Made by a program: the position numbers and the translations under genes
Part shown: piece by piece, positions 1-64,000 of the stretch
How the letters are laid out: the number at the start of each line of letters is the position of its first letter
Numbering within the stretch: the first letter of the stretch is position 1
Assembly: GCA_029266635.1 (NCBI GenBank)
Contig: JAQSWM010000004.1
Span: 186,001-250,000, forward strand
Source: Sphingobacteriaceae bacterium
GTDB lineage: Bacteria; Bacteroidota; Bacteroidia; Sphingobacteriales; Sphingobacteriaceae
DNA: 64,000 bases
Direction of reading: 5' to 3'
Notes under the pieces: model-generated
Databases searched by the model: none
What the model was told of the DNA's origin: nothing
What the model saw: only the letters and a program-made list of their open reading frames with translations

Positions 1-1350
1 TGCTGCCATCTGTGGGAAAACCTTAGATCCATCGTCCACAGCGTCAACCTTGATGTCCCAGCCGCTTAACAGCTTTTTGATCATGAATTGATTCACGAGA
101 TTATCTTCAGCGAGCAATATAGACACGTCCTGCATCTTCGGCAGATCGGAAGGCTTCACTTTAGCGATTTCCCGCGACGCGTTGCCTGCTACAACCTGGT
201 ACCAGTTTATAAACGAAAACTCGCTGCCCTCTCCTTCTTTGCTGTCAACCGATAACCTGCCGCCTTTAAGCTCCGCCAACTTTTGCACAATGGATAATCC
301 TAAACCCGTACCACCGTACTGCTTCGCCGTATTATCGTCAGCCTGCTCAAAAGATTCAAACACCCGAGATAATTTACTTTCGGGAATGCCGATGCCGGTG
401 TCCTTCACCGTAAACTGTAGCTCAGCGGTATCGTCTTTCGCCTCATTTACTTTGAGTATCAGAGAAACGCTGCCTTTGTTAGTGAACTTAATCCCATTGC
501 TGATGAGGTTCATCAGTATTTGGTTTAGCCTGAGCGAGTCTGCGATAATGAAGCGTGGCACGTCCGGTGCTATCTGCAAGTCGAGCGCTATGCCTTTTTC
601 GTCTGCCCGGAACCTCAAAATATCAATTACTGACTGCGTGAGCCTAACGATGTCCACTTCGCTCCTAACGATTTTAAACTTGCCGGCTTCGATTTTAGAA
701 ATGTCTAGAATGTCGTTGATTACACCTAAAAGCGACTGCGAAGAGATATCAAGCAAGTTAACCAAACCCTCCTGCCCTTCGGTAAGACCGGTTTCACGCA
801 GCAGGTGCACAAGCCCGATGATGCCGTTTATCGGAGTTCGGATCTCATGGCTCATGTTTGCCAGAAAGTTCTCTTTGATCCGCTTTCCCTGCTCCGCCAG
901 TTCCTTTGCGTTGATCAATTCTTTTTGGAATTTCTCAAGCTCAAGATTTTTGTTTTTTATGTCCTTTTGATTCCGCACCATCTGGATAAAGGACTCCACT
1001 TTGGCAGTAGTAATGAATGGATCAATGGGTTTGTATAAGTAATCAACAGCTCCTACATTAAATCCCTTGACGGCATATTTCGAATCAGTGGAAATTGCTG
1101 TGACAAATATTACCAGTATATCCCGCGTACGCGGATTGCTTTTTATAATCTCTACCAGCTCAAATCCATCCATCTCAGGCATTTGCACATCAACAAGGGC
1201 AATAGATATTTCCTGTTCCCAGCAAATCCGCAAAGCTTCGTTCGGAGAAGTGGTGGTGATCAGCCGGATGTCGTTGCGCTGAAGCAAAGCTTCCAACGCG
1301 ATAATGTTCTCTACTTTATCGTCTACAATTAAAATATTCAGTTTTTCCAT
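1..1350 (-). CDS. Hybrid sensor histidine kinase/response regulator (3' end beyond window)
   Basis: Reading the minus strand from the ATG at 1350 gives 450 open codons to the window edge, so the C-terminus is missing. Order of domains: an N-terminal receiver (about residues 5-120, phospho-acceptor D54 in LVDVQMPEMDG, K107 in YKPID), a short coiled-coil, HisKA with FLANMSHEIRTP (H168), an HATPase domain with DTGIGIP and GGTGLGLSIV, then the start of a second receiver (ILLAEDNLVNQ). No membrane segment is visible, so a cytosolic kinase is likely. It starts one base after the CheB stop and is the last visible gene of the CheR-CheB-kinase operon. It probably relays phosphate with the upstream hybrid kinase; the signal is unknown. 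Confidence 0.93.
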   Translation of the reverse strand, partial: MEKLNILIVDDKVENIIALEALLQRNDIRLITTTSPNEALRICWEQEISIALVDVQMPEMDGFELVEIIKSNPRTRDILVIFVTAISTDSKYAVKGFNVGAVDYLYKPIDPFITTAKVESFIQMVRNQKDIKNKNLELEKFQKELINAKELAEQGKRIKENFLANMSHEIRTPINGIIGLVHLLRETGLTEGQEGLVNLLDISSQSLLGVINDILDISKIEAGKFKIVRSEVDIVRLTQSVIDILRFRADEKGIALDLQIAPDVPRFIIADSLRLNQILMNLISNGIKFTNKGSVSLILKVNEAKDDTAELQFTVKDTGIGIPESKLSRVFESFEQADDNTAKQYGGTGLGLSIVQKLAELKGGRLSVDSKEGEGSEFSFINWYQVVAGNASREIAKVKPSDLPKMQDVSILLAEDNLVNQFMIKKLLSGWDIKVDAVDDGSKVFPQMAA

Positions 1351-1351
1351 G

Positions 1352-1969
1352 TTAATTAAGCGTTCGCTTGAGAGCTGTGATCTGAGAGACAAGTTCAAAA
1401 ATATCTGAATTATTAAGAACAAGCGGATTCTTGCATGTTCCTATCGCCGAAGATGGCATTACGTCAACTTCAGCGCTCGAAGGATCCTGCACAACAGCCA
1501 GCCCGCCGTTTGCTTCAATATATGCTAACCCGTTTGCTCCGTCCTGATTTGCTCCCGAAAGAAGAAGCCCGATGACTTTATCTTTGCAAACATCAGATAC
1601 GCTTTCGAATGTAACATCGATTGCAGGCCTGCAGAAAAACAAAGGTTCTGAACAGTCGAGTGTGAAAGTGCCGTTGGGTTCCAAAAGCAGGTGGTAATCT
1701 GTAGGTGCAAAATATACTACCGAAGTTTTCATCTGCTCATGCCCGTCTGCAAGTTTCACTGTAACCTTTGTTCTTTTCTGAAGCAATGCCTCCATTGATG
1801 ATTTGTGCTTTCGGCTTCGGTGGATAATTACCACCACCGCGAGTGGAAATTCAGCGGGCAATGAGAGCAATATATCAAACATTAAACTAAATCCGCCCGC
1901 AGAGCACCCGATAACCATCACTTCGGCGTTTTTTATTTTCTCTACTGTGTAGCTGTTGAGGCTAAGCAA
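1352..1969 (-). CDS. cheB: CheB-type protein-glutamate methylesterase domain protein
   Basis: A 205-aa stand-alone CheB catalytic domain, which hydrolyses glutamyl methyl esters in the chemotaxis family. Visible catalytic residues are the serine in GCSAGG (about residue 23), the histidine in VIIHRSRK and the aspartate in LSGANQDGANG. The usual N-terminal receiver of enteric CheB is absent. The reading frame opens with TTG at 1969, which overlaps the CheR stop by 8 bases; no ATG lies between it and the catalytic motif except the one at MVIGCSAGG, so TTG is my choice but is not certain. Sits between CheR and a hybrid kinase. No methyl-accepting receptor is in the window, so the substrate may be another protein of this signalling cluster. 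Confidence 0.9.
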   Translation of the reverse strand: MLSLNSYTVEKIKNAEVMVIGCSAGGFSLMFDILLSLPAEFPLAVVVIIHRSRKHKSSMEALLQKRTKVTVKLADGHEQMKTSVVYFAPTDYHLLLEPNGTFTLDCSEPLFFCRPAIDVTFESVSDVCKDKVIGLLLSGANQDGANGLAYIEANGGLAVVQDPSSAEVDVMPSSAIGTCKNPLVLNNSDIFELVSQITALKRTLN

Positions 1970-2789
1970 TTTTCTGGTATATGTTTTCTGTTTTACTTAC
2001 AACTCTGAACCGTTTAGCCATTTCATTGCTCCTCAATGTCTCTTTGGAGCCCAGGCACAAGAACCCCAACATGCAGAGGCTATCATAAAAAAGCTGAATT
2101 ACGCGTTCCTGCAATTCTACGTCAAAATAGATCAAAACGTTTCGGCATGATATCATTTGAAACTCATTAAAAACCCCGTCCGACACAAGATTATGGACTG
2201 AAAAGAGAATGTTCTTTTTTAGCTTGTTGCTGATCGTAGCAGCCTCATATTTGGCGGTATAGAAATCAGAAAGCGAGTGGGCAGAGCCTGTGGCGATGAA
2301 GTTTTCAGAATACTGTTTCATCCTGGAAAGCTCATAAATACCTTTTTTCGCTTTGCTTAAAACTCTGGTGTTGATATCGGTTCCGTAAAGAAAAGAACGG
2401 CTATATAAACCCTGCTCTTCAAGAAGAATGGCAAAAGAGTAAAGCTCTTCGCCGCTCGAGCATCCGGCATTCCAAACCTTTATACGTTGGAAAGACGCCA
2501 GGTAGGGAAAAACCTCATTTCTTAACACCTTGAAAAAGCCTGGATCGCGGAACATTTCAGTTACATTAACGGTCACTTCCGTTAAAAACTGGTCGAAGAA
2601 AGCGCTGTCGTTCGTAAGGCGTGAGCGTATCTCGAAAAGAGATAAATTATTCAGTTGCATTATCCTCGTAACCCTTCGTTTCAAAGATGCCTGTGAATAA
2701 CCCACAAAGTCAAAGCCGTAAACATTCCGGATGAGCTTGGTTATTTCGACCAGATCGTCAAAAGAAATTGTATGAACAAAATCACTCAT
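1962..2789 (-). CDS. cheR: CheR-type protein-glutamate O-methyltransferase
   Basis: A 275-aa SAM-dependent methyltransferase of the CheR family. The N-terminal helical domain carries GFDFVGYSQASLKRRVTR, and the methyltransferase fold has VTEMFRDPGFF, the SAM-binding WNAGCSSGEELYS and ISCRNVLIYFD. Length is the usual one for CheR without a C-terminal TPR or PAS extension. ATG start at 2789, 12 bases after the upstream hybrid kinase stop; its own stop overlaps the CheB start. CheR and CheB form the add/remove pair of a methylation-based adaptation module that here sits with two hybrid kinases rather than with flagellar or MCP genes. Confidence 0.93.
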   Translation of the reverse strand: MSDFVHTISFDDLVEITKLIRNVYGFDFVGYSQASLKRRVTRIMQLNNLSLFEIRSRLTNDSAFFDQFLTEVTVNVTEMFRDPGFFKVLRNEVFPYLASFQRIKVWNAGCSSGEELYSFAILLEEQGLYSRSFLYGTDINTRVLSKAKKGIYELSRMKQYSENFIATGSAHSLSDFYTAKYEAATISNKLKKNILFSVHNLVSDGVFNEFQMISCRNVLIYFDVELQERVIQLFYDSLCMLGFLCLGSKETLRSNEMAKRFRVVSKTENIYQKIA

Positions 2790-2801
2790 GCCTGCCCTTT
2801 C

Positions 2802-5800
2802 CTAACTCAGCCAAACCCGCATCAACGATACAAGCTTTTCTACGTCCACCGGTTTGGAGATGTACTCGTTCGCACCCGCTTCTATACACTTTTCTCTATC
2901 ATTTTTCATTGCTTTTGCCGTTAGGGCGATGATTGGCAGCTGCGCAAACCGGTTTTGCTTGCGGATTTCCTGCATTGCTTCATAGCCGTCCATTTCGGGC
3001 ATCATGATATCCATCAAAACAATATTCATCTCGGGATTTTCATCAAGCTTTTTCAACGCTTCAACACCGTTATTGGCTATAGAAACTTGTAGTTCGTACG
3101 GCTGCAACGCACTGGTCAGGGCAAAAATATTGCGCATATCATCATCAACTATGAGTATCGACTTCCCGCGAAATGCTGCATCTCCAGTGGCTGAAGATGG
3201 GCTCGGACCGGATTGCGGCTTTTGGCTCCGGGGAAAGTTGCTCTCTTCCGAGCTGATTTTGTTCATGAACAAGTTTACCTCGTCGAGTAGCCGGTCATTC
3301 GACCTGTTGCTTTTCAAAACCATGGCATGGGTGTATTTCATTACCCGCTCTAAATCCGGCTGATCAAGCTCCATAGCAGTATTGATAACTACCGGTATGT
3401 TTGCCCACTCCTTATTCTCTTTTATTTTGTCCAGAAGGTCTAAGCCATAAATATCCGGAAGGCTAAGGTCGAGGATTATACAGTCAAAGCTGGATTCATT
3501 TTCAAGTAATGACAATGCCTCAGCCCCCGTGTAGGCTCTTCGCGATTGCAGTTCTTTTCCGGCAAGCTGATGCTGCAAGACGTGGCTTTGAACCTCGCTG
3601 TCCTCAATGATCAACACCTTGTTTAGTTTAACCAATTCGTTATTGATTAAGAGGTTGAAAGCGTTGTCAATGGTGCGTTCATCTACAGGCTTTTTCATAA
3701 TCCCGAGAGCGCCTTCCTGCTTAGCTTTTAGGCTTCGCTCATCGCCAGCAGACATCAGGTGCACCGGAATATCCTTTGTAGCAGGATCATCTTTTAACCT
3801 TTTTAGTACTTGCCAGCCATCCAACACCGGTAACATAATATCTAGCACTATAGCATCGGGGAGATGTTTTCGGGCCATTTCAAGACCAGTATCCCCCTGG
3901 TAGGCCAGTAATGGAGTAAAACCTCGTTCTACAGCATGATCTTTCAGCACCTCGGCGAAATTCACATCGTCTTCTATAATTAAGAGAGTATGCTCCTTGT
4001 CGCCATTGGGTAACTGCAGCTTTTCGGCAATAACATCAGCCCGCTTGTTACCGGAGGGTTTGAAGCTGTAGGGCTCTGGTTTTTGACCTTCATGTCCATC
4101 CTTGAATGTTGCAGGAACAAAAAGGGTAAAAGTGCTGCCGTGTCCGGGATTGCTCTTCACATCAATTTCAACACCAAGGATGAACGAGAGCTCGCGGCTA
4201 ATAGAGAGCCCGAGACCGGTGCCGCCATAGCTTCGGCTTGTTGAGCCGTCGGCCTGGCGGAAGGCTTCGAATATAACTTTCTGCTTTTCGGGAGGAATAC
4301 CGATGCCGGAATCCTGAACAGAAAACGCCAGTATCGGCTCACCGATCTTAGTTGAGAGATTATCGCTAAAAAACTGCTGGTTTGCAGGTGCCAGGCTTAC
4401 TGATAAAGTAACGGCGCCGTTTTCGGGCGTAAATTTGAATGCATTGGAGAGCAGGTTTTTTAAAACCTGTTCAATCCGCATACGGTCACTTACAAAGCTT
4501 GCCGGTACATCATCCGCAACAGCGCAGGTAAACTTTATTTTTTTGTTATTTGCCACCTCCTGAAACAGCAGCCCGATATCATTCTGAATTTCGGCAATGG
4601 CTATATCCTCTATTGTGAGGTCCAGCTTCCCGGACTCAATTTTGGATAGATCAAGGATGTCGTTGATAAGCGTAAGTAGGTCGCTTCCGGCATTGTGGAT
4701 CACATTGGCATATTTCACCTGATCCTGATCGAGATTGTTGTTTTTGTTATCACGAAGTATTCGTGCCAGCACCAAAATGCTGTTTAACGGCGTCCTGAGC
4801 TCATGGCTCATATTAGCCAGGAATTCAGATTTGTATCGGCTTGTTTGTTCCAGTTCCTCAGCTTTTAAAACAATTGCCTGTCTTGCTTCATCCACCGCCC
4901 GGTTCCGTTCCTCCAGCAGTCTTGCCTTTTCTTCGAGTTCGAAATTTATTTGCTTCAATTCCTCCTGCTGCACCCTGAGCTCTTCTTCCGACGCCTGTAG
5001 CTCCTCTGTTTTCTGAGTCAGTTCATCATTAGTGGTGCGCAACTCTTCTTGTTGGGCTTCCAGTTCCTCTGCCTGTTGTTGGGTAGTTTCAATAAGCCGT
5101 TGAGTTCGCCGCCTGTTCTGCCCGGCCTGTATGCCAAGCGACATGCTGTTTGTAGTTTTCTCAAAGAACTTTACTATTGATGTAGGTACTTCTTTTGAAA
5201 AAGCAAGTTCAATTATTCCTTTAAGCTCATTGCGAAGGAAAATGGGATGTATGAATATGCTGCCTGGCAACATACTTCCTAACGCAGAGCGGATATGCAT
5301 GTAATCTGCGGGCACATCTTTAAAGGAAACTGATCTCTTTTGAGCTACAGCATGCCCAATTAGCCCCTCTTGTGGATTTAGCGTTTTGGGAGCAGTTGTA
5401 GCATCGAATGCATAAGCAGCTTCCAATGATAACTGGCCAGTTTCGTAATTGGCGATGTACATTGCACCCAAATCCGCATCCAGATATTTCGAAGTTTCTA
5501 ATATCACGGCTGCTGCAAGCTCTTCAATAGTTTCCGACTTGCGCATAGCGGAATCTATTATCACCGCACCTTCCAGTATCCAGTTCTGCTCCTCTTGTTC
5601 CCTGGTCAGTTGATCGAGTTGCGCATTGGCCTTCACCACATTGTTTTCAACTTCCTTTTGCTGCCTGAAAGTTTTGATGATGAAGCTTAACAAAACCAGA
5701 ACAACAATGAATATCAGAACAGAGCCAATTATTATAACCCATTTGGTTTTCAGGTATGAATAATAACTTGCCATGAGCCGATCTTGTAAAAGGCCTTGCT

Positions 5801-6290
5801 CTATGCTCTTTATTTTCTCTGCTGCCTCTTTTAGCTTTACCTGGTAAACCCGCCCACTATCCTTAAGCATTTCAGCCTTCGCCTGCTCACTGCCTTTGCT
5901 AATTAAGAGGTCAGTAAGAACCTTCTCGCTACTAAGAAATTTCCGGGCGTGATAATTGAGAGAGTCCACATTTCTTACCTCATCTGGGTTGTCCGAAGCC
6001 AGCTTCCTCAGCACTGAAATTGCCGGCAGTAGCAGATTGGAAGATTTTATCGTATCGTGAGATCTTTTAGCCCCATTGATAATGTACCACGTGTTTTCAG
6101 CATCAGCATCAATCGCAAGCTGAACAATATGGTCGGCCTGAGAAATTAGCTGCTGGGTATGGATTACCCTCTCTGCTTGTGCAGTCGAACTTTTAAAGCC
6201 GATGTAAGCTCCCAGCCCAACTAAAAAAACCAAGAAAAGTGCTAAAGCGAAGCCGAGGAAAATCCTCTGGTGAAAGGTGAGTTTGCCCAT
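2802..6290 (-). CDS. Membrane hybrid histidine kinase with three receiver domains
   Basis: A 1162-aa protein and first gene of the operon. It has a membrane segment at about residues 10-32, a helical periplasmic domain of CHASE3 type (35-180), and a second membrane segment (184-206). Then come a GAF domain (about 245-385), a long Glu/Gln-rich coiled-coil (400-485), HisKA with FLANMSHELRTP (H496), and an HATPase domain (GGTGLGLSIS). Three consecutive receivers follow, near 770-885, 893-1010 and 1045-1162, each with a conserved aspartate (LDIMLP, LDLSLP, MDIMMP). The third has the classic ALTAKAMKNDREK tail. Such multi-receiver kinases act as phosphorelay hubs. ATG at 6290. The coupled CheR/CheB genes suggest methylation-tuned signalling; the input signal is not evident. 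Confidence 0.94.
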   Translation of the reverse strand: MGKLTFHQRIFLGFALALFLVFLVGLGAYIGFKSSTAQAERVIHTQQLISQADHIVQLAIDADAENTWYIINGAKRSHDTIKSSNLLLPAISVLRKLASDNPDEVRNVDSLNYHARKFLSSEKVLTDLLISKGSEQAKAEMLKDSGRVYQVKLKEAAEKIKSIEQGLLQDRLMASYYSYLKTKWVIIIGSVLIFIVVLVLLSFIIKTFRQQKEVENNVVKANAQLDQLTREQEEQNWILEGAVIIDSAMRKSETIEELAAAVILETSKYLDADLGAMYIANYETGQLSLEAAYAFDATTAPKTLNPQEGLIGHAVAQKRSVSFKDVPADYMHIRSALGSMLPGSIFIHPIFLRNELKGIIELAFSKEVPTSIVKFFEKTTNSMSLGIQAGQNRRRTQRLIETTQQQAEELEAQQEELRTTNDELTQKTEELQASEEELRVQQEELKQINFELEEKARLLEERNRAVDEARQAIVLKAEELEQTSRYKSEFLANMSHELRTPLNSILVLARILRDNKNNNLDQDQVKYANVIHNAGSDLLTLINDILDLSKIESGKLDLTIEDIAIAEIQNDIGLLFQEVANNKKIKFTCAVADDVPASFVSDRMRIEQVLKNLLSNAFKFTPENGAVTLSVSLAPANQQFFSDNLSTKIGEPILAFSVQDSGIGIPPEKQKVIFEAFRQADGSTSRSYGGTGLGLSISRELSFILGVEIDVKSNPGHGSTFTLFVPATFKDGHEGQKPEPYSFKPSGNKRADVIAEKLQLPNGDKEHTLLIIEDDVNFAEVLKDHAVERGFTPLLAYQGDTGLEMARKHLPDAIVLDIMLPVLDGWQVLKRLKDDPATKDIPVHLMSAGDERSLKAKQEGALGIMKKPVDERTIDNAFNLLINNELVKLNKVLIIEDSEVQSHVLQHQLAGKELQSRRAYTGAEALSLLENESSFDCIILDLSLPDIYGLDLLDKIKENKEWANIPVVINTAMELDQPDLERVMKYTHAMVLKSNRSNDRLLDEVNLFMNKISSEESNFPRSQKPQSGPSPSSATGDAAFRGKSILIVDDDMRNIFALTSALQPYELQVSIANNGVEALKKLDENPEMNIVLMDIMMPEMDGYEAMQEIRKQNRFAQLPIIALTAKAMKNDREKCIEAGANEYISKPVDVEKLVSLMRVWLS

Positions 6291-6455
6291 ATTCCTAATT
6301 GTGCACCCAATAATAAAACAAAATGTTCAATTCGAATCATGGGTTCAGCTATTACGGATTAAAATATCGCGAGTTGCAGGTTTGTCTTTGAGAAAAATTA
6401 AAACCCTTTGATTTGAGGCGTGTTGTTTTTAAAACATTAACAGGCACCTACTAAT

Positions 6456-7001
6456 ATGAAAACTACCAAATCTAAATCAACCTCTGCTGCACAAGGTGTA
6501 GAAGAGTCTGCTCTTAAAGAACTATTTATTGACGAATTGAAAGATATCCTTTGGGCTGAAAAACACCTTATGAAAGCTCTTCCAAAGATGGCAAAAGGCG
6601 CAACTTCCGAAGAATTAAGAGGCTGTATTGAACAACATCTTACTGAAACCGAAAATCAGGTAACACGCCTCGAGAGAGTATTTGAATCTATCGGGCAAAA
6701 AGCTACTGGTAAGAAGTGCGAGGCTATGGCCGGGTTAGTTGAAGAAGGCCAATCCATCATGGAGGATACTGAAAAAGGAAGCCTTACACGCGACGCAGGT
6801 ATTATTTCTGCTTCTCAGAAAATTGAGCATTACGAAATTGCTTCTTATGGAACCTTGAAAACCCTTGCCGGCGTTTTAGGCTTCTCAGAAGCTGCAAGCC
6901 TGCTTGAGGAAACATTGATCGAAGAAAAAAATGCCGACGTGCTGCTTACTAAAATTGCAGAAGGATTTGTAAACGAGTCTGCTAAAGCTGAGCAGAAGTA
7001 A
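6456..7001 (+). CDS. Ferritin-like DUF892 (YciE/YciF-type) protein
   Basis: A 181-aa mainly helical protein with the DUF892 signature: LKELFIDELKDILWAEKHL near residue 20, ALPKMAKGATSEELR, HLTETENQVTRLERVFE, and an IEHYEIASYGTL segment in the last helix pair. Family members form four-helix dimers with ferritin-like Glu/His positions and are often stress-induced; the exact activity is not established. A Ser/Thr/Lys-rich leader of about 15 residues precedes the fold. Followed after 23 bases by a DUF2383 protein, so the two are probably co-transcribed. It reads away from the kinase operon, and the 165-base gap at 6291-6455 should hold both promoters, although I found no convincing TAnnTTTG box. 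Confidence 0.9.
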   Translation: MKTTKSKSTSAAQGVEESALKELFIDELKDILWAEKHLMKALPKMAKGATSEELRGCIEQHLTETENQVTRLERVFESIGQKATGKKCEAMAGLVEEGQSIMEDTEKGSLTRDAGIISASQKIEHYEIASYGTLKTLAGVLGFSEAASLLEETLIEEKNADVLLTKIAEGFVNESAKAEQK

Positions 7002-7024
7002 TCATTCTGAAAAGAGATTTAACT

Positions 7025-7483
7025 ATGGAAAATCAATCGGAAAAAGCGGTAAGTGGCTTAAAGCACCTGCTTTCCATCTGCAATGATGGCAAAGAAGGAT
7101 ATAAAAATGCTGCTGAGAACGTAGATTCAGCTGACCTGAAAGCGTTGCTCCACACCTACTCTATACAGCGGGCGGAGTTTGCTTCGAGCCTTAAGACCTG
7201 CATACATCAGTGCGGCGGAGATCCTGACAACAATGAAGGCGGGCCGCTTGGCGCTATTCACCGTGCATGGATTGACATAAAAACTGCGCTCACAAGCAAC
7301 GACAATAAAGCTGTTTTGGATGCTTGTATAACCGGCGAAAAGGCTGCAATTGAAGCTTACGACAATGTGTTGGAAGATACAAGCATAAGCACAGAAACCC
7401 GACAGCTTCTGACAACGCAGAGAACTGGTATCCAGGAATCTTTGCGGAACGTTGAAGCACTCGAACACCAATTTACCTCTTAA
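7025..7483 (+). CDS. PA2169-type four-helix-bundle protein (DUF2383)
   Basis: A 152-aa all-helical protein. The N-terminal part (LKHLLSICNDGKEGYKNAA) and the central WIDIKTALTS plus CITGEKAAIEAYDNVLED segment match the DUF2383/PA2169 pattern, a ferritin-like bundle of unknown function often found with stress genes. ATG at 7025, 23 bases behind the DUF892 gene. No signal peptide, so cytosolic. The last codon lies 18 bases before the structured RNA candidate at 7501, which could act as the terminator of this two-gene unit. Confidence 0.88.
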   Translation: MENQSEKAVSGLKHLLSICNDGKEGYKNAAENVDSADLKALLHTYSIQRAEFASSLKTCIHQCGGDPDNNEGGPLGAIHRAWIDIKTALTSNDNKAVLDACITGEKAAIEAYDNVLEDTSISTETRQLLTTQRTGIQESLRNVEALEHQFTS

Positions 7484-7500
7484 CCAGAGAGCATAAGCCA

Positions 7501-7625
7501 AAAAAGGCTGTGTTAGAAGAAATCTGTTATTCTGAACTAGCTTTCAGAACCTGTGCATCGCACCAGGACTAGAATCCACGCAGGGGACTAGGTAACGCAT
7601 AGATGCCTTTTAAGACAGCCTTTTT
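7501..7625 (+). ncRNA. Candidate structured non-coding RNA, about 125 nt
   Basis: The segment folds on itself by simple pairing. 7501-7511 (AAAAAGGCTGT) pairs perfectly with 7615-7625. After one G/G mismatch, 7513-7519 pairs with 7607-7613. ATCT 7522-7525 pairs with 7601-7604, and GTTA 7526-7529 with TAAC 7593-7596. Inside this long stem are two local hairpins, TTCTGAA/TTCAGAA (7530-7549) and CCTGTGC/GCAcCAGG (7550-7567). The 3' side ends in a T run, and so does the other strand, so orientation is not fixed. The size and long interrupted closing stem resemble 6S RNA or another small regulatory RNA, but I cannot assign a family. It lies between DUF2383 and the SGNH gene. Confidence 0.5.
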
Positions 7626-7664
7626 ATTTCAGCAGGAAATCGAAGAACAATCCACTTAGCTGCT

Positions 7665-8345
7665 ATGAAAACGTTTTCATTTTCACTCATTATCCTTGCC
7701 CTCAGTTTGGGATGCAGAGAGCAGGCGATGCCAGACATATTGCCTGAAATCAATCCAACCGAGCCTGCGCCAAAACAAACCGCGGCCTGGGGCGACAGTT
7801 TTACGTATGGAGGTGGAATTTCGATGCCGCAGTATGCCTATCCTGTGCAGCTACAAAAACTGGCGGGACAACAAGTATATAACGGAGGAGTAAATGGTGA
7901 AACAAGTACGCAGATCGAAAGCAGGATGCTTGCGGCAGCAGACAAGAAAAACTACAACACTATTATCTGGGTCGGTAACAATAACTACTGGCAACCAGAT
8001 ATTATCAAGTCAGATATAGCTCAGATGGTTGCGTCGTTAGGGCATAAACGATTTGTAGTGATATCCCTCCTTAACGATCAGTATCAATGGGCGGGCACGT
8101 CTGATTATAACAGGATCATTAAGCTTAACAACGATCTGAAGGAGCTATACGGCTCTAACTATCTGGATGTAAGAAGCTATCTCGTTAGCCACTCCAGCGG
8201 TTCTGCGCAAGATGAACGTGATAAAGCCAATGATGTGATACCTACTTCCCTTAGGTACGATAGTGCACATCCCAACGACAAAGGCTATCAATTAGTTGCC
8301 GAATTCATCTACAAAAACTTCGCAGCCATAAACCCAGGCCACTGA
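7665..8345 (+). CDS. SGNH/GDSL-family hydrolase lipoprotein
   Basis: A 226-aa probable lipoprotein: MKTFSFSLIILALSLGC ends in a lipobox with Cys17. SGNH blocks are readable: block I AWGDSFTYGG (nucleophile S45), a Gly block in GGVNGETST, WVGNNNYW for the Asn block, and the Asp/His pair in DSAHPNDKGY near the C-terminus. The family covers esterases, lipases and carbohydrate acetyl-esterases; the substrate cannot be told. ATG at 7665. It stands alone between the RNA candidate and the first EAPxEL gene, so its role is inferred only from the fold. Likely anchored in the outer membrane or periplasm. Confidence 0.88.
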   Translation: MKTFSFSLIILALSLGCREQAMPDILPEINPTEPAPKQTAAWGDSFTYGGGISMPQYAYPVQLQKLAGQQVYNGGVNGETSTQIESRMLAAADKKNYNTIIWVGNNNYWQPDIIKSDIAQMVASLGHKRFVVISLLNDQYQWAGTSDYNRIIKLNNDLKELYGSNYLDVRSYLVSHSSGSAQDERDKANDVIPTSLRYDSAHPNDKGYQLVAEFIYKNFAAINPGH

Positions 8346-8528
8346 GGTTTTTCCCGCCAAAAGTTAAAATTTGTTAAAACCTGCTCCATCGCAGGAATTT
8401 TCACCGGCCGTGCTGTAACGTTCACCGAGTAGTTGCGTCTTTATACCAGAATCCTGTTTTGAGGCTTTGATTCTCAGCCTACATTTGATTCAACAAAACG
8501 GAACAAAGAATTTAAAAAATATAGAATT

Positions 8529-8861
8529 ATGAAAACTTTATTACTTACAGCAGCAGCAATTTTGACACTAACATTTGGCAGCAAAGCTGATGACAGGAAT
8601 ACATCAGAAACTACAATAATTGCTTCTAAAATAATGGGCAGCCCCGATGAGCAAGCGCCAGAAGAATTGGTTCATTTGTTAGCTAAGCCAGCAACTGTTG
8701 CACCAGCGCCAATGGTAATCGCAAATATAAACGAAGAAGCTCCGGTTGAGTTGAGAGATATTCCAGCGCACCCGGTTCAGGTACCTGTAGCTCCACCGGT
8801 TATCGGAAACGCGGACGAAGAAGCCCCACTTGAGCTGAGCAGCATGCTCGCCAATATCTAA
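8529..8861 (+). CDS. Small secreted EAPxEL-repeat protein, copy 1
   Basis: A 110-aa protein I do not recognise. It begins with a cleavable-looking leader (MKTLLLTAAAILTLTFGSKA). After a short Thr-rich stretch come imperfect repeats: DEQAPEELVHLLAKP, NEEAPVELRDIPAHP and DEEAPLELSSMLA, joined by Pro/Val/Ala linkers (VAPAPMVIAN, VPVAPPVIGN). The protein is acidic and probably extended or disordered. ATG at 8529 lies in an A-rich context. A paralogue of 113 aa sits at 11687 with the same leader and terminator. Secretion to periplasm or surface is inferred from the leader; no function can be given. Confidence 0.8.
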   Translation: MKTLLLTAAAILTLTFGSKADDRNTSETTIIASKIMGSPDEQAPEELVHLLAKPATVAPAPMVIANINEEAPVELRDIPAHPVQVPVAPPVIGNADEEAPLELSSMLANI

Positions 8862-8914
8862 CACAGACCCATCATTCGAGGGAGGGATTCCCCATCAACA
8901 TATAATTATGCTGT

Positions 8915-8944
8915 AAAGCGGGCGAAAGCCCGCTTTTGTTTTTT
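8915..8944 (+). terminator. Rho-independent terminator (probably bidirectional)
   Basis: AAAGCGGGC and GCCCGCTTT flank a GAAA tetraloop, followed by TTTGTTTTTT. It lies directly behind the first EAPxEL gene and against the stop of the convergent DUF2490 gene. Confidence 0.85.
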
Positions 8945-9644
8945 AAAACCTGGTGCTAAAGGTTAGTTGGAAAACGTTGTTGCTGGTGTTTACCGATGAT
9001 CCATGTATGTATTGATTGAGGTATCCAAGCTCAACATCAAGTTTACTGCTAAAGCGGTAGCCCAATCCGGCGTAAGCCCGGTTCTGGTCGAATAAACTTC
9101 CATTTAACTTTTCTTTATTCTGCACGTTCAGGAGCAATTCATTTTGCAGACCTGCATAAGGTCCTTTGTGAAAAGATGAGTCTTGTTTCACCAGTGGTAA
9201 TACGGCACGTAACGAGTACCGGAAGCGCTGGGCGAAAACATCTTCGTTTAATTTCTCAATAAATCTTTGTTCCAATCTGAACCGGTGGCTTATTGCTACA
9301 GTTTTTGTAATCGCTTGCGTATGTACAAATTGTTCCCAGATGCGGTGTTCGGTTAACTGATTTTTTGCCGCTCCGAGCAGCCGACTGTATGAATTGCCCA
9401 GCAGATATCCCACAGCCACATTATTTTTTTTGTTGAAACTATAAGAAACTCCTGGCCTGAACAGAAAAGTGCGCACATACTCCAGATTATCTGCAGACCG
9501 GAACTGAACATCAAGCGTAGTAGAAAAATGCTTATTTAACTTAATACTGTTGCTAAACACCAGCCAGCCAGTCTGTTCTTTAACTTGACCAAAAGAAACA
9601 GATGTAAGAAATAGACCTGAGATTAAGAGGTAGATAAAACGCAT
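8943..9644 (-). CDS. DUF2490 outer-membrane beta-barrel protein
   Basis: A 233-aa protein with a signal peptide ending SVSFG. The mature part alternates polar and hydrophobic residues as in an outer-membrane barrel. It has the DUF2490 features GWLVFSNSIKLNKHFSTTLD near the N-terminus, PGVSYSFNKKNNVAVGYLL, HRIWEQFVHTQ, RFRLEQRFIEK, and a final strand ending in aromatic TRF (VFQLTFSTRF), typical for barrel-assembly recognition. Family function is unknown. ATG at 9644; the stop abuts the terminator of the upstream small gene. The gene ends 29 bases ahead of the hybrid kinase stop region and reads the same way, so co-transcription with that kinase is possible. Confidence 0.87.
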   Translation of the reverse strand: MRFIYLLISGLFLTSVSFGQVKEQTGWLVFSNSIKLNKHFSTTLDVQFRSADNLEYVRTFLFRPGVSYSFNKKNNVAVGYLLGNSYSRLLGAAKNQLTEHRIWEQFVHTQAITKTVAISHRFRLEQRFIEKLNEDVFAQRFRYSLRAVLPLVKQDSSFHKGPYAGLQNELLLNVQNKEKLNGSLFDQNRAYAGLGYRFSSKLDVELGYLNQYIHGSSVNTSNNVFQLTFSTRF

Positions 9645-9672
9645 AAATCAAATTTCTGCAAGTATAGCAGCT

Positions 9673-11481
9673 TTAAAGAGGTGGAGCAAGCACTTCAACC
9701 TTCCTCGGCGCACGATTGGCAGTTGTTGAAATATTTTTGAGCTTGCTGTACAGATCAATGGAATTGAAAGGTTTTTGAACAAAATCATCCATTCCCGCTT
9801 CCCGGATCTTTATGTCCAAGTTGCCTGAAACAGAAGCCGTTAAAGCAATAATAGGTACGGACGATTTAGCATGATCGGAAAGGCGGCGAATTTCTTTTGC
9901 AGCCTCATATCCATCCATCACGGGCATATGTATATCCATTAAAATCACATCGAATTTTTCTGATGCTGCCCTTTCTACCGCTTCCTGACCATTTTCTGCA
10001 AAAGCCGGCTCGGTGTTCCATTTGGAAAATACCTTCTTTAACAACAGCCTGTTCATGGCGTTATCTTCTGCAACAAGGATGCGCAGGGAGCTGAGATCTA
10101 GCCGCAGGGATGACATTGCAGCCCGCATCTCTGTTGGTTGTTTATCGAGTTTGAGCGTAAGATCGAAGGAGAAATTTGACCCGTGTCCCGGAGAACTTAA
10201 CAAGCTGACCTCGCTGCCAAACAATCTCACCAGCCGCTTCACAATCGCCAGCCCTAACCCGCTGCCACCGTAATTTCTTGTAGTGCTGGTGGACGCTTGT
10301 ACAAATGGCTCGAAAATTCCGGCGTGTTTATCTTCACTTATGCCAATTCCGGTGTCGGTAACAGAAAACCGGATTGTTGTGTTATCCTCATCCTGGCTCA
10401 TCACTCTCAGCCTGATCGACACTCCTCCTTCGGCTGTAAATTTGATCGCGTTGCCGGCAAGGTTATAGATAATCTGGCTAATGCGGGTTGGATCTGTAAT
10501 TACAGGCCGGCCCTTTATCCCATCCTCAATATCTAACGTCAGCAACAATCCCTTTTCTTTCGCGTGGAAACGCAAGCCCATTGAAATATTGTTCAACAAT
10601 TCATGAAGATCAACACTTATTGCTTCAAGCTCCAGCTTGTCGAGATCCAGTTTGTTGAAATCCAAAATATCATTTACCAGCGAGTGCAGGTTCACCGCCG
10701 AGAAGCTCAATATTTTCAGGTTTTCAGCCTGTTCCTGGTTGTGAGGATCGTCCAGCAAAAGCTCGCTCATTCCGATAATGGAATTCAGTGGGGTGCGCAG
10801 TTCGTGCGACATCGTAGACAAGAAATCCGCTTTAGATTGCCCCGCCCTCACAGCCTCCTCAACTGCCTCCTGCAGGCGCAGGTTCAGCGCTTCTTTTTCC
10901 TCAACATTCTCTGCAAACGACTCGTGATATAAGTAGTGCGAAACAACAATAGTCAGGAAGTTAAGAACAACTAATGCTTCATAACCTGGAGAGGCGAGTT
11001 CGTCACCTACCGGAGTAGCGTTGAAGAAGTCTCCGCCCCTAATTACCAGAAAAATGATCGGTATCACACTGAGCAAGGCGTAGTAAAAGCCATGCCTTCT
11101 GGGAAGCAGATAAAAGCTGCTTAACATCACCATATAGACAAACTGTATCGTAACAATGTTGACGCCCTTAACCGTTATGAATGCATTTGTCCAAATCAGG
11201 ACCAAGCCAAGAAAGTTTAAAACATAAGAGATGAATAGCGAATACTTCCGGTTTGAAAGCAACATTCCGAAAAGGCCGAGGAGCAGGAGAAGCAATACAC
11301 ATGCCCTTCCAAGTTGGAAATACTGCTCTGACTGCAAGGAAACTCCTATTGCAAGAAACAGCTTCAACAAGCTGAAACCAAGAATGGTAAAAAGGATTTT
11401 GATTTTTGCCCGTGCAAACGAGTCGGGTTCTGATGAAAGAAACTCTTTTATGGAGAACTTGAGAGGCGCCCTTTTAAACAT
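9673..11481 (-). CDS. Membrane hybrid histidine kinase with one receiver
   Basis: A 602-aa protein from the ATG at 11481 (MFKRAPLKF); the frame also opens 33 bases earlier with TTG. Residues about 25-190 hold five to six hydrophobic segments, a membrane-embedded sensor with no recognisable periplasmic domain. Then come a short coiled-coil, HisKA with FLSTMSHELRTP, an HATPase domain (DTGIGI, GGSGLGLAIV), and a C-terminal receiver (ILVAEDNAMNR, acceptor Asp in LMDIHMPVMDG, Lys in VQKPF). This is the usual BarA-like order without HPt. A separate HPt or response regulator is not adjacent. It may share a transcript with the DUF2490 gene behind it. Confidence 0.92.
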   Translation of the reverse strand: MFKRAPLKFSIKEFLSSEPDSFARAKIKILFTILGFSLLKLFLAIGVSLQSEQYFQLGRACVLLLLLLGLFGMLLSNRKYSLFISYVLNFLGLVLIWTNAFITVKGVNIVTIQFVYMVMLSSFYLLPRRHGFYYALLSVIPIIFLVIRGGDFFNATPVGDELASPGYEALVVLNFLTIVVSHYLYHESFAENVEEKEALNLRLQEAVEEAVRAGQSKADFLSTMSHELRTPLNSIIGMSELLLDDPHNQEQAENLKILSFSAVNLHSLVNDILDFNKLDLDKLELEAISVDLHELLNNISMGLRFHAKEKGLLLTLDIEDGIKGRPVITDPTRISQIIYNLAGNAIKFTAEGGVSIRLRVMSQDEDNTTIRFSVTDTGIGISEDKHAGIFEPFVQASTSTTRNYGGSGLGLAIVKRLVRLFGSEVSLLSSPGHGSNFSFDLTLKLDKQPTEMRAAMSSLRLDLSSLRILVAEDNAMNRLLLKKVFSKWNTEPAFAENGQEAVERAASEKFDVILMDIHMPVMDGYEAAKEIRRLSDHAKSSVPIIALTASVSGNLDIKIREAGMDDFVQKPFNSIDLYSKLKNISTTANRAPRKVEVLAPPL

Positions 11482-11686
11482 AGCTCTTGCGAATGTAGCT
11501 AAACCAAAACACAATATAACTTTTAGTTAAACGATACGCAAAACTTCAGACAAGAAATTTTCGCCGACGATACTGTCACCTTTACCGAAAACCTGCGTCT
11601 TTATACCAGAATCCTGTTTCGGAGCTTTGATTCTCAGCCTACATTTGATTCAACAAAACGGAACAAGAATTTAAAAATATAGAATT

Positions 11687-12028
11687 ATGAAAACTTTATT
11701 ACTTACAGCAGCAGCATTTTTAACACTAACATTTAGCAGCAAAGCTGATGACAGGAATAAAAACAATACATCAGCAGGAACAACTATCGCTTCTAAAATA
11801 ATGGGCAGCCCCGATGAACAAGCGCCAGAAGAACTGGCTCACTTGTTGGCTAAACCAGCAACTGTTGCGCCAGCGCCCTTGGTAATTGGAAATGCAAACG
11901 ATGAAGCACCGGTTGAATTGAGAGATATTCCAGCGCACCCGGTTCAGGTACCTGTAGCGCCACTGGTTATCGGCAACGCGGATGAAGAAGCGCCACTTGA
12001 GCTGGGCAGCATGCTTGCCCACATCTAG
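11687..12028 (+). CDS. Small secreted EAPxEL-repeat protein, copy 2
   Basis: A 113-aa paralogue of the protein at 8529. It has the same leader (MKTLLLTAAAFLTLTFSSKA) and the same three acidic repeats (DEQAPEELAHLLAKP, DEAPVELRDIPAHP, DEEAPLELGSMLAH) with VAPAPLVIGN and VPVAPLVIGN linkers. The differences between copies are mostly silent or conservative, so both proteins appear to be under selection. Function unknown. It is followed by its own copy of the GAAA-loop terminator and then by the convergent metallo-hydrolase. Confidence 0.8.
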   Translation: MKTLLLTAAAFLTLTFSSKADDRNKNNTSAGTTIASKIMGSPDEQAPEELAHLLAKPATVAPAPLVIGNANDEAPVELRDIPAHPVQVPVAPLVIGNADEEAPLELGSMLAHI

Positions 12029-12085
12029 CACATTGAAACATCATTCGAGGGAGCGGTCCCCATCAACATATATATTTAAGCTGTG

Positions 12086-12110
12086 AAGCGGGCGAAAGCC
12101 CGCTTTTTTT
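12086..12110 (+). terminator. Rho-independent terminator
   Basis: AAGCGGGC-GAAA-GCCCGCTT followed by seven T. Same hairpin as at 8915-8944. It separates the second EAPxEL gene from the convergent gene ending at 12109. Confidence 0.87.
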
Positions 12111-13068
12111 ATGAGCTTACTTGTTGTTGGTTGCCGGATGAAAGGCTTTTGACCAGCAAAAAGCTGGCTACAGCAGCGCCAAGAAAAATAGTAGCAGCAA
12201 ACTTCGGGCGCATCCTGAAAGGTGGCACATACTCCACTCCTCTTTCGTCGGCAATTGCGGGATGCCCCACGTACCTGCCGCCAGAAGGCACTCCTACTTC
12301 CTTAAAGTTTGCAACCAGATAACTAATGGCGTTCCGAAGCTCTTTGCCCATCATCGGCTTTCCGTGCCCGGTTGCCGCGATTCGCGGGCGAAGTGCGGCA
12401 AGCTTGCGTACGGAATTCTCGGCTAAATCCCAGTCTGTTGTGAAGTATTTTGGTGGTCCGGATATCTGTTTCAGAAAAGTAAGCGCACAGAAAGCGGACT
12501 CATTTTTGGTGGTAATAAAGGCATCGCCAGCAATCAGAGTTGCATTCAGTTCTCTGAACAATGAGATGTGCCCCGGACTGTGCCCTGGTGTGTGAATAGC
12601 ACGCCATTCAGGCATAAACTCAATGCGCTCGCCATCATGAAGCGTTTTTAACCTGCTGCCAATGTTGATCGGTTTTGTGGGATAGGTCCATGCCATCAGA
12701 CTCATCATGCCACCGCCCACAGTTGGGTCACCCGGGGGATACGATGAACGGCCGGTGAGGTACGGTGCTTCCAGTGGATGGGCGTACACCGGCACATCCC
12801 AAACTTCAAGAAGGTCTTCCAGAGCGCCAACATGGTCGAAGTGGCCGTGGGTTAAGATAATGGCTTTTGGCTGTGTGCGTTTGCCGAAGAGTGATTCAGC
12901 CATTTTGATGATCCGTCCGGCAGAACCTTTCAGTCCGGCGTCAACAAGAACCCATTCCGTTTGGCTGCCATTCCGGAGCGAGATCATAAAAACATTCACG
13001 AACAAAATCTTTAATCCCCAAACTCCCTGAGCAACCTGGTAGTATTCTGGTTTGTGCCTCGTAAACAT
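12109..13068 (-). CDS. MBL-fold metallo-hydrolase with C-terminal membrane segment
   Basis: A 319-aa protein with the metallo-beta-lactamase zinc motif THGHFDHVG (H74, H76, D78, H79), a further metal His in HTPGHSPGHIS, the bridging Asp in LIAGDAFITT, and a last His in AATGHGKPMMG. This fits the glyoxalase-II-like group. A hydrophobic stretch at about 296-314 (ATIFLGAAVASFLLVKSL) near the C-terminus suggests a membrane-tail anchor with the catalytic domain inside the cell. No N-terminal signal. The substrate is unknown; the family hydrolyses thioesters, lactones and phosphodiesters. ATG at 13068. Its stop overlaps the terminator of the convergent gene. Confidence 0.88.
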   Translation of the reverse strand: MFTRHKPEYYQVAQGVWGLKILFVNVFMISLRNGSQTEWVLVDAGLKGSAGRIIKMAESLFGKRTQPKAIILTHGHFDHVGALEDLLEVWDVPVYAHPLEAPYLTGRSSYPPGDPTVGGGMMSLMAWTYPTKPINIGSRLKTLHDGERIEFMPEWRAIHTPGHSPGHISLFRELNATLIAGDAFITTKNESAFCALTFLKQISGPPKYFTTDWDLAENSVRKLAALRPRIAATGHGKPMMGKELRNAISYLVANFKEVGVPSGGRYVGHPAIADERGVEYVPPFRMRPKFAATIFLGAAVASFLLVKSLSSGNQQQVSS

Positions 13069-13183
13069 AGATAGGTTAATTTAGATGTGCTATTTCAACA
13101 ACTGTTAAAGAAAGAGGTTTTCAAGAAGCGCCATCATCGCTCAATTTTCTAAACTATACATTTGCGCCTGTTAACTAAATAAT

Positions 13184-14005
13184 ATGCTAAAAAGAATCAT
13201 TCCTTCTACCGGTGAGGAAATCCCGGTGATCGGCCTGGGCACCTGGAAGTGCTTTGACGTAGAACTTCAGGAAGAAAAGCAACCTCTTACAGAAGTGTTG
13301 AGGCAAATGAAACACGCCGGAGCCACACTGATCGACTCCTCGCCGATGTACAGAAATTCTGAAGCTGTTATCGGAGAGCTGACAGACAAGCCACAGTTTG
13401 ACGATTGCTTCTTTTACGCTACAAAAGTCTGGACTACTGGCAAAGAAGAGGGAATTGAGCAGATGGAATCGTCGTTCAAAAAAATGCGGCGAACGTCCAT
13501 GGATTTGATGCAGATACACAATCTGACTGATTGGAAAACACACCTTAAAACTCTGCGAAACTGGAAAGAGCAAGGAAAGATCCGTTACATCGGCATTACT
13601 GATTACAGAGATTCCATGCATGAAGAGCTTGAGGAAATAATATCTACTGAATCAATCCACTTTGTTCAGTTCAACTATTCTGTATTCTCCAGAAATGCTG
13701 AAAAACGTTTGCTGAAAGCTTCCGCCGATCACGGTGTAGCCACATTGATAAATCGCCCGTTCGGGGAGGGAAAATCGTTTGCGAGTGTTGCAGGAAAGCA
13801 GCTGCCGGAGTGGGCGCCGGAAATAGGTGCCACGTCATGGAGCCAGTTCTTCCTGATGTATATTATTTCACATCCTGATGTTACCGTAGTTATCCCGGCC
13901 ACCAGCAATCCTGCGCATGCAGCAACAAACTTTGATCTGCCCTTTGATCGCTTGCCATCGGAGGAGTTGAGACGGAAAATGGCGGAATACGTGGACAGCA
14001 TGTGA
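13184..14005 (+). CDS. Aldo/keto reductase
   Basis: A 273-aa NADPH-dependent oxidoreductase of the AKR superfamily. The catalytic tetrad is visible: D51 (LIDSSPMY), Y56, K81 (FYATKVW) and H112 (LMQIHN). The start IPSTGEEIPVIGLGTW is typical, and the C-terminal cofactor-binding part has VTVVIPATSNPAHAATN. There is no signal peptide, so it acts in the cytosol. Substrates of this group are aldehydes and ketones; the specific one is not evident. ATG at 13184; a promoter should lie in the 115-base gap to the divergent metallo-hydrolase. It ends two bases before the convergent OmpA gene. Confidence 0.9.
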   Translation: MLKRIIPSTGEEIPVIGLGTWKCFDVELQEEKQPLTEVLRQMKHAGATLIDSSPMYRNSEAVIGELTDKPQFDDCFFYATKVWTTGKEEGIEQMESSFKKMRRTSMDLMQIHNLTDWKTHLKTLRNWKEQGKIRYIGITDYRDSMHEELEEIISTESIHFVQFNYSVFSRNAEKRLLKASADHGVATLINRPFGEGKSFASVAGKQLPEWAPEIGATSWSQFFLMYIISHPDVTVVIPATSNPAHAATNFDLPFDRLPSEELRRKMAEYVDSM

Positions 14006-14007
14006 GG

Positions 14008-15702
14008 CTATTCCAGCACTTGAATTTCTGTGCGCCGGTTTGCCTGATGCTCTTCTTCCGTACATTCAATTCCATCAGCGCACTTATTTACCAGGCGGGT
14101 TTCGCCATAGCCTTTCGGGATTAACCGTTCGGCACTGATGCCTTTGTCCCACAAATATTTCACTGCTGCTTCTGCCCTTCTTTGGGATAACTTTAGGTTG
14201 TAAGCGTCGGATGCTCTTGAATCGGTGTGCGAGGAAAGCTCAATTCGTATTCCCGGATTTTGTTTCAGGATTTCAAACAACCGGTCCAATTCGCGGGCAG
14301 CATCGGGGCGGATTTCCGCTTTGTCCAGATCGTAATAGATATTTTTGAGTACGTAAGTCTTTCCTGGCTGAAGCCTGCCGTCAGGAGGAAGCCCGTGGGG
14401 ATTGTTCAACTCGGGAGTTTTCGCCGGCGTTTGCTGTGGCAGTAAATTGAATTTGTAAATATCATCGTTACCCGCTCCTCCTGCCCTGTCCGAGGAAAAG
14501 TAGCCACTCACACCATCAAGAGTCGAAAGAAAAAAATCATCAGCAGTAGAATTTATGGGATATTTTAGGTTTACAGGTGCAGTCCAAGTTGATCTTGCTC
14601 CGACAGCAGAAAAAATATCGTGCCCACCCATTCCTGAAGCCTTCGAAGAAAAATACAGCTTGCCCTTTGACGTTGTCGGAAATGCCTCCTCTTCCGATGT
14701 ATTAATAGCTTTTCCGCAGTTCACCGGCTTAGTCCAACTCCCATCCGGTAGTTTTTCGGAATACCAGATATCGGTCTTTCCTTCGCCGCCGGGCATATCA
14801 GATGTAAAATAAAGAACATTGCCATTTTGAGCCAATACAGCATGCCCTACCGAATACTCCTTCACATTGTTGTATGGGAACTTACCCGCGATAATCCATT
14901 TTCCTCCATGCTTAACAGCTACCAAAATCTCGAGCCTTCTTGTCGAAAGAGCTTGGTGCGAGGTCTTCTCAACAGGAAGAGTTTCAGCCGCTACCGTGGT
15001 GCTCACCGTAACATAGGCCGTGTCCTCGCTTGAGGTAAATGCGACGGGGCCAACGTGGGACTGCAAAGGCAACGGCAGAGGCAGTTCGCCGAGCATTTTG
15101 CCCGTGCTTGTGGCTAAGTAAGGTTTTAACCAGCCGTTACCGGTCCAGTTATATGTGCCTTCCCTTAAATTTCGATCAGAAACCAACACAAGTCCCGATG
15201 TGCCATAAAAATTGAGCCCCCAGTCAGATCGTGGGGTGTTCAGAGCGTAGAAATTCTCAACTTTATAACCAGGCTCTTGCCTCATCCATGCCGTTGCCGA
15301 GTCTATTGAACTAAGCCGTTTGTTGAGCTCTGTTGCATCTTTGGTTTCTGAATAATACTTTTTAAACTGAGCTTTTGCTGCATCAAACTTCTGGTTGTTC
15401 AGCAATACCTCCGCGTAGTACAAAATGCTTGAGTTTTCCGCCATGCTGTTAGCGACCGCCCTTTCATACCATTGCTCTGCTTCCGGGTACTTATTCATTA
15501 ACCGGTAACACGCCGCTACTCGTTCTATCAGCTTAACATCAGCATTTGCTTTCCTTGCAAGAGGCAAATACAAGCCGAGGCTTCGGGCGTATTCATAGCG
15601 TTCAAAAAGCAAGTCCGCCTGCTCCCGTTTGCCTGGGCGCTCCTGTGCAAAAGATGAAAGAGCGATCGTCAGCAAGCAAAATATGTAGGTCAGCTTATTC
15701 AT
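14008..15702 (-). CDS. OmpA-family protein with TPR and PD40 repeats (type IX secretion/gliding associated)
   Basis: A 564-aa protein with a signal peptide (ending SSFAQ). TPR-like helices lie at about 25-150 (ADLLFERYEYARSLGLYLPLA, KYPEAEQWYERAV). A beta-propeller-like PD40 region covers about 170-430 (LYFTSDMPGGEGKTDIWYS, YFSSKASGMGGHDIF, GYFSSDRAGGAGNDDIY). The C-terminus is an OmpA peptidoglycan-binding domain (YDLDKAEIRPDAARELDRL, SSHTDSRASDAYNLKLSQRRA, GYGETRLVN). This architecture recurs next to PorP/SprF genes, as in PorE-like proteins, and anchors surface machinery to the cell wall. Its ATG overlaps the stop of the PorP/SprF gene by one base, so the two are translationally coupled. 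Confidence 0.92.
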   Translation of the reverse strand: MNKLTYIFCLLTIALSSFAQERPGKREQADLLFERYEYARSLGLYLPLARKANADVKLIERVAACYRLMNKYPEAEQWYERAVANSMAENSSILYYAEVLLNNQKFDAAKAQFKKYYSETKDATELNKRLSSIDSATAWMRQEPGYKVENFYALNTPRSDWGLNFYGTSGLVLVSDRNLREGTYNWTGNGWLKPYLATSTGKMLGELPLPLPLQSHVGPVAFTSSEDTAYVTVSTTVAAETLPVEKTSHQALSTRRLEILVAVKHGGKWIIAGKFPYNNVKEYSVGHAVLAQNGNVLYFTSDMPGGEGKTDIWYSEKLPDGSWTKPVNCGKAINTSEEEAFPTTSKGKLYFSSKASGMGGHDIFSAVGARSTWTAPVNLKYPINSTADDFFLSTLDGVSGYFSSDRAGGAGNDDIYKFNLLPQQTPAKTPELNNPHGLPPDGRLQPGKTYVLKNIYYDLDKAEIRPDAARELDRLFEILKQNPGIRIELSSHTDSRASDAYNLKLSQRRAEAAVKYLWDKGISAERLIPKGYGETRLVNKCADGIECTEEEHQANRRTEIQVLE

Positions 15703-16670
15703 CAGAAAAACCTCGGACTTAAAACACGTTCACCTTTGCTTCTCAAGCTTAAACTGATAGAAATTTCGTGCGTTCCATTCTGATAAGTTGATAACTTGTT
15801 GGTATTGAAGTCGAATGAGTAACCGATCCTAAACCGATCGTTTGGGTAAAACTGCAGCAGTGCTGCAACAGCATCGCTTTTATGCAGCCCGCGTTCAAGG
15901 CTTTTTTTATTCCACAAGGGGATAGCTGTGCGATAGGACGCACCAAACCAGATCCTTCTATTGAAAGCCAGGTAGGTGCTGATATCCATATTTGTTGGGC
16001 CTTTAAAATCTTCTTTTAGCAAAATCGAGGGCTTCAAATCAATCGACTGATTGAGCGACAACATTGCTCCTGCTGTAAAATAAATGTGTTTCACGGGCTT
16101 TGTTAATTTGCTGCCAGCCGATTTCACGCCACCATCCAGCAAGTTAAGTACAGATGCGCCCAGATAAAAAGTTGAAGAATAATAGTAGAGGCCCAGGCGC
16201 AGGTCGGGCCGGAGGCTGCTTTCGTCAACTGTGGGAATATTGTAGTCAAGCGGATCGTTAGGGTTGAACTTAGAAGCATCAAGCTTATACTGCACTGCGC
16301 CAAAAGCTAGGCCAACTGCCAACCTTTCGGTATCGTCTGCATTAAGCTTAAGCCGGTATGCATAGTTGGCGTACACTGAAGAGGTATTTTGTGGGCCTAT
16401 AATATCGCTTGTTGCCAAAATACCCAAACCCACATTTTTGTTATTCCCCAAAATTCCGTCTGCTGAAAAGGTGCCGCTATGCGGCGCACCATCAACTCCC
16501 GTCCACTGCATGCGGTAACTCAAATTTCCTGTCCAAACATCTCTATAGCCCGCGTATGCCGGATTTACAGCCAGGCCGTTGAACACATACTGGCTATATT
16601 GGGCTGTTTGCTGCCCGAAGGCACAAACCGTGTTAAAACAAAAAGCTATGAACAGATAAAGTTTATTCAT
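15702..16670 (-). CDS. PorP/SprF-family type IX secretion system membrane protein
   Basis: A 322-aa outer-membrane barrel with signal peptide (CAFGQ). The family start QTAQYSQYVFNGLAVNPAYAGYRD is clear, followed by LSYRMQWTGVDGAPHSGTFSADG and later strands such as RIWFGASYRTAIPL and RFRIGYSFDFNTNKLSTYQNGTHEISI. Members work with one particular large secreted adhesin whose C-terminal domain is of type B, helping its export or anchoring. The adhesin here is the gene just upstream (16683-19166), and the OmpA/PD40 partner is just downstream. Several PorP/SprF paralogues per genome are usual, so no gene symbol is assigned. Confidence 0.93.
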   Translation of the reverse strand: MNKLYLFIAFCFNTVCAFGQQTAQYSQYVFNGLAVNPAYAGYRDVWTGNLSYRMQWTGVDGAPHSGTFSADGILGNNKNVGLGILATSDIIGPQNTSSVYANYAYRLKLNADDTERLAVGLAFGAVQYKLDASKFNPNDPLDYNIPTVDESSLRPDLRLGLYYYSSTFYLGASVLNLLDGGVKSAGSKLTKPVKHIYFTAGAMLSLNQSIDLKPSILLKEDFKGPTNMDISTYLAFNRRIWFGASYRTAIPLWNKKSLERGLHKSDAVAALLQFYPNDRFRIGYSFDFNTNKLSTYQNGTHEISISLSLRSKGERVLSPRFF

Positions 16671-16682
16671 TTGCCGTTCGCT

Positions 16683-19166
16683 CTACTCCTTTTTTAAATA
16701 AACCCATCCCTTTAATACGGTTGAACCGCCGGTTTCCTTACGTGTGAGAACATAAAAGTATGTGCCATCTGCAAGGTTGCTCCCATCCCAATTATTTTGA
16801 TAATTGTTGGAGCGATAAACCTCATTTCCCCATCTGTTTAACACGATCAATTGAGAGCCGGGATATGCCTCCAGCCCTTTTAGCACAAACAAATCGTTCT
16901 TTCCATCTCCGTTCGGCGTGAAGATATTCGGGATATCTACGCTTCCATCCGATGCGATGACGAAGATTGCCACAGTGTCTGTGCAGCCGTTTTCGTGTGT
17001 GCGCATGAATTCGTATTTGCCCAATAAATTAAACCCGGTAATTGTGGTGGATGTTGAATTTGGTGCTGAAATATTAGCCTGTGATGGCGTGGTGCCAAGT
17101 TGCGCCCATGTGCCTAAGCCGCTGGCACTTACAGTAGCCGATGTAAATTGACGTATGATCTGGTCGGGTCCCGCATCCAGTATCCCTGCGAAGGAAGACA
17201 AGGACTTGATATTGTTGCAACCTAAACCTGAAGGTAAGGAATTGCATTCGATGAGCGGATCTGTTGGTGAAGCGGCATCAGGGTTGGTGGCGTCAGGATC
17301 AGTGAAGTCAGCCGGCCGGAGGATGCTTGTTGTCACTGTAATATCGCCGCCTGCCGGTGGCACAGGAACAGCACCGGAAATGAGAAAGGTTCGGGATGAG
17401 CCATTGGCCATGTCCAGAAACACATCGTAACCTGTCGTTGTGAGAACCGATGAACCAAGCACTGTATTCCCTGTGGTAGCCGAACTTGATACTTTCGCTA
17501 CAGTGAGTTCAGGAGGAAATTTAAAGCTAAATTTCGCCCCGCTTACATTGTCCGGACCGTTGTTTTTCACCAGCACGGTGTAGCTGATCGCTGTGCTTTT
17601 GCAATTCTTCAGCACGTCTATGCCTGTGATCTGCAAATCTGCTTCTCGGACGTCAAAGGTTAAGGTAGCAATTAATGGTGCCGCCGAAATGTACGACCAT
17701 GTGTCAAGCCCGGTTTCATCGCCGAATTCGGTTGGGCCAGCGCCCGATGTGCCCCACTTATGCCCATTAACAAAGCTGTTCAATCCAGATATGTTCTTCA
17801 GCGGATTTGACGGCGTACCGTTAATATCCACGGGCGTATCATCCCAATAAACACTGTTATCGGGAGAAGCAAAGCCGTTTGTACGGGTAAGCTTTAAGCC
17901 GTTTACGTTCCGCTCCACATCAAAAAATGGGAAATGTACTTCGCCTCCGTAGAGTACGATGTTGAGATTGGCTGAATAAGGAGTTGCGCCGCTGGAAGGC
18001 ACTTTAGTTCCGAGACCGTCCAGGCCATCCCACAATACCTGGTTCACTCCTGCATTTACAGTACCTGTCAATTTTCTGTCGATGGCATCATTAAATACTC
18101 CATTTCTGTTAACATCAACTGAAATTATATAGCTCCCATTCTTGTTAGCATTAAAACTAAAAACAGCGCCAAGTGGGTTTGTACCCATACGGTTTGCCGT
18201 ACCTTCAGTACCGTTAAATGCCACATTTGTAAGCGTTGGCACCAAAGGCGGGTCAAGCAGCCATGTTGTGCCTCCTCCCGGGATGTTTGCTGCAGAAGGA
18301 AGGTCGGAGGCAGGATTGTTAAAGAAAATTTTGTGGCTAACATCCGAATTGGTGTCGGGCAGCCGGGGATCGTGGATATTGGGATTTACAATGGTGTTCA
18401 CACTTTTGTAAGAAGGAGCACCGCTGGCATCCCGAAAGCCTTTGTTGTTTACAAAGAATGAAAATCCATTTCCCGCTTGTCCGTTATTGTCGAGCGTGTA
18501 CTGATAGCCATCTTTAGTGAGAACCTTGAAGACGCCATTAAATCCCACATCGAAAGTTCCAAGAATCCCTGTAAAGACGTTAGTGAAAACCCTGCCGGTG
18601 AGGAAAGCAGTATTAGTCACGTTTCTCACGGACACATCAAAAGCGGTGATGTACTGGCCACCGGGCTGGCTCCAGTTGGCATTAGAGGGAACAGGCACAG
18701 GATTTCCGCCGGCAGCCGCTCCACCACTTTGTGAGATAAAATCAATTTCCCAGACACCCTCCTGCCCCGCCAGAACCGGACGAACAAAAGGTGTATAGCC
18801 GCTGGCGTTGGGAAGTGGCCCGGCAAGCTCTTGTGCCCGGTTGGCAATGAATCCTATCGTTTGTGAATTTCCGCTCGAGTAAGTGTCGCCATTTGGAGCC
18901 CGAAGGTTGATAGTGCCGGCGCCAAAGCCCTGTGCGCTTGAACCTGTGTAAATAACCTCGCCCACCCGGGCATACACTTTCATTGTCCCCAGCGTAGGAA
19001 ATGGGTTCGATAAGTTTGGAACAGTGGTGGAAACCAGGAACGGTCTGTAGCCTCCGTTCGAATTGACTTCCTTACTGCCTTCAGCGAAGCATGGGAAGCT
19101 CGAACACGCAATCGCAAAAAGCAGAAGAAAAAACTGAAGGATAGATTTGCTGATGCGGGCAGACAT
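16683..19166 (-). CDS. Large secreted protein with gliding-motility-type C-terminal domain (CHU_C)
   Basis: An 827-aa protein: signal peptide, a long beta-rich, Gly/Asn/Thr-rich extracellular part, and a DUF11-like Ig domain around 540-640 (ISYTVLVKNNGPDNVSGAKF). The C-terminal domain at about 745-827 is of the CHU_C/type B sorting kind (IPNIFTPNGDGKNDLFVLKG, LIVLNRWGNEVYRS, NWDGSNLADGTYFYVL). Such proteins leave by the type IX secretion system and stay on the surface as adhesins. It is the first gene of the trio with PorP/SprF and OmpA-PD40, spaced 12 bases from the next. The ligand or surface it binds is unknown. Confidence 0.92.
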   Translation of the reverse strand: MSARISKSILQFFLLLFAIACSSFPCFAEGSKEVNSNGGYRPFLVSTTVPNLSNPFPTLGTMKVYARVGEVIYTGSSAQGFGAGTINLRAPNGDTYSSGNSQTIGFIANRAQELAGPLPNASGYTPFVRPVLAGQEGVWEIDFISQSGGAAAGGNPVPVPSNANWSQPGGQYITAFDVSVRNVTNTAFLTGRVFTNVFTGILGTFDVGFNGVFKVLTKDGYQYTLDNNGQAGNGFSFFVNNKGFRDASGAPSYKSVNTIVNPNIHDPRLPDTNSDVSHKIFFNNPASDLPSAANIPGGGTTWLLDPPLVPTLTNVAFNGTEGTANRMGTNPLGAVFSFNANKNGSYIISVDVNRNGVFNDAIDRKLTGTVNAGVNQVLWDGLDGLGTKVPSSGATPYSANLNIVLYGGEVHFPFFDVERNVNGLKLTRTNGFASPDNSVYWDDTPVDINGTPSNPLKNISGLNSFVNGHKWGTSGAGPTEFGDETGLDTWSYISAAPLIATLTFDVREADLQITGIDVLKNCKSTAISYTVLVKNNGPDNVSGAKFSFKFPPELTVAKVSSSATTGNTVLGSSVLTTTGYDVFLDMANGSSRTFLISGAVPVPPAGGDITVTTSILRPADFTDPDATNPDAASPTDPLIECNSLPSGLGCNNIKSLSSFAGILDAGPDQIIRQFTSATVSASGLGTWAQLGTTPSQANISAPNSTSTTITGFNLLGKYEFMRTHENGCTDTVAIFVIASDGSVDIPNIFTPNGDGKNDLFVLKGLEAYPGSQLIVLNRWGNEVYRSNNYQNNWDGSNLADGTYFYVLTRKETGGSTVLKGWVYLKKE

Positions 19167-19379
19167 GCAGGAATTAAAATTGAAAATTACGGAAAATTCT
19201 CATTGCGAGATAACAAAGCACCGTTTAACCTCCAAGATGGGGTTCGGTATAAAAAAATAGCTATATTTAGAACAATTCATTTCTGATGAACGGTCAGACA
19301 CAGGCTAAGAATGGCTCCCGGATAACCCGGTCAATTCGCAGCCTTGTTCACTCATACCAGTCACGAGGAAAGAAATACC

Positions 19380-20402
19380 ATGAAGCCGCACCAAACCAAC
19401 ATTTACGACATAGCTAAAGCTCTCAATATATCCAAGTCCACGGTTTCCAGGGCGCTAACTGGGCATGCCCAGGTAAGCGAAAAAACGAGAAAGGCTGTTC
19501 TTGAGCTGGCTGAGAAGATGGATTATGAACGAAATATGTTGTCCATTAACCTGATATCCAGGAAGACAAATTTGATCGGCGTAATCGTTCCGGAATTTAC
19601 TACCTCTTTTTTTCCTGAAGTTGTGATTGGACTGCAAGAAAAAGCAAGAAGCTATGGATACAATATCATCATTAGCCAATCTGATGAATGCTTTGCAACA
19701 GAGGTTGAAAACACAAAGATCATGCTTTCGAGCCAGGTTGATGGAGTAATTGCTTCTTTGACTAAGGACACACACACTTTTGAGCACTTTAAAATATTTC
19801 AGCGCAAAGGAATTCCTATCGTCTTCTTCAACCGCGTGTGCGAAGAAATGATGGTGCCCAAGGTAGTTATTAATGATTACGATGCGGCACTTACTGCTGT
19901 TGAACACCTGATAACCACCGGCAAGCGCCGTATTGCTCATTTAGCCGGACCTGAGACCTTGGCTACAAGTAAAAAACGGCTAAGAGGTTATTTAGATGCA
20001 TTGAGAAAACACAACATCGACATAGATGAGAACCTTATAATCCCGTATGATCTGACTGTAGGTAAAGTTAAGGTTCACGTAAAGCGGTTGATGAAGATGA
20101 AGCAGCGACCCGACGGTTTATTTGTTGTGAATGACCCGGCGGGCATTGAAGCGATTCAAACCATAAAAAAAATGAACCTTCGAATGCCGCAGGATATCGC
20201 CATTGTTGGATTCAGCAACGACTATGGTTCAGATCTTATTGAGCCGGGCCTTACAACAGTGGCGCAACCTAAAAAGCTTATGGGGAGCGTGGCTATGGAA
20301 TTGCTTTACAATCTCATCGACAAAGAAGTATCAGAATGGAAAGCTGTTACAGTAACGCTTGATGCCAAATTGATAATACGGAAATCCAGTTCTCTATCAT
20401 GA
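19380..20402 (+). CDS. LacI-family transcriptional regulator
   Basis: A 340-aa protein from the ATG at 19380, which has GAGGAAAG a few bases upstream; the frame also opens at 19344 but the helix-turn-helix begins right after 19380. It has a LacI HTH (NIYDIAKALNISKSTVSRAL, then hinge KMDYERN) and a periplasmic-binding-protein-like sensor (LIGVIVPEFTTSFFPEVVIG, VDGVIASLTKD, GFSNDYGSDLIEPGLTTVAQP). It is convergent with the large secreted-protein gene and probably represses the symporter-oxidoreductase operon on the minus strand. The palindrome at 27285-27296 is a candidate target. A TATATTTA box near 19261 may be its promoter. Confidence 0.93.
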   Translation: MKPHQTNIYDIAKALNISKSTVSRALTGHAQVSEKTRKAVLELAEKMDYERNMLSINLISRKTNLIGVIVPEFTTSFFPEVVIGLQEKARSYGYNIIISQSDECFATEVENTKIMLSSQVDGVIASLTKDTHTFEHFKIFQRKGIPIVFFNRVCEEMMVPKVVINDYDAALTAVEHLITTGKRRIAHLAGPETLATSKKRLRGYLDALRKHNIDIDENLIIPYDLTVGKVKVHVKRLMKMKQRPDGLFVVNDPAGIEAIQTIKKMNLRMPQDIAIVGFSNDYGSDLIEPGLTTVAQPKKLMGSVAMELLYNLIDKEVSEWKAVTVTLDAKLIIRKSSSLS

Positions 20403-20412
20403 AACCAACCCG

Positions 20413-23229
20413 CTAGAGCACCAGGGTCATTACTTCTGTGGTCGATTTCTCTCCTTTTAAGTTAACACCTTCAATCTTGTATTCGAATGCCTTTCCACTT
20501 GCGGGCAAAGCAATGCTAAATTCAAATGGATAATTGGTGTCATTAACCTCCTGCCACTTATCGTTTTCTTTGTAAGATAGTTTCGCCGATTTTAAATCTC
20601 TTTCACTCGCTTCCATCCAGATATAGCTGCTAGTAAAGTCTTTACCCATGCTTATTACCATCCCCGTAACTTTCCCCAAGGGAGTTTCTTTGGTGAGGTA
20701 ACTTTTTTCAGATAAGGGCTTTGACGGCGCAAAAACCTCGTCCTGAAATCTGGGTTTTACTTTTATTCCGTCTACAGACAAAGCGGTAATCCCGCGGCTG
20801 CTTAGCGGAAGGTTAATTATGCCATTAACCATAGTTGTTTCCTTTGCCGGAACATTATTGTACCACACCTTCACTTTATAAGTCACATCTCCCGAAAATG
20901 GCACAACATCGGGATTCAAGCGAATATGGAGATCCTGCTTCTGGTCAGACTGGTTCATAAATGCCAGATATAGCTTATTGTTTCCGTAACCGGCAATGTA
21001 ATTTGCTTGTATAGTGCCTGTTTTCAGCAGGTTTGCAGGCAGCCAGGGCTGTACATTCTTGTCACCGTAAAACTCTCCTGTCCTGTCGCCATAGACCTTG
21101 CTTTGAAGGTAAGCATAGCCTTGTGCATATTGGTCGGGGAAGTTAATATGCTTACGGGAAGCGGTAATAGCATCCGAAATCAAGTAATCTGTAACCAAAG
21201 CGATTTGTGGCCACACGTGATTATAGTAAATGGTGTTGTAAGTTATATCCCATAATTCGCGATACACATAATCAGGCCGCTGGTTTATCGTGGTGTATTC
21301 TCCGTTAATAGCATATCCGGGATAATTCGCATACCGGCCTACAATAGCTGAACGGGCTATGTCTTTAAGAAACCCATCATTTGTGTAATAAGCCAAACGT
21401 AACATGTATGGTGCAAAATGAGCCAGAAAGAGTGCCCGGTTAATTTCGTACGTAGTAGTAGATTCAGGAACAAGCCCGACCTGAGAGAGCCTCCACGCGG
21501 GAACGCTTTGTTCAGCCACCTGCATTGGCTTTATTTCTTTATTAAACCGATTTTGATAGGCATAAGCTCCTACTGTGTCTCCCTTGTTAATCGTAATATT
21601 CCGCTGGGGAATCTGAGGCTGCAACCACACAAAATTCACAAATAAGCGGGCTCCCTTAACTGCCGCGTCAAGGTATTTTTCATCGTTTGTTTCCTCGTAT
21701 AGCTCTATTAAATCAACCCATTTTGGAGTCCAGCTGGTGGGGAAACGTTCGCCGGATTCAATCTGTACATCACTGAAATCCGTCTGCAGCTTGTTGATGC
21801 GTGTTTCGATATATTCGTCTGCACCTGCTTTCGCCCTATCCAGGTACTCTTTACCACTTCCCATGCGATATAATGCCAGGGAATTTTGCCAGGTAGAGCC
21901 GCTTGTTACTTTTTCGAGATTAAGCACTCTCGACTTGCCAAAAAGACTCACTGCATAATCCTTAAACACAGTGGAACGTTTCTTTGAAATATCATACAAA
22001 GCAGCCAGTTCTGACACATTTGCTGCTGGTCCCTTCATGCTTCTCGACGGGCTTTGAACTTTTGCTATGGTATCCAGTGCAAAAAGGTACTTTTCACGCG
22101 ACATTAAGTACTCGATCATCGGCAATGCCCTGTGCCTGTAGATCTGTTCATCATCAGTAAGGATCGCCAGGGAAAGAGGATGTAAAGCCGAGACATTTTT
22201 TACAGTATTGGGCACGTCGCTTGTGTAATCAGAACCTTTATATTCGGCAACCCATCCGCCAAAGCGATCGTCCATAGCAAAACGGACCATGTTTTCGAGG
22301 GTTTCATTTAAAGAGCAAGTCGCATTTTTTCTGACATCATGAAATCCAAAAATGTGCTGCGCCATATATTGGTAAGTGTTAAACACAGGTTCATTTCGGA
22401 AAATAAGCCGAAAGTTGAAGCTGTACACATCCGATTTCTTGAACTTTGAATTAGCCAGGCCTAAAACCGGCGAGAATATCATGGGCTGTGCATTACCTGC
22501 CTGGTTCCTCAACATTACGCCGAATCGAGAATTCTTAAGCGTAGCGAAGCGAAAAGGCACTTCCGACGGATCGGCAATGACACCGATTGTATGTTTATTT
22601 GTATTAACCAGTACCGATGGCAGGGAGCACATGTTCTCTGTGGACAGAAACGATTTATAAGGAAAGCGCTTTTCCTGCCAGATAAATGGCTGCCAGATTT
22701 CATCAAAGCCACTCTGCTTTATTTCAGGCGCTCCGCTATAACCAACAGAATAGAAGCCCTCCTCTTTTGCCTTCAATTCAAACCTGATCTTCGGATCTTC
22801 TTTTCCGGCAGGCAATAAAAGTTCGGCAGATAAGTCAAACCGCGGATGAGGCGAGAACTTCCAGATTAGTTTATTTTGTTTAATGGTTCCGCCAGAAGCT
22901 TTCATTAAAACAGAATTGCCGGCTTCAAAATAGTTAGCTGACCAGGTTTTAGATGGCGGAAGGTTCCACACGTTAGCCCTGTACCCCAACGAATTATCCA
23001 CAGGCGTTTTCACCACAGGCGTATCATCGCGATAAAGCACTGTAAACAAGGGTGAAAAGATTTGCGCTGCGGATGTTTTCTTCAAAACAATTACAGCAGA
23101 ACCATCGCTTTGCAGCTTCACTTTATACAGATCGTTTTCAATTTCAGTTGTACTCTGGCCAACGCAAACTCCGGCAAGCCCGGTGAAAACAAGTATGAAC
23201 AACAACGATAATTTGTGTTTGGAAATCAT
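20413..23229 (-). CDS. Large secreted protein, probable (alpha/alpha)-barrel carbohydrate-active enzyme, family not recognised
   Basis: A 938-aa protein with signal peptide (ending CVGQ). I cannot name the family. The first 270 residues look beta-sandwich-like (EIENDLYKVKLQSDGSAVIVL). Residues about 300-700 are helix-rich with repeated aromatic/Asp patterns (DDRFGGWVAEYKGSDY, WTPKWVDLIELYEETND, YYNHVWPQIALVTDYLI), as in alpha/alpha toroid glycosidases and lyases. The C-terminal 230 residues are beta-rich again with an Ig-like end. Last gene of the operon symporter - FAD oxidoreductase - this gene, 17 bases behind the oxidoreductase. The layout suggests an extracellular or periplasmic enzyme releasing the substrate imported by the symporter. 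This is inference. Confidence 0.75.
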   Translation of the reverse strand: MISKHKLSLLFILVFTGLAGVCVGQSTTEIENDLYKVKLQSDGSAVIVLKKTSAAQIFSPLFTVLYRDDTPVVKTPVDNSLGYRANVWNLPPSKTWSANYFEAGNSVLMKASGGTIKQNKLIWKFSPHPRFDLSAELLLPAGKEDPKIRFELKAKEEGFYSVGYSGAPEIKQSGFDEIWQPFIWQEKRFPYKSFLSTENMCSLPSVLVNTNKHTIGVIADPSEVPFRFATLKNSRFGVMLRNQAGNAQPMIFSPVLGLANSKFKKSDVYSFNFRLIFRNEPVFNTYQYMAQHIFGFHDVRKNATCSLNETLENMVRFAMDDRFGGWVAEYKGSDYTSDVPNTVKNVSALHPLSLAILTDDEQIYRHRALPMIEYLMSREKYLFALDTIAKVQSPSRSMKGPAANVSELAALYDISKKRSTVFKDYAVSLFGKSRVLNLEKVTSGSTWQNSLALYRMGSGKEYLDRAKAGADEYIETRINKLQTDFSDVQIESGERFPTSWTPKWVDLIELYEETNDEKYLDAAVKGARLFVNFVWLQPQIPQRNITINKGDTVGAYAYQNRFNKEIKPMQVAEQSVPAWRLSQVGLVPESTTTYEINRALFLAHFAPYMLRLAYYTNDGFLKDIARSAIVGRYANYPGYAINGEYTTINQRPDYVYRELWDITYNTIYYNHVWPQIALVTDYLISDAITASRKHINFPDQYAQGYAYLQSKVYGDRTGEFYGDKNVQPWLPANLLKTGTIQANYIAGYGNNKLYLAFMNQSDQKQDLHIRLNPDVVPFSGDVTYKVKVWYNNVPAKETTMVNGIINLPLSSRGITALSVDGIKVKPRFQDEVFAPSKPLSEKSYLTKETPLGKVTGMVISMGKDFTSSYIWMEASERDLKSAKLSYKENDKWQEVNDTNYPFEFSIALPASGKAFEYKIEGVNLKGEKSTTEVMTLVL

Positions 23230-23246
23230 GTACTTGGGTTTATGTC

Positions 23247-25523
23247 TTAAAAAATTTGCACCTCAAATAGTGCAGCAGGCGCATTTGCCGACGGGTGTGT
23301 TAAATAAATGCTCAGTGTATCTGTGATTACCGGCTCCTTGAGAAATATCTGGTTAACCGTCTGATAATTGTTTGTCGTTTGGAAAAGGGTCTCTCCCGAG
23401 GCATCGCATATTTTATACTCTCTCACCGAATGTGGCACAACCCGTTCCGGATGCACTCTCAATGTAGATTCCAACGGATGATCAAAATCAGAATCAAAAA
23501 ACATAGTTATCTTTTCAATCCGCGTTTTCTCAGGCCAGTTTAAGGTAAGGCAAGGTGAGGGATCATCCTGCGCTGCTACCCAAGCATTTGATCCTGTAGT
23601 TGGGCGAAAAACACCGTTGGTTACATTTTCAACCTTATACGGCTCAAGTGCGGGAGTGATTTGAAACGCAAGGTTTTGCAGGGCGGGACGGCGTGAAGGC
23701 ACCCAAAATTCAAAGGTGTCCACTCCTATCCCATCGGGCGGGGATTGTATTCCGCTTGTGGCAACTGCTTTGTTGTATCTGTTCATTATCATCATTGTTC
23801 CGGTAAGAAACATTTTACTGGTTTGAACAGCAACCAACTCGTTTTTCAGCAAGCAGATAAATGCATATTGCTGTGAGGCGACGGCTTCTGGGAAATCTAC
23901 TTCCACTTCATTTAAGCCCGCTTTGAGATCAATTTCTCTTGTAGCTAATATTTTTTCAGGAGTAAAATTCCCTACCCTGTTGCTAAGCCGTAACTGGACC
24001 ACTACCCTTGTGTTTTCGTCTGCATTGAGCTGCAGTGAAATTTTAAAGCCAGTGTTCGGCGCCAAAGGAATGAGCTGAGCTGTTGAATATTCCAGTTTTT
24101 GCCAGTCGCCCTGGAAAGGAAGACATCCAAGCATAAACTCGCTGCTTGCTTTCAATTCCGCCTTGTGTGCCAGGTTAGTTGCTTCGGGGCTTATGTTAGG
24201 GATGTAATGTCCCTGTTGCAACAATTCCTGTTGAAAGTCTTTCATGAAAGGTGAGTCAACAAGCTGCGACGGTGTCAGGTTATTCTTAAAACAGTATTGC
24301 GTTCCTAAACCAATTACCTGGGCAGAATAAGCGCTTGTTGCCATCACCCGCGACGATCCGAAGGCAACGTGCGAAGTGCTGATGATCCTCCCTGCCAACC
24401 AAAGGTTTTTTATATTCTTACTGTAAAGGCACCGCAGTGGAATTTGATAAATGCCTTTTGAATGCCATTGGTTACATCCGGGACGGTCACTAAAAACACC
24501 GTCTGCGGGATGAAGATCTAATGCCCAGCCTCCATAAGATACGGCATCAAAGTGCTCGCGTTGTTCAATAACGTCTTTTTGAGAAAGCATATAATCGCCT
24601 TCAAACCTCCGGCTCTCCCGCTTCCCTGGAATGGCGCCCACCCATTCGAGCGTCAGGTTTTCAGCTTCGGGATATTTGCCGGAGTTTTTTACGTAATCCC
24701 AGATACCATAAATAACCTTCCACAACTCCCACTTTATTTCTTCCGTCTGATGGACGGTATCCAATCTTCCGCCGTACTCAAGCCACCAAAGCTTACATCC
24801 ATGGTCGTCAATATCATAAGACCGATATTTAACAATATCCGATACCTCCTTCAACGCATAAGAAGGTGCCGTAAACGTTACCGGCCTTCCCATATCTTTG
24901 CTATAGAAGTAAATGGAATGGCCCAGGAGCTCGCCGTATTCCAAATCGGGGGCAAATCCTTCGTCAAATTCCTCTTTTGATTCTGCACCCATCCTGAAAG
25001 CTGCACCTGCCTGAAAAGCTACAATGCCATCCCCTGAAGCATCGCAGAAATAGGGAGCTTGTAGAATATATTTTGTAGAATTCTGGCTGCAGAAGGCAAT
25101 TACCGATTCTATATGGTCGGGCGACGACTTAATTACTTCGTAAGCTGCTGTGTTTAACAACAGCGTTATATTTCGCTCTTCTTTAACTTTCTCCAGAATG
25201 ATGGTATCTAATAAGATTGCATTTCCATCCGGATTTCTGTACATGTTTTCAATAAGTATCTCATTCAATACTCCTCCCTCTCTCGACCACCGGTTGTTAT
25301 TTCCCATACTTGAGGTCGCACCCAATATCCACAAGCGCACTTCGCTGGATGCATTGCCCCCTAAAACCGGCCGATCTTGTACCAGTACAACTTCCAACCC
25401 CTCCCTTGCCGCTGCAATTGCCGCACAGGTGCCCGCCATTCCGCCGCCTACAATCACCAGTTGTGCTTGCAGGATAACTTCTTTAGACGAACGCCCTGCA
25501 GGCGAAAATTCATTCTTAATCAT
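23247..25523 (-). CDS. FAD-dependent oxidoreductase with C-terminal beta-sandwich
   Basis: A 758-aa protein. The N-terminal Rossmann FAD site is IVGGGMAGTCAAIAAAREG (about 23-41), followed by VLVQDRPVLGGNASSEVR, the signature of the FAD_oxidored group. The FAD domain continues to about 430 (FCDASGDGIVAFQAGA, LWLAGRIISTSHVAFGSSR). Residues about 460-758 form beta-rich modules that look like discoidin/carbohydrate-binding folds (WPEKTRIEKITMFFDSDFDHP). No signal peptide, so cytosolic. The family occurs in sugar and uronate catabolic loci, where it is thought to oxidise a sugar derivative; the actual substrate is unknown. Its ATG overlaps the symporter stop by 8 bases. Confidence 0.88.
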   Translation of the reverse strand: MIKNEFSPAGRSSKEVILQAQLVIVGGGMAGTCAAIAAAREGLEVVLVQDRPVLGGNASSEVRLWILGATSSMGNNNRWSREGGVLNEILIENMYRNPDGNAILLDTIILEKVKEERNITLLLNTAAYEVIKSSPDHIESVIAFCSQNSTKYILQAPYFCDASGDGIVAFQAGAAFRMGAESKEEFDEGFAPDLEYGELLGHSIYFYSKDMGRPVTFTAPSYALKEVSDIVKYRSYDIDDHGCKLWWLEYGGRLDTVHQTEEIKWELWKVIYGIWDYVKNSGKYPEAENLTLEWVGAIPGKRESRRFEGDYMLSQKDVIEQREHFDAVSYGGWALDLHPADGVFSDRPGCNQWHSKGIYQIPLRCLYSKNIKNLWLAGRIISTSHVAFGSSRVMATSAYSAQVIGLGTQYCFKNNLTPSQLVDSPFMKDFQQELLQQGHYIPNISPEATNLAHKAELKASSEFMLGCLPFQGDWQKLEYSTAQLIPLAPNTGFKISLQLNADENTRVVVQLRLSNRVGNFTPEKILATREIDLKAGLNEVEVDFPEAVASQQYAFICLLKNELVAVQTSKMFLTGTMMIMNRYNKAVATSGIQSPPDGIGVDTFEFWVPSRRPALQNLAFQITPALEPYKVENVTNGVFRPTTGSNAWVAAQDDPSPCLTLNWPEKTRIEKITMFFDSDFDHPLESTLRVHPERVVPHSVREYKICDASGETLFQTTNNYQTVNQIFLKEPVITDTLSIYLTHPSANAPAALFEVQIF

Positions 25524-27243
25524 TTATGTTATGTATTCGCTTGTTTGTTGATGAAGGGTTGGAGATAATGATTTTTGTAGATGCCCGCCACGGGATATAG
25601 CCCAATAGCAGGATTACAGCAGCTATGGAGAGCAGCAGAGGTAAGTTGTCCTCTGTGATAAAACCCAATGCAATGAGTAAAAGAGAAGTGAATGCTAGTG
25701 CGAAAGCAATTACCTGCAGGCCAAATTTATTTTGACGGGCTGTCTCTGTGATTTCTTCATCACTTAGGTTATGATTCACATTAGCTCTCGTTGCCTTTGT
25801 TTGCTGATACTGCAAGAACTCAGGGCTAACAGATTTTTTAAACCACGCACGGGCTTCAAAAACGACCAGTAAAAATAAAGGCACACACACACCCACCAGC
25901 ATTTCTTCTGCCCGGCTCAGTTTAAAGTCAATAAGGAACGGTAATACTATTTTAAAAATAAGGTTAATTATCAGGCTGACATAAGTGATGACAAGCGTGG
26001 CCCGTCCGGTAAGCGATTTAGAAAACAAGGCCCAAATAGGAGGCGCCAGGATCGGGCCACCGGTTATGGCACCAACGCTAATAATCACGTTAACCAACCC
26101 GCCGATGTAAGGAACAAGCAAAGCAATGATTATCATACCTAACCCAAACAGCCACGATGAGATCCTTGCCACGCCCATTAGCTTACGGTCATTTGCAGCA
26201 GGGTTAATAATCCCTTTGTAGATGTCGTTAGTGAATACGGCCGAGACAACATTAAGCGTAGTATTAGCAGATGCGGATGTAGAGAAATACATCCCGGTAA
26301 GCATTAAGCCCATCAAACCCGGCGGCAACACGAGTTTACAAATCTCCAGATAGGCATTTTCAGTATCAAGCCCGGTTAAAGAGGGATTAATAGTTTTGTA
26401 AATCATCGGAGGCAACATCCACAACACAGGGCTGATTAAATATAAACCCGCAAACAGGAAAGCAACTTTCTTTGCTGCTTTCGGACTGCTTACACTCGTA
26501 TAGCGCTGAACAAAAGTCCAGTTACCGCCAATATAGAAGATGTGGTAGAGGGTGAATGCAAATACAAATCCTAAGGTAAACTCTCCGTTTATCAGATTAA
26601 AAAAACCTTCCTGGGCATTTGCCTCAAACTTCGCCAGTCCTCCCGCTGCATCTAATGATAGCGGAAGAATAATCAGAACGGCAGCTGTTAATATCACAAA
26701 TTGCAGAATGTCTGTAACCATTACTGCCCATAAACCTCCCACGGCCGTGTAGGCGATCATAAATAAGCCCAGCACTATTGTAGAAGGAATTAGCGGATAC
26801 CCAAGTGATGCGCTCACTAGTTTAGCTACAGGATATAATACAGTTCCCTTGATGAACAGGGAGACAAGCATGAAAATATAGATGTATGTCTTCTGTACTG
26901 TTGCGCCCAGGCGTTCTTTGATAAATTCCGCCGCTGTAAGGTTACCGGTAGCTTTCCAAAGAGGCGCAATGTAAAGCCCGCTGATCAATGCGCCAATGCA
27001 CATAGTCCACTGGATTGTGATAGCAACCCATCCGTAGTTATAAGCGATTGACCCCCAGGCAACAAAGGTGCCTGCAGAGAAGAAACTCATAAAAAGCGAT
27101 AAACCTCCAATCACCCACGGAACAGCCTCGCCTCCGGCAAAAAATGATTTTAGGTTTTTGCCTGTGCGGGCGAAAACAAGCCCAATGCAAAGTACAAACG
27201 CGGAGAAAACAAAAATTACAATAGTATCTATCGGGGAGTTCAT
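25516..27243 (-). CDS. Sodium:solute symporter (SSS family)
   Basis: A 575-aa integral membrane protein with about 13-14 hydrophobic segments. SSS hallmarks: IVIFVFSAFVLCIGLVFARTGK at the N-terminus, FFAGGEAVPWVIGGLSLFMS with the Na+-site region, AAEFIKERLGA, YTAVGGLWAVMVTDILQF, and FSTSASANTTLNVVSAVFTNDIY. Members import sugars, organic acids or amino acids with Na+. Sugar or uronate import is the most likely role because the operon contains a LacI neighbour, an FAD oxidoreductase and a secreted enzyme candidate. First gene of the operon; ATG at 27243, with two palindromes in the 120 bases upstream. Confidence 0.92.
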   Translation of the reverse strand: MNSPIDTIVIFVFSAFVLCIGLVFARTGKNLKSFFAGGEAVPWVIGGLSLFMSFFSAGTFVAWGSIAYNYGWVAITIQWTMCIGALISGLYIAPLWKATGNLTAAEFIKERLGATVQKTYIYIFMLVSLFIKGTVLYPVAKLVSASLGYPLIPSTIVLGLFMIAYTAVGGLWAVMVTDILQFVILTAAVLIILPLSLDAAGGLAKFEANAQEGFFNLINGEFTLGFVFAFTLYHIFYIGGNWTFVQRYTSVSSPKAAKKVAFLFAGLYLISPVLWMLPPMIYKTINPSLTGLDTENAYLEICKLVLPPGLMGLMLTGMYFSTSASANTTLNVVSAVFTNDIYKGIINPAANDRKLMGVARISSWLFGLGMIIIALLVPYIGGLVNVIISVGAITGGPILAPPIWALFSKSLTGRATLVITYVSLIINLIFKIVLPFLIDFKLSRAEEMLVGVCVPLFLLVVFEARAWFKKSVSPEFLQYQQTKATRANVNHNLSDEEITETARQNKFGLQVIAFALAFTSLLLIALGFITEDNLPLLLSIAAVILLLGYIPWRASTKIIISNPSSTNKRIHNIND

Positions 27244-27284
27244 TTAGAAATCAGGGCAGGTTATTGCGCATTGCAAAGAAGATA

Positions 27285-27296
27285 ATTCGATCGAAT
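27285..27296. promoter_or_regulatory. Palindromic operator candidate for the LacI-type regulator
   Basis: ATTCGATCGAAT is a perfect 12-bp palindrome with a central CG, the usual shape of LacI-family operators. It lies 42 bases upstream of the symporter start. The assignment to the regulator at 19380 is inference from context. Confidence 0.45.
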
Positions 27297-27342
27297 AAAT
27301 GAAAGGTTGAATCTCTTTTCAGAGACGCAACCTCTCGGGGAT

Positions 27343-27364
27343 ATTTGTGTACCTAAACACATAT
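27343..27364. promoter_or_regulatory. CRP-like palindrome upstream of symporter operon
   Basis: ATTTGTGT-ACCTAA-ACACATAT: 7 of 8 arm positions are symmetric, with a TGTGT-N6-ACACA core and the 5-6-5 spacing of CRP/FNR sites. About 100 bases upstream of the symporter ATG. Binding is not shown. Confidence 0.35.
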
Positions 27365-27405
27365 ACTGAAACCAACTATCAGTCTGATGAAATTTGTTAT
27401 CGCCG

Positions 27406-27597
27406 CTATTGGATAATGGAATGAGCTACAGTGACGGAAAAATGTCCGTTTGCATCGATTATCGGTCCGGCAGTTGTGCCTTTAACTCGTACAGATACTC
27501 CGGGAAGTAGTCCCTTGCCATTCAGAGTGATTTTTTGCAGCATACGTTCAGGGTTTAAATTGGTGATGGCTAAAGTATAGCCCTGAGCAGTCGGCTC
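27406..27597 (-). pseudogene. Orphan C-terminal fragment of a secreted protein
   Basis: On the minus strand the 64 codons from 27597 down to the TAG at 27406-27408 read as the end of a beta-sandwich: QGYTLAITNLNPERMLQ, LNGKGLLPGVSVRVKGTT, DANGHFSVTVAHSII. This pattern (linker, LPG.SVRVKG, final TVAHSI) is typical of C-terminal domains of secreted glycosidases, and the middle also resembles the SusC carboxypeptidase-like domain. There is no start codon of its own, and an in-frame TAA followed by an A/T run lies directly upstream. It is most likely the remnant of a gene of this sugar locus lost by deletion. The rest of 27244-27805 holds only the palindromes and the repeat at 27623. Confidence 0.5.
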
Positions 27598-27622
27598 TTA
27601 AAAAAAAGAAGGGATTATTTTT

Positions 27623-27656
27623 CCGGGAACCGTCCCGTGGACCGGGAGCCGTCCCG
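27623..27656. repeat. Two 15-bp GC-rich direct repeats
   Basis: CCGGGAACCGTCCCG (27623-27637) and CCGGGAGCCGTCCCG (27642-27656), 19 bases apart. Each is itself nearly palindromic (CGGGA.CCGTCCCG). Function unknown; it lies between the gene fragment and the peroxiredoxin promoter region. Confidence 0.6.
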
Positions 27657-27805
27657 CAATCCGAGGATATAGGATGTTACATCTGCTTTCGTATTTCAGC
27701 GCAACGTCTTTCGGATTCAGCAGTATGCTTGAATTTTATAGCTTCTTTAATAATCCCAAACTCTCATTTACGTATATTTGATAGTAATCCTCTAAACACA
27801 CCGCC

Positions 27806-28408
27806 ATGTCAAAAAGAAACCACCTCCCCTTTCTGTTATTTCTCGGGGCTTTGCTATTCACCATCCAGACAAGTTTTGCCCAATCAGTAGCATTGTCGAA
27901 GGGTTCTACAGCGCCGGTGTTCAATGCAAAAGGCAGCCTTGCCGGGAAAGAATTCAATTTCTCATTAAAGAAAGCACTTGCCAAGGGACCGGTGGTAGTC
28001 TATTTCTATCCTTCTGCCTACACCGGTGGCTGCGATCTGGAAGCACATACATTCGCAGAACTTAAGGATTCATTCACGGCAGCGGGAGCCTCCATTATTG
28101 GTGTATCAGCAGATGATATTGAGAGATTAAACGCATTCTCTTCCGACCCAGAATTCTGTGCAGGAAAATTCCCGGTAGCATCAGATCCCGGAGGTGAAAT
28201 TGCTGCAAGTTTCGGCCTGAAGCTCAAGACTGCAAAACCCGACCTGAAAGATGTGCGTGGCATTCAGATCAACCACGGCTTTATCCCACGGGTAACATTC
28301 GTCATTGATAAAAATCAAAAAGTTGTAGCTGTGTTCTCATCAGAAACCGATCATTTATCTCCAGATGAGCATGTGAAAAAGTCTTTGGCGATTGTAAAGG
28401 AACTATAG
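27806..28408 (+). CDS. Secreted peroxiredoxin (AhpC/TSA-type, BCP-like)
   Basis: A 200-aa thiol peroxidase with a signal peptide (IQTSFAQ), so exported to the periplasm. Peroxidatic Cys76 lies in YFYPSAYTGGCDLEAHTF; the usual TPGC is TGGC here. Further family marks are IGVSADDIERLNAF, FPVASDPGGEIAASFG and PRVTFVIDKNQKVVAVF. A second Cys (C118, PEFCAGKF) could be the resolving residue. It reduces H2O2 or alkyl peroxides using a thiol donor. ATG at 27806. Monocistronic by spacing; the next gene starts 49 bases later and may be read through. Confidence 0.9.
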   Translation: MSKRNHLPFLLFLGALLFTIQTSFAQSVALSKGSTAPVFNAKGSLAGKEFNFSLKKALAKGPVVVYFYPSAYTGGCDLEAHTFAELKDSFTAAGASIIGVSADDIERLNAFSSDPEFCAGKFPVASDPGGEIAASFGLKLKTAKPDLKDVRGIQINHGFIPRVTFVIDKNQKVVAVFSSETDHLSPDEHVKKSLAIVKEL

Positions 28409-28457
28409 TCTGGTTCTCTCCGGAAGTTAAAGGAAAAACCAGCAAAAGCCGTTAGCC

Positions 28458-29339
28458 GTGAAGCAAAAAGTTCTGTCAGTACTTCTGGTATTCCTTATTA
28501 AGCTTTCCGCTTTTTCATCGCCAATTGACACTATCAGGATTTATTACAAAATCGGAAAGGAGCAACTTACCCCCACGAACCAGTTAAAGCTTGACTCTTT
28601 GTCGTCTATCTTAACTTCTGGAGCAGAAATAAGAGTTTTAGGGTACGCTGACCTTCTGGGCAATGCAGAAAACAATGTATTGTTATCGAAAGACAGAGCC
28701 GAAGCGGTAAAGCTCTTTTTTGCAGGTAAGAAAAATAAGGACTTCAGAGTTTTTGCTGCTGGTATGGGCGAGGTTCAAGCTCGTATTCACGATAAAGTAT
28801 TTGGAGAACCTTACAACCGCAGAGTTGATGTGATTTTCTCAAGCGGTATTAGTCAGAAAAAAGCTTCTTTGGAAAAAGAAAACGTTAATTCTTATACGCA
28901 GGTCGTACCATCTCCGGTAGTGTCTAACGAACCCACAATAAAGGATCTTGCCAACCTACAGGTTGGCGAATCTATAACATTCAGAGAGCTGAATTTCCAG
29001 GGCGGCAGGCATTTTTTAACCGAAGAGTCCATGCCCTTTTTAGATTCGCTACTCACACTCCTTACAGGTAATCCAAACCTTAAAATTGAAATACAGGGGC
29101 ATATATGCTGTTATACAAACACCGCTCACAACGACGGCCTTGATGTCGACACAAAAGAGTATCAGCTTTCCCGAAACAGGGCAAAGTATATTTACGACTA
29201 TCTAGTCATGAAAGGAGTCAAATCTGGAAGAATGAGATATCGCGGGTTCGGCTTCAAAGTACCGAAACGATACCCCGAAGTGACTACAAAAGATCAGGAC
29301 GAAAATCGAAGGGTTGAGATAATTCTGTTGGGGAAATAG
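28458..29339 (+). CDS. OmpA-family protein with two OmpA-like domains
   Basis: A 293-aa exported protein beginning with GTG at 28458 and a signal peptide. The first half (about 20-130) has a degenerate OmpA fold: IYYKIGKEQLTPTNQLKLD, VLGYADLLGNAENNVLLSKDRAEAV and YNRRVDVIF. The second half (about 165-293) is a fuller one: FQGGRHFLTEESMPFLDSLL, IEIQGHICC, YQLSRNRAKYIYDYLVMKGV, GFGFKVPK and DENRRVEIILL. A double OmpA domain without a barrel is unusual. It probably binds peptidoglycan in the periplasm. A Cys pair in the GHICC loop could be a disulfide or a site for redox control. Confidence 0.85.
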   Translation: MKQKVLSVLLVFLIKLSAFSSPIDTIRIYYKIGKEQLTPTNQLKLDSLSSILTSGAEIRVLGYADLLGNAENNVLLSKDRAEAVKLFFAGKKNKDFRVFAAGMGEVQARIHDKVFGEPYNRRVDVIFSSGISQKKASLEKENVNSYTQVVPSPVVSNEPTIKDLANLQVGESITFRELNFQGGRHFLTEESMPFLDSLLTLLTGNPNLKIEIQGHICCYTNTAHNDGLDVDTKEYQLSRNRAKYIYDYLVMKGVKSGRMRYRGFGFKVPKRYPEVTTKDQDENRRVEIILLGK

Positions 29340-29475
29340 CCTAATGGATTATAGCCAGGTTGAGATATGAACTTTTAACCTGCTAAACTTCCACAGAAAG
29401 GAACGGCAAAAAACAGCATATTTTTTATAGGTTTATCGGCATAGCATTAATCGCTCAATCAGTCGCAGCAACTTT

Positions 29476-30321
29476 ATGAAAAAACACATCATCTTTTTAT
29501 TTACCGCATTCCTGTTCATATCTGATTTAGCAGCTCAGCAGCCGGTCAATGCTCCTGTTAAACTAAGAGTAGCCTCCTACAACGTCGGGCACTTTAACCA
29601 GGGCATGAAAGGCGGTTTGGAAGTAAGAGGGAAAAGCTTTTACGCAAAGAACAAGGCAGTGACAGAGCCATATATCAAACAGGAAATGTTTAACTGGCGG
29701 AACTGGATTGGCCAGCAAAGCCTCGACATCTTTTGCTTTCAGGAATGGAACAGGTACTTTGACCAGGACAGCACTTATATAGCCGGCACCGAGCTTTTAA
29801 AGCCCTACTATAACAATACTTACTTCGGTGTTGAACATACCTGGGTATACAATGGGATTGCCACAAACTATCACTTAACCAACCTTCGCCAGAAGAATAT
29901 TGGAACCGATTACTACGAACTGATCGGTGACATGAAAGTCGGGAATAAAACGGTACAGATCATTTCCATGCACATACCGTGGCAAAAAGAATGGCACGCC
30001 GCGGCATTGGATCTTGTAATGGCAGACCTAAAGCAGTATAAATATTTCATTTGCTTCGGCGATACGAACTCTTCGGACGCTGAAATACTGAAGTTCCGCG
30101 ATGCAGGTTTTAACATCGCCAATGGAGGCAATCAGGGATGGTTTGCCACAGCTGCAGGCGGCGTCAAGCTGAATCAGATGAAAGACGCTCCCGATAAACA
30201 TATTGATAACATCATTACCAGCAAGAACATCAAGATCATGAACGTTTCAGCGCCATACACCACGCTGAACGATCTGGATCACCTGCCAATTATAGCAGAT
30301 GTGATCATTACAGAAGAATAA
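29476..30321 (+). CDS. Exported endonuclease/exonuclease/phosphatase-fold protein
   Basis: A 281-aa protein with signal peptide (SDLAAQQ). It has the EEP superfamily pattern: VASYNVGHF (Asn), IFCFQEWNRYF (catalytic Glu), VQIISMHIPW, FICFGDTNSSD (GDxN) and the terminal DHLPIIADV (Asp-His). The superfamily includes DNases, sphingomyelinases and inositol phosphatases; the substrate cannot be read. Export makes a nucleic-acid-scavenging or lipid/phosphate role more likely than DNA repair. ATG at 29476. The hairpin AAGTTTC-ACCG-GAAACTT at 30353-30370 lies downstream but lacks a T run. Confidence 0.86.
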   Translation: MKKHIIFLFTAFLFISDLAAQQPVNAPVKLRVASYNVGHFNQGMKGGLEVRGKSFYAKNKAVTEPYIKQEMFNWRNWIGQQSLDIFCFQEWNRYFDQDSTYIAGTELLKPYYNNTYFGVEHTWVYNGIATNYHLTNLRQKNIGTDYYELIGDMKVGNKTVQIISMHIPWQKEWHAAALDLVMADLKQYKYFICFGDTNSSDAEILKFRDAGFNIANGGNQGWFATAAGGVKLNQMKDAPDKHIDNIITSKNIKIMNVSAPYTTLNDLDHLPIIADVIITEE

Positions 30322-30429
30322 GGACCCGGCTGAAAGTACTTAGTCCCTCCGTGTAAGTTTCACCGGAAACTTCCGCCGGTATTTAACAATCTTTGCACCC
30401 GACATCTGTAACCTCCTATTTAAAAAAAC

Positions 30430-30987
30430 ATGTTTGAACTACTTAAAGAGCCCTGGCCCTGGTATGTTTCCGGAACAGCTATCGCTTTCATCATGATCTT
30501 GCTTTTGTATTTCGGCAAGTCGTTTGGGATATCCGTTAACCTGCGCACCATGTGTACCATTGCCGGAGCGGGGAAAAGAGTGAATTTCTTCGACTTCGAC
30601 TGGAAAAGCCAGCGATGGAACCTGCTCATGCTTTTCGGATCTGTATTGGGAGGCGTGGTGGCCTCAACTTTACTCCATAACGATGAACCGCTCAGGCTGT
30701 CGGCAGCAACGATCACAGACCTGAAAGCTTTAGGAATAGATTTCGACGGCGGGCTGAATCCCTCACAGATTTTTGGAACGGATGTCTTCACATCCCCGAA
30801 AGGCATAATAACATTGCTCATTGGAGGAGTGCTTGTTGGCTTTGGAGCTTCCTATGCAGGCGGATGCACTTCCGGTCATGCGATCAGCGGCCTTTCCAAT
30901 ATGCAGCTCCCTTCCCTTGTAGCTGTAATCGGATTTTTTGTTGGTGGACTAATAATGACCCACCTCCTTTTACCCTTGATATTTTAA
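30430..30987 (+). CDS. YeeE/YedE-family membrane protein, first half
   Basis: A 185-aa integral membrane protein with four to five hydrophobic segments and the family motif GGCTSGHAISGLSN (about 147-160), whose Cys is the substrate-contacting residue in TsuA-type thiosulfate/sulfur transporters. The N-terminal part has MCTIAGAGKR, a second conserved Cys. It is followed six bases later by the partner half at 30994, and the two together equal one full-length YeeE/YedE. A role in import of thiosulfate or another sulfur compound is inferred from the family. Confidence 0.9.
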   Translation: MFELLKEPWPWYVSGTAIAFIMILLLYFGKSFGISVNLRTMCTIAGAGKRVNFFDFDWKSQRWNLLMLFGSVLGGVVASTLLHNDEPLRLSAATITDLKALGIDFDGGLNPSQIFGTDVFTSPKGIITLLIGGVLVGFGASYAGGCTSGHAISGLSNMQLPSLVAVIGFFVGGLIMTHLLLPLIF

Positions 30988-30993
30988 AAAAAC

Positions 30994-31407
30994 ATGAAAG
31001 CATTGAAATATATCTTAACAGGATTGGTGTTTGGCGTGATCATGGCCAAGTCTGAAGCCATTTCATGGTACCGCATACAGGAGATGTTCCGGTTTCAGTC
31101 AGTCCACATGTACGGGATCATTGGAACGGCAGTAGTACTTGGGGTGATTGCAGTAGCACTGATCAAGAAGTTCCGGTTGAAAGATGCTCAGGGCAACCCA
31201 ATTGAATTCCAGGACAAGGATAAAAGCTGGAGGCGATATATTATAGGTGGCATTATCTTCGGACTTGGCTGGGCATTAACAGGAGCCTGCCCCGGTCCTA
31301 TCTTCGTTAACATCGGGTACGGCTACTGGGCGATGATCATTGTGGTGATTGGAGCACTTGCGGGAACGTATTTGTATGGGGTTGTTAGGGATAGGTTGCC
31401 TCATTAA
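30994..31407 (+). CDS. YeeE/YedE-family membrane protein, second half (DUF6691-type)
   Basis: A 137-aa membrane protein with four hydrophobic segments and the motif GLGWALTGACPGPIFVNIG (Cys about residue 100), the second half-site of a YeeE/YedE transporter. The N-terminus (LTGLVFGVIMAKSEAISWYRIQEMF) is characteristic of the DUF6691 group. ATG at 30994, six bases behind the first half; clearly an operon. It works as a pair with the preceding protein, probably as a heteromeric sulfur-compound channel. Confidence 0.9.
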   Translation: MKALKYILTGLVFGVIMAKSEAISWYRIQEMFRFQSVHMYGIIGTAVVLGVIAVALIKKFRLKDAQGNPIEFQDKDKSWRRYIIGGIIFGLGWALTGACPGPIFVNIGYGYWAMIIVVIGALAGTYLYGVVRDRLPH

Positions 31408-31436
31408 TGCGAATGTTTAGGATAGTCTTTTTTTCT

Positions 31437-31468
31437 CCGCAGAGTCTCCTCCTTCAGGGACTCTGCGG
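31437..31468. repeat. CCGCAGAGTC palindrome, copy a
   Basis: CCGCAGAGTCTCC ... GGGACTCTGCGG with a 7-base centre: 12-base arms pairing apart from one mismatch. Related copies are at 31906, 32149, 45714, 45816 and 46006. Directly behind the YeeE pair it could also act as a transcription stop. Confidence 0.8.
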
Positions 31469-31544
31469 CTACAGCTTCGTGAATTGATACTCTTAGACTG
31501 GAATATTCATGGTAGGAACATAACTAAGATTGATGCTCTGAACC

Positions 31545-31900
31545 GCTCATAGCCGCGGAGGCTAGGTACTTTTCCCTTGATGGAAAAGTACCCAAAAGAT
31601 CAAGAACAAAACAATGCTTCCCCGCACAGGCAAAACTCCCAGGCCCGCCGTTTTGTTCAACCCACCGCTCAACTGTATTACTGAGATCAAATTCCTTTTC
31701 ACAATGTAATCCCTTCCTGCACAAGCCGTCTTCCCAACGTCATTGCGAGGAGGCACGACGTGGCAATCTCCGAGTTTCCAGCACTAGCCCCTAAGCACCC
31801 TGTCATCCTGAAGAGGCACGATGAAGGAACTTAGTCTTTACAACCACTAAGTTCCCTCCCGCCTCAAAAGCGGTTCGGGATGACATGGAGCTTCTCCTTA
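31545..31900. repeat. Intergenic stretch of dispersed repeats
   Basis: The 581-base gap between the YeeE pair and the transporter holds no gene I can support. It contains a hairpin TACTTTTCC-CTTGAT-GGAAAAGTA (31567-31590), a GTCATTGCGAGGAGGCACGA-type segment (31737-31771), and an 85-bp inverted element TGTCATCCTGAA ... TTCGGGATGACA (31801-31885). All three resemble sequences dispersed in many Bacteroidota genomes. Confidence 0.6.
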
Positions 31901-31902
31901 TT

Positions 31903-32388
31903 TCTCCGCAGAGTCTCCTCCCTCAGGGACTCTGCGGCATCACAACGGATTAGAAACTGAAACATATATTTACGATAAGTTTGAAACCATGAATCAGCAA
32001 GCATCCCCCAAAAATCCTGCGGGCCGAATACTTATGGCAAGCCTGATCGGCACCACCATCGAGTTTTTTGATTTTTACATCTATGCAACGGCAGCAGTGC
32101 TGGTATTCCCCAAGCTGTTTTTCCCTTCTGATGATCCTACTTCTATCTCCGCAGAGTCTCCTCCTTCAGGGACTCTGCGGCATCACAACGGATTAGAAAC
32201 TGAAACATATATTTACGATAAGTTTGAAACCATGAATCAGCAAGCACCCACCAAAAATCCTGCGGGCCGAATACTGATGGCAAGCCTGATCGGCACCACC
32301 ATCGAGTTTTTTGATTTTTACATCTATGCAACTGCAGCAGTGCTGGTATTCCCGAAGCTGTTTTTTCCTTCCGCTGATCCCACTTCCT
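31903..32388 (+). repeat. 243-bp tandem duplication covering the 5' end of the transporter gene
   Basis: Copy 1 is about 31903-32145 and copy 2 about 32146-32388, period exactly 243 bases (81 codons). Each copy holds a CCGCAGAGTC palindrome (31906-31937 and 32149-32180), the leader with TAAGTTTG, and the first about 50 codons of the gene. The copies differ at a few positions, so the event is not brand new. Confidence 0.92.
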
Positions 32389-33509
32389 CCACACTGGAAT
32401 CACTGGCTACATTTGCTCTTGCCTTTTTTGCACGTCCGCTCGGAGCCGCCCTATTCGGACATTTCGGTGATCGGAAGGGCCGGAAAGCTACCTTAGTGGC
32501 TGCATTGATGACCATGGGCCCCTCAACTGTTGCCATCGGGCTTCTGCCCGGATATAACACTATCGGGATCGCTGCACCTATACTTCTGGCACTATTCAGA
32601 TTCGGACAAGGACTTGGACTGGGAGGCGAATGGGGCGGCGCCGTATTATTGGCAACAGAAAACGCTCCCGAGAATAAGAAAGCCTGGTACGGAATGTTCC
32701 CCCAACTTGGCGCTCCCCTAGGTTTTCTTCTGTCCTCAGGGATTTTCTTTCTGCTAAGCAAGTTTATGACGGATGCAGCCTTTTTAAACTATGGATGGAG
32801 GATTCCCTTCCTTGCAAGCGCTGTGCTGGTATGGCTGGGGCTTTACGTGCGATTGCGCATTACGGAAACGCCCGAGTTTATGAAGGTTATCGATTCCGAC
32901 AGCCGCGTTAAAGTGCCCGTGGCCGACGTATTCCTAAAGAACACAAAGGCTATTACCCTTGGCACGCTGGCTACCATCACCACCTTTCTGTTGTTCTATC
33001 TGATGACCGTGTTTACATTAAGCTGGGGAACAACCGCCTTACATTACCCCAAGCCTACATTCCTGGTAATGCAGATGATATCCATGCTGTTCTTTGCGGC
33101 CGGTATTCCTTTATCAGCAGTTGTGGCGGACCGGTACGGCCGGAATAAAATGCTGGCTATTGCAAGTATTGCTATTGCCGCTTTCGGATTGGTTTTTGAA
33201 TCCCTGTTCGCTCCGGGAAGCCTTGTTTTAACCACCGCATTTTTATCACTGGGCATGTTTTTGATGGGCTTAACTTACGGTCCGATAGGTACAGCACTCG
33301 CCGAGATCTTTCCCGCTTCTGTGCGATATACCGGTGCCTCTCTGGCATTCACATTGGCAGGTATTCTGGGCGCATCACTTACCCCCTATCTGGCAACCAC
33401 GCTTGCAACCAAATACAGCCTGGCTTATGTGGGTTATTACCTGGCGGGAGCAGCCATTGTTTCCTTATTTGCATTGCTGGCAGCAAAACCGCTCATGAAA
33501 ACGACATAA
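32232..33509 (+). CDS. MFS transporter, metabolite:H+ symporter (MHS/ProP-like) type
   Basis: A 425-aa, 12-segment permease from the second ATG (32232). MHS marks: GRILMASLIGTTIEFFDFYI in segment 1, FFARPLGAALFGHFGDRKGRK (MFS loop motif), LGLGGEWGGAVLL, and LTYGPIGTALAEIFP. The substrates of this group are small organic acids, betaine or proline. Because of the 243-bp duplication the frame is also open from 31989, giving a 506-aa form with a repeated first segment joined by leader-derived residues (SAESPPSGTLRHHNGLETE). I prefer 32232 as the normal start since its leader is complete, but initiation at 31989 is equally possible by sequence. Confidence 0.88.
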   Translation: MNQQAPTKNPAGRILMASLIGTTIEFFDFYIYATAAVLVFPKLFFPSADPTSSTLESLATFALAFFARPLGAALFGHFGDRKGRKATLVAALMTMGPSTVAIGLLPGYNTIGIAAPILLALFRFGQGLGLGGEWGGAVLLATENAPENKKAWYGMFPQLGAPLGFLLSSGIFFLLSKFMTDAAFLNYGWRIPFLASAVLVWLGLYVRLRITETPEFMKVIDSDSRVKVPVADVFLKNTKAITLGTLATITTFLLFYLMTVFTLSWGTTALHYPKPTFLVMQMISMLFFAAGIPLSAVVADRYGRNKMLAIASIAIAAFGLVFESLFAPGSLVLTTAFLSLGMFLMGLTYGPIGTALAEIFPASVRYTGASLAFTLAGILGASLTPYLATTLATKYSLAYVGYYLAGAAIVSLFALLAAKPLMKTT

Positions 33510-33592
33510 GCTGTATAAGGAATAAAGCGGTTTATTGGCAACAGCCGGAAGCTGTAATTGCTATCTTCGTTCAGGCACGATAACACACCTTT

Positions 33593-34594
33593 ATGATTAA
33601 ACCTTTACTGCTTACACTATTTCTGCTCCTCTCCTTCAGCTCCTTCGCACAACGGGAAACTGAGGACTTTCAGCTTTCCGCCCCTGCGGCTAAAACTGCA
33701 GCCAGCCTGTACAATACCATGTCTTACCTGGACTCCCGCGGCGATACTTCCAACCTGGGTATTGTCACAAAAAACATCCTGTACGGCCGGGTTTACGTAA
33801 TCAACAAAATTCCAATGAAGGTTCAGGTTCTGAACCTATTCAATCAGCTGCTTGACAATTCAGCCGGTGCGGGGGAATTGCTCTTTCAATTGCGACAGTT
33901 CAACTTTGTTGCAAGCAGCCACGGAGAAAAAGGATTCTTCCAATTACGTGCAGGCATTTATTCAAAAACAGGAAGAGAGTACAGGCAGGTAGCATTTATC
34001 GACACCATAGCCTTATTGAAAGGCTTTGAAGGAATAAAAGCTTTGTTCAATTATGGCAGCACGCTTACCACTGATTTTATAGCGTCAACTTTGAAAAAAG
34101 TTCCGGAAGCAAGCTCTCAACCATTTAGCTACGATGAGGTGGTAAACATTGCCAACATTGAGAAGCAGCGTTTGCCACTATATAGTTCCCATGGTTTTAC
34201 CGAAGGGATCTACAGCAACTACAATTCATTTAAGATGCAGGTTCCGGACAAAAAAGTTATCGAAGGGCCGGAGGATGGCAATGGCATCGTGAAGACTGTA
34301 AATGAAAAGGGGAAAGTGGTTTGGGTAGCTCCAAAGCAGATCTATGCTGTTGTACGCAAAGGAAAACCGTTTATAAACACGGGCTTTGGCTTCTCACCCC
34401 TCACACGTTCAGGAACAGATCTCTTATTCAAAGGGCATGTCGAAGCTGCACCTAAAGCACTTGATGTCCTCGCCACCGGCGCACTTTTTGGATTAATGGG
34501 TGTACTTACTATGGGAACACCTACCGATACATATGAGATGAAGTTAGATCATCTTACCGGGGGATTTATTTATCAGAGAGTGCTTGGCAAGTAG
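33593..34594 (+). CDS. Exported protein of unknown function
   Basis: A 333-aa protein with signal peptide (SFSSFAQR). I do not recognise the family. Visible features: FSYDEVVNIANIEKQRLP in the middle, a Lys-rich turn (KTVNEKGKVVWVAPKQIYAVVRKGKPFINTG is split here by a beta-turn at about residue 250), and a hydrophobic Gly-rich segment near the C-terminus (LATGALFGLMGVLTMGT, about 296-312) that could be a membrane segment. It stands alone, 83 bases after the transporter. ATG at 33593. Confidence 0.75.
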   Translation: MIKPLLLTLFLLLSFSSFAQRETEDFQLSAPAAKTAASLYNTMSYLDSRGDTSNLGIVTKNILYGRVYVINKIPMKVQVLNLFNQLLDNSAGAGELLFQLRQFNFVASSHGEKGFFQLRAGIYSKTGREYRQVAFIDTIALLKGFEGIKALFNYGSTLTTDFIASTLKKVPEASSQPFSYDEVVNIANIEKQRLPLYSSHGFTEGIYSNYNSFKMQVPDKKVIEGPEDGNGIVKTVNEKGKVVWVAPKQIYAVVRKGKPFINTGFGFSPLTRSGTDLLFKGHVEAAPKALDVLATGALFGLMGVLTMGTPTDTYEMKLDHLTGGFIYQRVLGK

Positions 34595-34613
34595 AATGGT
34601 TGGTTTTTACCTG

Positions 34614-34640
34614 TGGTCGGTGTTATCACCGTACCATCTG
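34614..34640. repeat. Short dispersed repeat TGGYCGGTGTTAT
   Basis: TGGTCGGTGTTATCACCGTA followed by CCATCTG; it reappears with one extra base at 37411-37440 in front of the IS110-type gene. It contains a small hairpin CGGTG/CACCG. Function unknown. Confidence 0.5.
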
Positions 34641-34747
34641 CATGCATCTTCTCCTCAAATAGGTTCCACCCCAAAGGTAGAGGCTACAGGAACGCAGTGT
34701 GAACTTACTGCCCATCGCTGTTCGGGATGTTAGCTCTTGCGCATCTC

Positions 34748-35065
34748 CATCTGGCGCAAGCGTCCGCTTGTGCTACTGTATAAACTTAATCCCAAGCAAT
34801 CCCTTCTCCCCTGCATAATCTCTTGCGCTACTATACAAATATGCCTCCGGACTACCCATCTGGCGCAAGCGTCCGCTTGTGCTACTGTATAAACTCAATC
34901 TTAAGCAATCCCTTCTCCCCTGCATAATCTCTTGCGCTACTATACAAATATGCCTCCATCTGGCGCAAGCGTCCGCTTGTGCTACTGCATAAACTTAATC
35001 TCAAGCAATCCCTTCTCCCCTGCATAATCTCTTGCGCTACTATACAAATATGCCTCCGGACTATC
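34748..35065. repeat. Three tandem copies of the 3' end of a RAYT element, each with a REP
   Basis: Copies start at 34748, 34857 and 34957 (periods 109 and 100). Each begins CATCTGGCGCAAGCGTCCGC (REP palindrome GCGCAAGCG-tcc-GCTTGTGC) and continues with the last about 75 bases of the transposase gene. The third copy is joined to the pseudogene at 34982-35382. Confidence 0.88.
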
Positions 35066-35382
35066 TACAAAGCCCGAAACTACTGGATTCATATGAACGT
35101 ATTCCAGTTTCTGATCCATCATATGATTGCCCCAAAGTTCTATCGGGTGATTATCCTGCCGCCAGAACTGAAAATCAGTATTGTTGCTGTTCTTCTTACC
35201 AGCTCGCTCCATAAGCCTGCACCAGGCATAAATTTCCAGGCCTTTCGTTTTCTGGCAATATTTTAAACTATCAAGCAGAATTGTTCTGTATTCGTTTCTG
35301 ATAAAAACGCCTACCAGTAAACTACAGCAAAGCTTACAAAATAGAGCTTATGCTGATCGCGGATTTTATACTTGCTGCTCAT
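34982..35382 (-). pseudogene. Decayed REP-associated tyrosine (Y1/RAYT) transposase
   Basis: From the ATG at 35382 the minus strand reads MSSKYKIRDQHKLYFVSFAV, then an in-frame TAG with a frame change. It continues as NEYRTILLDSLKYCQKTKGL and LEIYAWCR, and after a gap as MERAGKKN, FQFWRQDNHPIELWG, LEYVHMNPVVSGFVDSPEAY and YSSARDYAGEKGLLE. These are the two ends of an IS200-like RAYT protein. The middle, which carries the His-hydrophobe-His metal motif, is deleted between AWCR and LMERAG. The product cannot be catalytic. Surrounding REP sequences are its likely former substrates. Confidence 0.85.
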
Positions 35383-35529
35383 TAAGCTAAGCTAAATATT
35401 TAGGCTCGAAATTAAGTACAGCATAAGCGGACGCTTGCGCTTGGCTGACGGCGGATTTATACTTGCTTATTAAGTCAAGCCAAATGTTCAGGCTCAAAAT
35501 TAAGTACAGCACAAGCGGACGCTTGCGCT
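35359..35529. repeat. Two tandem copies of the 5' RAYT flank with inverted REPs
   Basis: About 35359-35441 and 35450-35529 repeat the segment GCGGATTTATACTTGCT ... ATTAAGTACAGC and each ends in a REP (AAGCGGACGCTTGCGCT) at 35420-35441 and 35508-35529. These REPs are inverted relative to those at 34748-34980. So both ends of the transposase relic are multiplied. Confidence 0.8.
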
Positions 35530-35537
35530 AGAGGGGG

Positions 35538-36983
35538 TCAATCATTACTCTTCAGCTTCGGGACTTCACTGGATTGAACAATGAACGTTAAACAGAGAAA
35601 TCCCCCCTGCGTTAAAAGCCAATAAGTGACTTCCTTCAATGACCATTTACGAATATAGTCATGGGATTCATCTTTTTCGTTCATGAGGTATTCGCCTTTA
35701 TTGTCATCGTCCATGCCAAATACCTTAACAAGTTTCCTGACGAGTAATTCTATTTCCCGATACATAAATGAGTTTGCAGTAGTTTTTCTTTCGCAATACA
35801 AAACACATCGAGGGAGATCCCATTGTTCGATTTTCAGGCGATTAAAATAATTGAAATAATCATGCGATAGTTTATAAGTATCCGCCCTAATACCCTCGCC
35901 AATATAAGTCGTAGAAAAAAGCAGCATTGCGTGCTTAAGATCATGAACAAGACTTTGAGTGAAAGACTCCCAGGTTTCTTCATTACCCGTAATTATGATT
36001 CTTCTTTCCTGAAATTCCTGGCTCGACAGCACTATTGTCGGTATGTTCAAGAGAGTATACAAAATAGTCGCTTTCACCTGCAACCCCTTGTCATCAGTCA
36101 CGAGGTAATCGGAATAAGCTGCGAAGTAAGCGTGGTTACTATCGTTCTGTAGACTTTGGTAGTTTAATTTCTTTCTTTTACCTCCAACTTTCTCCTGCGT
36201 AATGTTGTACATCTCAAGCAGACCATAAGCATATTGAAATTTCAAGTAAAGATCGTTCTTCTGCTTTTCCAACAGCATGTTGTCAATGTTGTCCATAAAA
36301 GACATTCCGCTTAGCTTTTCTCGGAACCTTTCGTTGAATTCCATTCCCCACTTTTCATAGCTGTAGTCATCGTGGTTCATGTAAGTCGCTATCATGTCTC
36401 TTAGTCCCTGAAATTCTTTAGGATCGGTAAGAAATGCAGATCCGTACGGATTTAAGCTAGCGATAAAATTTTTTAAGCTCATGTCCGGACTATAATCTGG
36501 CAATAGCTTATCCATATACGCTTTATTCTCAGATGTAAGAGTATCCATTGGGATGGTTTCACCGAACAACCCGATTGGTAAATTAAATAATGTTTCTAAG
36601 TAGTTCCGCAGAGCATTCGACAGTGGATCGTCGGGCAGATCTTCTAGCAGCACATCTATATTGAAGTCTTTGATGAAATTCTCTGCTAAAGCATAGTCCT
36701 TGGAATAGAATGCCTCCAATGGTGTGGCTAACAGAATCTCATCGCGGTTTTGTATTGCATCGCGACTGTAGTAATTATCCTGTACATATTCCTCCATTTG
36801 ACGGAGATCTTCGTCACGGAAACTCTGATTTGATGCCTTTAAATCGTCAAGATGAGCATCTGAGAAATTAAATAAGACAAGTTCTTTTATAGATTGAACG
36901 TAATTGTACAATGACTCACTGTAAGTGCCATGCGTCGGTTTTAGCTTTCTAAAGATATTGCTGTCAAGATAATAGCGTAACAC
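35538..36983 (-). CDS. PIN-like nuclease-domain protein with large helical insertion
   Basis: About 481 aa from a GTG at 36983 (VLRYYLDSNIFRKL). The frame stays open to a GTG at 37043, but those 20 residues are encoded by REP-derived DNA, so I place the start at 36983. PIN-type features: YYLDSNIF (first Asp, 7 residues in), FNFSDAHLDDL at about 39-48, and far downstream NDSNHAYFAAYSDYLVTDDK (about 280-299) followed by a hydrophobic strand IPTIVLS. These are the acidic positions of a PIN fold split by a helical insertion of about 230 residues. About 140 helical residues follow. PIN domains are Mg-dependent RNases; no antitoxin gene is adjacent. REPs lie on both sides. Confidence 0.65.
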   Translation of the reverse strand: MLRYYLDSNIFRKLKPTHGTYSESLYNYVQSIKELVLFNFSDAHLDDLKASNQSFRDEDLRQMEEYVQDNYYSRDAIQNRDEILLATPLEAFYSKDYALAENFIKDFNIDVLLEDLPDDPLSNALRNYLETLFNLPIGLFGETIPMDTLTSENKAYMDKLLPDYSPDMSLKNFIASLNPYGSAFLTDPKEFQGLRDMIATYMNHDDYSYEKWGMEFNERFREKLSGMSFMDNIDNMLLEKQKNDLYLKFQYAYGLLEMYNITQEKVGGKRKKLNYQSLQNDSNHAYFAAYSDYLVTDDKGLQVKATILYTLLNIPTIVLSSQEFQERRIIITGNEETWESFTQSLVHDLKHAMLLFSTTYIGEGIRADTYKLSHDYFNYFNRLKIEQWDLPRCVLYCERKTTANSFMYREIELLVRKLVKVFGMDDDNKGEYLMNEKDESHDYIRKWSLKEVTYWLLTQGGFLCLTFIVQSSEVPKLKSND

Positions 36984-37017
36984 ATAGCAAGATACTAAAC
37001 ATTTAGTTGTAAAACCC

Positions 37018-37150
37018 AATCTGACGCAGTCCGCTTGTGCCACCGTATCAACTCAATCTAAAATAATCCTTTCTCTCCGGTTGCTGCTCATACGCTAACT
37101 AAATATGACGAAATTGTAAGCACAGCACAAGAGGTCGCTTGCGCTAAAGA
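37018..37150. repeat. REP pair remnant
   Basis: GACGCAGTCCGCTTGTGC near 37023 and, inverted, AGCACAAGAGGTCGCTTGCG near 37126, with RAYT-end-like sequence between (ACTCAATCTAAAATAATCC). A partly decayed REP element directly upstream of the PIN-like gene. Confidence 0.65.
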
Positions 37151-37218
37151 CGGCAGTAAACTCTAATTTAGTGTCCACACATTAATAATGATTTGTTTCA
37201 GATTCTTATTTCTCCTTC

Positions 37219-37358
37219 GGCTTAAGCTTCCGCCTGAGGCAGTGCCTGGTCCAGCTTAATGCCTACAATAAATTGAAGCTTAAGCTCCAAAGTTGAAATT
37301 ATCTTTTATTGAAAGGAGTTTAAGTTAATCTTTCCAGACGCCGGCTGAAACTTAAGCC
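37219..37358. mobile_element. MITE-like element, copy A (about 140 bp)
   Basis: It starts GGCTTAAGCTT and ends GAAACTTAAGCC (inverted ends GGCTTAAG/CTTAAGCC), with no coding capacity. Internal block CAGCTTAATGCCTACAATAA and the terminal CTGAAACTTAAGCC block are shared with copy B at 41848-42032 in the same orientation. Confidence 0.6.
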
Positions 37359-37410
37359 AGAAAAGGAAGGGCACCAACAAGGGGGTAAAATTGATGGAAG
37401 GTGTCACTTA

Positions 37411-37440
37411 TGGCCGGTGTTATTCACCGTACCATCTGGC
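37411..37440. repeat. Short dispersed repeat TGGCCGGTGTTAT, second copy
   Basis: Matches 34614-34640 and contains the CGGTG-TTATT-CACCG hairpin. It lies 65 bases before the transposase start and may belong to the left end of the insertion sequence. No other feature was found in 37359-37504. Confidence 0.45.
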
Positions 37441-37504
37441 ACCTGGCTTTACTATACAGTTAAAGAAAAGCCTGTGATGTATGTATGCCCTTTTATTTAT
37501 CGCT

Positions 37505-38563
37505 ATGCTAAAATATTCTCTTGGCATTGACATTTCTAAGAAGGAATTTTATGCCTGCTTGTCTGTTATTGAATTTAATCAGCTTGTAAAAGTAAGAGCT
37601 TCAAGAAAGTTTGCTAATGATGTCAAAGGTTTTAAAGATTTGCTTCATTGGATCAACAAGCACAGAAAAGAAAGCAATATCCCTTTCTCGATCGTTATCG
37701 AAGCTACGGGAGTGTATTACGAAGCTTGTGCTTTGTTCCTTTTCAAATCCGGATATGAAGTTTCAGTTGTCCTGCCCAATAAAGCAAAGCAATACTTAAA
37801 GGCTGTCGGCCTTAAAACGAAAAACGATAAAATAGATGCCAATGGGCTGGCACGCATGGGAGCCGAGCAATGTTTAGAGAAATGGGAGCCACTGGATGAC
37901 TTCTTTTTTACACTAAGGGCCTTTACCAGAAATCACCAGAGCCTGCAAGAGCTAAAAACGAGCTTGAACAACCAGTTGCATGCTGACATGCATAGCATCT
38001 ATAGCAACAAGCTGGTAATGAAGCAGCTTAAGAAGCTGATAGTTGCCGTTGAAAAGCAGATAAAAGAAACAGAGATAGCAATTGAACAGCACCTTTATAG
38101 CCAAACTGAAGTTGCAGAGAAAGTTAAATCTCTTACTGCGATCAAAGGGGTTGGCACTATTACGGTTGCAACTATCTTGGGGGAAACCAATGGCTTTAAC
38201 TTGTTCAAGAATGCTCCCCAACTAGTGAGTTACGCTGGGTATGACGTAGTTGAAAACCAATCCGGAAGGCGGGCAGGAAAAACCCGTATATCAAAGAAAG
38301 GCAACAGCAGGATCAGAAGAGCACTGCACTTACCTGCTTTTAATGTGGTCAGATACGAAGTGGGCGCATTTAAGCCTTTTTTTGAACGTACCCTGGCTAA
38401 GCATAATCAGAAGATGAAAGCCTACGTAGCTATACAAAGGAAACTGCTCATGCTACTCTACACGCTTTGGAAAAAGAACGAAAAATACAATCCTGGCCAG
38501 CCAGTGCAAGAAAAGATATTCAGAAATGAAGAGACGGAGCCTTCTTTCGCTTTGGCCCGGTAG
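37505..38563 (+). CDS. IS110-family transposase
   Basis: A 352-aa protein from the ATG at 37505 (MLKYSLGIDISKKEF); an earlier in-frame ATG at 37481 adds only eight hydrophobic residues. The N-terminal RuvC-like DEDD domain shows GIDISKKEF, IEATGVYYEACALFL, and KTKNDKIDANGLARMG. The C-terminal Tnp_20 domain shows TAIKGVGTITVATILGE, LVSYAGYDVVENQSG and GKTRISKKGNSRIRRAL with the conserved Ser. Length and both domains are complete, so it may be active. IS110 elements lack ordinary inverted repeats and use a non-coding RNA from one end to choose target and donor. The element's exact ends are not evident. Confidence 0.93.
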   Translation: MLKYSLGIDISKKEFYACLSVIEFNQLVKVRASRKFANDVKGFKDLLHWINKHRKESNIPFSIVIEATGVYYEACALFLFKSGYEVSVVLPNKAKQYLKAVGLKTKNDKIDANGLARMGAEQCLEKWEPLDDFFFTLRAFTRNHQSLQELKTSLNNQLHADMHSIYSNKLVMKQLKKLIVAVEKQIKETEIAIEQHLYSQTEVAEKVKSLTAIKGVGTITVATILGETNGFNLFKNAPQLVSYAGYDVVENQSGRRAGKTRISKKGNSRIRRALHLPAFNVVRYEVGAFKPFFERTLAKHNQKMKAYVAIQRKLLMLLYTLWKKNEKYNPGQPVQEKIFRNEETEPSFALAR

Positions 38564-38899
38564 GGACCAAAATAAACAGCCCCGGAATAACCAGGGCTGC
38601 AGTAGATAGACATTCGTCAACGGATCAACGACTGCCTTCTTTCGCTAATGCAAAAAATAACTGAAAAAAATGTAGAAAGAACTTGCTTTTTAAGACAGTA
38701 CCTTGCGCTAAATCAGGTAGAAGATACAGTGCCGCAGTGTGAAGATAATGGCGACAAATTATGTCTTTAAGCCTGGGATTGTCGTAGCGAAACGGTACCA
38801 CTAGTATGAAATAACTCAACACATCATTTTATCGAACGTGGAATCCTCAGGATGAACAATATTCCTGACACATTTAGCTGTCAGGTTAAGAGTCTGAGA
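38564..38899 (+). other. Non-coding right flank of the IS110-type gene, possible guide RNA region
   Basis: About 336 bases without a supportable gene. A hairpin CAGCCC/GGGCTG (38577-38599) follows the stop codon, and then comes a long uninterrupted non-coding stretch. In some IS110-family members the bridge RNA is made from the region next to the recombinase gene. Whether this flank or the 5' one (37359-37504) does so here cannot be settled by eye. Confidence 0.3.
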
Positions 38900-38930
38900 A
38901 TCACTGCAATTTTTATAAATTTACAGTGAT
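38900..38930. promoter_or_regulatory. Extended palindrome just upstream of the AT-rich gene pair
   Basis: ATCACTG (38900-38906) mirrors CAGTGAT (38924-38930), with inner arms AATTT (38908-38912) and AAATT (38917-38921) around TTAT. It ends 14 bases before the ATG at 38945. This fits an operator or an RNA hairpin that controls the two-gene unit. Confidence 0.45.
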
Positions 38931-38944
38931 ATCTATGTTGTCTC

Positions 38945-39433
38945 ATGACCACAAAAACCATTTTAATTCAAATTCTTGCTTGCTCATGTATACCACTTGA
39001 GTATTTAAAAGAATTGTTTAACCAAGGAATCACTGCACTCAGCGACGCTAAATTTGATCAAACAATACTAGTTCAATTTTCAACCGTTTTAGCGGGTTTT
39101 ATAAGCATAACGGTACCAGTTGCATTGAGTATCGTTTCTCGTCATACCGAGGATTATAAAGACAAAGAGATCTCGGAGAGCTTTTTGAAAGAATGGTGTT
39201 ACAAATATCAAATTTTTGCTATTCCTTTCTTAGTTATCTCTGCGTTATTGCTTTTTGGCTTGAAAGTGGATCATGGATGGCCAGTTTACTCAATAATTGC
39301 CCTTGATGTTATTTCATTTATGGTGTTTGTCTATTTCTTAACTGTTGTTGGTCAGTATGCGACCAATTTTGATACCTATTACTCGAACAAATTAAAAAAG
39401 GATGCCGATGAAATTGTTCATGGGAAAAAGTAA
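38945..39433 (+). CDS. Small membrane protein of unknown function
   Basis: A 162-aa protein with three clear membrane segments: about 47-66 (TVLAGFISITVPVALSIVS), 90-107 (FAIPFLVISALLLFGL) and 113-136 (SIIALDVISFMVFVYFLTVVG). A less certain amphipathic or membrane segment is near the N-terminus. Charged loops carry DYKDKEISESFLKEW; the tail ends KKDADEIVHGKK. I recognise no family. Its end overlaps the next gene by up to 32 bases, which implies translational coupling and probably a physical partnership. The region is visibly AT-richer than its surroundings, suggesting acquisition by transfer. An extended palindrome lies upstream. Confidence 0.75.
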   Translation: MTTKTILIQILACSCIPLEYLKELFNQGITALSDAKFDQTILVQFSTVLAGFISITVPVALSIVSRHTEDYKDKEISESFLKEWCYKYQIFAIPFLVISALLLFGLKVDHGWPVYSIIALDVISFMVFVYFLTVVGQYATNFDTYYSNKLKKDADEIVHGKK

Positions 39434-41810
39434 CTCACCAATTAAACGCCTTTCAAATAATCTGGAGAAGATTGGCAAAATTTCGGCACTGCGAATTAGT
39501 AAAGACTATACAGATTCGGTGATAGGAGATCTCGAATGGATTCAGGACAGTTTTATTAATGTATTGGCTTTAAAGGAAAAAAATCAAAAGCTATTCTATG
39601 AATTAATTGACCCGAACGGGCGGTACAAAAAAACAAAATCACAGGGTGCAAATCTTGACGAAATTGATTTTAGCAATTTTACTTTTTCGTTAATTGATCA
39701 ATTGCCGCCGGAACTGGAAATCGATCCTTTAAAGAAGAAGTATCGTAAAGTATATGATTCATTTGACCCTGAAAAGTTAGACGATTTACAACTTCGATAT
39801 ATTCAGACAATATTTACGATATGGATTGCCGCTACAGCGAAAGAAAATAGGCAAGTTCAGAAATATTGTCTTTACACGTTTGTAAATTGGATGACGATCG
39901 TTGACAAACTCGATGATCCCGATTTCGACTACCCGACGATACTGGTAATTTTTTTGCAAAATCTCTGGGACCATAATTTCATGGTTTTAAACACTGATGC
40001 CGACCAGCAACCTGCTGCGTATTCTCTGTTTTCTTACAATAATTACTTGAATAGAATCTTCTCTGATGATATCTATGATGGAAACGTGGACATCTATTTC
40101 GATTATCTTTTCAGGTTTTTATATCAAATAATTGAAAGCAAAAAGTTCTCCTATGCAGAGAGTTTTATCTCACGGTGCATCGACAGCAGTTATTATCCAG
40201 ATAATCGAGGAGCGTATAGCAATCTTCACTCCTTGATTTATAGAAAAATGAATGAAGCGGGCACCGAGGGGATAGATGAACTATTAAAACCAATTCCGGA
40301 ATTAGGGTTTTATCGCGTTGGGTATATATGGTCTGTGACAGAACTAAAGAGCTGGGAAACTGAATTTTATAATTTTATTGAAGATAAAATCGAGCCGATA
40401 GTCCCTCTCGATGAAGAGATTACAAAACAAGTAAAGGCTATTAAAACATATGCTAAAGAGGTTTATAAGTTTAACAAATTGCAGATTGTTGTATTAAAGC
40501 TACTAAGCCTTTGTCTTTTTAAAGGTGATACGAAGACAATTAAATTTGCATTGCAATATAATCAACCAGCCGACTCCAACGCAATTCAGGGGAATAAGGA
40601 TATTTTGCCTGTGCATCTTCATGAAATCCTAAACTTTGTAAATTACAAATATTCCATGGAACATGAATTATTTAGTTTCTGGGGCGGACATCATGGTGTC
40701 GAATATTATCTTGATCAAATATTATGTATTGTGCTATACCGCTACAATCCGAGCCGATATTACGGTGTGGAAAATGCTATCGCCTCTACAACCGCATTTT
40801 GCAAATTTAAATTAAATGATGATCCTGGATCTGTCGAAGGGTTAAAGCAAAATATGGTCAGACTTAAAAAAACTTTCAATTTTCATGCGGGCACTGGTAA
40901 ATTAAAAGAAGAATTCTTCAGTTCCGAAAAAAAAATAGCGAAGACTAATGCTATCGTAGATGAAATCATAGCAGCCTGCGAGCAAGTATTGGCGAAAATT
41001 GAGGAGACGGCCCCACTTACAGAAGAATCTAAAACCGGCTTTTTAATATCTATTATAGAAGATTATCACAAGTACAATTATCTGAATAAGTTTTTTAAAG
41101 CATATGGTCAACCAACAACTGAGATTCCTGAAGGGGCTGAATCAATAGGCATTAATGAAATGATGGACAGAACTGCATTTATGGAAAACTGGCATATTCC
41201 GTATTATGGCTTTGTTGAGAACCGGGCAAGGGAACTGGCTGATGCGGATAATAGGAATGCGCAATTCTTACTTGCAGCTAAATCAAAAGAGGTAAAACTT
41301 GACCAAGGGGATATCGCAAATGCCTTAGATAATTATGTGGATAAGGGGTATGTTGTTATTTTTCGAAATTTACACTTAGACATGGTATTACGGGGTGTTG
41401 AAAATTACAAACCCTTTTACGATCATCCGGATCAAGAGAATATCGTCCCCGGCTTTTATCAAGGATTGTATAAAGATATCCCAATATTTGGACTATATGA
41501 TCAGCTATTTTCGGAAAGCTTCCTGATACTTAACAAAAAGGACTTGTTTTACAACGAATATTTGGGCGAGGTAAATTTACCCTTTACAGCTCACGAAGAC
41601 TTTAAAATGAGCTTTATTGATTTCGGAACCGATGATGCAAGTTTACAAGGAATGATTGATAGACCACCGTTATGGATTCAAGAGGAATTTAAGGGTGATA
41701 ACGACAAACTTAATAGCTATCTGAAAAAGAAAGTTTGGATCAGATTATTTAAAAAGGTACACTACAATGTTGGAGAGAATTTCGAATGTTACTTATTTGA
41801 CTTACCATAA
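39402..41810 (+). CDS. Large predicted cytosolic protein of unknown function, partner of the 3-TM protein
   Basis: Up to 802 aa. ATG codons at 39402, 39408 and 39420 are all possible starts inside the overlap with the preceding gene. No signal peptide or membrane segment. The first about 600 residues look helical, rich in Lys/Glu/Tyr/Phe (LQLRYIQTIFTIWIAATAKE, NYLNRIFSDDIYDGN, LHEILNFVNYKYSMEHELF). The last about 180 residues look more beta-like (GYVVIFRNLHLDMVLRG, YKDIPIFGLYDQLFSESFL, WIRLFKKVHYNVGENFE). No nucleotide-binding loop, nuclease motif or known repeat was found by eye. Probably a membrane-tethered complex with the 3-TM protein. A defence, sensing or transport role would be guesswork. 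Confidence 0.75.
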   Translation: MPMKLFMGKSNSPIKRLSNNLEKIGKISALRISKDYTDSVIGDLEWIQDSFINVLALKEKNQKLFYELIDPNGRYKKTKSQGANLDEIDFSNFTFSLIDQLPPELEIDPLKKKYRKVYDSFDPEKLDDLQLRYIQTIFTIWIAATAKENRQVQKYCLYTFVNWMTIVDKLDDPDFDYPTILVIFLQNLWDHNFMVLNTDADQQPAAYSLFSYNNYLNRIFSDDIYDGNVDIYFDYLFRFLYQIIESKKFSYAESFISRCIDSSYYPDNRGAYSNLHSLIYRKMNEAGTEGIDELLKPIPELGFYRVGYIWSVTELKSWETEFYNFIEDKIEPIVPLDEEITKQVKAIKTYAKEVYKFNKLQIVVLKLLSLCLFKGDTKTIKFALQYNQPADSNAIQGNKDILPVHLHEILNFVNYKYSMEHELFSFWGGHHGVEYYLDQILCIVLYRYNPSRYYGVENAIASTTAFCKFKLNDDPGSVEGLKQNMVRLKKTFNFHAGTGKLKEEFFSSEKKIAKTNAIVDEIIAACEQVLAKIEETAPLTEESKTGFLISIIEDYHKYNYLNKFFKAYGQPTTEIPEGAESIGINEMMDRTAFMENWHIPYYGFVENRARELADADNRNAQFLLAAKSKEVKLDQGDIANALDNYVDKGYVVIFRNLHLDMVLRGVENYKPFYDHPDQENIVPGFYQGLYKDIPIFGLYDQLFSESFLILNKKDLFYNEYLGEVNLPFTAHEDFKMSFIDFGTDDASLQGMIDRPPLWIQEEFKGDNDKLNSYLKKKVWIRLFKKVHYNVGENFECYLFDLP

Positions 41811-41847
41811 CGGGAACGAAATAATTTACGTAGCATTAACCCACTCT

Positions 41848-42032
41848 GGCTTAAGCTTGCTCAGAGGACAGCGATCGGCCCAGCTTAATGCCTGCAATAA
41901 ACTGAAGCTTGCAGCTTCACAGTAAGAGTCGATGTACAGCTATCCTTTCAACTGAAAGATCAAGAAAGTTACAAAGTTCCCTTATTGGAGAAGCTTAGTT
42001 AGCCTTGCCATTGCCCGACTGAAACTTACGCC
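41848..42032. mobile_element. MITE-like element, copy B (about 185 bp)
   Basis: Starts GGCTTAAGCTT and ends GAAACTTACGCC. Shares CAGCTTAATGCCTGCAATAA and the terminal block with copy A (37219-37358) in the same orientation. Together the two copies bracket the IS110-type gene and the unknown gene pair. Confidence 0.58.
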
Positions 42033-42072
42033 GGAAACTGCAAGAATGATAATCAACCGGCATCTGCAAAAC

Positions 42073-43047
42073 CTATTTGAGCAGATGCTGAATATTCATG
42101 GCGTAGAAGTTCCTCAGGTGCAGCCCTCTGTACTGTTCAGGCATTTGCTCATTTATCTGCTGTTCCTTCAAGCCACTTATACCCCTAAGTATATCTGCAG
42201 AGCTACGCAAGGCGGTGAAGTAATCCAACTCTTTGTCAATACTGCTTTTATCCCCCGCCGGGCCGTGGCCCGGGATAAAAACATCAGCCGCTATCAATTT
42301 CATTTTCCTTAAGTAAGCCTCCCAATTCTCCAGTTTGCTTTCGCCGACATACGGATGAAAGTTCACGAAGAGCAGGTCGCCTGTAAACACGATCCTTTCT
42401 TGTGGCAGGTACACAAACAGGTCGCTAGCCGAGTGCCCGTCGCCATATGAGATGAGCTTTACCTCTATTCCTTTTCCGTACAGCGTCAACGAATCGCTAA
42501 ACGTAAGATTGGGTGGAGTGGTAACAAGGGTTGCGTGCGAATCGGCAATGCCACCGAAATAGGCCTTCCAGATGACATCTTCTTCCGCCTGCCATTTATC
42601 TTTAGACGCGGGAAGAGCCGCATAATACTTCACCCGTCCGGGAACAAATTGCTTTTCAGCAGCAATTTCTTTGGGCTCTGTAGTTTCGATCAATTGCTTG
42701 TTTATAGCTGTGCTAATGATAGTAGCCGAAGCAAAAACCTGGTTTCCACGGATATGGTCGTTGTGGGCGTGGCTGTTCACTACCCATTTTACCGGCTTCC
42801 TAAGTTTGGTTGAAATGAAGATCTTCAGGTCCTCGGCTGCGGCCGGCGTCAGGAAAGGGTCTATTACTAAAACACCGTCGCCCATATCAACGATGCCCGC
42901 ATTGCAAGCAGCATTTCCTCCAGGGAGTGCAATTGCGGCATATACGTTTTTGCTCAATTGATGGACCTCGAAATTCTGCGTTTTGAACACTTGCGCCCGG
43001 GCAATGCTGCAGTAGAGGAATAAACCGGCGAGGAGGAATGGCTTCAT
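42073..43047 (-). CDS. Exported metallo-beta-lactamase-fold hydrolase
   Basis: A 324-aa protein with signal peptide (CSIARAQ). Zinc motif VVNSHAHNDHIRG (H93, H95, D97, H98), third His in SYGDGHSASDLFVY, bridging Asp in VFTGDLLFVNFHP, last His in FIPGHGPAG. Position 93-98 is a complete HxHxDH, as in the broad MBL superfamily close to the B-class/quinoprotein-relay-like exported group. Calling it a resistance beta-lactamase would go beyond the sequence. The C-terminal about 60 residues form helices ending LRNFYAMNIQHLLK. ATG at 43047. Periplasmic; the substrate is unknown. Confidence 0.87.
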   Translation of the reverse strand: MKPFLLAGLFLYCSIARAQVFKTQNFEVHQLSKNVYAAIALPGGNAACNAGIVDMGDGVLVIDPFLTPAAAEDLKIFISTKLRKPVKWVVNSHAHNDHIRGNQVFASATIISTAINKQLIETTEPKEIAAEKQFVPGRVKYYAALPASKDKWQAEEDVIWKAYFGGIADSHATLVTTPPNLTFSDSLTLYGKGIEVKLISYGDGHSASDLFVYLPQERIVFTGDLLFVNFHPYVGESKLENWEAYLRKMKLIAADVFIPGHGPAGDKSSIDKELDYFTALRSSADILRGISGLKEQQINEQMPEQYRGLHLRNFYAMNIQHLLK

Positions 43048-43152
43048 TTAATTAGCTGTTTATTACTAAGTTATTAAATAATGCTTTACAAATAGAATGG
43101 GAGTGATCGTTAAGAGGTGGTCGGGCTTAGTGCAAAAGCAAATATTTACCTA

Positions 43153-43291
43153 ACCACCCCGTCCTACGGACACCCCTCCTTGAAAAAGGAAGGGATTGAG
43201 GCAGTAGCCAAACTTCTGCTGCATTCTTGAAACCCGCGACTTTAGGCGCCATGCTCCCCTCCTATTTTAGGAGGGGATTAAGGGGTGGTCG
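43153..43291. repeat. ACCACCCC/GGGGTGGT inverted dispersed repeat
   Basis: Starts ACCACCCCGTCCTACGGACA and ends in TTAGGAGGGGATTAAGGGGT plus GGTCG, with an internal hairpin CCCCTCC-TATTTTA-GGAGGGG. The same parts occur in reverse order at 52957-53061. A type of repeat spread through many Bacteroidota genomes. Confidence 0.7.
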
Positions 43292-43390
43292 CCGATCTGC
43301 CTTTCACACAAAAAAACCAAACATTCCCCCGAACCACCACCGCATTCTTTTCACGAATCAGTTTTATCTTTCCAAGAACATCAATTCTCC

Positions 43391-43738
43391 GTGAAAGAAC
43401 CTTTCTTTTCTTTCACAGAACCCTCAATTTCTTTCACAGAATCCGAGCCTTCCTTCACAGAATCCCTCATTTCGTTTAAAGAATCTGTCTCTTCTTTCAC
43501 AGAACATGCACATTCGTTTAAAGAATCCTACTTGTCTTTCACAGATTTAGCGATCTCTTTGACAGAAATCCTGTTTTCTTTCAAAGAATACCTCCTTTCG
43601 TTCATAACAAACAGCATCTCTAACACAGAGAAAGGCTCTTCTGTAACTCTCAAGGGCATTTTTCAGAACGGGATGGCTATTGCTTTACAGGAATTGCACG
43701 TCGGGTTATTTGATTGCTTGTCTTCGTTACAGCATTAG
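43391..43738 (+). CDS. Possible heptad-repeat protein encoded by the 21-bp array (doubtful)
   Basis: A 115-aa frame starting with GTG at 43391. It consists mainly of heptads SF(T/K)Exxx: SFTEPSI, SFTESEP, SFTESLI, SFKESVS, SFTEHAH, SFKESYL and so on, about 11 in all. The differences between DNA units (TCT/TCG, TTC/TTT) are silent in this frame, which hints at protein-level selection. The opposite strand also reads as heptads (SVKE/SLNE) but has an in-frame TAG. No start signal, leader or homologue is recognised. It may be a real small coiled or adhesive protein or only an open array. Confidence 0.25.
   Translation: MKEPFFSFTEPSISFTESEPSFTESLISFKESVSSFTEHAHSFKESYLSFTDLAISLTEILFSFKEYLLSFITNSISNTEKGSSVTLKGIFQNGMAIALQELHVGLFDCLSSLQH
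43407..43637. repeat. Tandem array, 21-bp period, about 11 units
   Basis: Unit consensus TTTCTTTCACAGAATCCNNNN, alternating with a TTCGTTTAAAGAATC variant. Weaker units extend upstream to about 43344. Spacer-like variable parts are only 5-8 bases and the units are contiguous, so this is not a CRISPR. Confidence 0.85.
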
Positions 43739-43826
43739 CAGCCCGGGCTGTTTGAAAGCCTTTATGATCATTTCCCTTTGTGCAGCATGCGAATACTTCT
43801 TTCCAAAGTTTACCTATTTTTCACTA

Positions 43827-43874
43827 TTTGTACCGTTTTGTACTACTTTGTACCGTTTCGTACCGTTTTGTACT
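43827..43874. repeat. Tandem array, exact 10-bp period, five units
   Basis: Consensus TACCGTTTTG: TTTG, TACCGTTTTG, TACTACTTTG, TACCGTTTCG, TACCGTTTTG, TACTT. One unit per helical turn puts all copies on one DNA face. It lies about 90 bases upstream of the FN3-like gene start at 43963. The rest of 43048-43962 holds no gene beyond the arrays described. Confidence 0.85.
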
Positions 43875-43962
43875 TCTGCGCATTTGGAGATTCGGAATTT
43901 GAGTTTGTAAATTCATGTAAGCATTTGGGGCTATGCCCGTTTGCAAACCTAACCTCCTTATT

Positions 43963-44583
43963 ATGAGAGCAACAAGCTTATTAAAAGACTACACAAAGTT
44001 GAGCGATGCGAACCTGGACTTGAGAGCGGGTGCGGTGCTTACCTCCATGACAGGCAATGCGAACTTCCCTGTCACCACTCCTACTGTAGCCGAATTCGGC
44101 TTATTGAAAACTGCGTACTCCGACGCATTGGCAAGTGTCTATACTGCTAACCGGAATTCCATTGCCGTCAAGAACGAGGCACGTATCGAATTGCTGTCGG
44201 CCATGAAGCAACTGGCATTGAACGTGGAGTCACTGGCTCCCGGCGATCGCGTGAAGCTGGTAAGTTCGGGCTTCGACCTGGCATCGGATGGCGAGAGCTC
44301 TCCGCCCCTGTCTGCCCCTGTACAATTCACCATAGCCGACGGCATGAACGTGGGCGAGCTGAAGTTTTCGGTTAAGCGGGTGCCAAATGCAGTATCGTAT
44401 GTGCACGAGTACACGGATGAGCCGATTACCGAAAACACCCGCTGGATAAGCAAGGCTTCTGCTTCACGCACGCATGTGTTTACCGGTTTGCGCAGCGGTG
44501 TTCGCATCTACGGGCGCACAGCAGCAATTGGGCGCAAGGGCCAGGAAGCCTATACGGCTATACTGACGCGGGTGGTGCAGTAA
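43963..44583 (+). CDS. Fibronectin type III-like domain protein
   Basis: 206 aa from the ATG at 43963 (MRATSLLKDYTKLSD); the frame is open 30 bases further upstream. The N-terminal half is helical (FPVTTPTVAEFGLLKTAYSD, ARIELLSAMKQLALNVE). The C-terminal half is a beta-sandwich like FN3 (LKFSVKRVPNAVSYVHEYTD, THVFTGLRSGVRIYGRTAAI). No signal peptide. Proteins with this outline are common in the phylum and of unknown function. The 10-bp periodic array in front may carry its control region. The next gene starts 36 bases later. Confidence 0.75.
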   Translation: MRATSLLKDYTKLSDANLDLRAGAVLTSMTGNANFPVTTPTVAEFGLLKTAYSDALASVYTANRNSIAVKNEARIELLSAMKQLALNVESLAPGDRVKLVSSGFDLASDGESSPPLSAPVQFTIADGMNVGELKFSVKRVPNAVSYVHEYTDEPITENTRWISKASASRTHVFTGLRSGVRIYGRTAAIGRKGQEAYTAILTRVVQ

Positions 44584-44618
44584 GGCTTGGGAGAACTTCG
44601 ATTGCGAAATACAGAACC

Positions 44619-45062
44619 ATGAACATACAAGAACAAATAGCCGGCTATCTTGCTACACAAACCGAAGCGAAACGTACAGATCTTGAAACTCTGCACAAAC
44701 GCATTCTCCAGGCATTGCCTGGAACTAAGCTTTGGTTTCTCGACGGCAAAGACGAGAAAGGAAAAGTAGTTACCAACCCCAATATCGGGTATGGCGAGCG
44801 CACGGTGAAATATTCGGATGGCAAGACCAAAGAGTTCTATCAAGCTGGCATTAGTGCAAACACAAGCGGAATATCGGTCTATATACTTGGCATCGCCGAT
44901 AAGGCTTACCTGTCGGCAACGTATGGGCAAGAGCTCGGCAAGGCATCGGTAACGGGTTACTGTATCAAGTTCAAAAAGCTGGCAGACATAAACATCGACG
45001 TACTTATTACGGCTATACTGGATGGTGTTAAGCAGACAAGCCATGCGACAGGTTTAGCGTAG
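44619..45062 (+). CDS. DUF1801 (YdhG-like) protein
   Basis: A 147-aa cytosolic protein. It has the DUF1801 outline: an initial helix (IAGYLATQTEAKRTDLETLH), LPGTKLWFLDGKDEKGKVV, GYGERTVKYSDGKTKEFYQ, ISANTSGISVYILG, LGKASVTGYCIKFKKLADIN, and a final helix. The family is related to frataxin-fold YdhG and has no firm biochemical role. ATG at 44619, 36 bases behind the FN3-like gene and 43 bases ahead of the VOC gene, so a three-gene unit is plausible. Confidence 0.82.
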   Translation: MNIQEQIAGYLATQTEAKRTDLETLHKRILQALPGTKLWFLDGKDEKGKVVTNPNIGYGERTVKYSDGKTKEFYQAGISANTSGISVYILGIADKAYLSATYGQELGKASVTGYCIKFKKLADINIDVLITAILDGVKQTSHATGLA

Positions 45063-45104
45063 CCGATGATGTACTATCCCGCCTAATTGGTAAATTGCTT
45101 CATT

Positions 45105-45593
45105 ATGGCGCAAGACTATATCATCCCGGCACAGGCACACATCGGCCATGTTCATCTGAAAGTGTCAGATCTTCAACGGTCACTTGACTTTTATTGCGGG
45201 CTGCTGGGATTCGAGGTCACTACCATGTATGGCACACAGGCGGCGTTTATTTCTGCAGGCGGATATCATCACCACATTGGTTTAAACACATGGCACAGCA
45301 GAGGGCTGCCACCTGCACAGCCCAACAGCGTCGGGCTGTATCACACCGCGATAGTTTATCCCACAAGGAAAGACCTTGCTGTAATTTACAAGCGCTTGCA
45401 GGAGGCGCAGTATCCGCTGACCGGAGCCAGTGACCACCTTGTTTCGGAAGCACTTTACCTGAATGATCCAGACGAAAACGGGGTTGAATTATACTGGGAC
45501 CGGCCAAAAGAATTATGGAGGTATAAAGAGGATGGCTCTGTTGATATGCTTACCCTCCCGCTCAACCTTGATAGTTTATTGAAGGAATTATAG
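45105..45593 (+). CDS. VOC-family dioxygenase/glyoxalase-like protein
   Basis: 162 aa from the ATG at 45105 (MAQDYIIPAQAHIGHVHLKV). Two beta-alpha-beta-beta-beta modules are seen. Metal ligands of the vicinal-oxygen-chelate fold are the His in GHVHLKVSDL, the His in GLYHTAIVYP and the Glu in NGVELYWDR. The HHIGLNTWHSRG segment is typical for the CatE-like extradiol dioxygenase branch. Activity on catechols is possible but not proven by these motifs. Cytosolic. Confidence 0.87.
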   Translation: MAQDYIIPAQAHIGHVHLKVSDLQRSLDFYCGLLGFEVTTMYGTQAAFISAGGYHHHIGLNTWHSRGLPPAQPNSVGLYHTAIVYPTRKDLAVIYKRLQEAQYPLTGASDHLVSEALYLNDPDENGVELYWDRPKELWRYKEDGSVDMLTLPLNLDSLLKEL

Positions 45594-45713
45594 TAGGCAC
45601 CTTTTTGTAATTCATTCTTACTGCTACCGTTATCTTCAGCGTCATCCTGAGCGTGTGAAGGAAGAGCGGGTTAAAAGTACTTGAATCTCTGTACACTATA
45701 ACAGGTTCAGTGT

Positions 45714-45892
45714 GACATTTCTTTCCCGCAGCGTTTCCTCTCTAGTCGTGAGCGAAGCCAGGGGACTCTGCGGTTTACGAATTATCTCCTACTTTATATC
45801 AATGTCGGTCATAAGGACATTTCTTTCCCGCAGCGTCTCCTCTCTAGTCGTGAGCGAAGCCGAGGGACTCTGCGGTTTACGAATTATCTCCT
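45714..45892. repeat. Two 77-bp direct repeats with CCGCAG..CTGCGG palindromes
   Basis: 45714-45790 and 45816-45892 (period 102) both run GACATTTCTTTCCCGCAGCG ... GGGACTCTGCGGTTTACGAA with only a few mismatches. The arms belong to the same family as the palindromes at 31437, 31906 and 32149, but with a longer loop (TCTCTAGTCGTGAGCGAAGC). Confidence 0.85.
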
Positions 45893-46005
45893 GTAATGTC
45901 AGGGAGTTATTTTGATGTAAGTTTTACCTTAGGGGAGAGAAAGATAAAATCGCAATTACAACCTGGCTTGAGTTGCAGGATATTGACTTAACAAGGCAGC
46001 GAGTG

Positions 46006-46037
46006 CCGCAGAGTCCCTGAAGAAGGAGACTCTGCGG
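46006..46037. repeat. CCGCAGAGTC palindrome, inverted copy
   Basis: CCGCAGAGTCCC-TGAAGAA-GGAGACTCTGCGG, the family of 31437 in the other orientation. It is 20 bases from the end of the convergent small gene and may serve as its terminator. Nothing else was found in 45594-46057. Confidence 0.8.
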
Positions 46038-46057
46038 AGAAGGAAAGGTCGTTCGAA

Positions 46058-46444
46058 CTATTTTGACCAGATAACTCCACTGAACCCTGTACTGATTTTG
46101 CTGTCCGACAAGAAAGAAGATTTAAATCTTTCTGTCTCCATAAAAGTCTGTAAGTCAGCTCCTACTTTTTCCTTTGTATGTTCGTAACTAAGGTCTTCGT
46201 ACTCCTCCGGTGGAAGCCAAAGAGTCATGTTTGTAGGTTGGAAGTCGATACGCGTAACAACATGATTAGCCTCAATTTGATAACGGTTCACACCATACAA
46301 CGTTAGCGAGTGCCTGAGTGGCTTCGGGAATGTTGAGAAAGAAAGGCTGATCTTAAATTCTGCGATTGGCTTTTCGGGTTTGTTGCCATTACAAATACTA
46401 TTTAACCAACCTTGTATTAGATTCGATCTCGTCTCTGCGTTCAT
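46058..46444 (-). CDS. Hypothetical protein
   Basis: 128 aa from the ATG at 46444 (MNAETRSNLIQGWLNSICNG). Not recognised. It has an N-terminal helix, a beta-rich middle (IAEFKISLSFSTFPKPLRHS, YQIEANHVVTRIDFQP, MTLWLPPEEYEDL) and a C-terminal helix (VGADLQTFMETERFK). No signal peptide or membrane segment. It stands alone between a repeat cluster and a divergent DUF2200 gene. A complete ORF with ordinary codon use for the region, hence probably real. Confidence 0.6.
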   Translation of the reverse strand: MNAETRSNLIQGWLNSICNGNKPEKPIAEFKISLSFSTFPKPLRHSLTLYGVNRYQIEANHVVTRIDFQPTNMTLWLPPEEYEDLSYEHTKEKVGADLQTFMETERFKSSFLSDSKISTGFSGVIWSK

Positions 46445-46573
46445 CAAAACAAGATAACAATTGTTGCTAAGAAAAACGCGACGAACTTGTTAGTAATCCT
46501 GCTTACAGAATTGAGCCCACCACTCCACCGCTCTTCAGCATTTCATCCAAATTAGTATTTTAGCTAACCCTTG

Positions 46574-46951
46574 ATGAAAACAGCTATGTCAACCACAAGC
46601 CACCACGACGAACGCATCGCAAAGATGACCTTTGCCACGGTCTATCCCCTCTATGTTACCAAGGTGGAGAAAAAGGGCAGAACGAAGGAAGAATTGCACC
46701 ACGTAATTGAATGGCTGACGGGCTATAGCGAAACGGACCTGAACAAACTCGTTGAAGAAAAGGCAACTTTCGCGGATTTCTTTGCCAGGGCATCATTAAA
46801 TCCAAACGCTCACCTCATCACAGGCGTGATCTGTGGCTATCGTGTGGAGGAGATTGAAAATACCCTGACACAACAGGTGCGCTACCTCGACAAGCTAGTG
46901 GATGAGCTGGCCAAAGGACGTAAGATGGAGAAGATACTGCGCACCGCATAA
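46574..46951 (+). CDS. DUF2200 protein
   Basis: 125 aa from the ATG at 46574. The family core is clear: [82 protein letters not shown] small cytosolic helical protein; its biological role is not known. An internal ATG at 46586 (MSTTSHH) is an alternative start. Monocistronic by spacing. Confidence 0.88.
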
Positions 46952-47027
46952 AAGAACAGAAGAACTAAGTGCGATAAAATTCCCCCTTTTGGTGGGAGAA
47001 GTTTAACTTAGGCCAAGTGCCGCATAT

Positions 47028-48119
47028 ATGTCTTTAAGTACTGATCCTTTCCAGCACACTCCTTCTTTCCAATTAGACCATTTCTTCGAGCTAACGCACG
47101 ACCTTTTTTGTATAGCTGGTTACGACGGTTATTTTAAGAAGATAAATCCGGCTGTATCTAAACTGCTGGGATATACTGAAGCAGAACTGTTTGAAAGGCC
47201 AATTGCAGAGTTTATTCATCCGGAAGACCGGCATATTACGGCTAAGAACCGGGAACAACTTACCAGGAACAAACCGCTGCTGAACTTTGAGAACCGTTAT
47301 GTAACCAAAGCCGGCAATATAGTCTGGCTTTCCTGGACATCCATGCCTGTTGATAACGAACAACTGGTGTATGCGATCGCTAAAGACATTACCTACAAAA
47401 AGCACCTGGAAGAGGAACGGAATGAGCAGTTGACAAGGCTGGCGGCTACTAACCAGAACCTGAAGCAATTATCATACACCACCTCGCACGATCTGCGTTC
47501 GCCTGTAAACAACCTGATTTCTGTTTTGCAGTTATTGGAAACCGACAAAATAGCCGACGATGAAACGCGGGAATATGTGTTGATGCTTAAGAAGGTGTCG
47601 GAAAACTTAAGCCTTGTGCTGAATAACTCAGTAAGCGATCTGATTACAAGCGATACCCTTTATGTTGAGCTGGAGGAGATCAGTTTCGACGATTCTCTTC
47701 AGCGGGTGATGCGTTCTATTGATTCGTTGATAAGACAATCAGGAGCTATTGTTAACTCCGACTTCTCTCCACTGCCTTCTGTAAATTTCAATAAAGCTTA
47801 CCTCGACAGTATATTTCTCAACCTCATCACCAACTCAATTAAGTATGCACGCCCGGGAGCTGATGCAGTTATTACGATTAACTCTCAAGTTTCTGACGGC
47901 GTTAAGCAGTTAGTTGTTTCTGATAACGGGCTTGGCTTTGACATTGAGAAGGTGAAAGACAGGTTATACGGATTGCATCAGAAGTTTCACCACCATGTTG
48001 ATAGCAAAGGTGTGGGATTGTACCTGATCTACAACCACATTGTGAGCCTGGGCGGGCAAATCCACCTGGAAAGCGAGATCAATAAAGGCGCAACCTTTAC
48101 CATTTCGTTTAAAGACTAG
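47028..48119 (+). CDS. PAS-domain sensor histidine kinase
   Basis: A 363-aa cytosolic kinase. PAS/PAC domain at about 15-130 (FELTHDLFCIAGYDGYFKKI, LGYTEAELFERPIAEFIHPED, NIVWLSWTSMPV, DITYKKHLEEE), a short coiled-coil, HisKA-type H-box in SYTTSHDLRSPVNNLISVL (about H155), and HATPase with FLNLITNSIKYA and VSDNGLGFDIEK; the G2 box is GVGLYLIYNHIV. No receiver domain and no regulator nearby. The SHDLRSP form is that of phytochrome-like and other HWE-adjacent kinases in this phylum. A terminator follows the stop. Confidence 0.92.
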   Translation: MSLSTDPFQHTPSFQLDHFFELTHDLFCIAGYDGYFKKINPAVSKLLGYTEAELFERPIAEFIHPEDRHITAKNREQLTRNKPLLNFENRYVTKAGNIVWLSWTSMPVDNEQLVYAIAKDITYKKHLEEERNEQLTRLAATNQNLKQLSYTTSHDLRSPVNNLISVLQLLETDKIADDETREYVLMLKKVSENLSLVLNNSVSDLITSDTLYVELEEISFDDSLQRVMRSIDSLIRQSGAIVNSDFSPLPSVNFNKAYLDSIFLNLITNSIKYARPGADAVITINSQVSDGVKQLVVSDNGLGFDIEKVKDRLYGLHQKFHHHVDSKGVGLYLIYNHIVSLGGQIHLESEINKGATFTISFKD

Positions 48120-48121
48120 AA

Positions 48122-48151
48122 TAAAAAAGCCCCTTGCGGGGCTCTTCTTTA
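48122..48151 (+). terminator. Rho-independent terminator (bidirectional)
   Basis: AAAAAAGCCCC-TTGC-GGGGCT followed by CTTCTTT. It lies between the convergent PAS kinase and the lipoprotein gene and can serve both. Confidence 0.85.
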
Positions 48152-48727
48152 CAAAATCTTGTTGCGTTTCTTGGTTACTACCTCACCATCTTCGACTTTG
48201 GTTTTGGTGTCTTCGGTTTTGATTTTCACATCACCATCTTCAGAGACCTTCTTTTTGTAATCGTCGTCTTTGGTTTTGCTGTCGCCATCGGCTTCAACTT
48301 TCTTCTTGTAGTCACCGTCTTTTACCTTAACATCCCCGTCATCGCCTTTCTCTTTATAGTCGCCGTCTTCTATGGTGTAGCTATCGCTGTCATATGTTTT
48401 TTTATAGTCGGCATACTTAATTTTAACATCTTCATCGTCCACCTTTACTTTGGCACCATCCACTTCATATTTCCCATCTGATGTAGGGATAACCATGCCG
48501 TTTACCTTTTGTCCCGTAGTAAAAATGGTGTCTTTATCATGATTAACATAGAGATAAACCGGTTTTCTGGTTTCAGCATTGATGGCGTATCCGGTAACGG
48601 AATCAGCTTCTACAATTATAGAGTCTCCGGTGTTGAGGTCCACGTAAGTGCCCGACTCAACTTTGGTCTTGCTGTTACAGGCGGCTACCAAAATAGCCAG
48701 CCCTGCTACAATTAGTTTTGATTTCAT
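48149..48727 (-). CDS. Lipoprotein with GDYKxK repeats
   Basis: 192 aa from the ATG at 48727 (MKSKLIVAGLAILVAACNSK, lipobox Cys17); the frame stays open further upstream but the lipoprotein leader fixes the start. The first half has ESGTYVDLNTGDSIIVEADS and RKPVYLYVNHDKDTIF. The second half is highly charged, with imperfect repeats such as EDGDYKEKGDDGDVKVKDG, DYKKKVEADGDSKTK and DDDYKKKVSEDGDVKIK. It is probably a flexible envelope protein that binds cations or other surfaces. Family not recognised. It shares a bidirectional terminator with the kinase gene. Confidence 0.78.
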   Translation of the reverse strand: MKSKLIVAGLAILVAACNSKTKVESGTYVDLNTGDSIIVEADSVTGYAINAETRKPVYLYVNHDKDTIFTTGQKVNGMVIPTSDGKYEVDGAKVKVDDEDVKIKYADYKKTYDSDSYTIEDGDYKEKGDDGDVKVKDGDYKKKVEADGDSKTKDDDYKKKVSEDGDVKIKTEDTKTKVEDGEVVTKKRNKIL

Positions 48728-48846
48728 GTGTTTGTTGTTAAGATTTGATGTAGCAACAACAAATACCGGAAACAGTTTGCCTGGTTTTGTATAAGTACCT
48801 GATAAACAATCAAAAGCTAACGGCAAACTGCTTTAATTTACAAGGC

Positions 48847-49833
48847 CTAAACCTGCCCTGCCGCTTCCTTGTTATATCTGCTGCGGTATTCCAGCGGCGA
48901 CATACCCGTCACTTTCCTGAAGACTTCCCTGAATGCCTTTGGGTCAGAGTAGCCCACTTCAAACATCACCTCGTTCACATTCTTCCGCGATGTTTCCAGC
49001 TCTTTCTTCACAGCCTCCATCTTCACCCTTTGCGCATACTCAAGTGGCGTGTTGCCCGTGGCTTTGATAAATCGCCTGTCGAAATTCCTCCTGCCGACAT
49101 TCAGCGTGGAAGATAAATGCTCCACCGATATCTTTTCGGCCAGATTGCTCTCGATGTATGCCTGCGCTTTCTTCACCACCTCGTCCGCATGAGTCTTCTG
49201 CCCGGAAAAGATGATAAATGGCGACTGGCTTTGGCGGTCGAGTTCAATCTGGAAGATCTTTGAGCAGAGGATCGCCGTTTGCCTGTCGAAATACTTCTCA
49301 ACCAGGTAAATGATCAGGTTCAGGAAGGAATATGCGCCGCCGTTGGTGTAAAGGCCGTGTTCGTCTGTGATCAGTTTTTCTGTCTGGAGTTTTACAGTCG
49401 GGAACATGCTCCTGAAAACATTCTCTGCCGACCAGTGCGTTGAACAGGTCTTGCCATCCAGGATTCCAGCTTTTGCAAGCATGAAAGCACCGGTGCAGAT
49501 GCTGGCTATTTCAGCACCATTTTTATATTGATCGCCAAGCCACTCAATCATCGGCGTGTTCTCCTCCACCGCCCTCTGAAAGTTATGATTGAGCGAGGGA
49601 ATGATGATGAGATCTGTACGTTTAACCGCCTCAATAGAAGCGTGGGGTTTCACAGAAAACAAGCCATCGTAAAAGTCAACTGCCCTGGAGATGCCAAGTA
49701 GCTGTATGGTGAACATTTCTTTTCCATGTTTCTCTTTCCATATCTGATCGGCTCTCGACAGGATTTTGTAGGAGCCAACAATGCTGCTCAGATTATTCTC
49801 ACCGTTGGGCACGAGGATGGAGATATGTTTCAT
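48847..49833 (-). CDS. GlxA-family transcriptional regulator (DJ-1/PfpI + AraC HTH)
   Basis: A 328-aa regulator. N-terminal DJ-1/PfpI-like domain (about 1-190) with the Cys elbow ASICTGAFMLAKAGILDGKT. C-terminal AraC-type domain (about 225-325) with ISVEHLSSTLNVGRRNFDRR and NEVMFEVGYSDPKAFREVFR, MSPLEYRSRY. Members sense metabolites through the degenerate amidotransferase-like domain. ATG at 49833. It is divergent from the SRPBCC pair starting at 49942 and may regulate it, an inference from the short shared upstream region (108 bases). Confidence 0.92.
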   Translation of the reverse strand: MKHISILVPNGENNLSSIVGSYKILSRADQIWKEKHGKEMFTIQLLGISRAVDFYDGLFSVKPHASIEAVKRTDLIIIPSLNHNFQRAVEENTPMIEWLGDQYKNGAEIASICTGAFMLAKAGILDGKTCSTHWSAENVFRSMFPTVKLQTEKLITDEHGLYTNGGAYSFLNLIIYLVEKYFDRQTAILCSKIFQIELDRQSQSPFIIFSGQKTHADEVVKKAQAYIESNLAEKISVEHLSSTLNVGRRNFDRRFIKATGNTPLEYAQRVKMEAVKKELETSRKNVNEVMFEVGYSDPKAFREVFRKVTGMSPLEYRSRYNKEAAGQV

Positions 49834-49941
49834 ACAGTTTGGATTTCAATCAAAGGTAGATGTTAACCTTGTCCAAATCAACCCGTCAGATAGTCTCATT
49901 TACACAGCATCATGACCTTGCCTGGGCTTTACTTTTGCGTT

Positions 49942-50571
49942 ATGTCATTGATAAACATCAAAAAGAGCAGGGCAAGCTTGGTCGTGCTTTTATTTTTAAG
50001 TGCGCTGGCGGGCTGCGGCAATCCGAAGGCGATGCAGAAAGCCGAAGAACATCCTGATCATAAACCAACATCAACCATGAACAAACAAGATTTTACTACG
50101 AGTATCGAAGTCAGCCAAAGCCCTTCCACAGTTTTCAATGCAATTAAAAACTTCCGCGGCTGGTGGTCGGATGATATTGAAGGCGAGACAGGAAAGCTTA
50201 ACGAAACATTCTTTTATCACTACAAAGATGTGCACCTGTGTAAATTGAAGCTGATAGAAGCTATTCCTGACCAGAAACTCGTGTATCAGGTGGTTGATAA
50301 CCAGTTTAATTTCACCAAAGATAAGACCGAGTGGATAGGCACAAAGCTGATTTTTGATATCTCCAAAGATGGCGAGAAGACTAAAATGCAGTTCACGCAT
50401 GAAGGTTTGGTTCCGGAATACGAATGTTATAATGTTTGTACCGATGCGTGGACGAGCTACATACAGGGAAGCTTAAAGAGCCTGATTGAGACCGGGAAAG
50501 GGAAACCCAATCCGAAAGAAGGTGGGCTTAATGCCGAGCTGGTTGAAAAATGGGGATTGCCAAAGAAGTAA
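49942..50571 (+). CDS. SRPBCC (AHSA1-like) domain lipoprotein
   Basis: 209 aa from the ATG at 49942 with a lipobox leader (LVVLLFLSALAGCG). The SRPBCC/START-like domain starts near DFTTSIEVSQSPSTVFNAIK and shows FRGWWSDDIEGETGKLNETF, LVYQVVDNQFNF and MQFTHEGLVPEYECYN. The domain binds hydrophobic ligands. The second ATG at MNKQDFTT would give a cytosolic form of the same domain. Its stop shares bases (TAATG) with the start of a paralogue. The Cys in YECYNVCTDAW is conserved in both copies. Confidence 0.8.
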   Translation: MSLINIKKSRASLVVLLFLSALAGCGNPKAMQKAEEHPDHKPTSTMNKQDFTTSIEVSQSPSTVFNAIKNFRGWWSDDIEGETGKLNETFFYHYKDVHLCKLKLIEAIPDQKLVYQVVDNQFNFTKDKTEWIGTKLIFDISKDGEKTKMQFTHEGLVPEYECYNVCTDAWTSYIQGSLKSLIETGKGKPNPKEGGLNAELVEKWGLPKK

Positions 50572-51002
50572 TGATGGAAAACACAGATTATACAATCTCT
50601 TTTGAGTCTTCACGATCTCCGGAAAAGGTTTTTGAAGCTTTGCTTGATGTACGACATTGGTGGTCGGGTTTGTACGGCGAAGAAATAGCGGGAGAAAGCA
50701 GGCAAGTGAACGACGAATTTACATTTCACGCCGGTGAGGGAATGCACTACTCAAAGCAAAAGCTGGTGGAATTAGTGCCAGGCAAAAAGCTGGTGTGGGA
50801 GGTGATTGACAGCAACCTTTCCTTCCTCGAAAAGGAGGATGAATGGACGAGTACGAAGTTCGGATTTGAACTCTCCGGGCAAGATGAAGGAACCAACGTT
50901 ACTTTTACTCACAAGGGCTTACTGCCACAGATTGAATGCTTTAACAATTGCTCAAATGCCTGGACGGCGTACATGCATAAGCTTGCAGCGGAATTGAAGT
51001 AG
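50571..51002 (+). CDS. SRPBCC (AHSA1-like) domain protein, cytosolic paralogue
   Basis: 143 aa (ATG at 50571 or 50574), overlapping the previous stop. No leader. SRPBCC core: YTISFESSRSPEKVFEALLD, VRHWWSGLYGEEIAGESRQ, KLVWEVIDSNLSF, VTFTHKGLLPQIECFNNCSN. It is clearly the paralogue of the preceding lipoprotein. The same hydrophobic cavity fold is therefore present on both sides of the membrane or as two steps of one pathway. Possible control by the divergent GlxA-type regulator is inferred. Confidence 0.85.
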   Translation: MMENTDYTISFESSRSPEKVFEALLDVRHWWSGLYGEEIAGESRQVNDEFTFHAGEGMHYSKQKLVELVPGKKLVWEVIDSNLSFLEKEDEWTSTKFGFELSGQDEGTNVTFTHKGLLPQIECFNNCSNAWTAYMHKLAAELK

Positions 51003-51138
51003 GAAGCAGAAGCTAAAAAAACCTATTGCGAAGCACGGGCTGAGGTAGCTGATGGCCCACGAACCTTCTGAGGTTTAGTAATCGATTGTTTTTCTTATCT
51101 AAATAATATAAGTTTAAAAATAATTTTAAACCGCTGTA

Positions 51139-52050
51139 ATGAAGTTTGGAAAGACAATAAAGATATTCCTGATCGATGGTGATCCAAATGGAAGAATGAG
51201 CTGCGAGCTTTCTAATTGGACAGGTAAGGCATATAAAATTCCGCGAGTTAAAATCAAAGACTGTGTCGACAGATTTGACATCAACAATACAGGGTTATAT
51301 TTATTGCTAGGGAAGAATGACGAGGGTCAAGACCTTGTTTATATCGGTGAGGCCGAAGCAATCCTCAAGAGGTTAAACCAACATTTGCTTCAGAAAGATT
51401 TTTGGAATGAGGCTATAGTGTTTATCAGCAAAGATGAAAATCTAAATAAGGCTCACGTTAAGTATCTTGAAAACCGATTATACGAAATTGCGAGGTCCAC
51501 AAGCCGGTACAATCTGGCAAATAATGTTATTCCCACCCAATCATCAATCTCCGAATCTGACAGAGCTGAGATGGAAGAATTTATAGAGAACATCAAGCTA
51601 CTGGTAAACACATTAGGGCATAAAGTTTTTGAAGAGAAAAGAGATTTGAAGTCTTCCTTGAAAAAGAAGCAAGAAGTTTTTCACATCACATCCTCCCGAG
51701 GAACGAAAGCTCAGGGTATTCCAACTTCTGAAGGCTTTGTTGTATTTAAGGCATCTAAAATCGCACCAGTTACAACTGCTTCTTTCCCGTTGCCCATGCA
51801 AAGACTACGACAGAAACTCATAGACGAAAATATCGCAATCTTAGTTGATGAAAAACTAGAATTGACGGAAGATTATATTTTTACTAGCCCCTCCGCGGCT
51901 GCCAGTATCGTGCTTGGCAGAAGTGCTAACGGGCTCACGGAATGGACTTTGTCCGATGGACGATCGCTAAAAAGATTTGAAACCAATGAATTAGCGTTAC
52001 CAGTGCAAGACATAACTGCCATAACGGACGATCTTAATTTTGTAAATTAG
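51139..52050 (+). CDS. GIY-YIG nuclease-domain protein with DUF4357
   Basis: A 303-aa protein. The GIY-YIG domain covers about 45-140: GLYLLLGKNDEGQDLVYIGE gives the two Tyr strands, AILKRLNQHLL has the conserved Arg region, and KYLENRLYEIA supplies the catalytic Glu. The C-terminal DUF4357 (about 245-290) has SPSAAASIVLGRSANGLTEW. Such stand-alone proteins are frequent in prokaryotic accessory genomes and are thought to act on DNA; some lie in defence loci. ATG at 51139 follows an A/T-rich stretch. No methylase or helicase partner is adjacent. Confidence 0.88.
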   Translation: MKFGKTIKIFLIDGDPNGRMSCELSNWTGKAYKIPRVKIKDCVDRFDINNTGLYLLLGKNDEGQDLVYIGEAEAILKRLNQHLLQKDFWNEAIVFISKDENLNKAHVKYLENRLYEIARSTSRYNLANNVIPTQSSISESDRAEMEEFIENIKLLVNTLGHKVFEEKRDLKSSLKKKQEVFHITSSRGTKAQGIPTSEGFVVFKASKIAPVTTASFPLPMQRLRQKLIDENIAILVDEKLELTEDYIFTSPSAAASIVLGRSANGLTEWTLSDGRSLKRFETNELALPVQDITAITDDLNFVN

Positions 52051-52077
52051 AATTTGAGGATTTAGGCATTTTCAAAC

Positions 52078-52524
52078 ATGAACTCAATCTTCGACCCGCA
52101 AACCAGAACTGAAATAATCAGCAGGATCAACTCTCTTAGCGCTAACAGCCAGGCGCAATGGGGCAAGATGAACGTATATCAGATGCTAAAGCATTGCACC
52201 CTGTGCGAGGAAATGTACCTGGGCAAGACCCAGCACAAACGTGCTTTCATGGGATACATCTTTGGAAGAATTGGATTGAAGAATTTAATGAAGGACGAAA
52301 AGCCTATCGGCAGGAATGCTCCTACCGGACAGGCATTTAAAGTTCAGGAAAGAAGCGGAGATGTGGAGGCGGAGAAAGCCACCTGGGCTTCACTCATTGC
52401 AGAGTACTCCAATTACAACAAGGAGGATTTTATGCACTGGTTCTTCGGGCCGATGACTAAAGAGCAAGTGGGCATCTTTGTTTACAAGCACAGCGACCAC
52501 CATTTGAGGCAGTTTGGAGCGTAA
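52078..52524 (+). CDS. DUF1569 (DinB-like) protein
   Basis: 148 aa, helical. DUF1569 pattern: SIFDPQTRTEIISRINSLSA, QWGKMNVYQMLKHCTLCEEM (metal-site His), FMHWFFGPMTKEQVGIFVYK, and HSDHHLRQFGA at the C-terminus (His pair). Related to the DinB/YfiT four-helix fold with a His-triad metal site; the function is unknown. ATG at 52078, 27 bases behind the GIY-YIG gene; may be co-transcribed. Confidence 0.87.
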   Translation: MNSIFDPQTRTEIISRINSLSANSQAQWGKMNVYQMLKHCTLCEEMYLGKTQHKRAFMGYIFGRIGLKNLMKDEKPIGRNAPTGQAFKVQERSGDVEAEKATWASLIAEYSNYNKEDFMHWFFGPMTKEQVGIFVYKHSDHHLRQFGA

Positions 52525-52607
52525 CGCTTTGTTGCTTTGTTAAGCACCATCATTGAGCATTATCCCAAAATGACTCCTTATATCGGCCAGCACATTTTCC
52601 TGGAAGT

Positions 52608-52913
52608 TTAAAACTTCTGTGTTTTCATAACGTACACCCGGATCCCATGCTGGTTTAAGTATTCTGTACGCTCTCTATCGTATTCCATTCCGGCATATGT
52701 GAAATGATCGGCGCCATCAAGTTCAATACACAGCCTTTCCGAAGGGCAGTAAAAGTCCATGATGTAATTGCCAAGACTATGCTGCCGGCGAAATTTTCTG
52801 CCATCCAGTTTGCTGCCTTTCAACAATATCCACAGCACAGCCTCTGCGGGCGTAAGGTTGTTTCTTAGCAGTTTGCGGTTCGCTTTAAGATCTCGACGAT
52901 TGTTGAATTGCAT
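52608..52913 (-). CDS. DUF559 endonuclease-like protein
   Basis: 101 aa with the DUF559 core: NRRDLKANRKLLRNNLTPAE, LWILLKGSKLDGRKFRRQHS, LGNYIMDFYCPSERLCIELD, GADHFTYAGMEYDRERTEYL. The IELDG and the FYC strand are the PD-(D/E)XK-like nuclease positions also seen in very-short-patch-repair nucleases. The typical length is about 115-120, so the C-terminal helix (after MKTQKF) is probably shortened. Small stand-alone members are common and their role is not settled. ATG at 52913. Confidence 0.82.
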   Translation of the reverse strand: MQFNNRRDLKANRKLLRNNLTPAEAVLWILLKGSKLDGRKFRRQHSLGNYIMDFYCPSERLCIELDGADHFTYAGMEYDRERTEYLNQHGIRVYVMKTQKF

Positions 52914-52956
52914 GGCCTCTGATCAGGTTAAGTGGGGTAGCCTTAGGTTGCGAGTT

Positions 52957-53061
52957 CCCCTCCTGTTTTAGGAGGGGATTAAGGGGTGGTCGCTTAAACA
53001 AGTTGTAGATGATGTGTGAACCACCCCGTCCTGCGGACACCCCTCCTTGAAAAAGGAGGGG
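52957..53061. repeat. ACCACCCC-type dispersed repeat, second copy
   Basis: CCCCTCCTGTTTTAGGAGGG hairpin at the left, then AAGGGGTGGTCG, and ACCACCCCGTCCTGCGGACA with CCCCTCCTTGAAAAAGGAGG at the right. Same parts as 43153-43291 in permuted order. Confidence 0.7.
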
Positions 53062-53067
53062 ACGTAA

Positions 53068-53793
53068 TTAAGGCGTCACCTTCTTCACACTCGACGCTCC
53101 ATGGTCATTATTCTTCACCTCTTTCGGATTACCGCGGTATTCCACCTCGCTTGCGCCGCTTGATTTAACGTTCAAGGTGTTGAGGACATTGATACGGCAT
53201 TTGCTCGCTCCGGAACTCTCAATATCATAAACTCCCACCACAAAGTCAAAGGCATTTACTTCGCTTGACCCGCTCAGATCCATATCATGCTCTCCAGCCT
53301 GCCCCTTCAGGTCAATCTCTGATGAGCCGCTTGAGTGCGTCTTTACCCGTGATGCGCTCAGATCGAGTGTTATCTTGCTTGAACCTGTTAGTTCAAGGTT
53401 AAAGTCGGTTGTATTGATGCGCCCATCTCCTACCACTTCCACGGCGCCGGAAGCTTCCAGGGCGCTCAGATTTCTTGCACTCACATATATAGTAATCGGG
53501 CCTGCATCACAGAAGTTTCCGTCCAGGTCAATCTTCAGCCTGTCGCCGCTGACATTGGTTTTCAGATGCTCCTGAATATTGTCATCAGCAACTACCTTAA
53601 CAGACTGCGACGAATCCTGCTTCAGCACGAGTTTGATACTTCCGCTCGTTTCCACCTCCGTAAAGGCATCTACAGTGCGCATTTGCGTGATCTGCTTTCC
53701 TGATCCTTGTATGCAGTCATTGTTGCATCCCGCGAAAGCGGCCACACCGATAACCATCAGAAATAGTTGCAAAGATTTGATCGAAGGTTTCAT
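53068..53793 (-). CDS. Head-GIN domain lipoprotein (DUF2807)
   Basis: 241 aa with a lipobox leader (LMVIGVAAFAGCNN). DUF2807 beta-helix: GSGKQITQMRTVDAFTEVET, GSIKLVLKQDSSQSVKVVAD, then repeated turns of the form SGAVEVVGDG, TGSSKITLDLSASRV, SGSSEIDLKGQAGE, SGASKCRINVLNTL, SGASEVEYRGNP. A secreted or outer-membrane-anchored protein of unknown function, very common in the phylum. ATG at 53793; the stop is next to the repeat at 52957-53061. Confidence 0.9.
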   Translation of the reverse strand: MKPSIKSLQLFLMVIGVAAFAGCNNDCIQGSGKQITQMRTVDAFTEVETSGSIKLVLKQDSSQSVKVVADDNIQEHLKTNVSGDRLKIDLDGNFCDAGPITIYVSARNLSALEASGAVEVVGDGRINTTDFNLELTGSSKITLDLSASRVKTHSSGSSEIDLKGQAGEHDMDLSGSSEVNAFDFVVGVYDIESSGASKCRINVLNTLNVKSSGASEVEYRGNPKEVKNNDHGASSVKKVTP

Positions 53794-53849
53794 ATCGTCT
53801 TAATAAGATTTGACCTGTACAACTAAGGTATAAAAAGCAATGATATGCT

Positions 53850-55742
53850 CTACAAATAATATTTCTCCCCCTGCGATTTTATTTTGCCGGCATCGAGCAG
53901 GTTGCGTATCACCTCAATACGCTGCATCTCGGTACCCACTTTCACAGACGACACCAGTTCATCAAGCAACATGTGTTTAGCGGGCAGAAGCTGAAGTATT
54001 TCATTGCTGATCTGATCAGTTAAATCCGCTGCATTGCTTTGTCTTTTACGCTCTATGCACACGTCGCACACGCCACAATCATGTGATTCTGTCTCGTCAA
54101 AATAGCTTAACAGCGTGCGGCTGCGACAAGCATCAGACTCGGCATAGCCAATAACAGCTTCAATTTGCTTCTGCATTACTTGTTTCCTGTCGGCGATGTA
54201 TTTCACATCAATTATAAGGTTCTGTGGCTCGGCACGTGCTTTAAGAAACAGCAATTGGGGTTTGTCGGTTTGTGGGAGATAGCTGAGCAAGCCAAGTTCC
54301 TCCAGTTTTTTCAGCGTTTCCCCTACTTCCTGCCGGGATTGTGCGGTGCGTTTGGCCAGGTCGGTTTCCCGGATGGGTGTGAACTGGTCGAACAAACCTC
54401 CATAAGAACGTAGCAATGTTTTGATAAAGCCATCGTAAGCGGCATTGCTTATCTGGAAACTGTAAAGCTCTTCAGAATTGATGACGACCTGCACCCGCGA
54501 CGGCAGGTAAACACTTTCGCTCAGGGCGATGTAGCCATCGTGCTCCAGGAACTTGAGGGCATTTACCGTTTTGATGGCATCCAGCTTGAAGCGGGAGCAA
54601 AAATCAGCGATGTCGAACTCCAGCGAAAGCCCCTCGCCTGCTCCATAAGCAATCTGGAAATAGTTGCAGAGGCAATGGTAGGTTTGCCTGATCTCTTCCA
54701 CCGGCGGAAAACTCAATTCGAAACGCTTTTCAAGTTGCAGGCGGTCGGAAGTGTTATAGAGCAGCACGGCAAAGGCTTTCTTCTCGTCCCGCCCTGCTCT
54801 TCCGGCTTCCTGATAGTATGCTTCCAGGCTTTCGGGCAGGTCCAGGTGGACCACAAAGCGCACATCAGGCTTATCTATTCCCATCCCAAAGGCATTTGTG
54901 GCTGCAATGATGCGTGTCTGGTTATTTTTCCATGCTTCCTGTTTGCTGCTTCGAGATGAAGAGTCTAAACCCGCGTGATAAAAGTCGCTGCTGATGCCCT
55001 GCTGACTTAACCTGCGGGCAACTTCCTGAGTTTCCCTGCGGTTGCGGACGTACACAATACCTGTACCGCCAACTTTACGTGCAATGGCAAACAGTTTCCT
55101 GAATTTATTCTCTTCATTCGCCACCACATAGCTCAGGTTCTTGCGCTCAAAGCTTTTCCTGAACACGTTGGGTTTGCGGAAGGCGAGCTTTTCCTGAATA
55201 TCATTTACAACCCGCTCTGTAGCAGTCGCTGTAAGGGCAAGCACAGGGACATTCGGGTGCAAAGCTCTGAGTTCTATTAGCTGCAGATATGGCGGGCGGA
55301 AATCATATCCCCACTGGGAAATACAATGTGCCTCATCTATCGCGATGAGGTTTACGTTCATGTGCCTGATGCGCTCTCTCACAAGCTCTGAAAGAAGCCT
55401 CTCAGGCGAGAGATAAAGGAATTTCGTGTGACCGTAAATGCAGTTATCCAGCAGGATATCGATTTCACGTTTGCCCATGCCCGAAATAACAGAGACTGCT
55501 TCGATGCCTTTTGAGCGAAGGTTCTCCACCTGATCTTTCATCAAAGCAATGAGCGGCGATACCACGATGCAAATACCGGGCTTCACCATTGCCGGAACCT
55601 GGAAGCAAACAGATTTGCCCCCTCCGGTGGGCATGAGTGCCAGCGCATCGTTCCCCTCAAGAACAGAATTGATGATATCTTCCTGTAAAGGCCTGAACTG
55701 GTTATGCCCCCAATAATGCGAAAGGGTTTCGTGAATGGTCAT
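53850..55742 (-). CDS. recQ: ATP-dependent DNA helicase of the RecQ family
   Basis: 630 aa. SF2 motifs: MPTGGGKSVCFQVPA (Walker A, K43), AIDEAHCISQWGYDFRPPY (DEAH), LTATATERVVNDI, YVRNRRETQEVARRL, AATNAFGMGIDKPDVRFVVH, YYQEAGRAGRDEKKAF. The RecQ zinc region appears near the end (DACRSRTLLSYF ... CGVCDVC) with a winged-helix part before it. The HRDC domain of longer RecQ proteins is absent, giving a short form. It unwinds DNA in recombination and fork repair. ATG at 55742. Other RecQ paralogues may exist in the genome. Confidence 0.93.
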   Translation of the reverse strand: MTIHETLSHYWGHNQFRPLQEDIINSVLEGNDALALMPTGGGKSVCFQVPAMVKPGICIVVSPLIALMKDQVENLRSKGIEAVSVISGMGKREIDILLDNCIYGHTKFLYLSPERLLSELVRERIRHMNVNLIAIDEAHCISQWGYDFRPPYLQLIELRALHPNVPVLALTATATERVVNDIQEKLAFRKPNVFRKSFERKNLSYVVANEENKFRKLFAIARKVGGTGIVYVRNRRETQEVARRLSQQGISSDFYHAGLDSSSRSSKQEAWKNNQTRIIAATNAFGMGIDKPDVRFVVHLDLPESLEAYYQEAGRAGRDEKKAFAVLLYNTSDRLQLEKRFELSFPPVEEIRQTYHCLCNYFQIAYGAGEGLSLEFDIADFCSRFKLDAIKTVNALKFLEHDGYIALSESVYLPSRVQVVINSEELYSFQISNAAYDGFIKTLLRSYGGLFDQFTPIRETDLAKRTAQSRQEVGETLKKLEELGLLSYLPQTDKPQLLFLKARAEPQNLIIDVKYIADRKQVMQKQIEAVIGYAESDACRSRTLLSYFDETESHDCGVCDVCIERKRQSNAADLTDQISNEILQLLPAKHMLLDELVSSVKVGTEMQRIEVIRNLLDAGKIKSQGEKYYL

Positions 55743-55787
55743 GTGGCGATGCCAAAACTAAGGGAAATAGCGGCAAAGTAGCGAAAA

Positions 55788-56501
55788 TCAGTTGTGAAAA
55801 CCTGCGGTGTGGCCAACTACCATTTGCACCCGCTCATCAAGCTGGATTGCGGCACGGTCCAATAAATTCAGGTATTCTTCATTGCCTGCTTCGCCGGGCT
55901 CTTTCATTAAACTTACCAGGCCCAGTATTGATGAAACCGGCTGACGAATCTCATGTGATTCAATACGGGCAATTTCCCTGAGGGCTTTATTTTGTTCCTG
56001 CAATTGCGCAAGGCTTCTATCCAGCTCCATCAAATGGCTTACCTGTTTGGCTAAAGTTTCTAAACAGCTTATTTGCTCATCTGAGAGTTTTTTAGGCTCA
56101 ATATCGTAAACGCACAATGTTCCAACATTAAAGCCATCATAAGTTTTAAGATTGGCACTGGCATAAAACTTTATAAACGGCGCATTTGCCACTGCGGGCG
56201 CATTCTCGAACCTCGGATCCTGGCTCGCATCTCTCACTTCCATCACCTTGTCAAGCTCTATCGCATGAGAGCAGAAAGAAGTCTTCCGGGGCATCTCTGT
56301 CTGTTTTGTGCCACGTTTAGCCTTGATAAGTTGGATCTCCTTATCAAGCAGAGTGATCATCGCAATTGGAGATTCGCAGATGTAAGAAGCCATGTTGACT
56401 ATCTGCTGCAAATCGGATTCACGCGACACGTTAAAATTCAAGTAACGCTGTACAGCCGCTACCCGTTGGGCTTCAAAATTCTCCAAATTATTATTATCCA
56501 T
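55788..56501 (-). CDS. GAF-domain protein with an isolated HisKA-like helix pair
   Basis: 237 aa from the ATG at 56501 (MDNNNLENFEAQRVAAVQRY). GAF domain at about 20-165 (IVNMASYICESPIAMITLLD, RKTSFCSHAIELDKVMEVRD, APAVANAPFIKFYASANLKT, GTLCVYDIEPKKLSDEQIS), a coiled-coil, then an H-box-like segment IARIESHEIRQPVSSILGLV (about H190). The frame stops about 35 residues later with no HATPase domain. It may be a phospho-acceptor relay domain, a dimerisation module or a truncated kinase. It shares the minus strand with the META gene, 63 bases behind it. Confidence 0.82.
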   Translation of the reverse strand: MDNNNLENFEAQRVAAVQRYLNFNVSRESDLQQIVNMASYICESPIAMITLLDKEIQLIKAKRGTKQTEMPRKTSFCSHAIELDKVMEVRDASQDPRFENAPAVANAPFIKFYASANLKTYDGFNVGTLCVYDIEPKKLSDEQISCLETLAKQVSHLMELDRSLAQLQEQNKALREIARIESHEIRQPVSSILGLVSLMKEPGEAGNEEYLNLLDRAAIQLDERVQMVVGHTAGFHN

Positions 56502-56564
56502 TATTGTTACTCTAGACGTATACGAAACCTGTTTGAAAACAGATTTGAATACCGGAACTGTCAA

Positions 56565-56963
56565 CTACTTTTTAAACGTAAGCAGCAGTTCGTCAGTGCT
56601 GTACATGTAAAGCAAGCCGTAGCGTATTTCAAAACGCTTTACTTTACCGAGGTTGGTTATGATCTGATTCTCATAGTCCATTACGCCTTCACAATACATT
56701 TTAGTGGAAACAGCATCCTCAAAACTCAGGTGGTTATTTACTTTCACAATCTTCGCTGAGAACGAGTTGCATCCGGCTTTGCCTGTTGCTTTGTCGTCGT
56801 CAAACTCAATGTAGGCTTTATCGCCCAGATCAACTGCCTGCTTGTTAATAGCAATGAGCTTCCAATGAGTTTCCTCGAACTTAGGCTGATCGGCATTTTG
56901 GCTTATGGTCTTGCATGAAGAGGTAAGAACCAATGCAATGACGATGATAATGAGATTTTTCAT
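56565..56963 (-). CDS. META-domain lipoprotein (HslJ-like)
   Basis: 132 aa with a lipobox leader (IALVLTSSCK, Cys17). META domain: ETHWKLIAINKQAVDLGDKA, YIEFDDDKATGKAGCNSFSA, STKMYCEGVMDYENQIITNL, YMYSTDELLLTFKK. The GKAGCNSF and KMYCEG Cys pair is typical. Members are exported and linked with heat-shock or motility phenotypes; no enzymatic role is known. ATG at 56963; followed by the GAF gene. Confidence 0.88.
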   Translation of the reverse strand: MKNLIIIVIALVLTSSCKTISQNADQPKFEETHWKLIAINKQAVDLGDKAYIEFDDDKATGKAGCNSFSAKIVKVNNHLSFEDAVSTKMYCEGVMDYENQIITNLGKVKRFEIRYGLLYMYSTDELLLTFKK

Positions 56964-57027
56964 CAGGGGGGCTTTTAGCTAAATATACGCTTTTCTGAAT
57001 AATAGTGTAGATGTGTAAATTGTTTCA

Positions 57028-58224
57028 TTACAGATTTTGGGCAATTACAAAGCCGCTCGCCCATGCCCATTGAAAATTATATCCGCCCAGCCATCCGGTT
57101 ACATCCACACATTCGCCGCCAAAGAACAAGCCCGGGGCTTTCTTTGCTTCCAGGGTTTTAGATGAGAGTTCGCTTGTTGCCACTCCGCCCCGCATCACTT
57201 CAGCTTTGTCGTATCCTTTGTTCCCGGCGGGCTTTACCGTAAATGTGTGTATCAGGTTGTGGATGGAAGATATATCGGCTTTGCTTAAAGATGCCAGATT
57301 CTTTTCTGAAGGGATGTATTTGCCCAATGCATCCGCAAATTTCTTTGTGAATAATCCTGCAAGAAAACTGCTTAATGCCCTCTTCCCGTTTGCCTGCCGC
57401 TCCTTTTCAATCAACTCGCTGATGTTTTGGTTTGGAAGCAGATCGATGAATATTTCTTCGCCCGGTTGCCAGTAGGATGAAATTTGGAGGACAGCCGGCC
57501 CGCTGAGACCCCAATGCGTAAATAGTATGTTTTCTTCGAAACTTGCCCGATCATTCCACACCCGGCTGAACACGGTATTTCCGGAAAGCTCGGCATACCA
57601 GTCGGCATCTTTTCCGGTGATGGTTAGAGGGACAAGAGCAGGAGCTGTTTGTGTAATCGTTAGTCTGAACTGCCGGGCTGTGCGCAAGGCAAAGTCGCTT
57701 GCCCCGAGCTTCTGGATGGGCAGTCCGCCAGAGGCAAACACCACCTTAGCACAGATTATCTCGTGCTCCTTCCCTCCTTTTTGGTAGCTGATTTTGTATC
57801 CGCCATTAGCATCAGCCTGAACCGACTTTACTTCTGCACCGCATTTAATTACTTGTCCCAGATCGGCGCAAAGCGATACGAATACATTTACAACATCTTT
57901 TGCATTGTTGCTTTCGGGAAACAACTGTCCGAGAGTTTTCTCTTTGCCGCTGATGCCGTACGTTTCAAAAAAACTGATGGTGTCCTGAACTGTCCATTGC
58001 GAAAACGCTGATTTGCAGAAGTGCGGGTTTTCGGAAATGAAGTTGGCTTCTGTAGAATACAGGTTGGTGTAGTTACAGCGCCCGCCTCCTGAAATGAGGA
58101 TCTTGGCTCCTGGCTTATCGTTCTTTTCCAGTACGAGCGTACGCTTGCCTAAAAAGCCGGCCTGCACGGCACACATCAGCCCGCAGGCACCGCCCCCAAT
58201 AATCACCGCGTCGAACGTATCCAT
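57028..58224 (-). CDS. HI0933-family flavoprotein (NAD(P)/FAD-dependent oxidoreductase)
   Basis: 398 aa. FAD site AVIIGGGACGLMCAVQAGFL at the N-terminus, family motif KPGAKILISGGGRCNYTNLY, and C-terminal VMRGGVATSELSSKTLEAKK and GLFFGGECVDVTGWLGGYNF. These are the two diagnostic blocks of the HI0933/BaiN group, which reduces flavin in an as yet uncertain reaction. Cytosolic. ATG at 58224. Single gene by spacing. Confidence 0.92.
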   Translation of the reverse strand: MDTFDAVIIGGGACGLMCAVQAGFLGKRTLVLEKNDKPGAKILISGGGRCNYTNLYSTEANFISENPHFCKSAFSQWTVQDTISFFETYGISGKEKTLGQLFPESNNAKDVVNVFVSLCADLGQVIKCGAEVKSVQADANGGYKISYQKGGKEHEIICAKVVFASGGLPIQKLGASDFALRTARQFRLTITQTAPALVPLTITGKDADWYAELSGNTVFSRVWNDRASFEENILFTHWGLSGPAVLQISSYWQPGEEIFIDLLPNQNISELIEKERQANGKRALSSFLAGLFTKKFADALGKYIPSEKNLASLSKADISSIHNLIHTFTVKPAGNKGYDKAEVMRGGVATSELSSKTLEAKKAPGLFFGGECVDVTGWLGGYNFQWAWASGFVIAQNL

Positions 58225-58276
58225 TGCGGCAAAGATTAGATAAAGAAATCAGTTCTCACAAAAGGCGGGCGCTTTC

Positions 58277-58528
58277 CTATTGCCCGCTTACCGGATTTGC
58301 ATCGTCCAGACCGGCGTCGCCTTCTTTTTTCAAATCCTCAAGCCGTAAATTGGTAGTGCCTCCGAGATTTTCCTCCAGTTCCTCGCTACTGCCTTGAGTG
58401 CTTAGCGGAGCGTTCTCATTTTGCTTTTTGTTTTCGCCAGTCATTCCCTCTATTGCTTTCTCCTGCTCTTCCTTGTTGAAGTTTGCGCCTTCCTGATTTC
58501 CTGTGCCCGAATTTTGATTTTGTTCCAT
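58277..58528 (-). CDS. Small hydrophilic protein
   Basis: 83 aa, very rich in Asn, Gln, Glu and Gly (MEQNQNSGTGNQEGANFNKE, ENAPLSTQGSSEELEENLGG), without hydrophobic segments, so probably disordered. Not recognised. It lies between the flavoprotein and the divergent mla operon, with no partner. The complete frame and the ATG at 58528 with a GGGTAAGATATTTC-type upstream (minus strand) support a real gene, modestly. Confidence 0.55.
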   Translation of the reverse strand: MEQNQNSGTGNQEGANFNKEEQEKAIEGMTGENKKQNENAPLSTQGSSEELEENLGGTTNLRLEDLKKEGDAGLDDANPVSGQ

Positions 58529-58666
58529 GGGTAAGATATTTCTTTTAATAATAGTGTAGCTGCTTTAATGTTTTCGGCATTTACAAAAAGCAGCAAAGGA
58601 GTTTAAAACCTTTTTAAGCACTTTCAGTTAGCAGAATAGCATTTTAGCTGATAAAAGTTTATTTTA

Positions 58667-58674
58667 TAATTTTG
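58667..58674 (+). promoter_or_regulatory. Bacteroidota -7 promoter box for the mla operon
   Basis: TAATTTTG fits the TAnnTTTG consensus of the phylum's housekeeping sigma factor and ends 16 bases before the MlaE start at 58691. The upstream TTTG (-33) element is not clear. Confidence 0.45.
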
Positions 58675-58690
58675 GCGTTTATTTAAAACG

Positions 58691-59482
58691 ATGGCATCCA
58701 AACCTCCGATCAGAAAATATTTCATCAGCAAAAAACTGGATGTCCTGTTCTTGGATTTGTTCAACGTTTACAGCTTTTTAGCACGATTTTTCAAAGAGCT
58801 GTTTTCGCCGCCGTTCGAGTTCAAGGAAGTAATACGGCAGTGTTATGAAGTAGGTTATAAATCGCTTCCCCTGATAACCATGACCGGTTTCATCACAGGT
58901 GTTGTGTTTACTAAGCAGTCGCGGCCTTCGCTGGCGGAGTTTGGCGCAACATCATGGCTACCAAACCTGATCGCGATAGCAATCGTGAGAGCATTGGCTC
59001 CATTGGTAACTGCCCTTATCGCGGCGGGCAAGGTCGGATCCAACATTGGTGCGGAACTGGGTTCTATGAATGTTACTGAGCAAATCGACGCTATGGAGGT
59101 TTCAGCCACCAACCCGTTTAAGTTCCTGGTGGTTACACGCATCCTGGCCACAACTTTTATGATTCCGGTACTGGCGCTTTATACGGGTTTTGTGGGGATG
59201 ATGGGTTCTTTTATGAACATTAATCAGACTGAACAAACCAGTTTCGCAACATTTTTTCAGGGTGCATTTCAAAGCATCACCTTCCTGGATATTTTTTCAT
59301 CGCTTATCAAAGCCATACTTTTTGGATTTACAATTGGTGCGGTTGGATGTTATAAGGGATATTATTCATCAAAAGGGACTGAGGGCGTAGGCAAGGCAGC
59401 CAATGCGGCTGTGGTTACATCCATGTTCCTGATCTTTTTGGAAGAAGTTTTGGTTGTTCAGGTAGTTGCTGCTTTACGCTGA
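58691..59482 (+). CDS. mlaE: MlaE-family ABC transporter permease
   Basis: 263 aa with about five membrane segments. MlaE marks: QCYEVGYKSLPLITMTGFIT, GSNIGAELGSMNVTEQIDAM with the conserved EQIDAM, and GYYSSKGTEGVGKAANAAVV. It forms the inner-membrane channel of the MCE/Mla phospholipid transport system. Its stop overlaps the next ATG (CTGATGG). First gene of a packed operon mlaE-mlaF-mlaD-nudix. The order permease, ATPase, MCE protein is the usual one. Confidence 0.93.
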   Translation: MASKPPIRKYFISKKLDVLFLDLFNVYSFLARFFKELFSPPFEFKEVIRQCYEVGYKSLPLITMTGFITGVVFTKQSRPSLAEFGATSWLPNLIAIAIVRALAPLVTALIAAGKVGSNIGAELGSMNVTEQIDAMEVSATNPFKFLVVTRILATTFMIPVLALYTGFVGMMGSFMNINQTEQTSFATFFQGAFQSITFLDIFSSLIKAILFGFTIGAVGCYKGYYSSKGTEGVGKAANAAVVTSMFLIFLEEVLVVQVVAALR

Positions 59483-60252
59483 TGGAAAAGAAGAAGGGAA
59501 ATATCGGGACAGAATCAGTTATCTCCATCAAGAACCTGGAGAAATCATTTGGTTTGCTGCATGTGCTACGTGGGATAGACCTTGAGCTGAAGCAGGGCGA
59601 GAACCTGGTAGTGCTTGGGCGCTCAGGAACGGGGAAATCTGTATTGATCAAAATTATTTCGGGGCTTTTGAAGCCGGATACCGGAACTGTGAACGTGCTG
59701 GGGCAATACGTAGATAAAATCGATAACCGCGAATTACAGAAGCTTCGGCTGAAGATCGGTTTTTCGTTCCAGAACAGTGCGCTGTATGATAGTATGACGG
59801 TTCGCGAAAATCTCGAATTTCCGCTCGTGCGAAATTCATCACATCTTACCAGGAAGGAAGTTGATGCAGCGGTGGAAGATGTGCTGGATGGCGTTGGGCT
59901 GTTGCAAACCATTAATCAAATGCCTTCGGAGCTTTCCGGTGGACAGCGCAAACGGATCGGCATCGCAAGAACGCTTATTCTCCGGCCTGAAATAATGCTG
60001 TATGATGAACCAACAGCCGGGCTCGACCCGATAACCTGTATAGACATCAATAACCTGATCAATGAGGTGCAGGAACGCTACAATACATCTTCGATCATCA
60101 TCACGCACGACCTTACTTGTGCGAAATCTGTCGGCGACCGCGTTATGATGTTGCTGGACGGCAAATTCGCCCGTCAGGGAACTTTTGAAGAAGTCTTCAA
60201 AACAGACGACGAACGGGTGAAAACTTTTTATAATTATAACTTTACCGAATAA
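59482..60252 (+). CDS. mlaF: MlaF-family ABC transporter ATP-binding protein
   Basis: 256 aa. Walker A GRSGTGKSVLIK, Q-loop FSFQNSALYDSMTVRENLEF, signature LSGGQRKRIGIAR, Walker B IMLYDEPTAGLDP, and H-loop IIITHDLTC. The N-terminal ISIKNLEKSFGLLHVLRGID and the LYDSMTVRENLEFPL region fit MlaF. It powers lipid transfer through MlaE/MlaD. It overlaps MlaE by one base and the MlaD gene by one base (TAATGG). Confidence 0.94.
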   Translation: MEKKKGNIGTESVISIKNLEKSFGLLHVLRGIDLELKQGENLVVLGRSGTGKSVLIKIISGLLKPDTGTVNVLGQYVDKIDNRELQKLRLKIGFSFQNSALYDSMTVRENLEFPLVRNSSHLTRKEVDAAVEDVLDGVGLLQTINQMPSELSGGQRKRIGIARTLILRPEIMLYDEPTAGLDPITCIDINNLINEVQERYNTSSIIITHDLTCAKSVGDRVMMLLDGKFARQGTFEEVFKTDDERVKTFYNYNFTE

Positions 60253-61235
60253 TGGACAACGCAGAAAAAAAGCGCTCGATAACAGTAGGCATATTCGTGG
60301 CTTTAGGCATCCTGGTGCTGGTAGCTACTATCTTTACGCTTGGCGGGCAGCAAAAACGCTTCGTCAAAAATATACGGGTAAAATCGATCTTTAAAGACGT
60401 TAGTGGTTTAAAGGCAGGCAACAACGTTTGGTTTTCAGGGGTAAAAATCGGCACAGTTAAGTCGATGAAATTCGTTGGCAATTCTGAAGTTGAGATAGAA
60501 ATGGCTATTGAAGCTGCTGAGCAAAAGTACATTCGGAAAAATGCTAAAGCAAAGGTGAGTTCTGAGGGAATGATCGGGAATAAGATCATCGTGATTTACG
60601 GCGGAACAGCCAATTCGGCTCCGGTTGAGGAAGGCGATTATCTGAAATCTGAAGAAGCCCTGAATACTGATGAGATGATGGCAACCCTGCAGGAAAATAA
60701 CAAGAACGTGCTGGATATTACCCGCGACTTTAAGTTTCTGAGCAAAACCATGGTTCGCGGAAAAGGCACTTTAGGTGCTTTCCTGACAGATTCAGTGATG
60801 GCTGCTAACGTAAAAGCAACGGTTGTAAACCTCGATAAAGCCTCACAAAACGCCATCCGGATAACTGCCGCAGTTAACCAGCTTATTGCCAAAATGAACA
60901 CTAAGGGCGGACTGGCCGATAATTTGTTTACCGACACCACTGTTTTCAACGACATCAAAACAGCGGTGAACCAGCTTAATCAGGCTACGGCAACCGCTTC
61001 CGAGATCACCAGCAACCTAAAGCAAACCACAGATAAGCTAAATGCTTCTAACAATGCGGTTGGCGTTCTGCTCAACGACGAACAGGCAGCTACACGCATC
61101 CGAAATACGCTGGGCAATTTAGAATCAAGCAGCAAGAAGCTGGATGAAGATCTGGAAGCGCTGCAGCATAACTTTCTCTTGAAAGGTTTTTTCAAGAAAA
61201 AAGAGAAAGCCGAGGCTGAAGCCGCAAAGCCTTAA
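60252..61235 (+). CDS. mlaD: MlaD/MCE-domain lipid-transport protein
   Basis: 327 aa with an N-terminal membrane anchor (VGIFVALGILVLVATIFTL) and an MCE domain at about 38-120 (IRVKSIFKDVSGLKAGNNVW, FSGVKIGTVKSMKFVGNSEV, AKVSSEGMIGNKIIVIYGG). A long helical tail with Thr/Asn-rich amphipathic segments (VNQLNQATATASEITSNLKQ) continues to the Lys/Glu-rich end. It forms the periplasmic hexameric ring that passes lipids. The tail is a probable coiled tunnel or tether. Gene order supports work with MlaE and MlaF. Confidence 0.92.
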   Translation: MDNAEKKRSITVGIFVALGILVLVATIFTLGGQQKRFVKNIRVKSIFKDVSGLKAGNNVWFSGVKIGTVKSMKFVGNSEVEIEMAIEAAEQKYIRKNAKAKVSSEGMIGNKIIVIYGGTANSAPVEEGDYLKSEEALNTDEMMATLQENNKNVLDITRDFKFLSKTMVRGKGTLGAFLTDSVMAANVKATVVNLDKASQNAIRITAAVNQLIAKMNTKGGLADNLFTDTTVFNDIKTAVNQLNQATATASEITSNLKQTTDKLNASNNAVGVLLNDEQAATRIRNTLGNLESSSKKLDEDLEALQHNFLLKGFFKKKEKAEAEAAKP

Positions 61236-61237
61236 TC

Positions 61238-61705
61238 ATGCCCAAGCAGAGTGCGGGATTGCTGGCTTACCGCTATCGCGATGATGTGCTGCAAGTTTTG
61301 CTTGTGCATCCGGGCGGACCTTTTTACATGAAGAAAGATTTGGGAGCGTGGTCTATCCCGAAAGGAGAATACGCGGAGGGAGAAGATCCCTTAGAAGTGG
61401 CGAAACGTGAGTTTGAGGAAGAGACAGGAAACCAGATCTGCAGCGAAACCTTCCTTCCGCTTTTGCCGGTGCGGCTAAAAAGTGGGAAAGAAATCAAAGC
61501 CTGGGCTGTTGCTGCCGATTTTGATCAGTGTTTTATCCGCTCGAATGAGTTTGAGATGGAATGGCCTCCCCGCTCGGGCAAGAAGCAATCGTTTCCGGAA
61601 GTCGACAAAGCTGAATGGTTTACCGTTGAGGAAGCTCGCCAGAAACTCAATCCCGCACAGGTGCCGCTGGTGCTTGAGCTGATCGACAAGCTCTCTCCTA
61701 TTTAA
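61238..61705 (+). CDS. Nudix hydrolase
   Basis: 155 aa. Nudix box GEYAEGEDPLEVAKREFEEE followed by TGNQ, preceded by LGAWSIPKGEY. The start AGLLAYRYRDDVLQVLLVHP fits the family that removes damaged or activated nucleotides such as diadenosine polyphosphates. The exact substrate is not evident. ATG at 61238, two bases after the MlaD stop, so it is probably co-transcribed with the mla genes. Its end overlaps the convergent CorA gene by 8 bases. Confidence 0.9.
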   Translation: MPKQSAGLLAYRYRDDVLQVLLVHPGGPFYMKKDLGAWSIPKGEYAEGEDPLEVAKREFEEETGNQICSETFLPLLPVRLKSGKEIKAWAVAADFDQCFIRSNEFEMEWPPRSGKKQSFPEVDKAEWFTVEEARQKLNPAQVPLVLELIDKLSPI

Positions 61706-62816
61706 ACCAGCCTTTTCGCCAGAAATAGATGATCTGCGCTACCGCGATAAAGATCATTACAGCCCATGTGTAAACGTATCCATTCGGCGAATACAGTTCA
61801 GGCATGTTATGGTGAAGTATCTTTCCTGTTTGCGGGTCGGTGTACGAGAAATTCATTCCGTAAACTCCCGCAATAAACGTCAATGGAATGAATATAGACG
61901 AGATGATTGTGAGCACTTTCATGATCTCATTCATCCGGTTGCTGATGATAGATAAGTTCATGTCTATCAGTGTAGTAGTAACATCTTTGTAACTCTCCAC
62001 CAGATCCACAACCTGCATACAATGATCGTAGGCATCCTTTAAAAAAGTCTTGGTTTCGTCGCTCACCAAAGGCGATTCATTCCTGATCATGTCGTTGATC
62101 TTATCCCGCTCAGGCCAGGCAGCCCGGCGCACCAGGATCATTGCACGTTTAATTTCCTGTGTTTTAAACATGATGCTTTTATCGGGTTTCCGATAGAGCA
62201 ACTCTTCAATAATATCCAACTCATCGCCCATACGATAGATCAAGTGGAAATAGTTATCGATCACTACGTCCATAAGCGCATACATGATGTACGATGTTCC
62301 GGCGGTGCGGATGGCACCTTTTCCCGCTTCCAAACGGGTGATCACGGGGCTTACGCACTCATTGTAGTTCTCCTGAAAGCTGATTAGAATATTTTTCATG
62401 AGCAGGAACGACATCTGCTCGCTTTCTATTTCCAGATTATCGTTGATGTAGATCATCCGGCTAACGGCAAACATATAATCTCTGTACTCGTCAAGCTTTG
62501 GCCGTTGATCAGTGCTTACAATATCTTCAAGCACCAGCTTGTGGATTTTGAACTCTTTCTCAATGAATTCGAGAAGTTCCAGGCTGCCTAAACCTCTGAT
62601 GTCAATCCATCGCGTTAAACCCTGATGCTGTTTCAAGAGGCTGGCCAGCTCCGAAGCATTTTTCGCTTCCTCCGCAAAATAATCTTTCTGATTAAACGAA
62701 TAGACGGTAATTCTGGGTTCCAGCGCATTCTCTGTAAGCTCTACAATCCCGGGACTTGAGCCCGGAATGGCATTCCTGCGTTTTGACTTAATGGTAATGC
62801 GCTTGATTTTAGACAT
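61698..62816 (-). CDS. corA: CorA-family magnesium/cobalt transporter
   Basis: 372 aa. The large N-terminal cytosolic domain (about 1-310) includes IDIRGLGSLELLEFIEKEFK, LVLEDIVSTDQRPKLDEYRD, ITRLEAGKGAIRTAGTSYIM and a long stalk helix. Two C-terminal membrane segments follow, with the pore signature GVYGMNFSY and the loop after it. GMN is the Mg2+-selecting motif. Channel-like pentamer in the inner membrane. ATG at 62816, seven bases after the WbqC stop, so both may share a transcript. Confidence 0.93.
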   Translation of the reverse strand: MSKIKRITIKSKRRNAIPGSSPGIVELTENALEPRITVYSFNQKDYFAEEAKNASELASLLKQHQGLTRWIDIRGLGSLELLEFIEKEFKIHKLVLEDIVSTDQRPKLDEYRDYMFAVSRMIYINDNLEIESEQMSFLLMKNILISFQENYNECVSPVITRLEAGKGAIRTAGTSYIMYALMDVVIDNYFHLIYRMGDELDIIEELLYRKPDKSIMFKTQEIKRAMILVRRAAWPERDKINDMIRNESPLVSDETKTFLKDAYDHCMQVVDLVESYKDVTTTLIDMNLSIISNRMNEIMKVLTIISSIFIPLTFIAGVYGMNFSYTDPQTGKILHHNMPELYSPNGYVYTWAVMIFIAVAQIIYFWRKGWFK

Positions 62817-62822
62817 TCGGTT

Positions 62823-63431
62823 TTATAAATAGCTGATACTCTGCGGGCCTTGGCTGAACAACAAATCAATTACGCTTAAGTTCGGCAAAAAACCGGTTTG
62901 GTGTTCAAACACCTGAAAATAGGGCTTTACTGAGCCGTGCGGTGGCTGTTTAGGATGAATGCTGTCGCGAAAATCCAGCGAATAATTCGCCGCTGGTTGA
63001 TATTCGTCGGTGTAGCCGTAGGTGATATTCAATTTCAGAAACTTCAGCAGGAGCGTAAACAACTCTTCGTTATAATCAAAAAGGAACTCCCACTTCTTCT
63101 CATAAAAAGGTGCAAGGTCATCCTCGTAAAATTCGAAATAAGCAGAACTTCTGTATGATGTTTGAAGGCTCATCCAATGAAGGCGCTGCCAGCGGAAATC
63201 GTAGCTGATGCGCACATCTTTCACTTTCGTGTGATTCTTCGAGCCCTTGATCACCGGAACGATCAGATCAAGTTTTCCATTTGGCGACTGTATGGTTGCC
63301 CGGTTGCGATAGGTCTGTTTAGGAAAATGCTCAAATTTCTCAAGAAGGATATCGTCTTTATGCCTGATGAGCTGAGTAAAGTATTCAACCGAAGGCAGGT
63401 AAAATAAAGGGAAAATTGCGCCTTTTTCCAT
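62823..63431 (-). CDS. WbqC-family protein
   Basis: 202 aa from the ATG at 63431 (MEKGAIFPLFYLPSVEYFTQ); the frame also extends upstream by a TTG that I reject. Family marks: YLPSVEYFTQLIRHKDDILLE, FPKQTYRNRATIQSPNGKLD, and SYDFRWQRLHWMSLQTSYRS, FYEDDLAPFYEKKWEF. WbqC-like proteins are linked with O-antigen or sugar-nucleotide pathways, though their reaction is uncertain. The divergent glycosyltransferase just upstream (63458) fits that. Spacing between the two starts is 26 bases. Confidence 0.88.
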   Translation of the reverse strand: MEKGAIFPLFYLPSVEYFTQLIRHKDDILLEKFEHFPKQTYRNRATIQSPNGKLDLIVPVIKGSKNHTKVKDVRISYDFRWQRLHWMSLQTSYRSSAYFEFYEDDLAPFYEKKWEFLFDYNEELFTLLLKFLKLNITYGYTDEYQPAANYSLDFRDSIHPKQPPHGSVKPYFQVFEHQTGFLPNLSVIDLLFSQGPQSISYL

Positions 63432-63457
63432 GGTATGCTTTAAGTTTGCCGAAAGTA

Positions 63458-64000
63458 ATGATAAATACTCCCGCGAAGAATGGCGCCTGGCCAAAAGTTT
63501 CTGTAGTCATCCTGAACTGGAACGGCAGGCACTTACTGGAGGAATTTCTTCCTTCCGTTTTCGAATCCACTTATCCAAATTTGGAGATCGTTGTAGGCGA
63601 CAATGCATCCACTGATGAGTCACTGTCCTTTGTGCGGGAAAATTATCCCTCGGCAAAAACCATCCAAAATCATGAAAATTTAGGCTTCGCCGGAGGCTAC
63701 AACGAAGTATTAAAGCAGGTAAATGCCGATTACTTCGTATTACTCAACTCGGATGTTGAGGTTGAGACCGGGTGGATTGAGCCTGTAATCCAAATGATGG
63801 ATGCGGACAAAGCCATTGCTGCTGCCCAGCCCAAAATCCGCTGGTACAAGCAGAAGCACTTATTTGAATATGCAGGTGCGGCAGGAGGCTTTATTGATAA
63901 GTATGGTTATCCTTTCTGTCGCGGGCGGATATTTGATACTGTTGAAGCTGATGAAGGACAATATGATGATGAGACGGAGATCTTCTGGGCTTCGGGTGCA
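63458..64000 (+). CDS. Family-2 glycosyltransferase (3' end beyond window)
   Basis: The ATG at 63458 opens 181 codons to the right edge. GT2 fold: KVSVVILNWNGRHLLEEFLP, EIVVGDNASTDESLSFVREN, HENLGFAGGYNEVLKQVNAD, and YFVLLNSDVEVETGWIEPVI with an NSDVEV (DxD-like) metal site. Family members transfer sugars from nucleotide donors to growing glycans; this type with ILNWNG and NLGFAGG is typical for rhamnosyl/O-antigen-type transferases. The C-terminus is not visible. Divergent from WbqC. Confidence 0.92.
   Translation, partial: MINTPAKNGAWPKVSVVILNWNGRHLLEEFLPSVFESTYPNLEIVVGDNASTDESLSFVRENYPSAKTIQNHENLGFAGGYNEVLKQVNADYFVLLNSDVEVETGWIEPVIQMMDADKAIAAAQPKIRWYKQKHLFEYAGAAGGFIDKYGYPFCRGRIFDTVEADEGQYDDETEIFWASGA

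What the first reader, a model, noticed from the sequence alone, without database searches (positions are those of the whole stretch)
38900..41810. Overlapping pair of unrecognised genes (3-TM protein + ~800-aa protein) in an AT-rich island
Seen: two same-strand genes overlap by up to 32 bases, a 31-bp extended palindrome sits 14 bases before the first ATG, and composition is visibly AT-richer than both sides. Neighbours are an IS110-type transposase and two MITE-like elements. I recognise no domain in either protein. Known: translationally coupled membrane-plus-large-protein pairs in mobile islands are often defence or surface systems. Inference: this may be a self-contained, transferred two-gene module, with the membrane protein anchoring or gating the large one.
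Basis: partly seen in the sequence, partly recalled or inferred. Interest (0 to 1): 0.65.

Follow-up and report, generated by a model that had tools for sequence, protein, structure and literature searches.

The report
Undescribed membrane-plus-large-protein gene pair
Two overlapping bacterial genes, one for a small membrane protein and one for a large helical protein, form a rare unit that recurs in distant bacteria, is fused into one gene in a cyanobacterium, and often sits among anti-virus genes, so it may be an unrecognised anti-phage system.

Summary
Genes 38945-39433 (162 aa, membrane) and 39402-41810 (802 aa) overlap, are the most AT-rich of 27 window genes measured, and follow a 31-bp imperfect palindrome found once in the genome. 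Neither reaches a curated cut-off in Pfam or NCBIfam or gives a usable match in PADLOC, PHROGs or PDB sequences.

The pair is a real conserved unit. Four genomes of one class (three families) carry it as adjacent overlapping genes, in 4 of 4 split loci; a Pseudanabaena plasmid carries both parts as one natural 1021-aa fusion. Leave-one-out profiles pick out each of the five members, both parts, above 536 control frames. The small protein probably has four hydrophobic helices, not three, with both ends inside.

Defence-type genes neighbour the unit in 3 of 5 loci: a type I restriction/McrBC-like island, a conjugative element with a Mokosh-type helicase, and a plasmid with an Olokun-like gene. 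They are absent next to it in 2 of 5, the window included.

Best reading: a rare, mobile, membrane-anchored two-part complex, most likely anti-phage, working like Kiwa or RexAB without sequence membership in either. Which half senses is not shown; function was not tested; structure models were poor.

The parts
38945..39433 (+). Small membrane protein gene (P0001, 162 aa): three clear and one weak hydrophobic segment (5-21 weak, 48-64, 90-106, 117-133), Pro58 in the second identical in all five members, predicted both ends inside
39402..41810 (+). Large soluble protein gene (P0002, 802 aa; start more likely at 39408): mostly helical residues 1-570, alpha/beta C-terminal part about 580-802 (low-confidence model)
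39408..39433 (+). Overlap of the two reading frames if the homologue-supported start is used (32 bp with the first ATG at 39402); relatives overlap by 14, 4 and 14 bp
38900..38930 (.). 31-bp imperfect palindrome ATCACTG-N17-CAGTGAT ending 14 bases before the first ATG; possible operator (inference)
37481..38563 (+). IS110-family transposase next to the pair (neighbour, not part of the module)
37219..37363 (+). Left copy of the repeat that brackets IS110 plus the pair
41848..42037 (+). Right copy of the same repeat (direct orientation)

Best explanation
The pair is a rare, horizontally transferred, membrane-anchored two-subunit complex, most likely an anti-phage (or anti-mobile-element) module. 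Shown: the genes are conserved as a coupled unit and occur as a natural fusion with the membrane part at the N-terminus. Inferred: the small protein sits in the inner membrane with both ends in the cytoplasm, its C-terminal tail holds the N-terminus of the large helical protein under the membrane, and a cue of infection changes the contact. I think it somewhat more likely that the large protein is the sensor/regulator and the small one the membrane-perturbing effector (RexAB-like direction) than the reverse (Kiwa-like direction: membrane sensor, large cytosolic effector).
For: Pair conserved: window, G074, G314, G1427: 4 of 4 split loci adjacent, same strand, same order, overlapping by 26-32, 14, 4 and 14 bp. 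Fusion in Pseudanabaena galeata plasmid pPg_05 (hhalign of the large part E 2.5e-14, probability 98; of the membrane part E 3e-5, probability 73). Leave-one-out HMMs: 5 of 5 membrane parts score 29.1-72.9 bits against at most 8.2 for 200 shuffles each, 5 of 5 large parts 51.1-355.2 against at most 8.7. Against 536 open frames of the window and ten loci, the left-out member scored 24.5-75.2 bits (membrane) or 50.6-355.5 (large), and the best unrelated frame 13.1 and 8.8. Context: G314 lies between type I hsdR/M/S genes and a McrB/McrC-like pair; G074 lies in a conjugative element, one 113-aa ORF after a 992-aa MkoC-type helicase (PADLOC E 1.1e-289), near multi-ubiquitin/E2 and JAB/E1 genes; Pseudanabaena lies next to an OloA-like gene (3.1e-7) and 10 kb from a LeoA/LeoBC-like dynamin (1e-15). 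Topology: K/R counts mostly favour inside for N-term, loop 2-3 and tail.
Against: No defence gene adjoins the pair in the window among the genes scanned or in G1427, where it sits between core genes (read from sequence, no PADLOC scan there). Base rate of PADLOC hits is not zero: 2 of 10 control window genes matched at E<=0.001, one strongly. Only five members; no phage challenge. Pairwise BLASTP is weak or missing for some member pairs (membrane: Pseudanabaena-G314 0.21, G1427-G314 0.029, Pseudanabaena-G074 0.012, no G1427-G074 or G1427-Pseudanabaena hit at E<=1; large: no G314-G1427 hit), so membership rests on the profiles. Both structure models are poor (pLDDT 42 and 41). The G314 large protein has 486 aa and lacks most of the C-terminal part. 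The choice of which half senses rests on analogy only.
Confidence: 0.5

Rival explanations
1. Kiwa-like direction: the membrane protein senses an event at the envelope and the large cytosolic protein is the effector that acts on nucleic acid or host machinery.
For: Membrane gene first, large gene second, four hydrophobic segments; a review describes Kiwa as a membrane-embedded KwaA sensor plus a DNA-binding KwaB (PMC12904381, passages).
Against: No PADLOC model matches any member at E<=10; no nucleic-acid domain was found in the members scanned; four strict catalytic motif patterns (Walker A, HD, GxSxG, HKD) occur in none of five large proteins, while two loose ones match too freely to tell.
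Confidence: 0.2
2. A toxin-antitoxin-like maintenance module of mobile elements: a membrane toxin held in check by a large partner, serving element stability and not phage defence.
For: Found on a conjugative element and on a plasmid; overlapping genes; operator-like palindrome in the window.
Against: The partner is unusually large for an antitoxin (established knowledge); the fused form leaves no separately degradable antitoxin; in G074 an upstream ORF ends 11 bases before the membrane gene, leaving no room there for such a leader.
Confidence: 0.15
3. A non-defence envelope or transport accessory unit (for example a regulated channel or a scaffold) that happens to lie in variable regions.
For: In G1427 the pair stands alone between core genes; in the window its neighbours are ordinary genes.
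Against: Very patchy presence: 3 true carriers, the window included, in 395 genomes of the class; in 300 of the order only the window; 2 in 321 of the order of G074. Atypical composition; defence neighbours in 3 of 5 loci.
Confidence: 0.15

Closest known systems
Kiwa (KwaA-KwaB)
   Same: Two genes, a multi-pass inner-membrane protein plus a partner bound to it; a defence system (review PMC12904381, passages).
   Different: No member matches any PADLOC model at E<=10; KwaB is much shorter than 800 aa (recalled).
RexAB (lambda and Pseudomonas putida P1)
   Same: A membrane protein with a cytosolic partner that activates it; abortive infection (PMC12894663, passages).
   Different: RexA is a DNA-binding protein (same passages); nothing of that kind was detected in the large protein. 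No Rex family in the Pfam scans. Gene order rexA-rexB (recalled) is reversed here.
Mokosh (MkoC-type helicase)
   Same: A MkoC-like helicase is the near neighbour in G074 (E 1.1e-289, profile positions 6-963 of 1136).
   Different: Not seen beside the pair in the other 4 loci as far as examined; the pair itself has no Mokosh match.
Zorya
   Same: Multi-helix membrane component in a defence system (PMC12904381, passages).
   Different: No PADLOC match of the pair or its relatives.

Membership tests
Kiwa | Membrane protein matches KwaA and partner matches KwaB | tested here: not met
   PADLOC scans at E<=10: window pair 0 families, eight relative sequences 0 families. That the library holds Kwa models is recalled.
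Kiwa | Two genes, inner-membrane multi-pass protein plus cytosolic partner | tested here: met
   By sequence only: hydropathy in 5 of 5 and pairing in 4 of 4 split loci, fusion in the fifth; localisation not tested.
RexAB | Sequence match to RexA or RexB families | tested here: not met
   Pfam scans of the window pair (E<=10), of G074 and G314 (E<=1) and Pseudanabaena (E<=1) list no Rex family; the G1427 pair was not scanned in Pfam; that Pfam holds Rex models is recalled.
RexAB | Partner-triggered membrane damage and growth arrest | not testable with these tools
   Needs expression experiments.
Mokosh | MkoC/MkoA helicase encoded in the same unit | tested here: not met
   Present beside the pair only in G074. 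Window and G1427 neighbours show no such helicase on reading; scanned neighbours in G314 and Pseudanabaena, a selection, give no Mko match (only part of the longest hit lists is shown).
Anti-phage defence systems in general | Located in defence islands more often than chance | tested here: inconclusive
   3 of 5 loci have defence-type neighbours, 2 of 5 do not; control 2 of 10 window genes hit PADLOC. No genome-wide null was run.
Anti-phage defence systems in general | Protects a host against phage | not testable with these tools
   No experiment.
WYL-type regulators (weak hits in G142, G248) | Profile-level homology to the large protein | tested here: not met
   4.8 and -0.2 bits to the five-member profile; hhalign probability 2.8 for the G142 one, although a single-pair BLASTP gives E 1e-7; no membrane partner seen next to them. 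The WYL label is from my reading.

The most novel reading that the evidence does not exclude
A so far undescribed anti-phage system with two new protein families: a four-helix membrane protein and an 800-aa helical-plus-alpha/beta protein, found split in Bacteroidota and fused in a cyanobacterium, in which a large non-enzymatic sensor controls a membrane effector directly, without a second messenger.
Probability: 0.35. Interest if true: 0.75.

Novelty: new variant of a known kind. Interest (0 to 1): 0.55.

Why it matters
If it is a defence module, it adds two protein families that none of the libraries searched here contains, and its split and fused forms give a ready pair of constructs to test whether membrane tethering of a large partner is enough for immunity. 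Even without a defence role, it is a clean example of a scattered gene pair joined by a natural fusion, which makes a specific physical interaction testable.

Tried and rejected
Domain searches: Pfam (not the G1427 pair), NCBIfam (window, G074 and G314 pairs only), PADLOC (all five loci) and PHROGs (window and G074 pairs, the G314 large protein and two pieces of P0002). None reached a curated cut-off where the library has one; the best was P0001 to a YhgE/Pip C-terminal model at E 0.00083, 19 bits against a cut-off of 102, taken as a generic membrane match. PDB sequence searches with profiles gave nothing below E 0.1.

Structure prediction of the large protein from a two-row alignment gave pLDDT 42, pTM 0.40, of its C-terminal part pLDDT 41, pTM 0.36. 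Foldseek found 304 PDB and 198 BFVD matches at E<=10, none at E<=0.001; the 50 PDB rows shown are mostly helical-repeat proteins. I draw only 'helical, perhaps solenoid' from this. A capsid-like look of the C-terminal strands came to mind and was dropped: the piece gave no PHROGs match.

Hits of P0002 in G142 and G248 lie in proteins I read as WYL-type regulators. A single-pair BLASTP (E 1e-7) speaks for the G142 one and is no worse than one accepted pair (G074-G314 large, 2.6e-7). The profiles decide against them: 4.8 and -0.2 bits, where members score 514 or more when included and 50 or more when left out; hhalign probability 2.8.

Searches that found no relative: genome contigs with P0002; plasmids with P0002, P0007, P0001, P0012 and with P0009 only itself; phages with P0002, P0005, P0009, P0012; viral contigs. 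Paper searches (listings seen) showed no description of this pair; the library is open access only.
Full report
What is there. The window holds two same-strand ORFs, 38945-39433 (162 aa) and 39402-41810 (802 aa), overlapping by up to 32 bp. In the alignment relatives start at the third codon of the large ORF, so 39408 and a 26-bp overlap are more likely. A 31-bp imperfect palindrome (24 of 31 positions) ends 14 bases before the first ATG; no other 31-mer in 64 kb is as good, 10 of 2000 dinucleotide shuffles of the intergenic region reach it, and its spaced arms occur once in the held genome. The pair has the lowest GC and GC3 of 27 ORFs that I picked for measuring, and the three 1-kb windows it fills are the lowest of 64, though the left flank is also low. 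An IS110 transposase lies upstream, with only a distant relative elsewhere in the genome, and two direct copies of a diverged repeat bracket IS110 plus the pair. The window lies at G000:C7:186001-250000.

No known family. Pfam and PADLOC at E<=10 give no usable match for the pair; NCBIfam and PHROGs give none either, and profiles find no relative in PDB sequences. The best scrap is the membrane protein against a YhgE/Pip model at 19 bits where the cut-off is 102. Relatives were scanned in part: G074 and G314 in Pfam and NCBIfam, Pseudanabaena in Pfam, all in PADLOC.

The pair is a conserved unit. Counts of carriers below include the genome the query came from. 2 of 100 relatives (window, G074). 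5 of 395 genomes of the class, two of which are rejected, leaving window, G074 and G314. 2 of 395 of the phylum (window, G074). 1 of 300 of the order (window). 1 of 35 and 1 of 98 in the families of G314 and G074 (themselves). 1 of 42 in the order of G314 (itself). 2 of 321 in the order of G074, the second being G1427. 3 of 306 of the class with the five-row profile (window, G074, G314). These samples overlap. Genome contigs gave one locus, which shows G074 to be Flammeovirgaceae bacterium UBA5585. In G074 a 154-aa membrane protein gene overlaps a 794-aa gene by 14 bp (31% and 30% identity to the window proteins). In G314 a membrane protein gene overlaps a 486-aa gene by 4 bp (profile E 2e-11, probability 97). 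In G1427 a 174-aa gene overlaps an 807-aa gene by 14 bp (profile E 5e-25, probability 99.6). So 4 of 4 split loci keep order, strand and overlap. The window, G314, and G074 with G1427 belong to three families (f1, f5, f15) of one class.

A natural fusion. The G074 large protein hit one plasmid record of 72,556, Pseudanabaena galeata pPg_05 (E 3e-8), a cyanobacterium. The gene encodes 1021 aa with a hydrophobic N-terminal part followed by the large part. Profile comparison supports the large part (E 2.5e-14, probability 98) and, less strongly, the membrane part (E 3e-5, probability 73). In a leave-one-out test each of the five membrane parts scored 29.1 to 72.9 bits against a model of the other four, shuffles at most 8.2; each of the five large parts 51.1 to 355.2 bits, shuffles at most 8.7. 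A harder control used all 536 stop-to-stop frames of 80 aa or more from the window and ten loci: in 10 of 10 runs the left-out member came right after the four members in the model, at 24.5 bits or more (membrane) and 50.6 or more (large); the best unrelated frame reached 13.1 and 8.8. Pairwise BLASTP is weaker: several member pairs have no hit or E above 0.01. A fusion of two proteins that are elsewhere neighbours is a standard sign of physical partnership (established reasoning).

Shape. With a 17-residue window the five membrane parts each show four hydrophobic segments; the first is weak in the window and G074 proteins (1.68 and 1.42), which is why a stricter setting gives three. K and R counts are mostly higher in the N-terminus, the loop between segments 2 and 3, and the tail, which favours both ends inside; exceptions are the N-terminus of G074 (none), loop 1-2 of window and G074 (two each) and loop 3-4 of Pseudanabaena (three). 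This also fits the fusion, where the large part follows the tail. Pro58 in the second segment is identical in all five. The four separate large proteins have no membrane-like segment at the threshold used; the Pseudanabaena large part has one borderline stretch (1.62). Seven positions are identical in all five large proteins and twenty more in the four long ones. Of six catalytic motif patterns tried, Walker A, HD, GxSxG and HKD occur in none of five; the loose D/E-x-K pattern matches all five and the HNH-like one three of five, too freely to mean anything. The structure models are poor; they suggest helices for residues 1-570 and an alpha/beta end, no more.

Setting. G314: the pair lies directly between type I restriction genes hsdR, hsdM, hsdS (PADLOC E 4.8e-213, 9.6e-194, 7.4e-96) and two genes I read as McrB and McrC (PADLOC gives only a type II restriction match, 1.7e-10, for the first and none for the second). 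G074: the pair lies in a conjugative element with relaxase, TraG-type coupling protein and RteC; I read the downstream genes as conjugation genes. One 113-aa ORF separates it from a 992-aa helicase that matches MkoC at 1.1e-289 over profile positions 6-963 of 1136; further upstream are JAB/ThiF, multi-ubiquitin/E2, caspase-type and trypsin-type genes. Pseudanabaena: the gene before is OloA-like (3.1e-7), a small opposite ORF apart, and a dynamin 10 kb upstream is LeoA/LeoBC-like (1e-15). G1427: the pair stands alone between genes I read as glycyl-tRNA synthetase and a radical-SAM protein (not scanned in PADLOC). Window: ordinary neighbours, no PADLOC hit among the scanned genes next door; a strong PADLOC candidate (PDC-S14, 3.5e-117) lies 9 kb away and a weak ZorB match in an OmpA-type gene 10 kb away. 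That control, 2 of 10, warns that single hits near a gene are not rare; the direct embedding in G314 and G074 is stronger than that, but I ran no genome-wide null.

How it probably works. Known systems of this outline exist in both directions. In Kiwa a membrane tetramer senses infection and its partner binds DNA (review PMC12904381, passages). In RexAB a DNA-binding protein is thought to sense and the membrane protein damages the membrane or stops growth (PMC12894663, passages; that study found dye entry but no depolarisation, and its two-hybrid test saw no RexA-RexB contact). Here the large protein offers the bigger surface and shows no catalytic motif that I could find, so I lean to sensor/regulator for it and effector for the membrane protein. 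This is inference; 0.5 is my confidence in a membrane-anchored defence module as a whole, and the direction is little better than even.

Novelty. Neither protein family is in the libraries searched, the PADLOC copy being from 2023. Searches of the held papers for the fusion's accession, its locus tag and the name UBA5585 found nothing, and the listings of four topic searches showed no such pair. The held library is open access only. I file it as a new variant of a known kind (membrane-plus-partner modules of mobile and defence regions), with a new protein pair.

Noticed in passing
window 35538-37043 (-): A 501-aa ORF with no Pfam, NCBIfam or PADLOC match of note and low GC (0.391), on the other side of IS110; possibly part of the same variable region.
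   Followed up: partly
window 34745-35063: Three tandem-like copies of a 110-nt repeat, with related copies of its core at 35413-35445, 35501-35533 and 37117-37149.
   Followed up: no
window 51139-52050 (+): DUF4357 gene that matches the PADLOC defence candidate PDC-S14 at 3.5e-117, also AT-rich (GC3 0.398).
   Followed up: partly
L003:2240-5218 (G074): MkoC-like helicase whose match stops at profile position 963 of 1136, so it may lack the C-terminal part of MkoC; downstream come a 113-aa ORF and the pair.
   Followed up: partly
L012:15471-16190 and L003:174-1586 (G074): Multi-ubiquitin/E2 fusion followed by a JAB/ThiF fusion in a conjugative element, a ubiquitin-like conjugation operon.
   Followed up: partly
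L017:6614-10065 (Pseudanabaena plasmid): PIN_12 protein gene followed 2 bases later by an 802-aa gene with a weak OloA match, another possible two-gene unit just upstream of the fusion.
   Followed up: partly
L007:8036-9496 (G314): The large protein is only 486 aa and lacks most of the C-terminal part, which suggests that this part is dispensable or exchangeable.
   Followed up: partly
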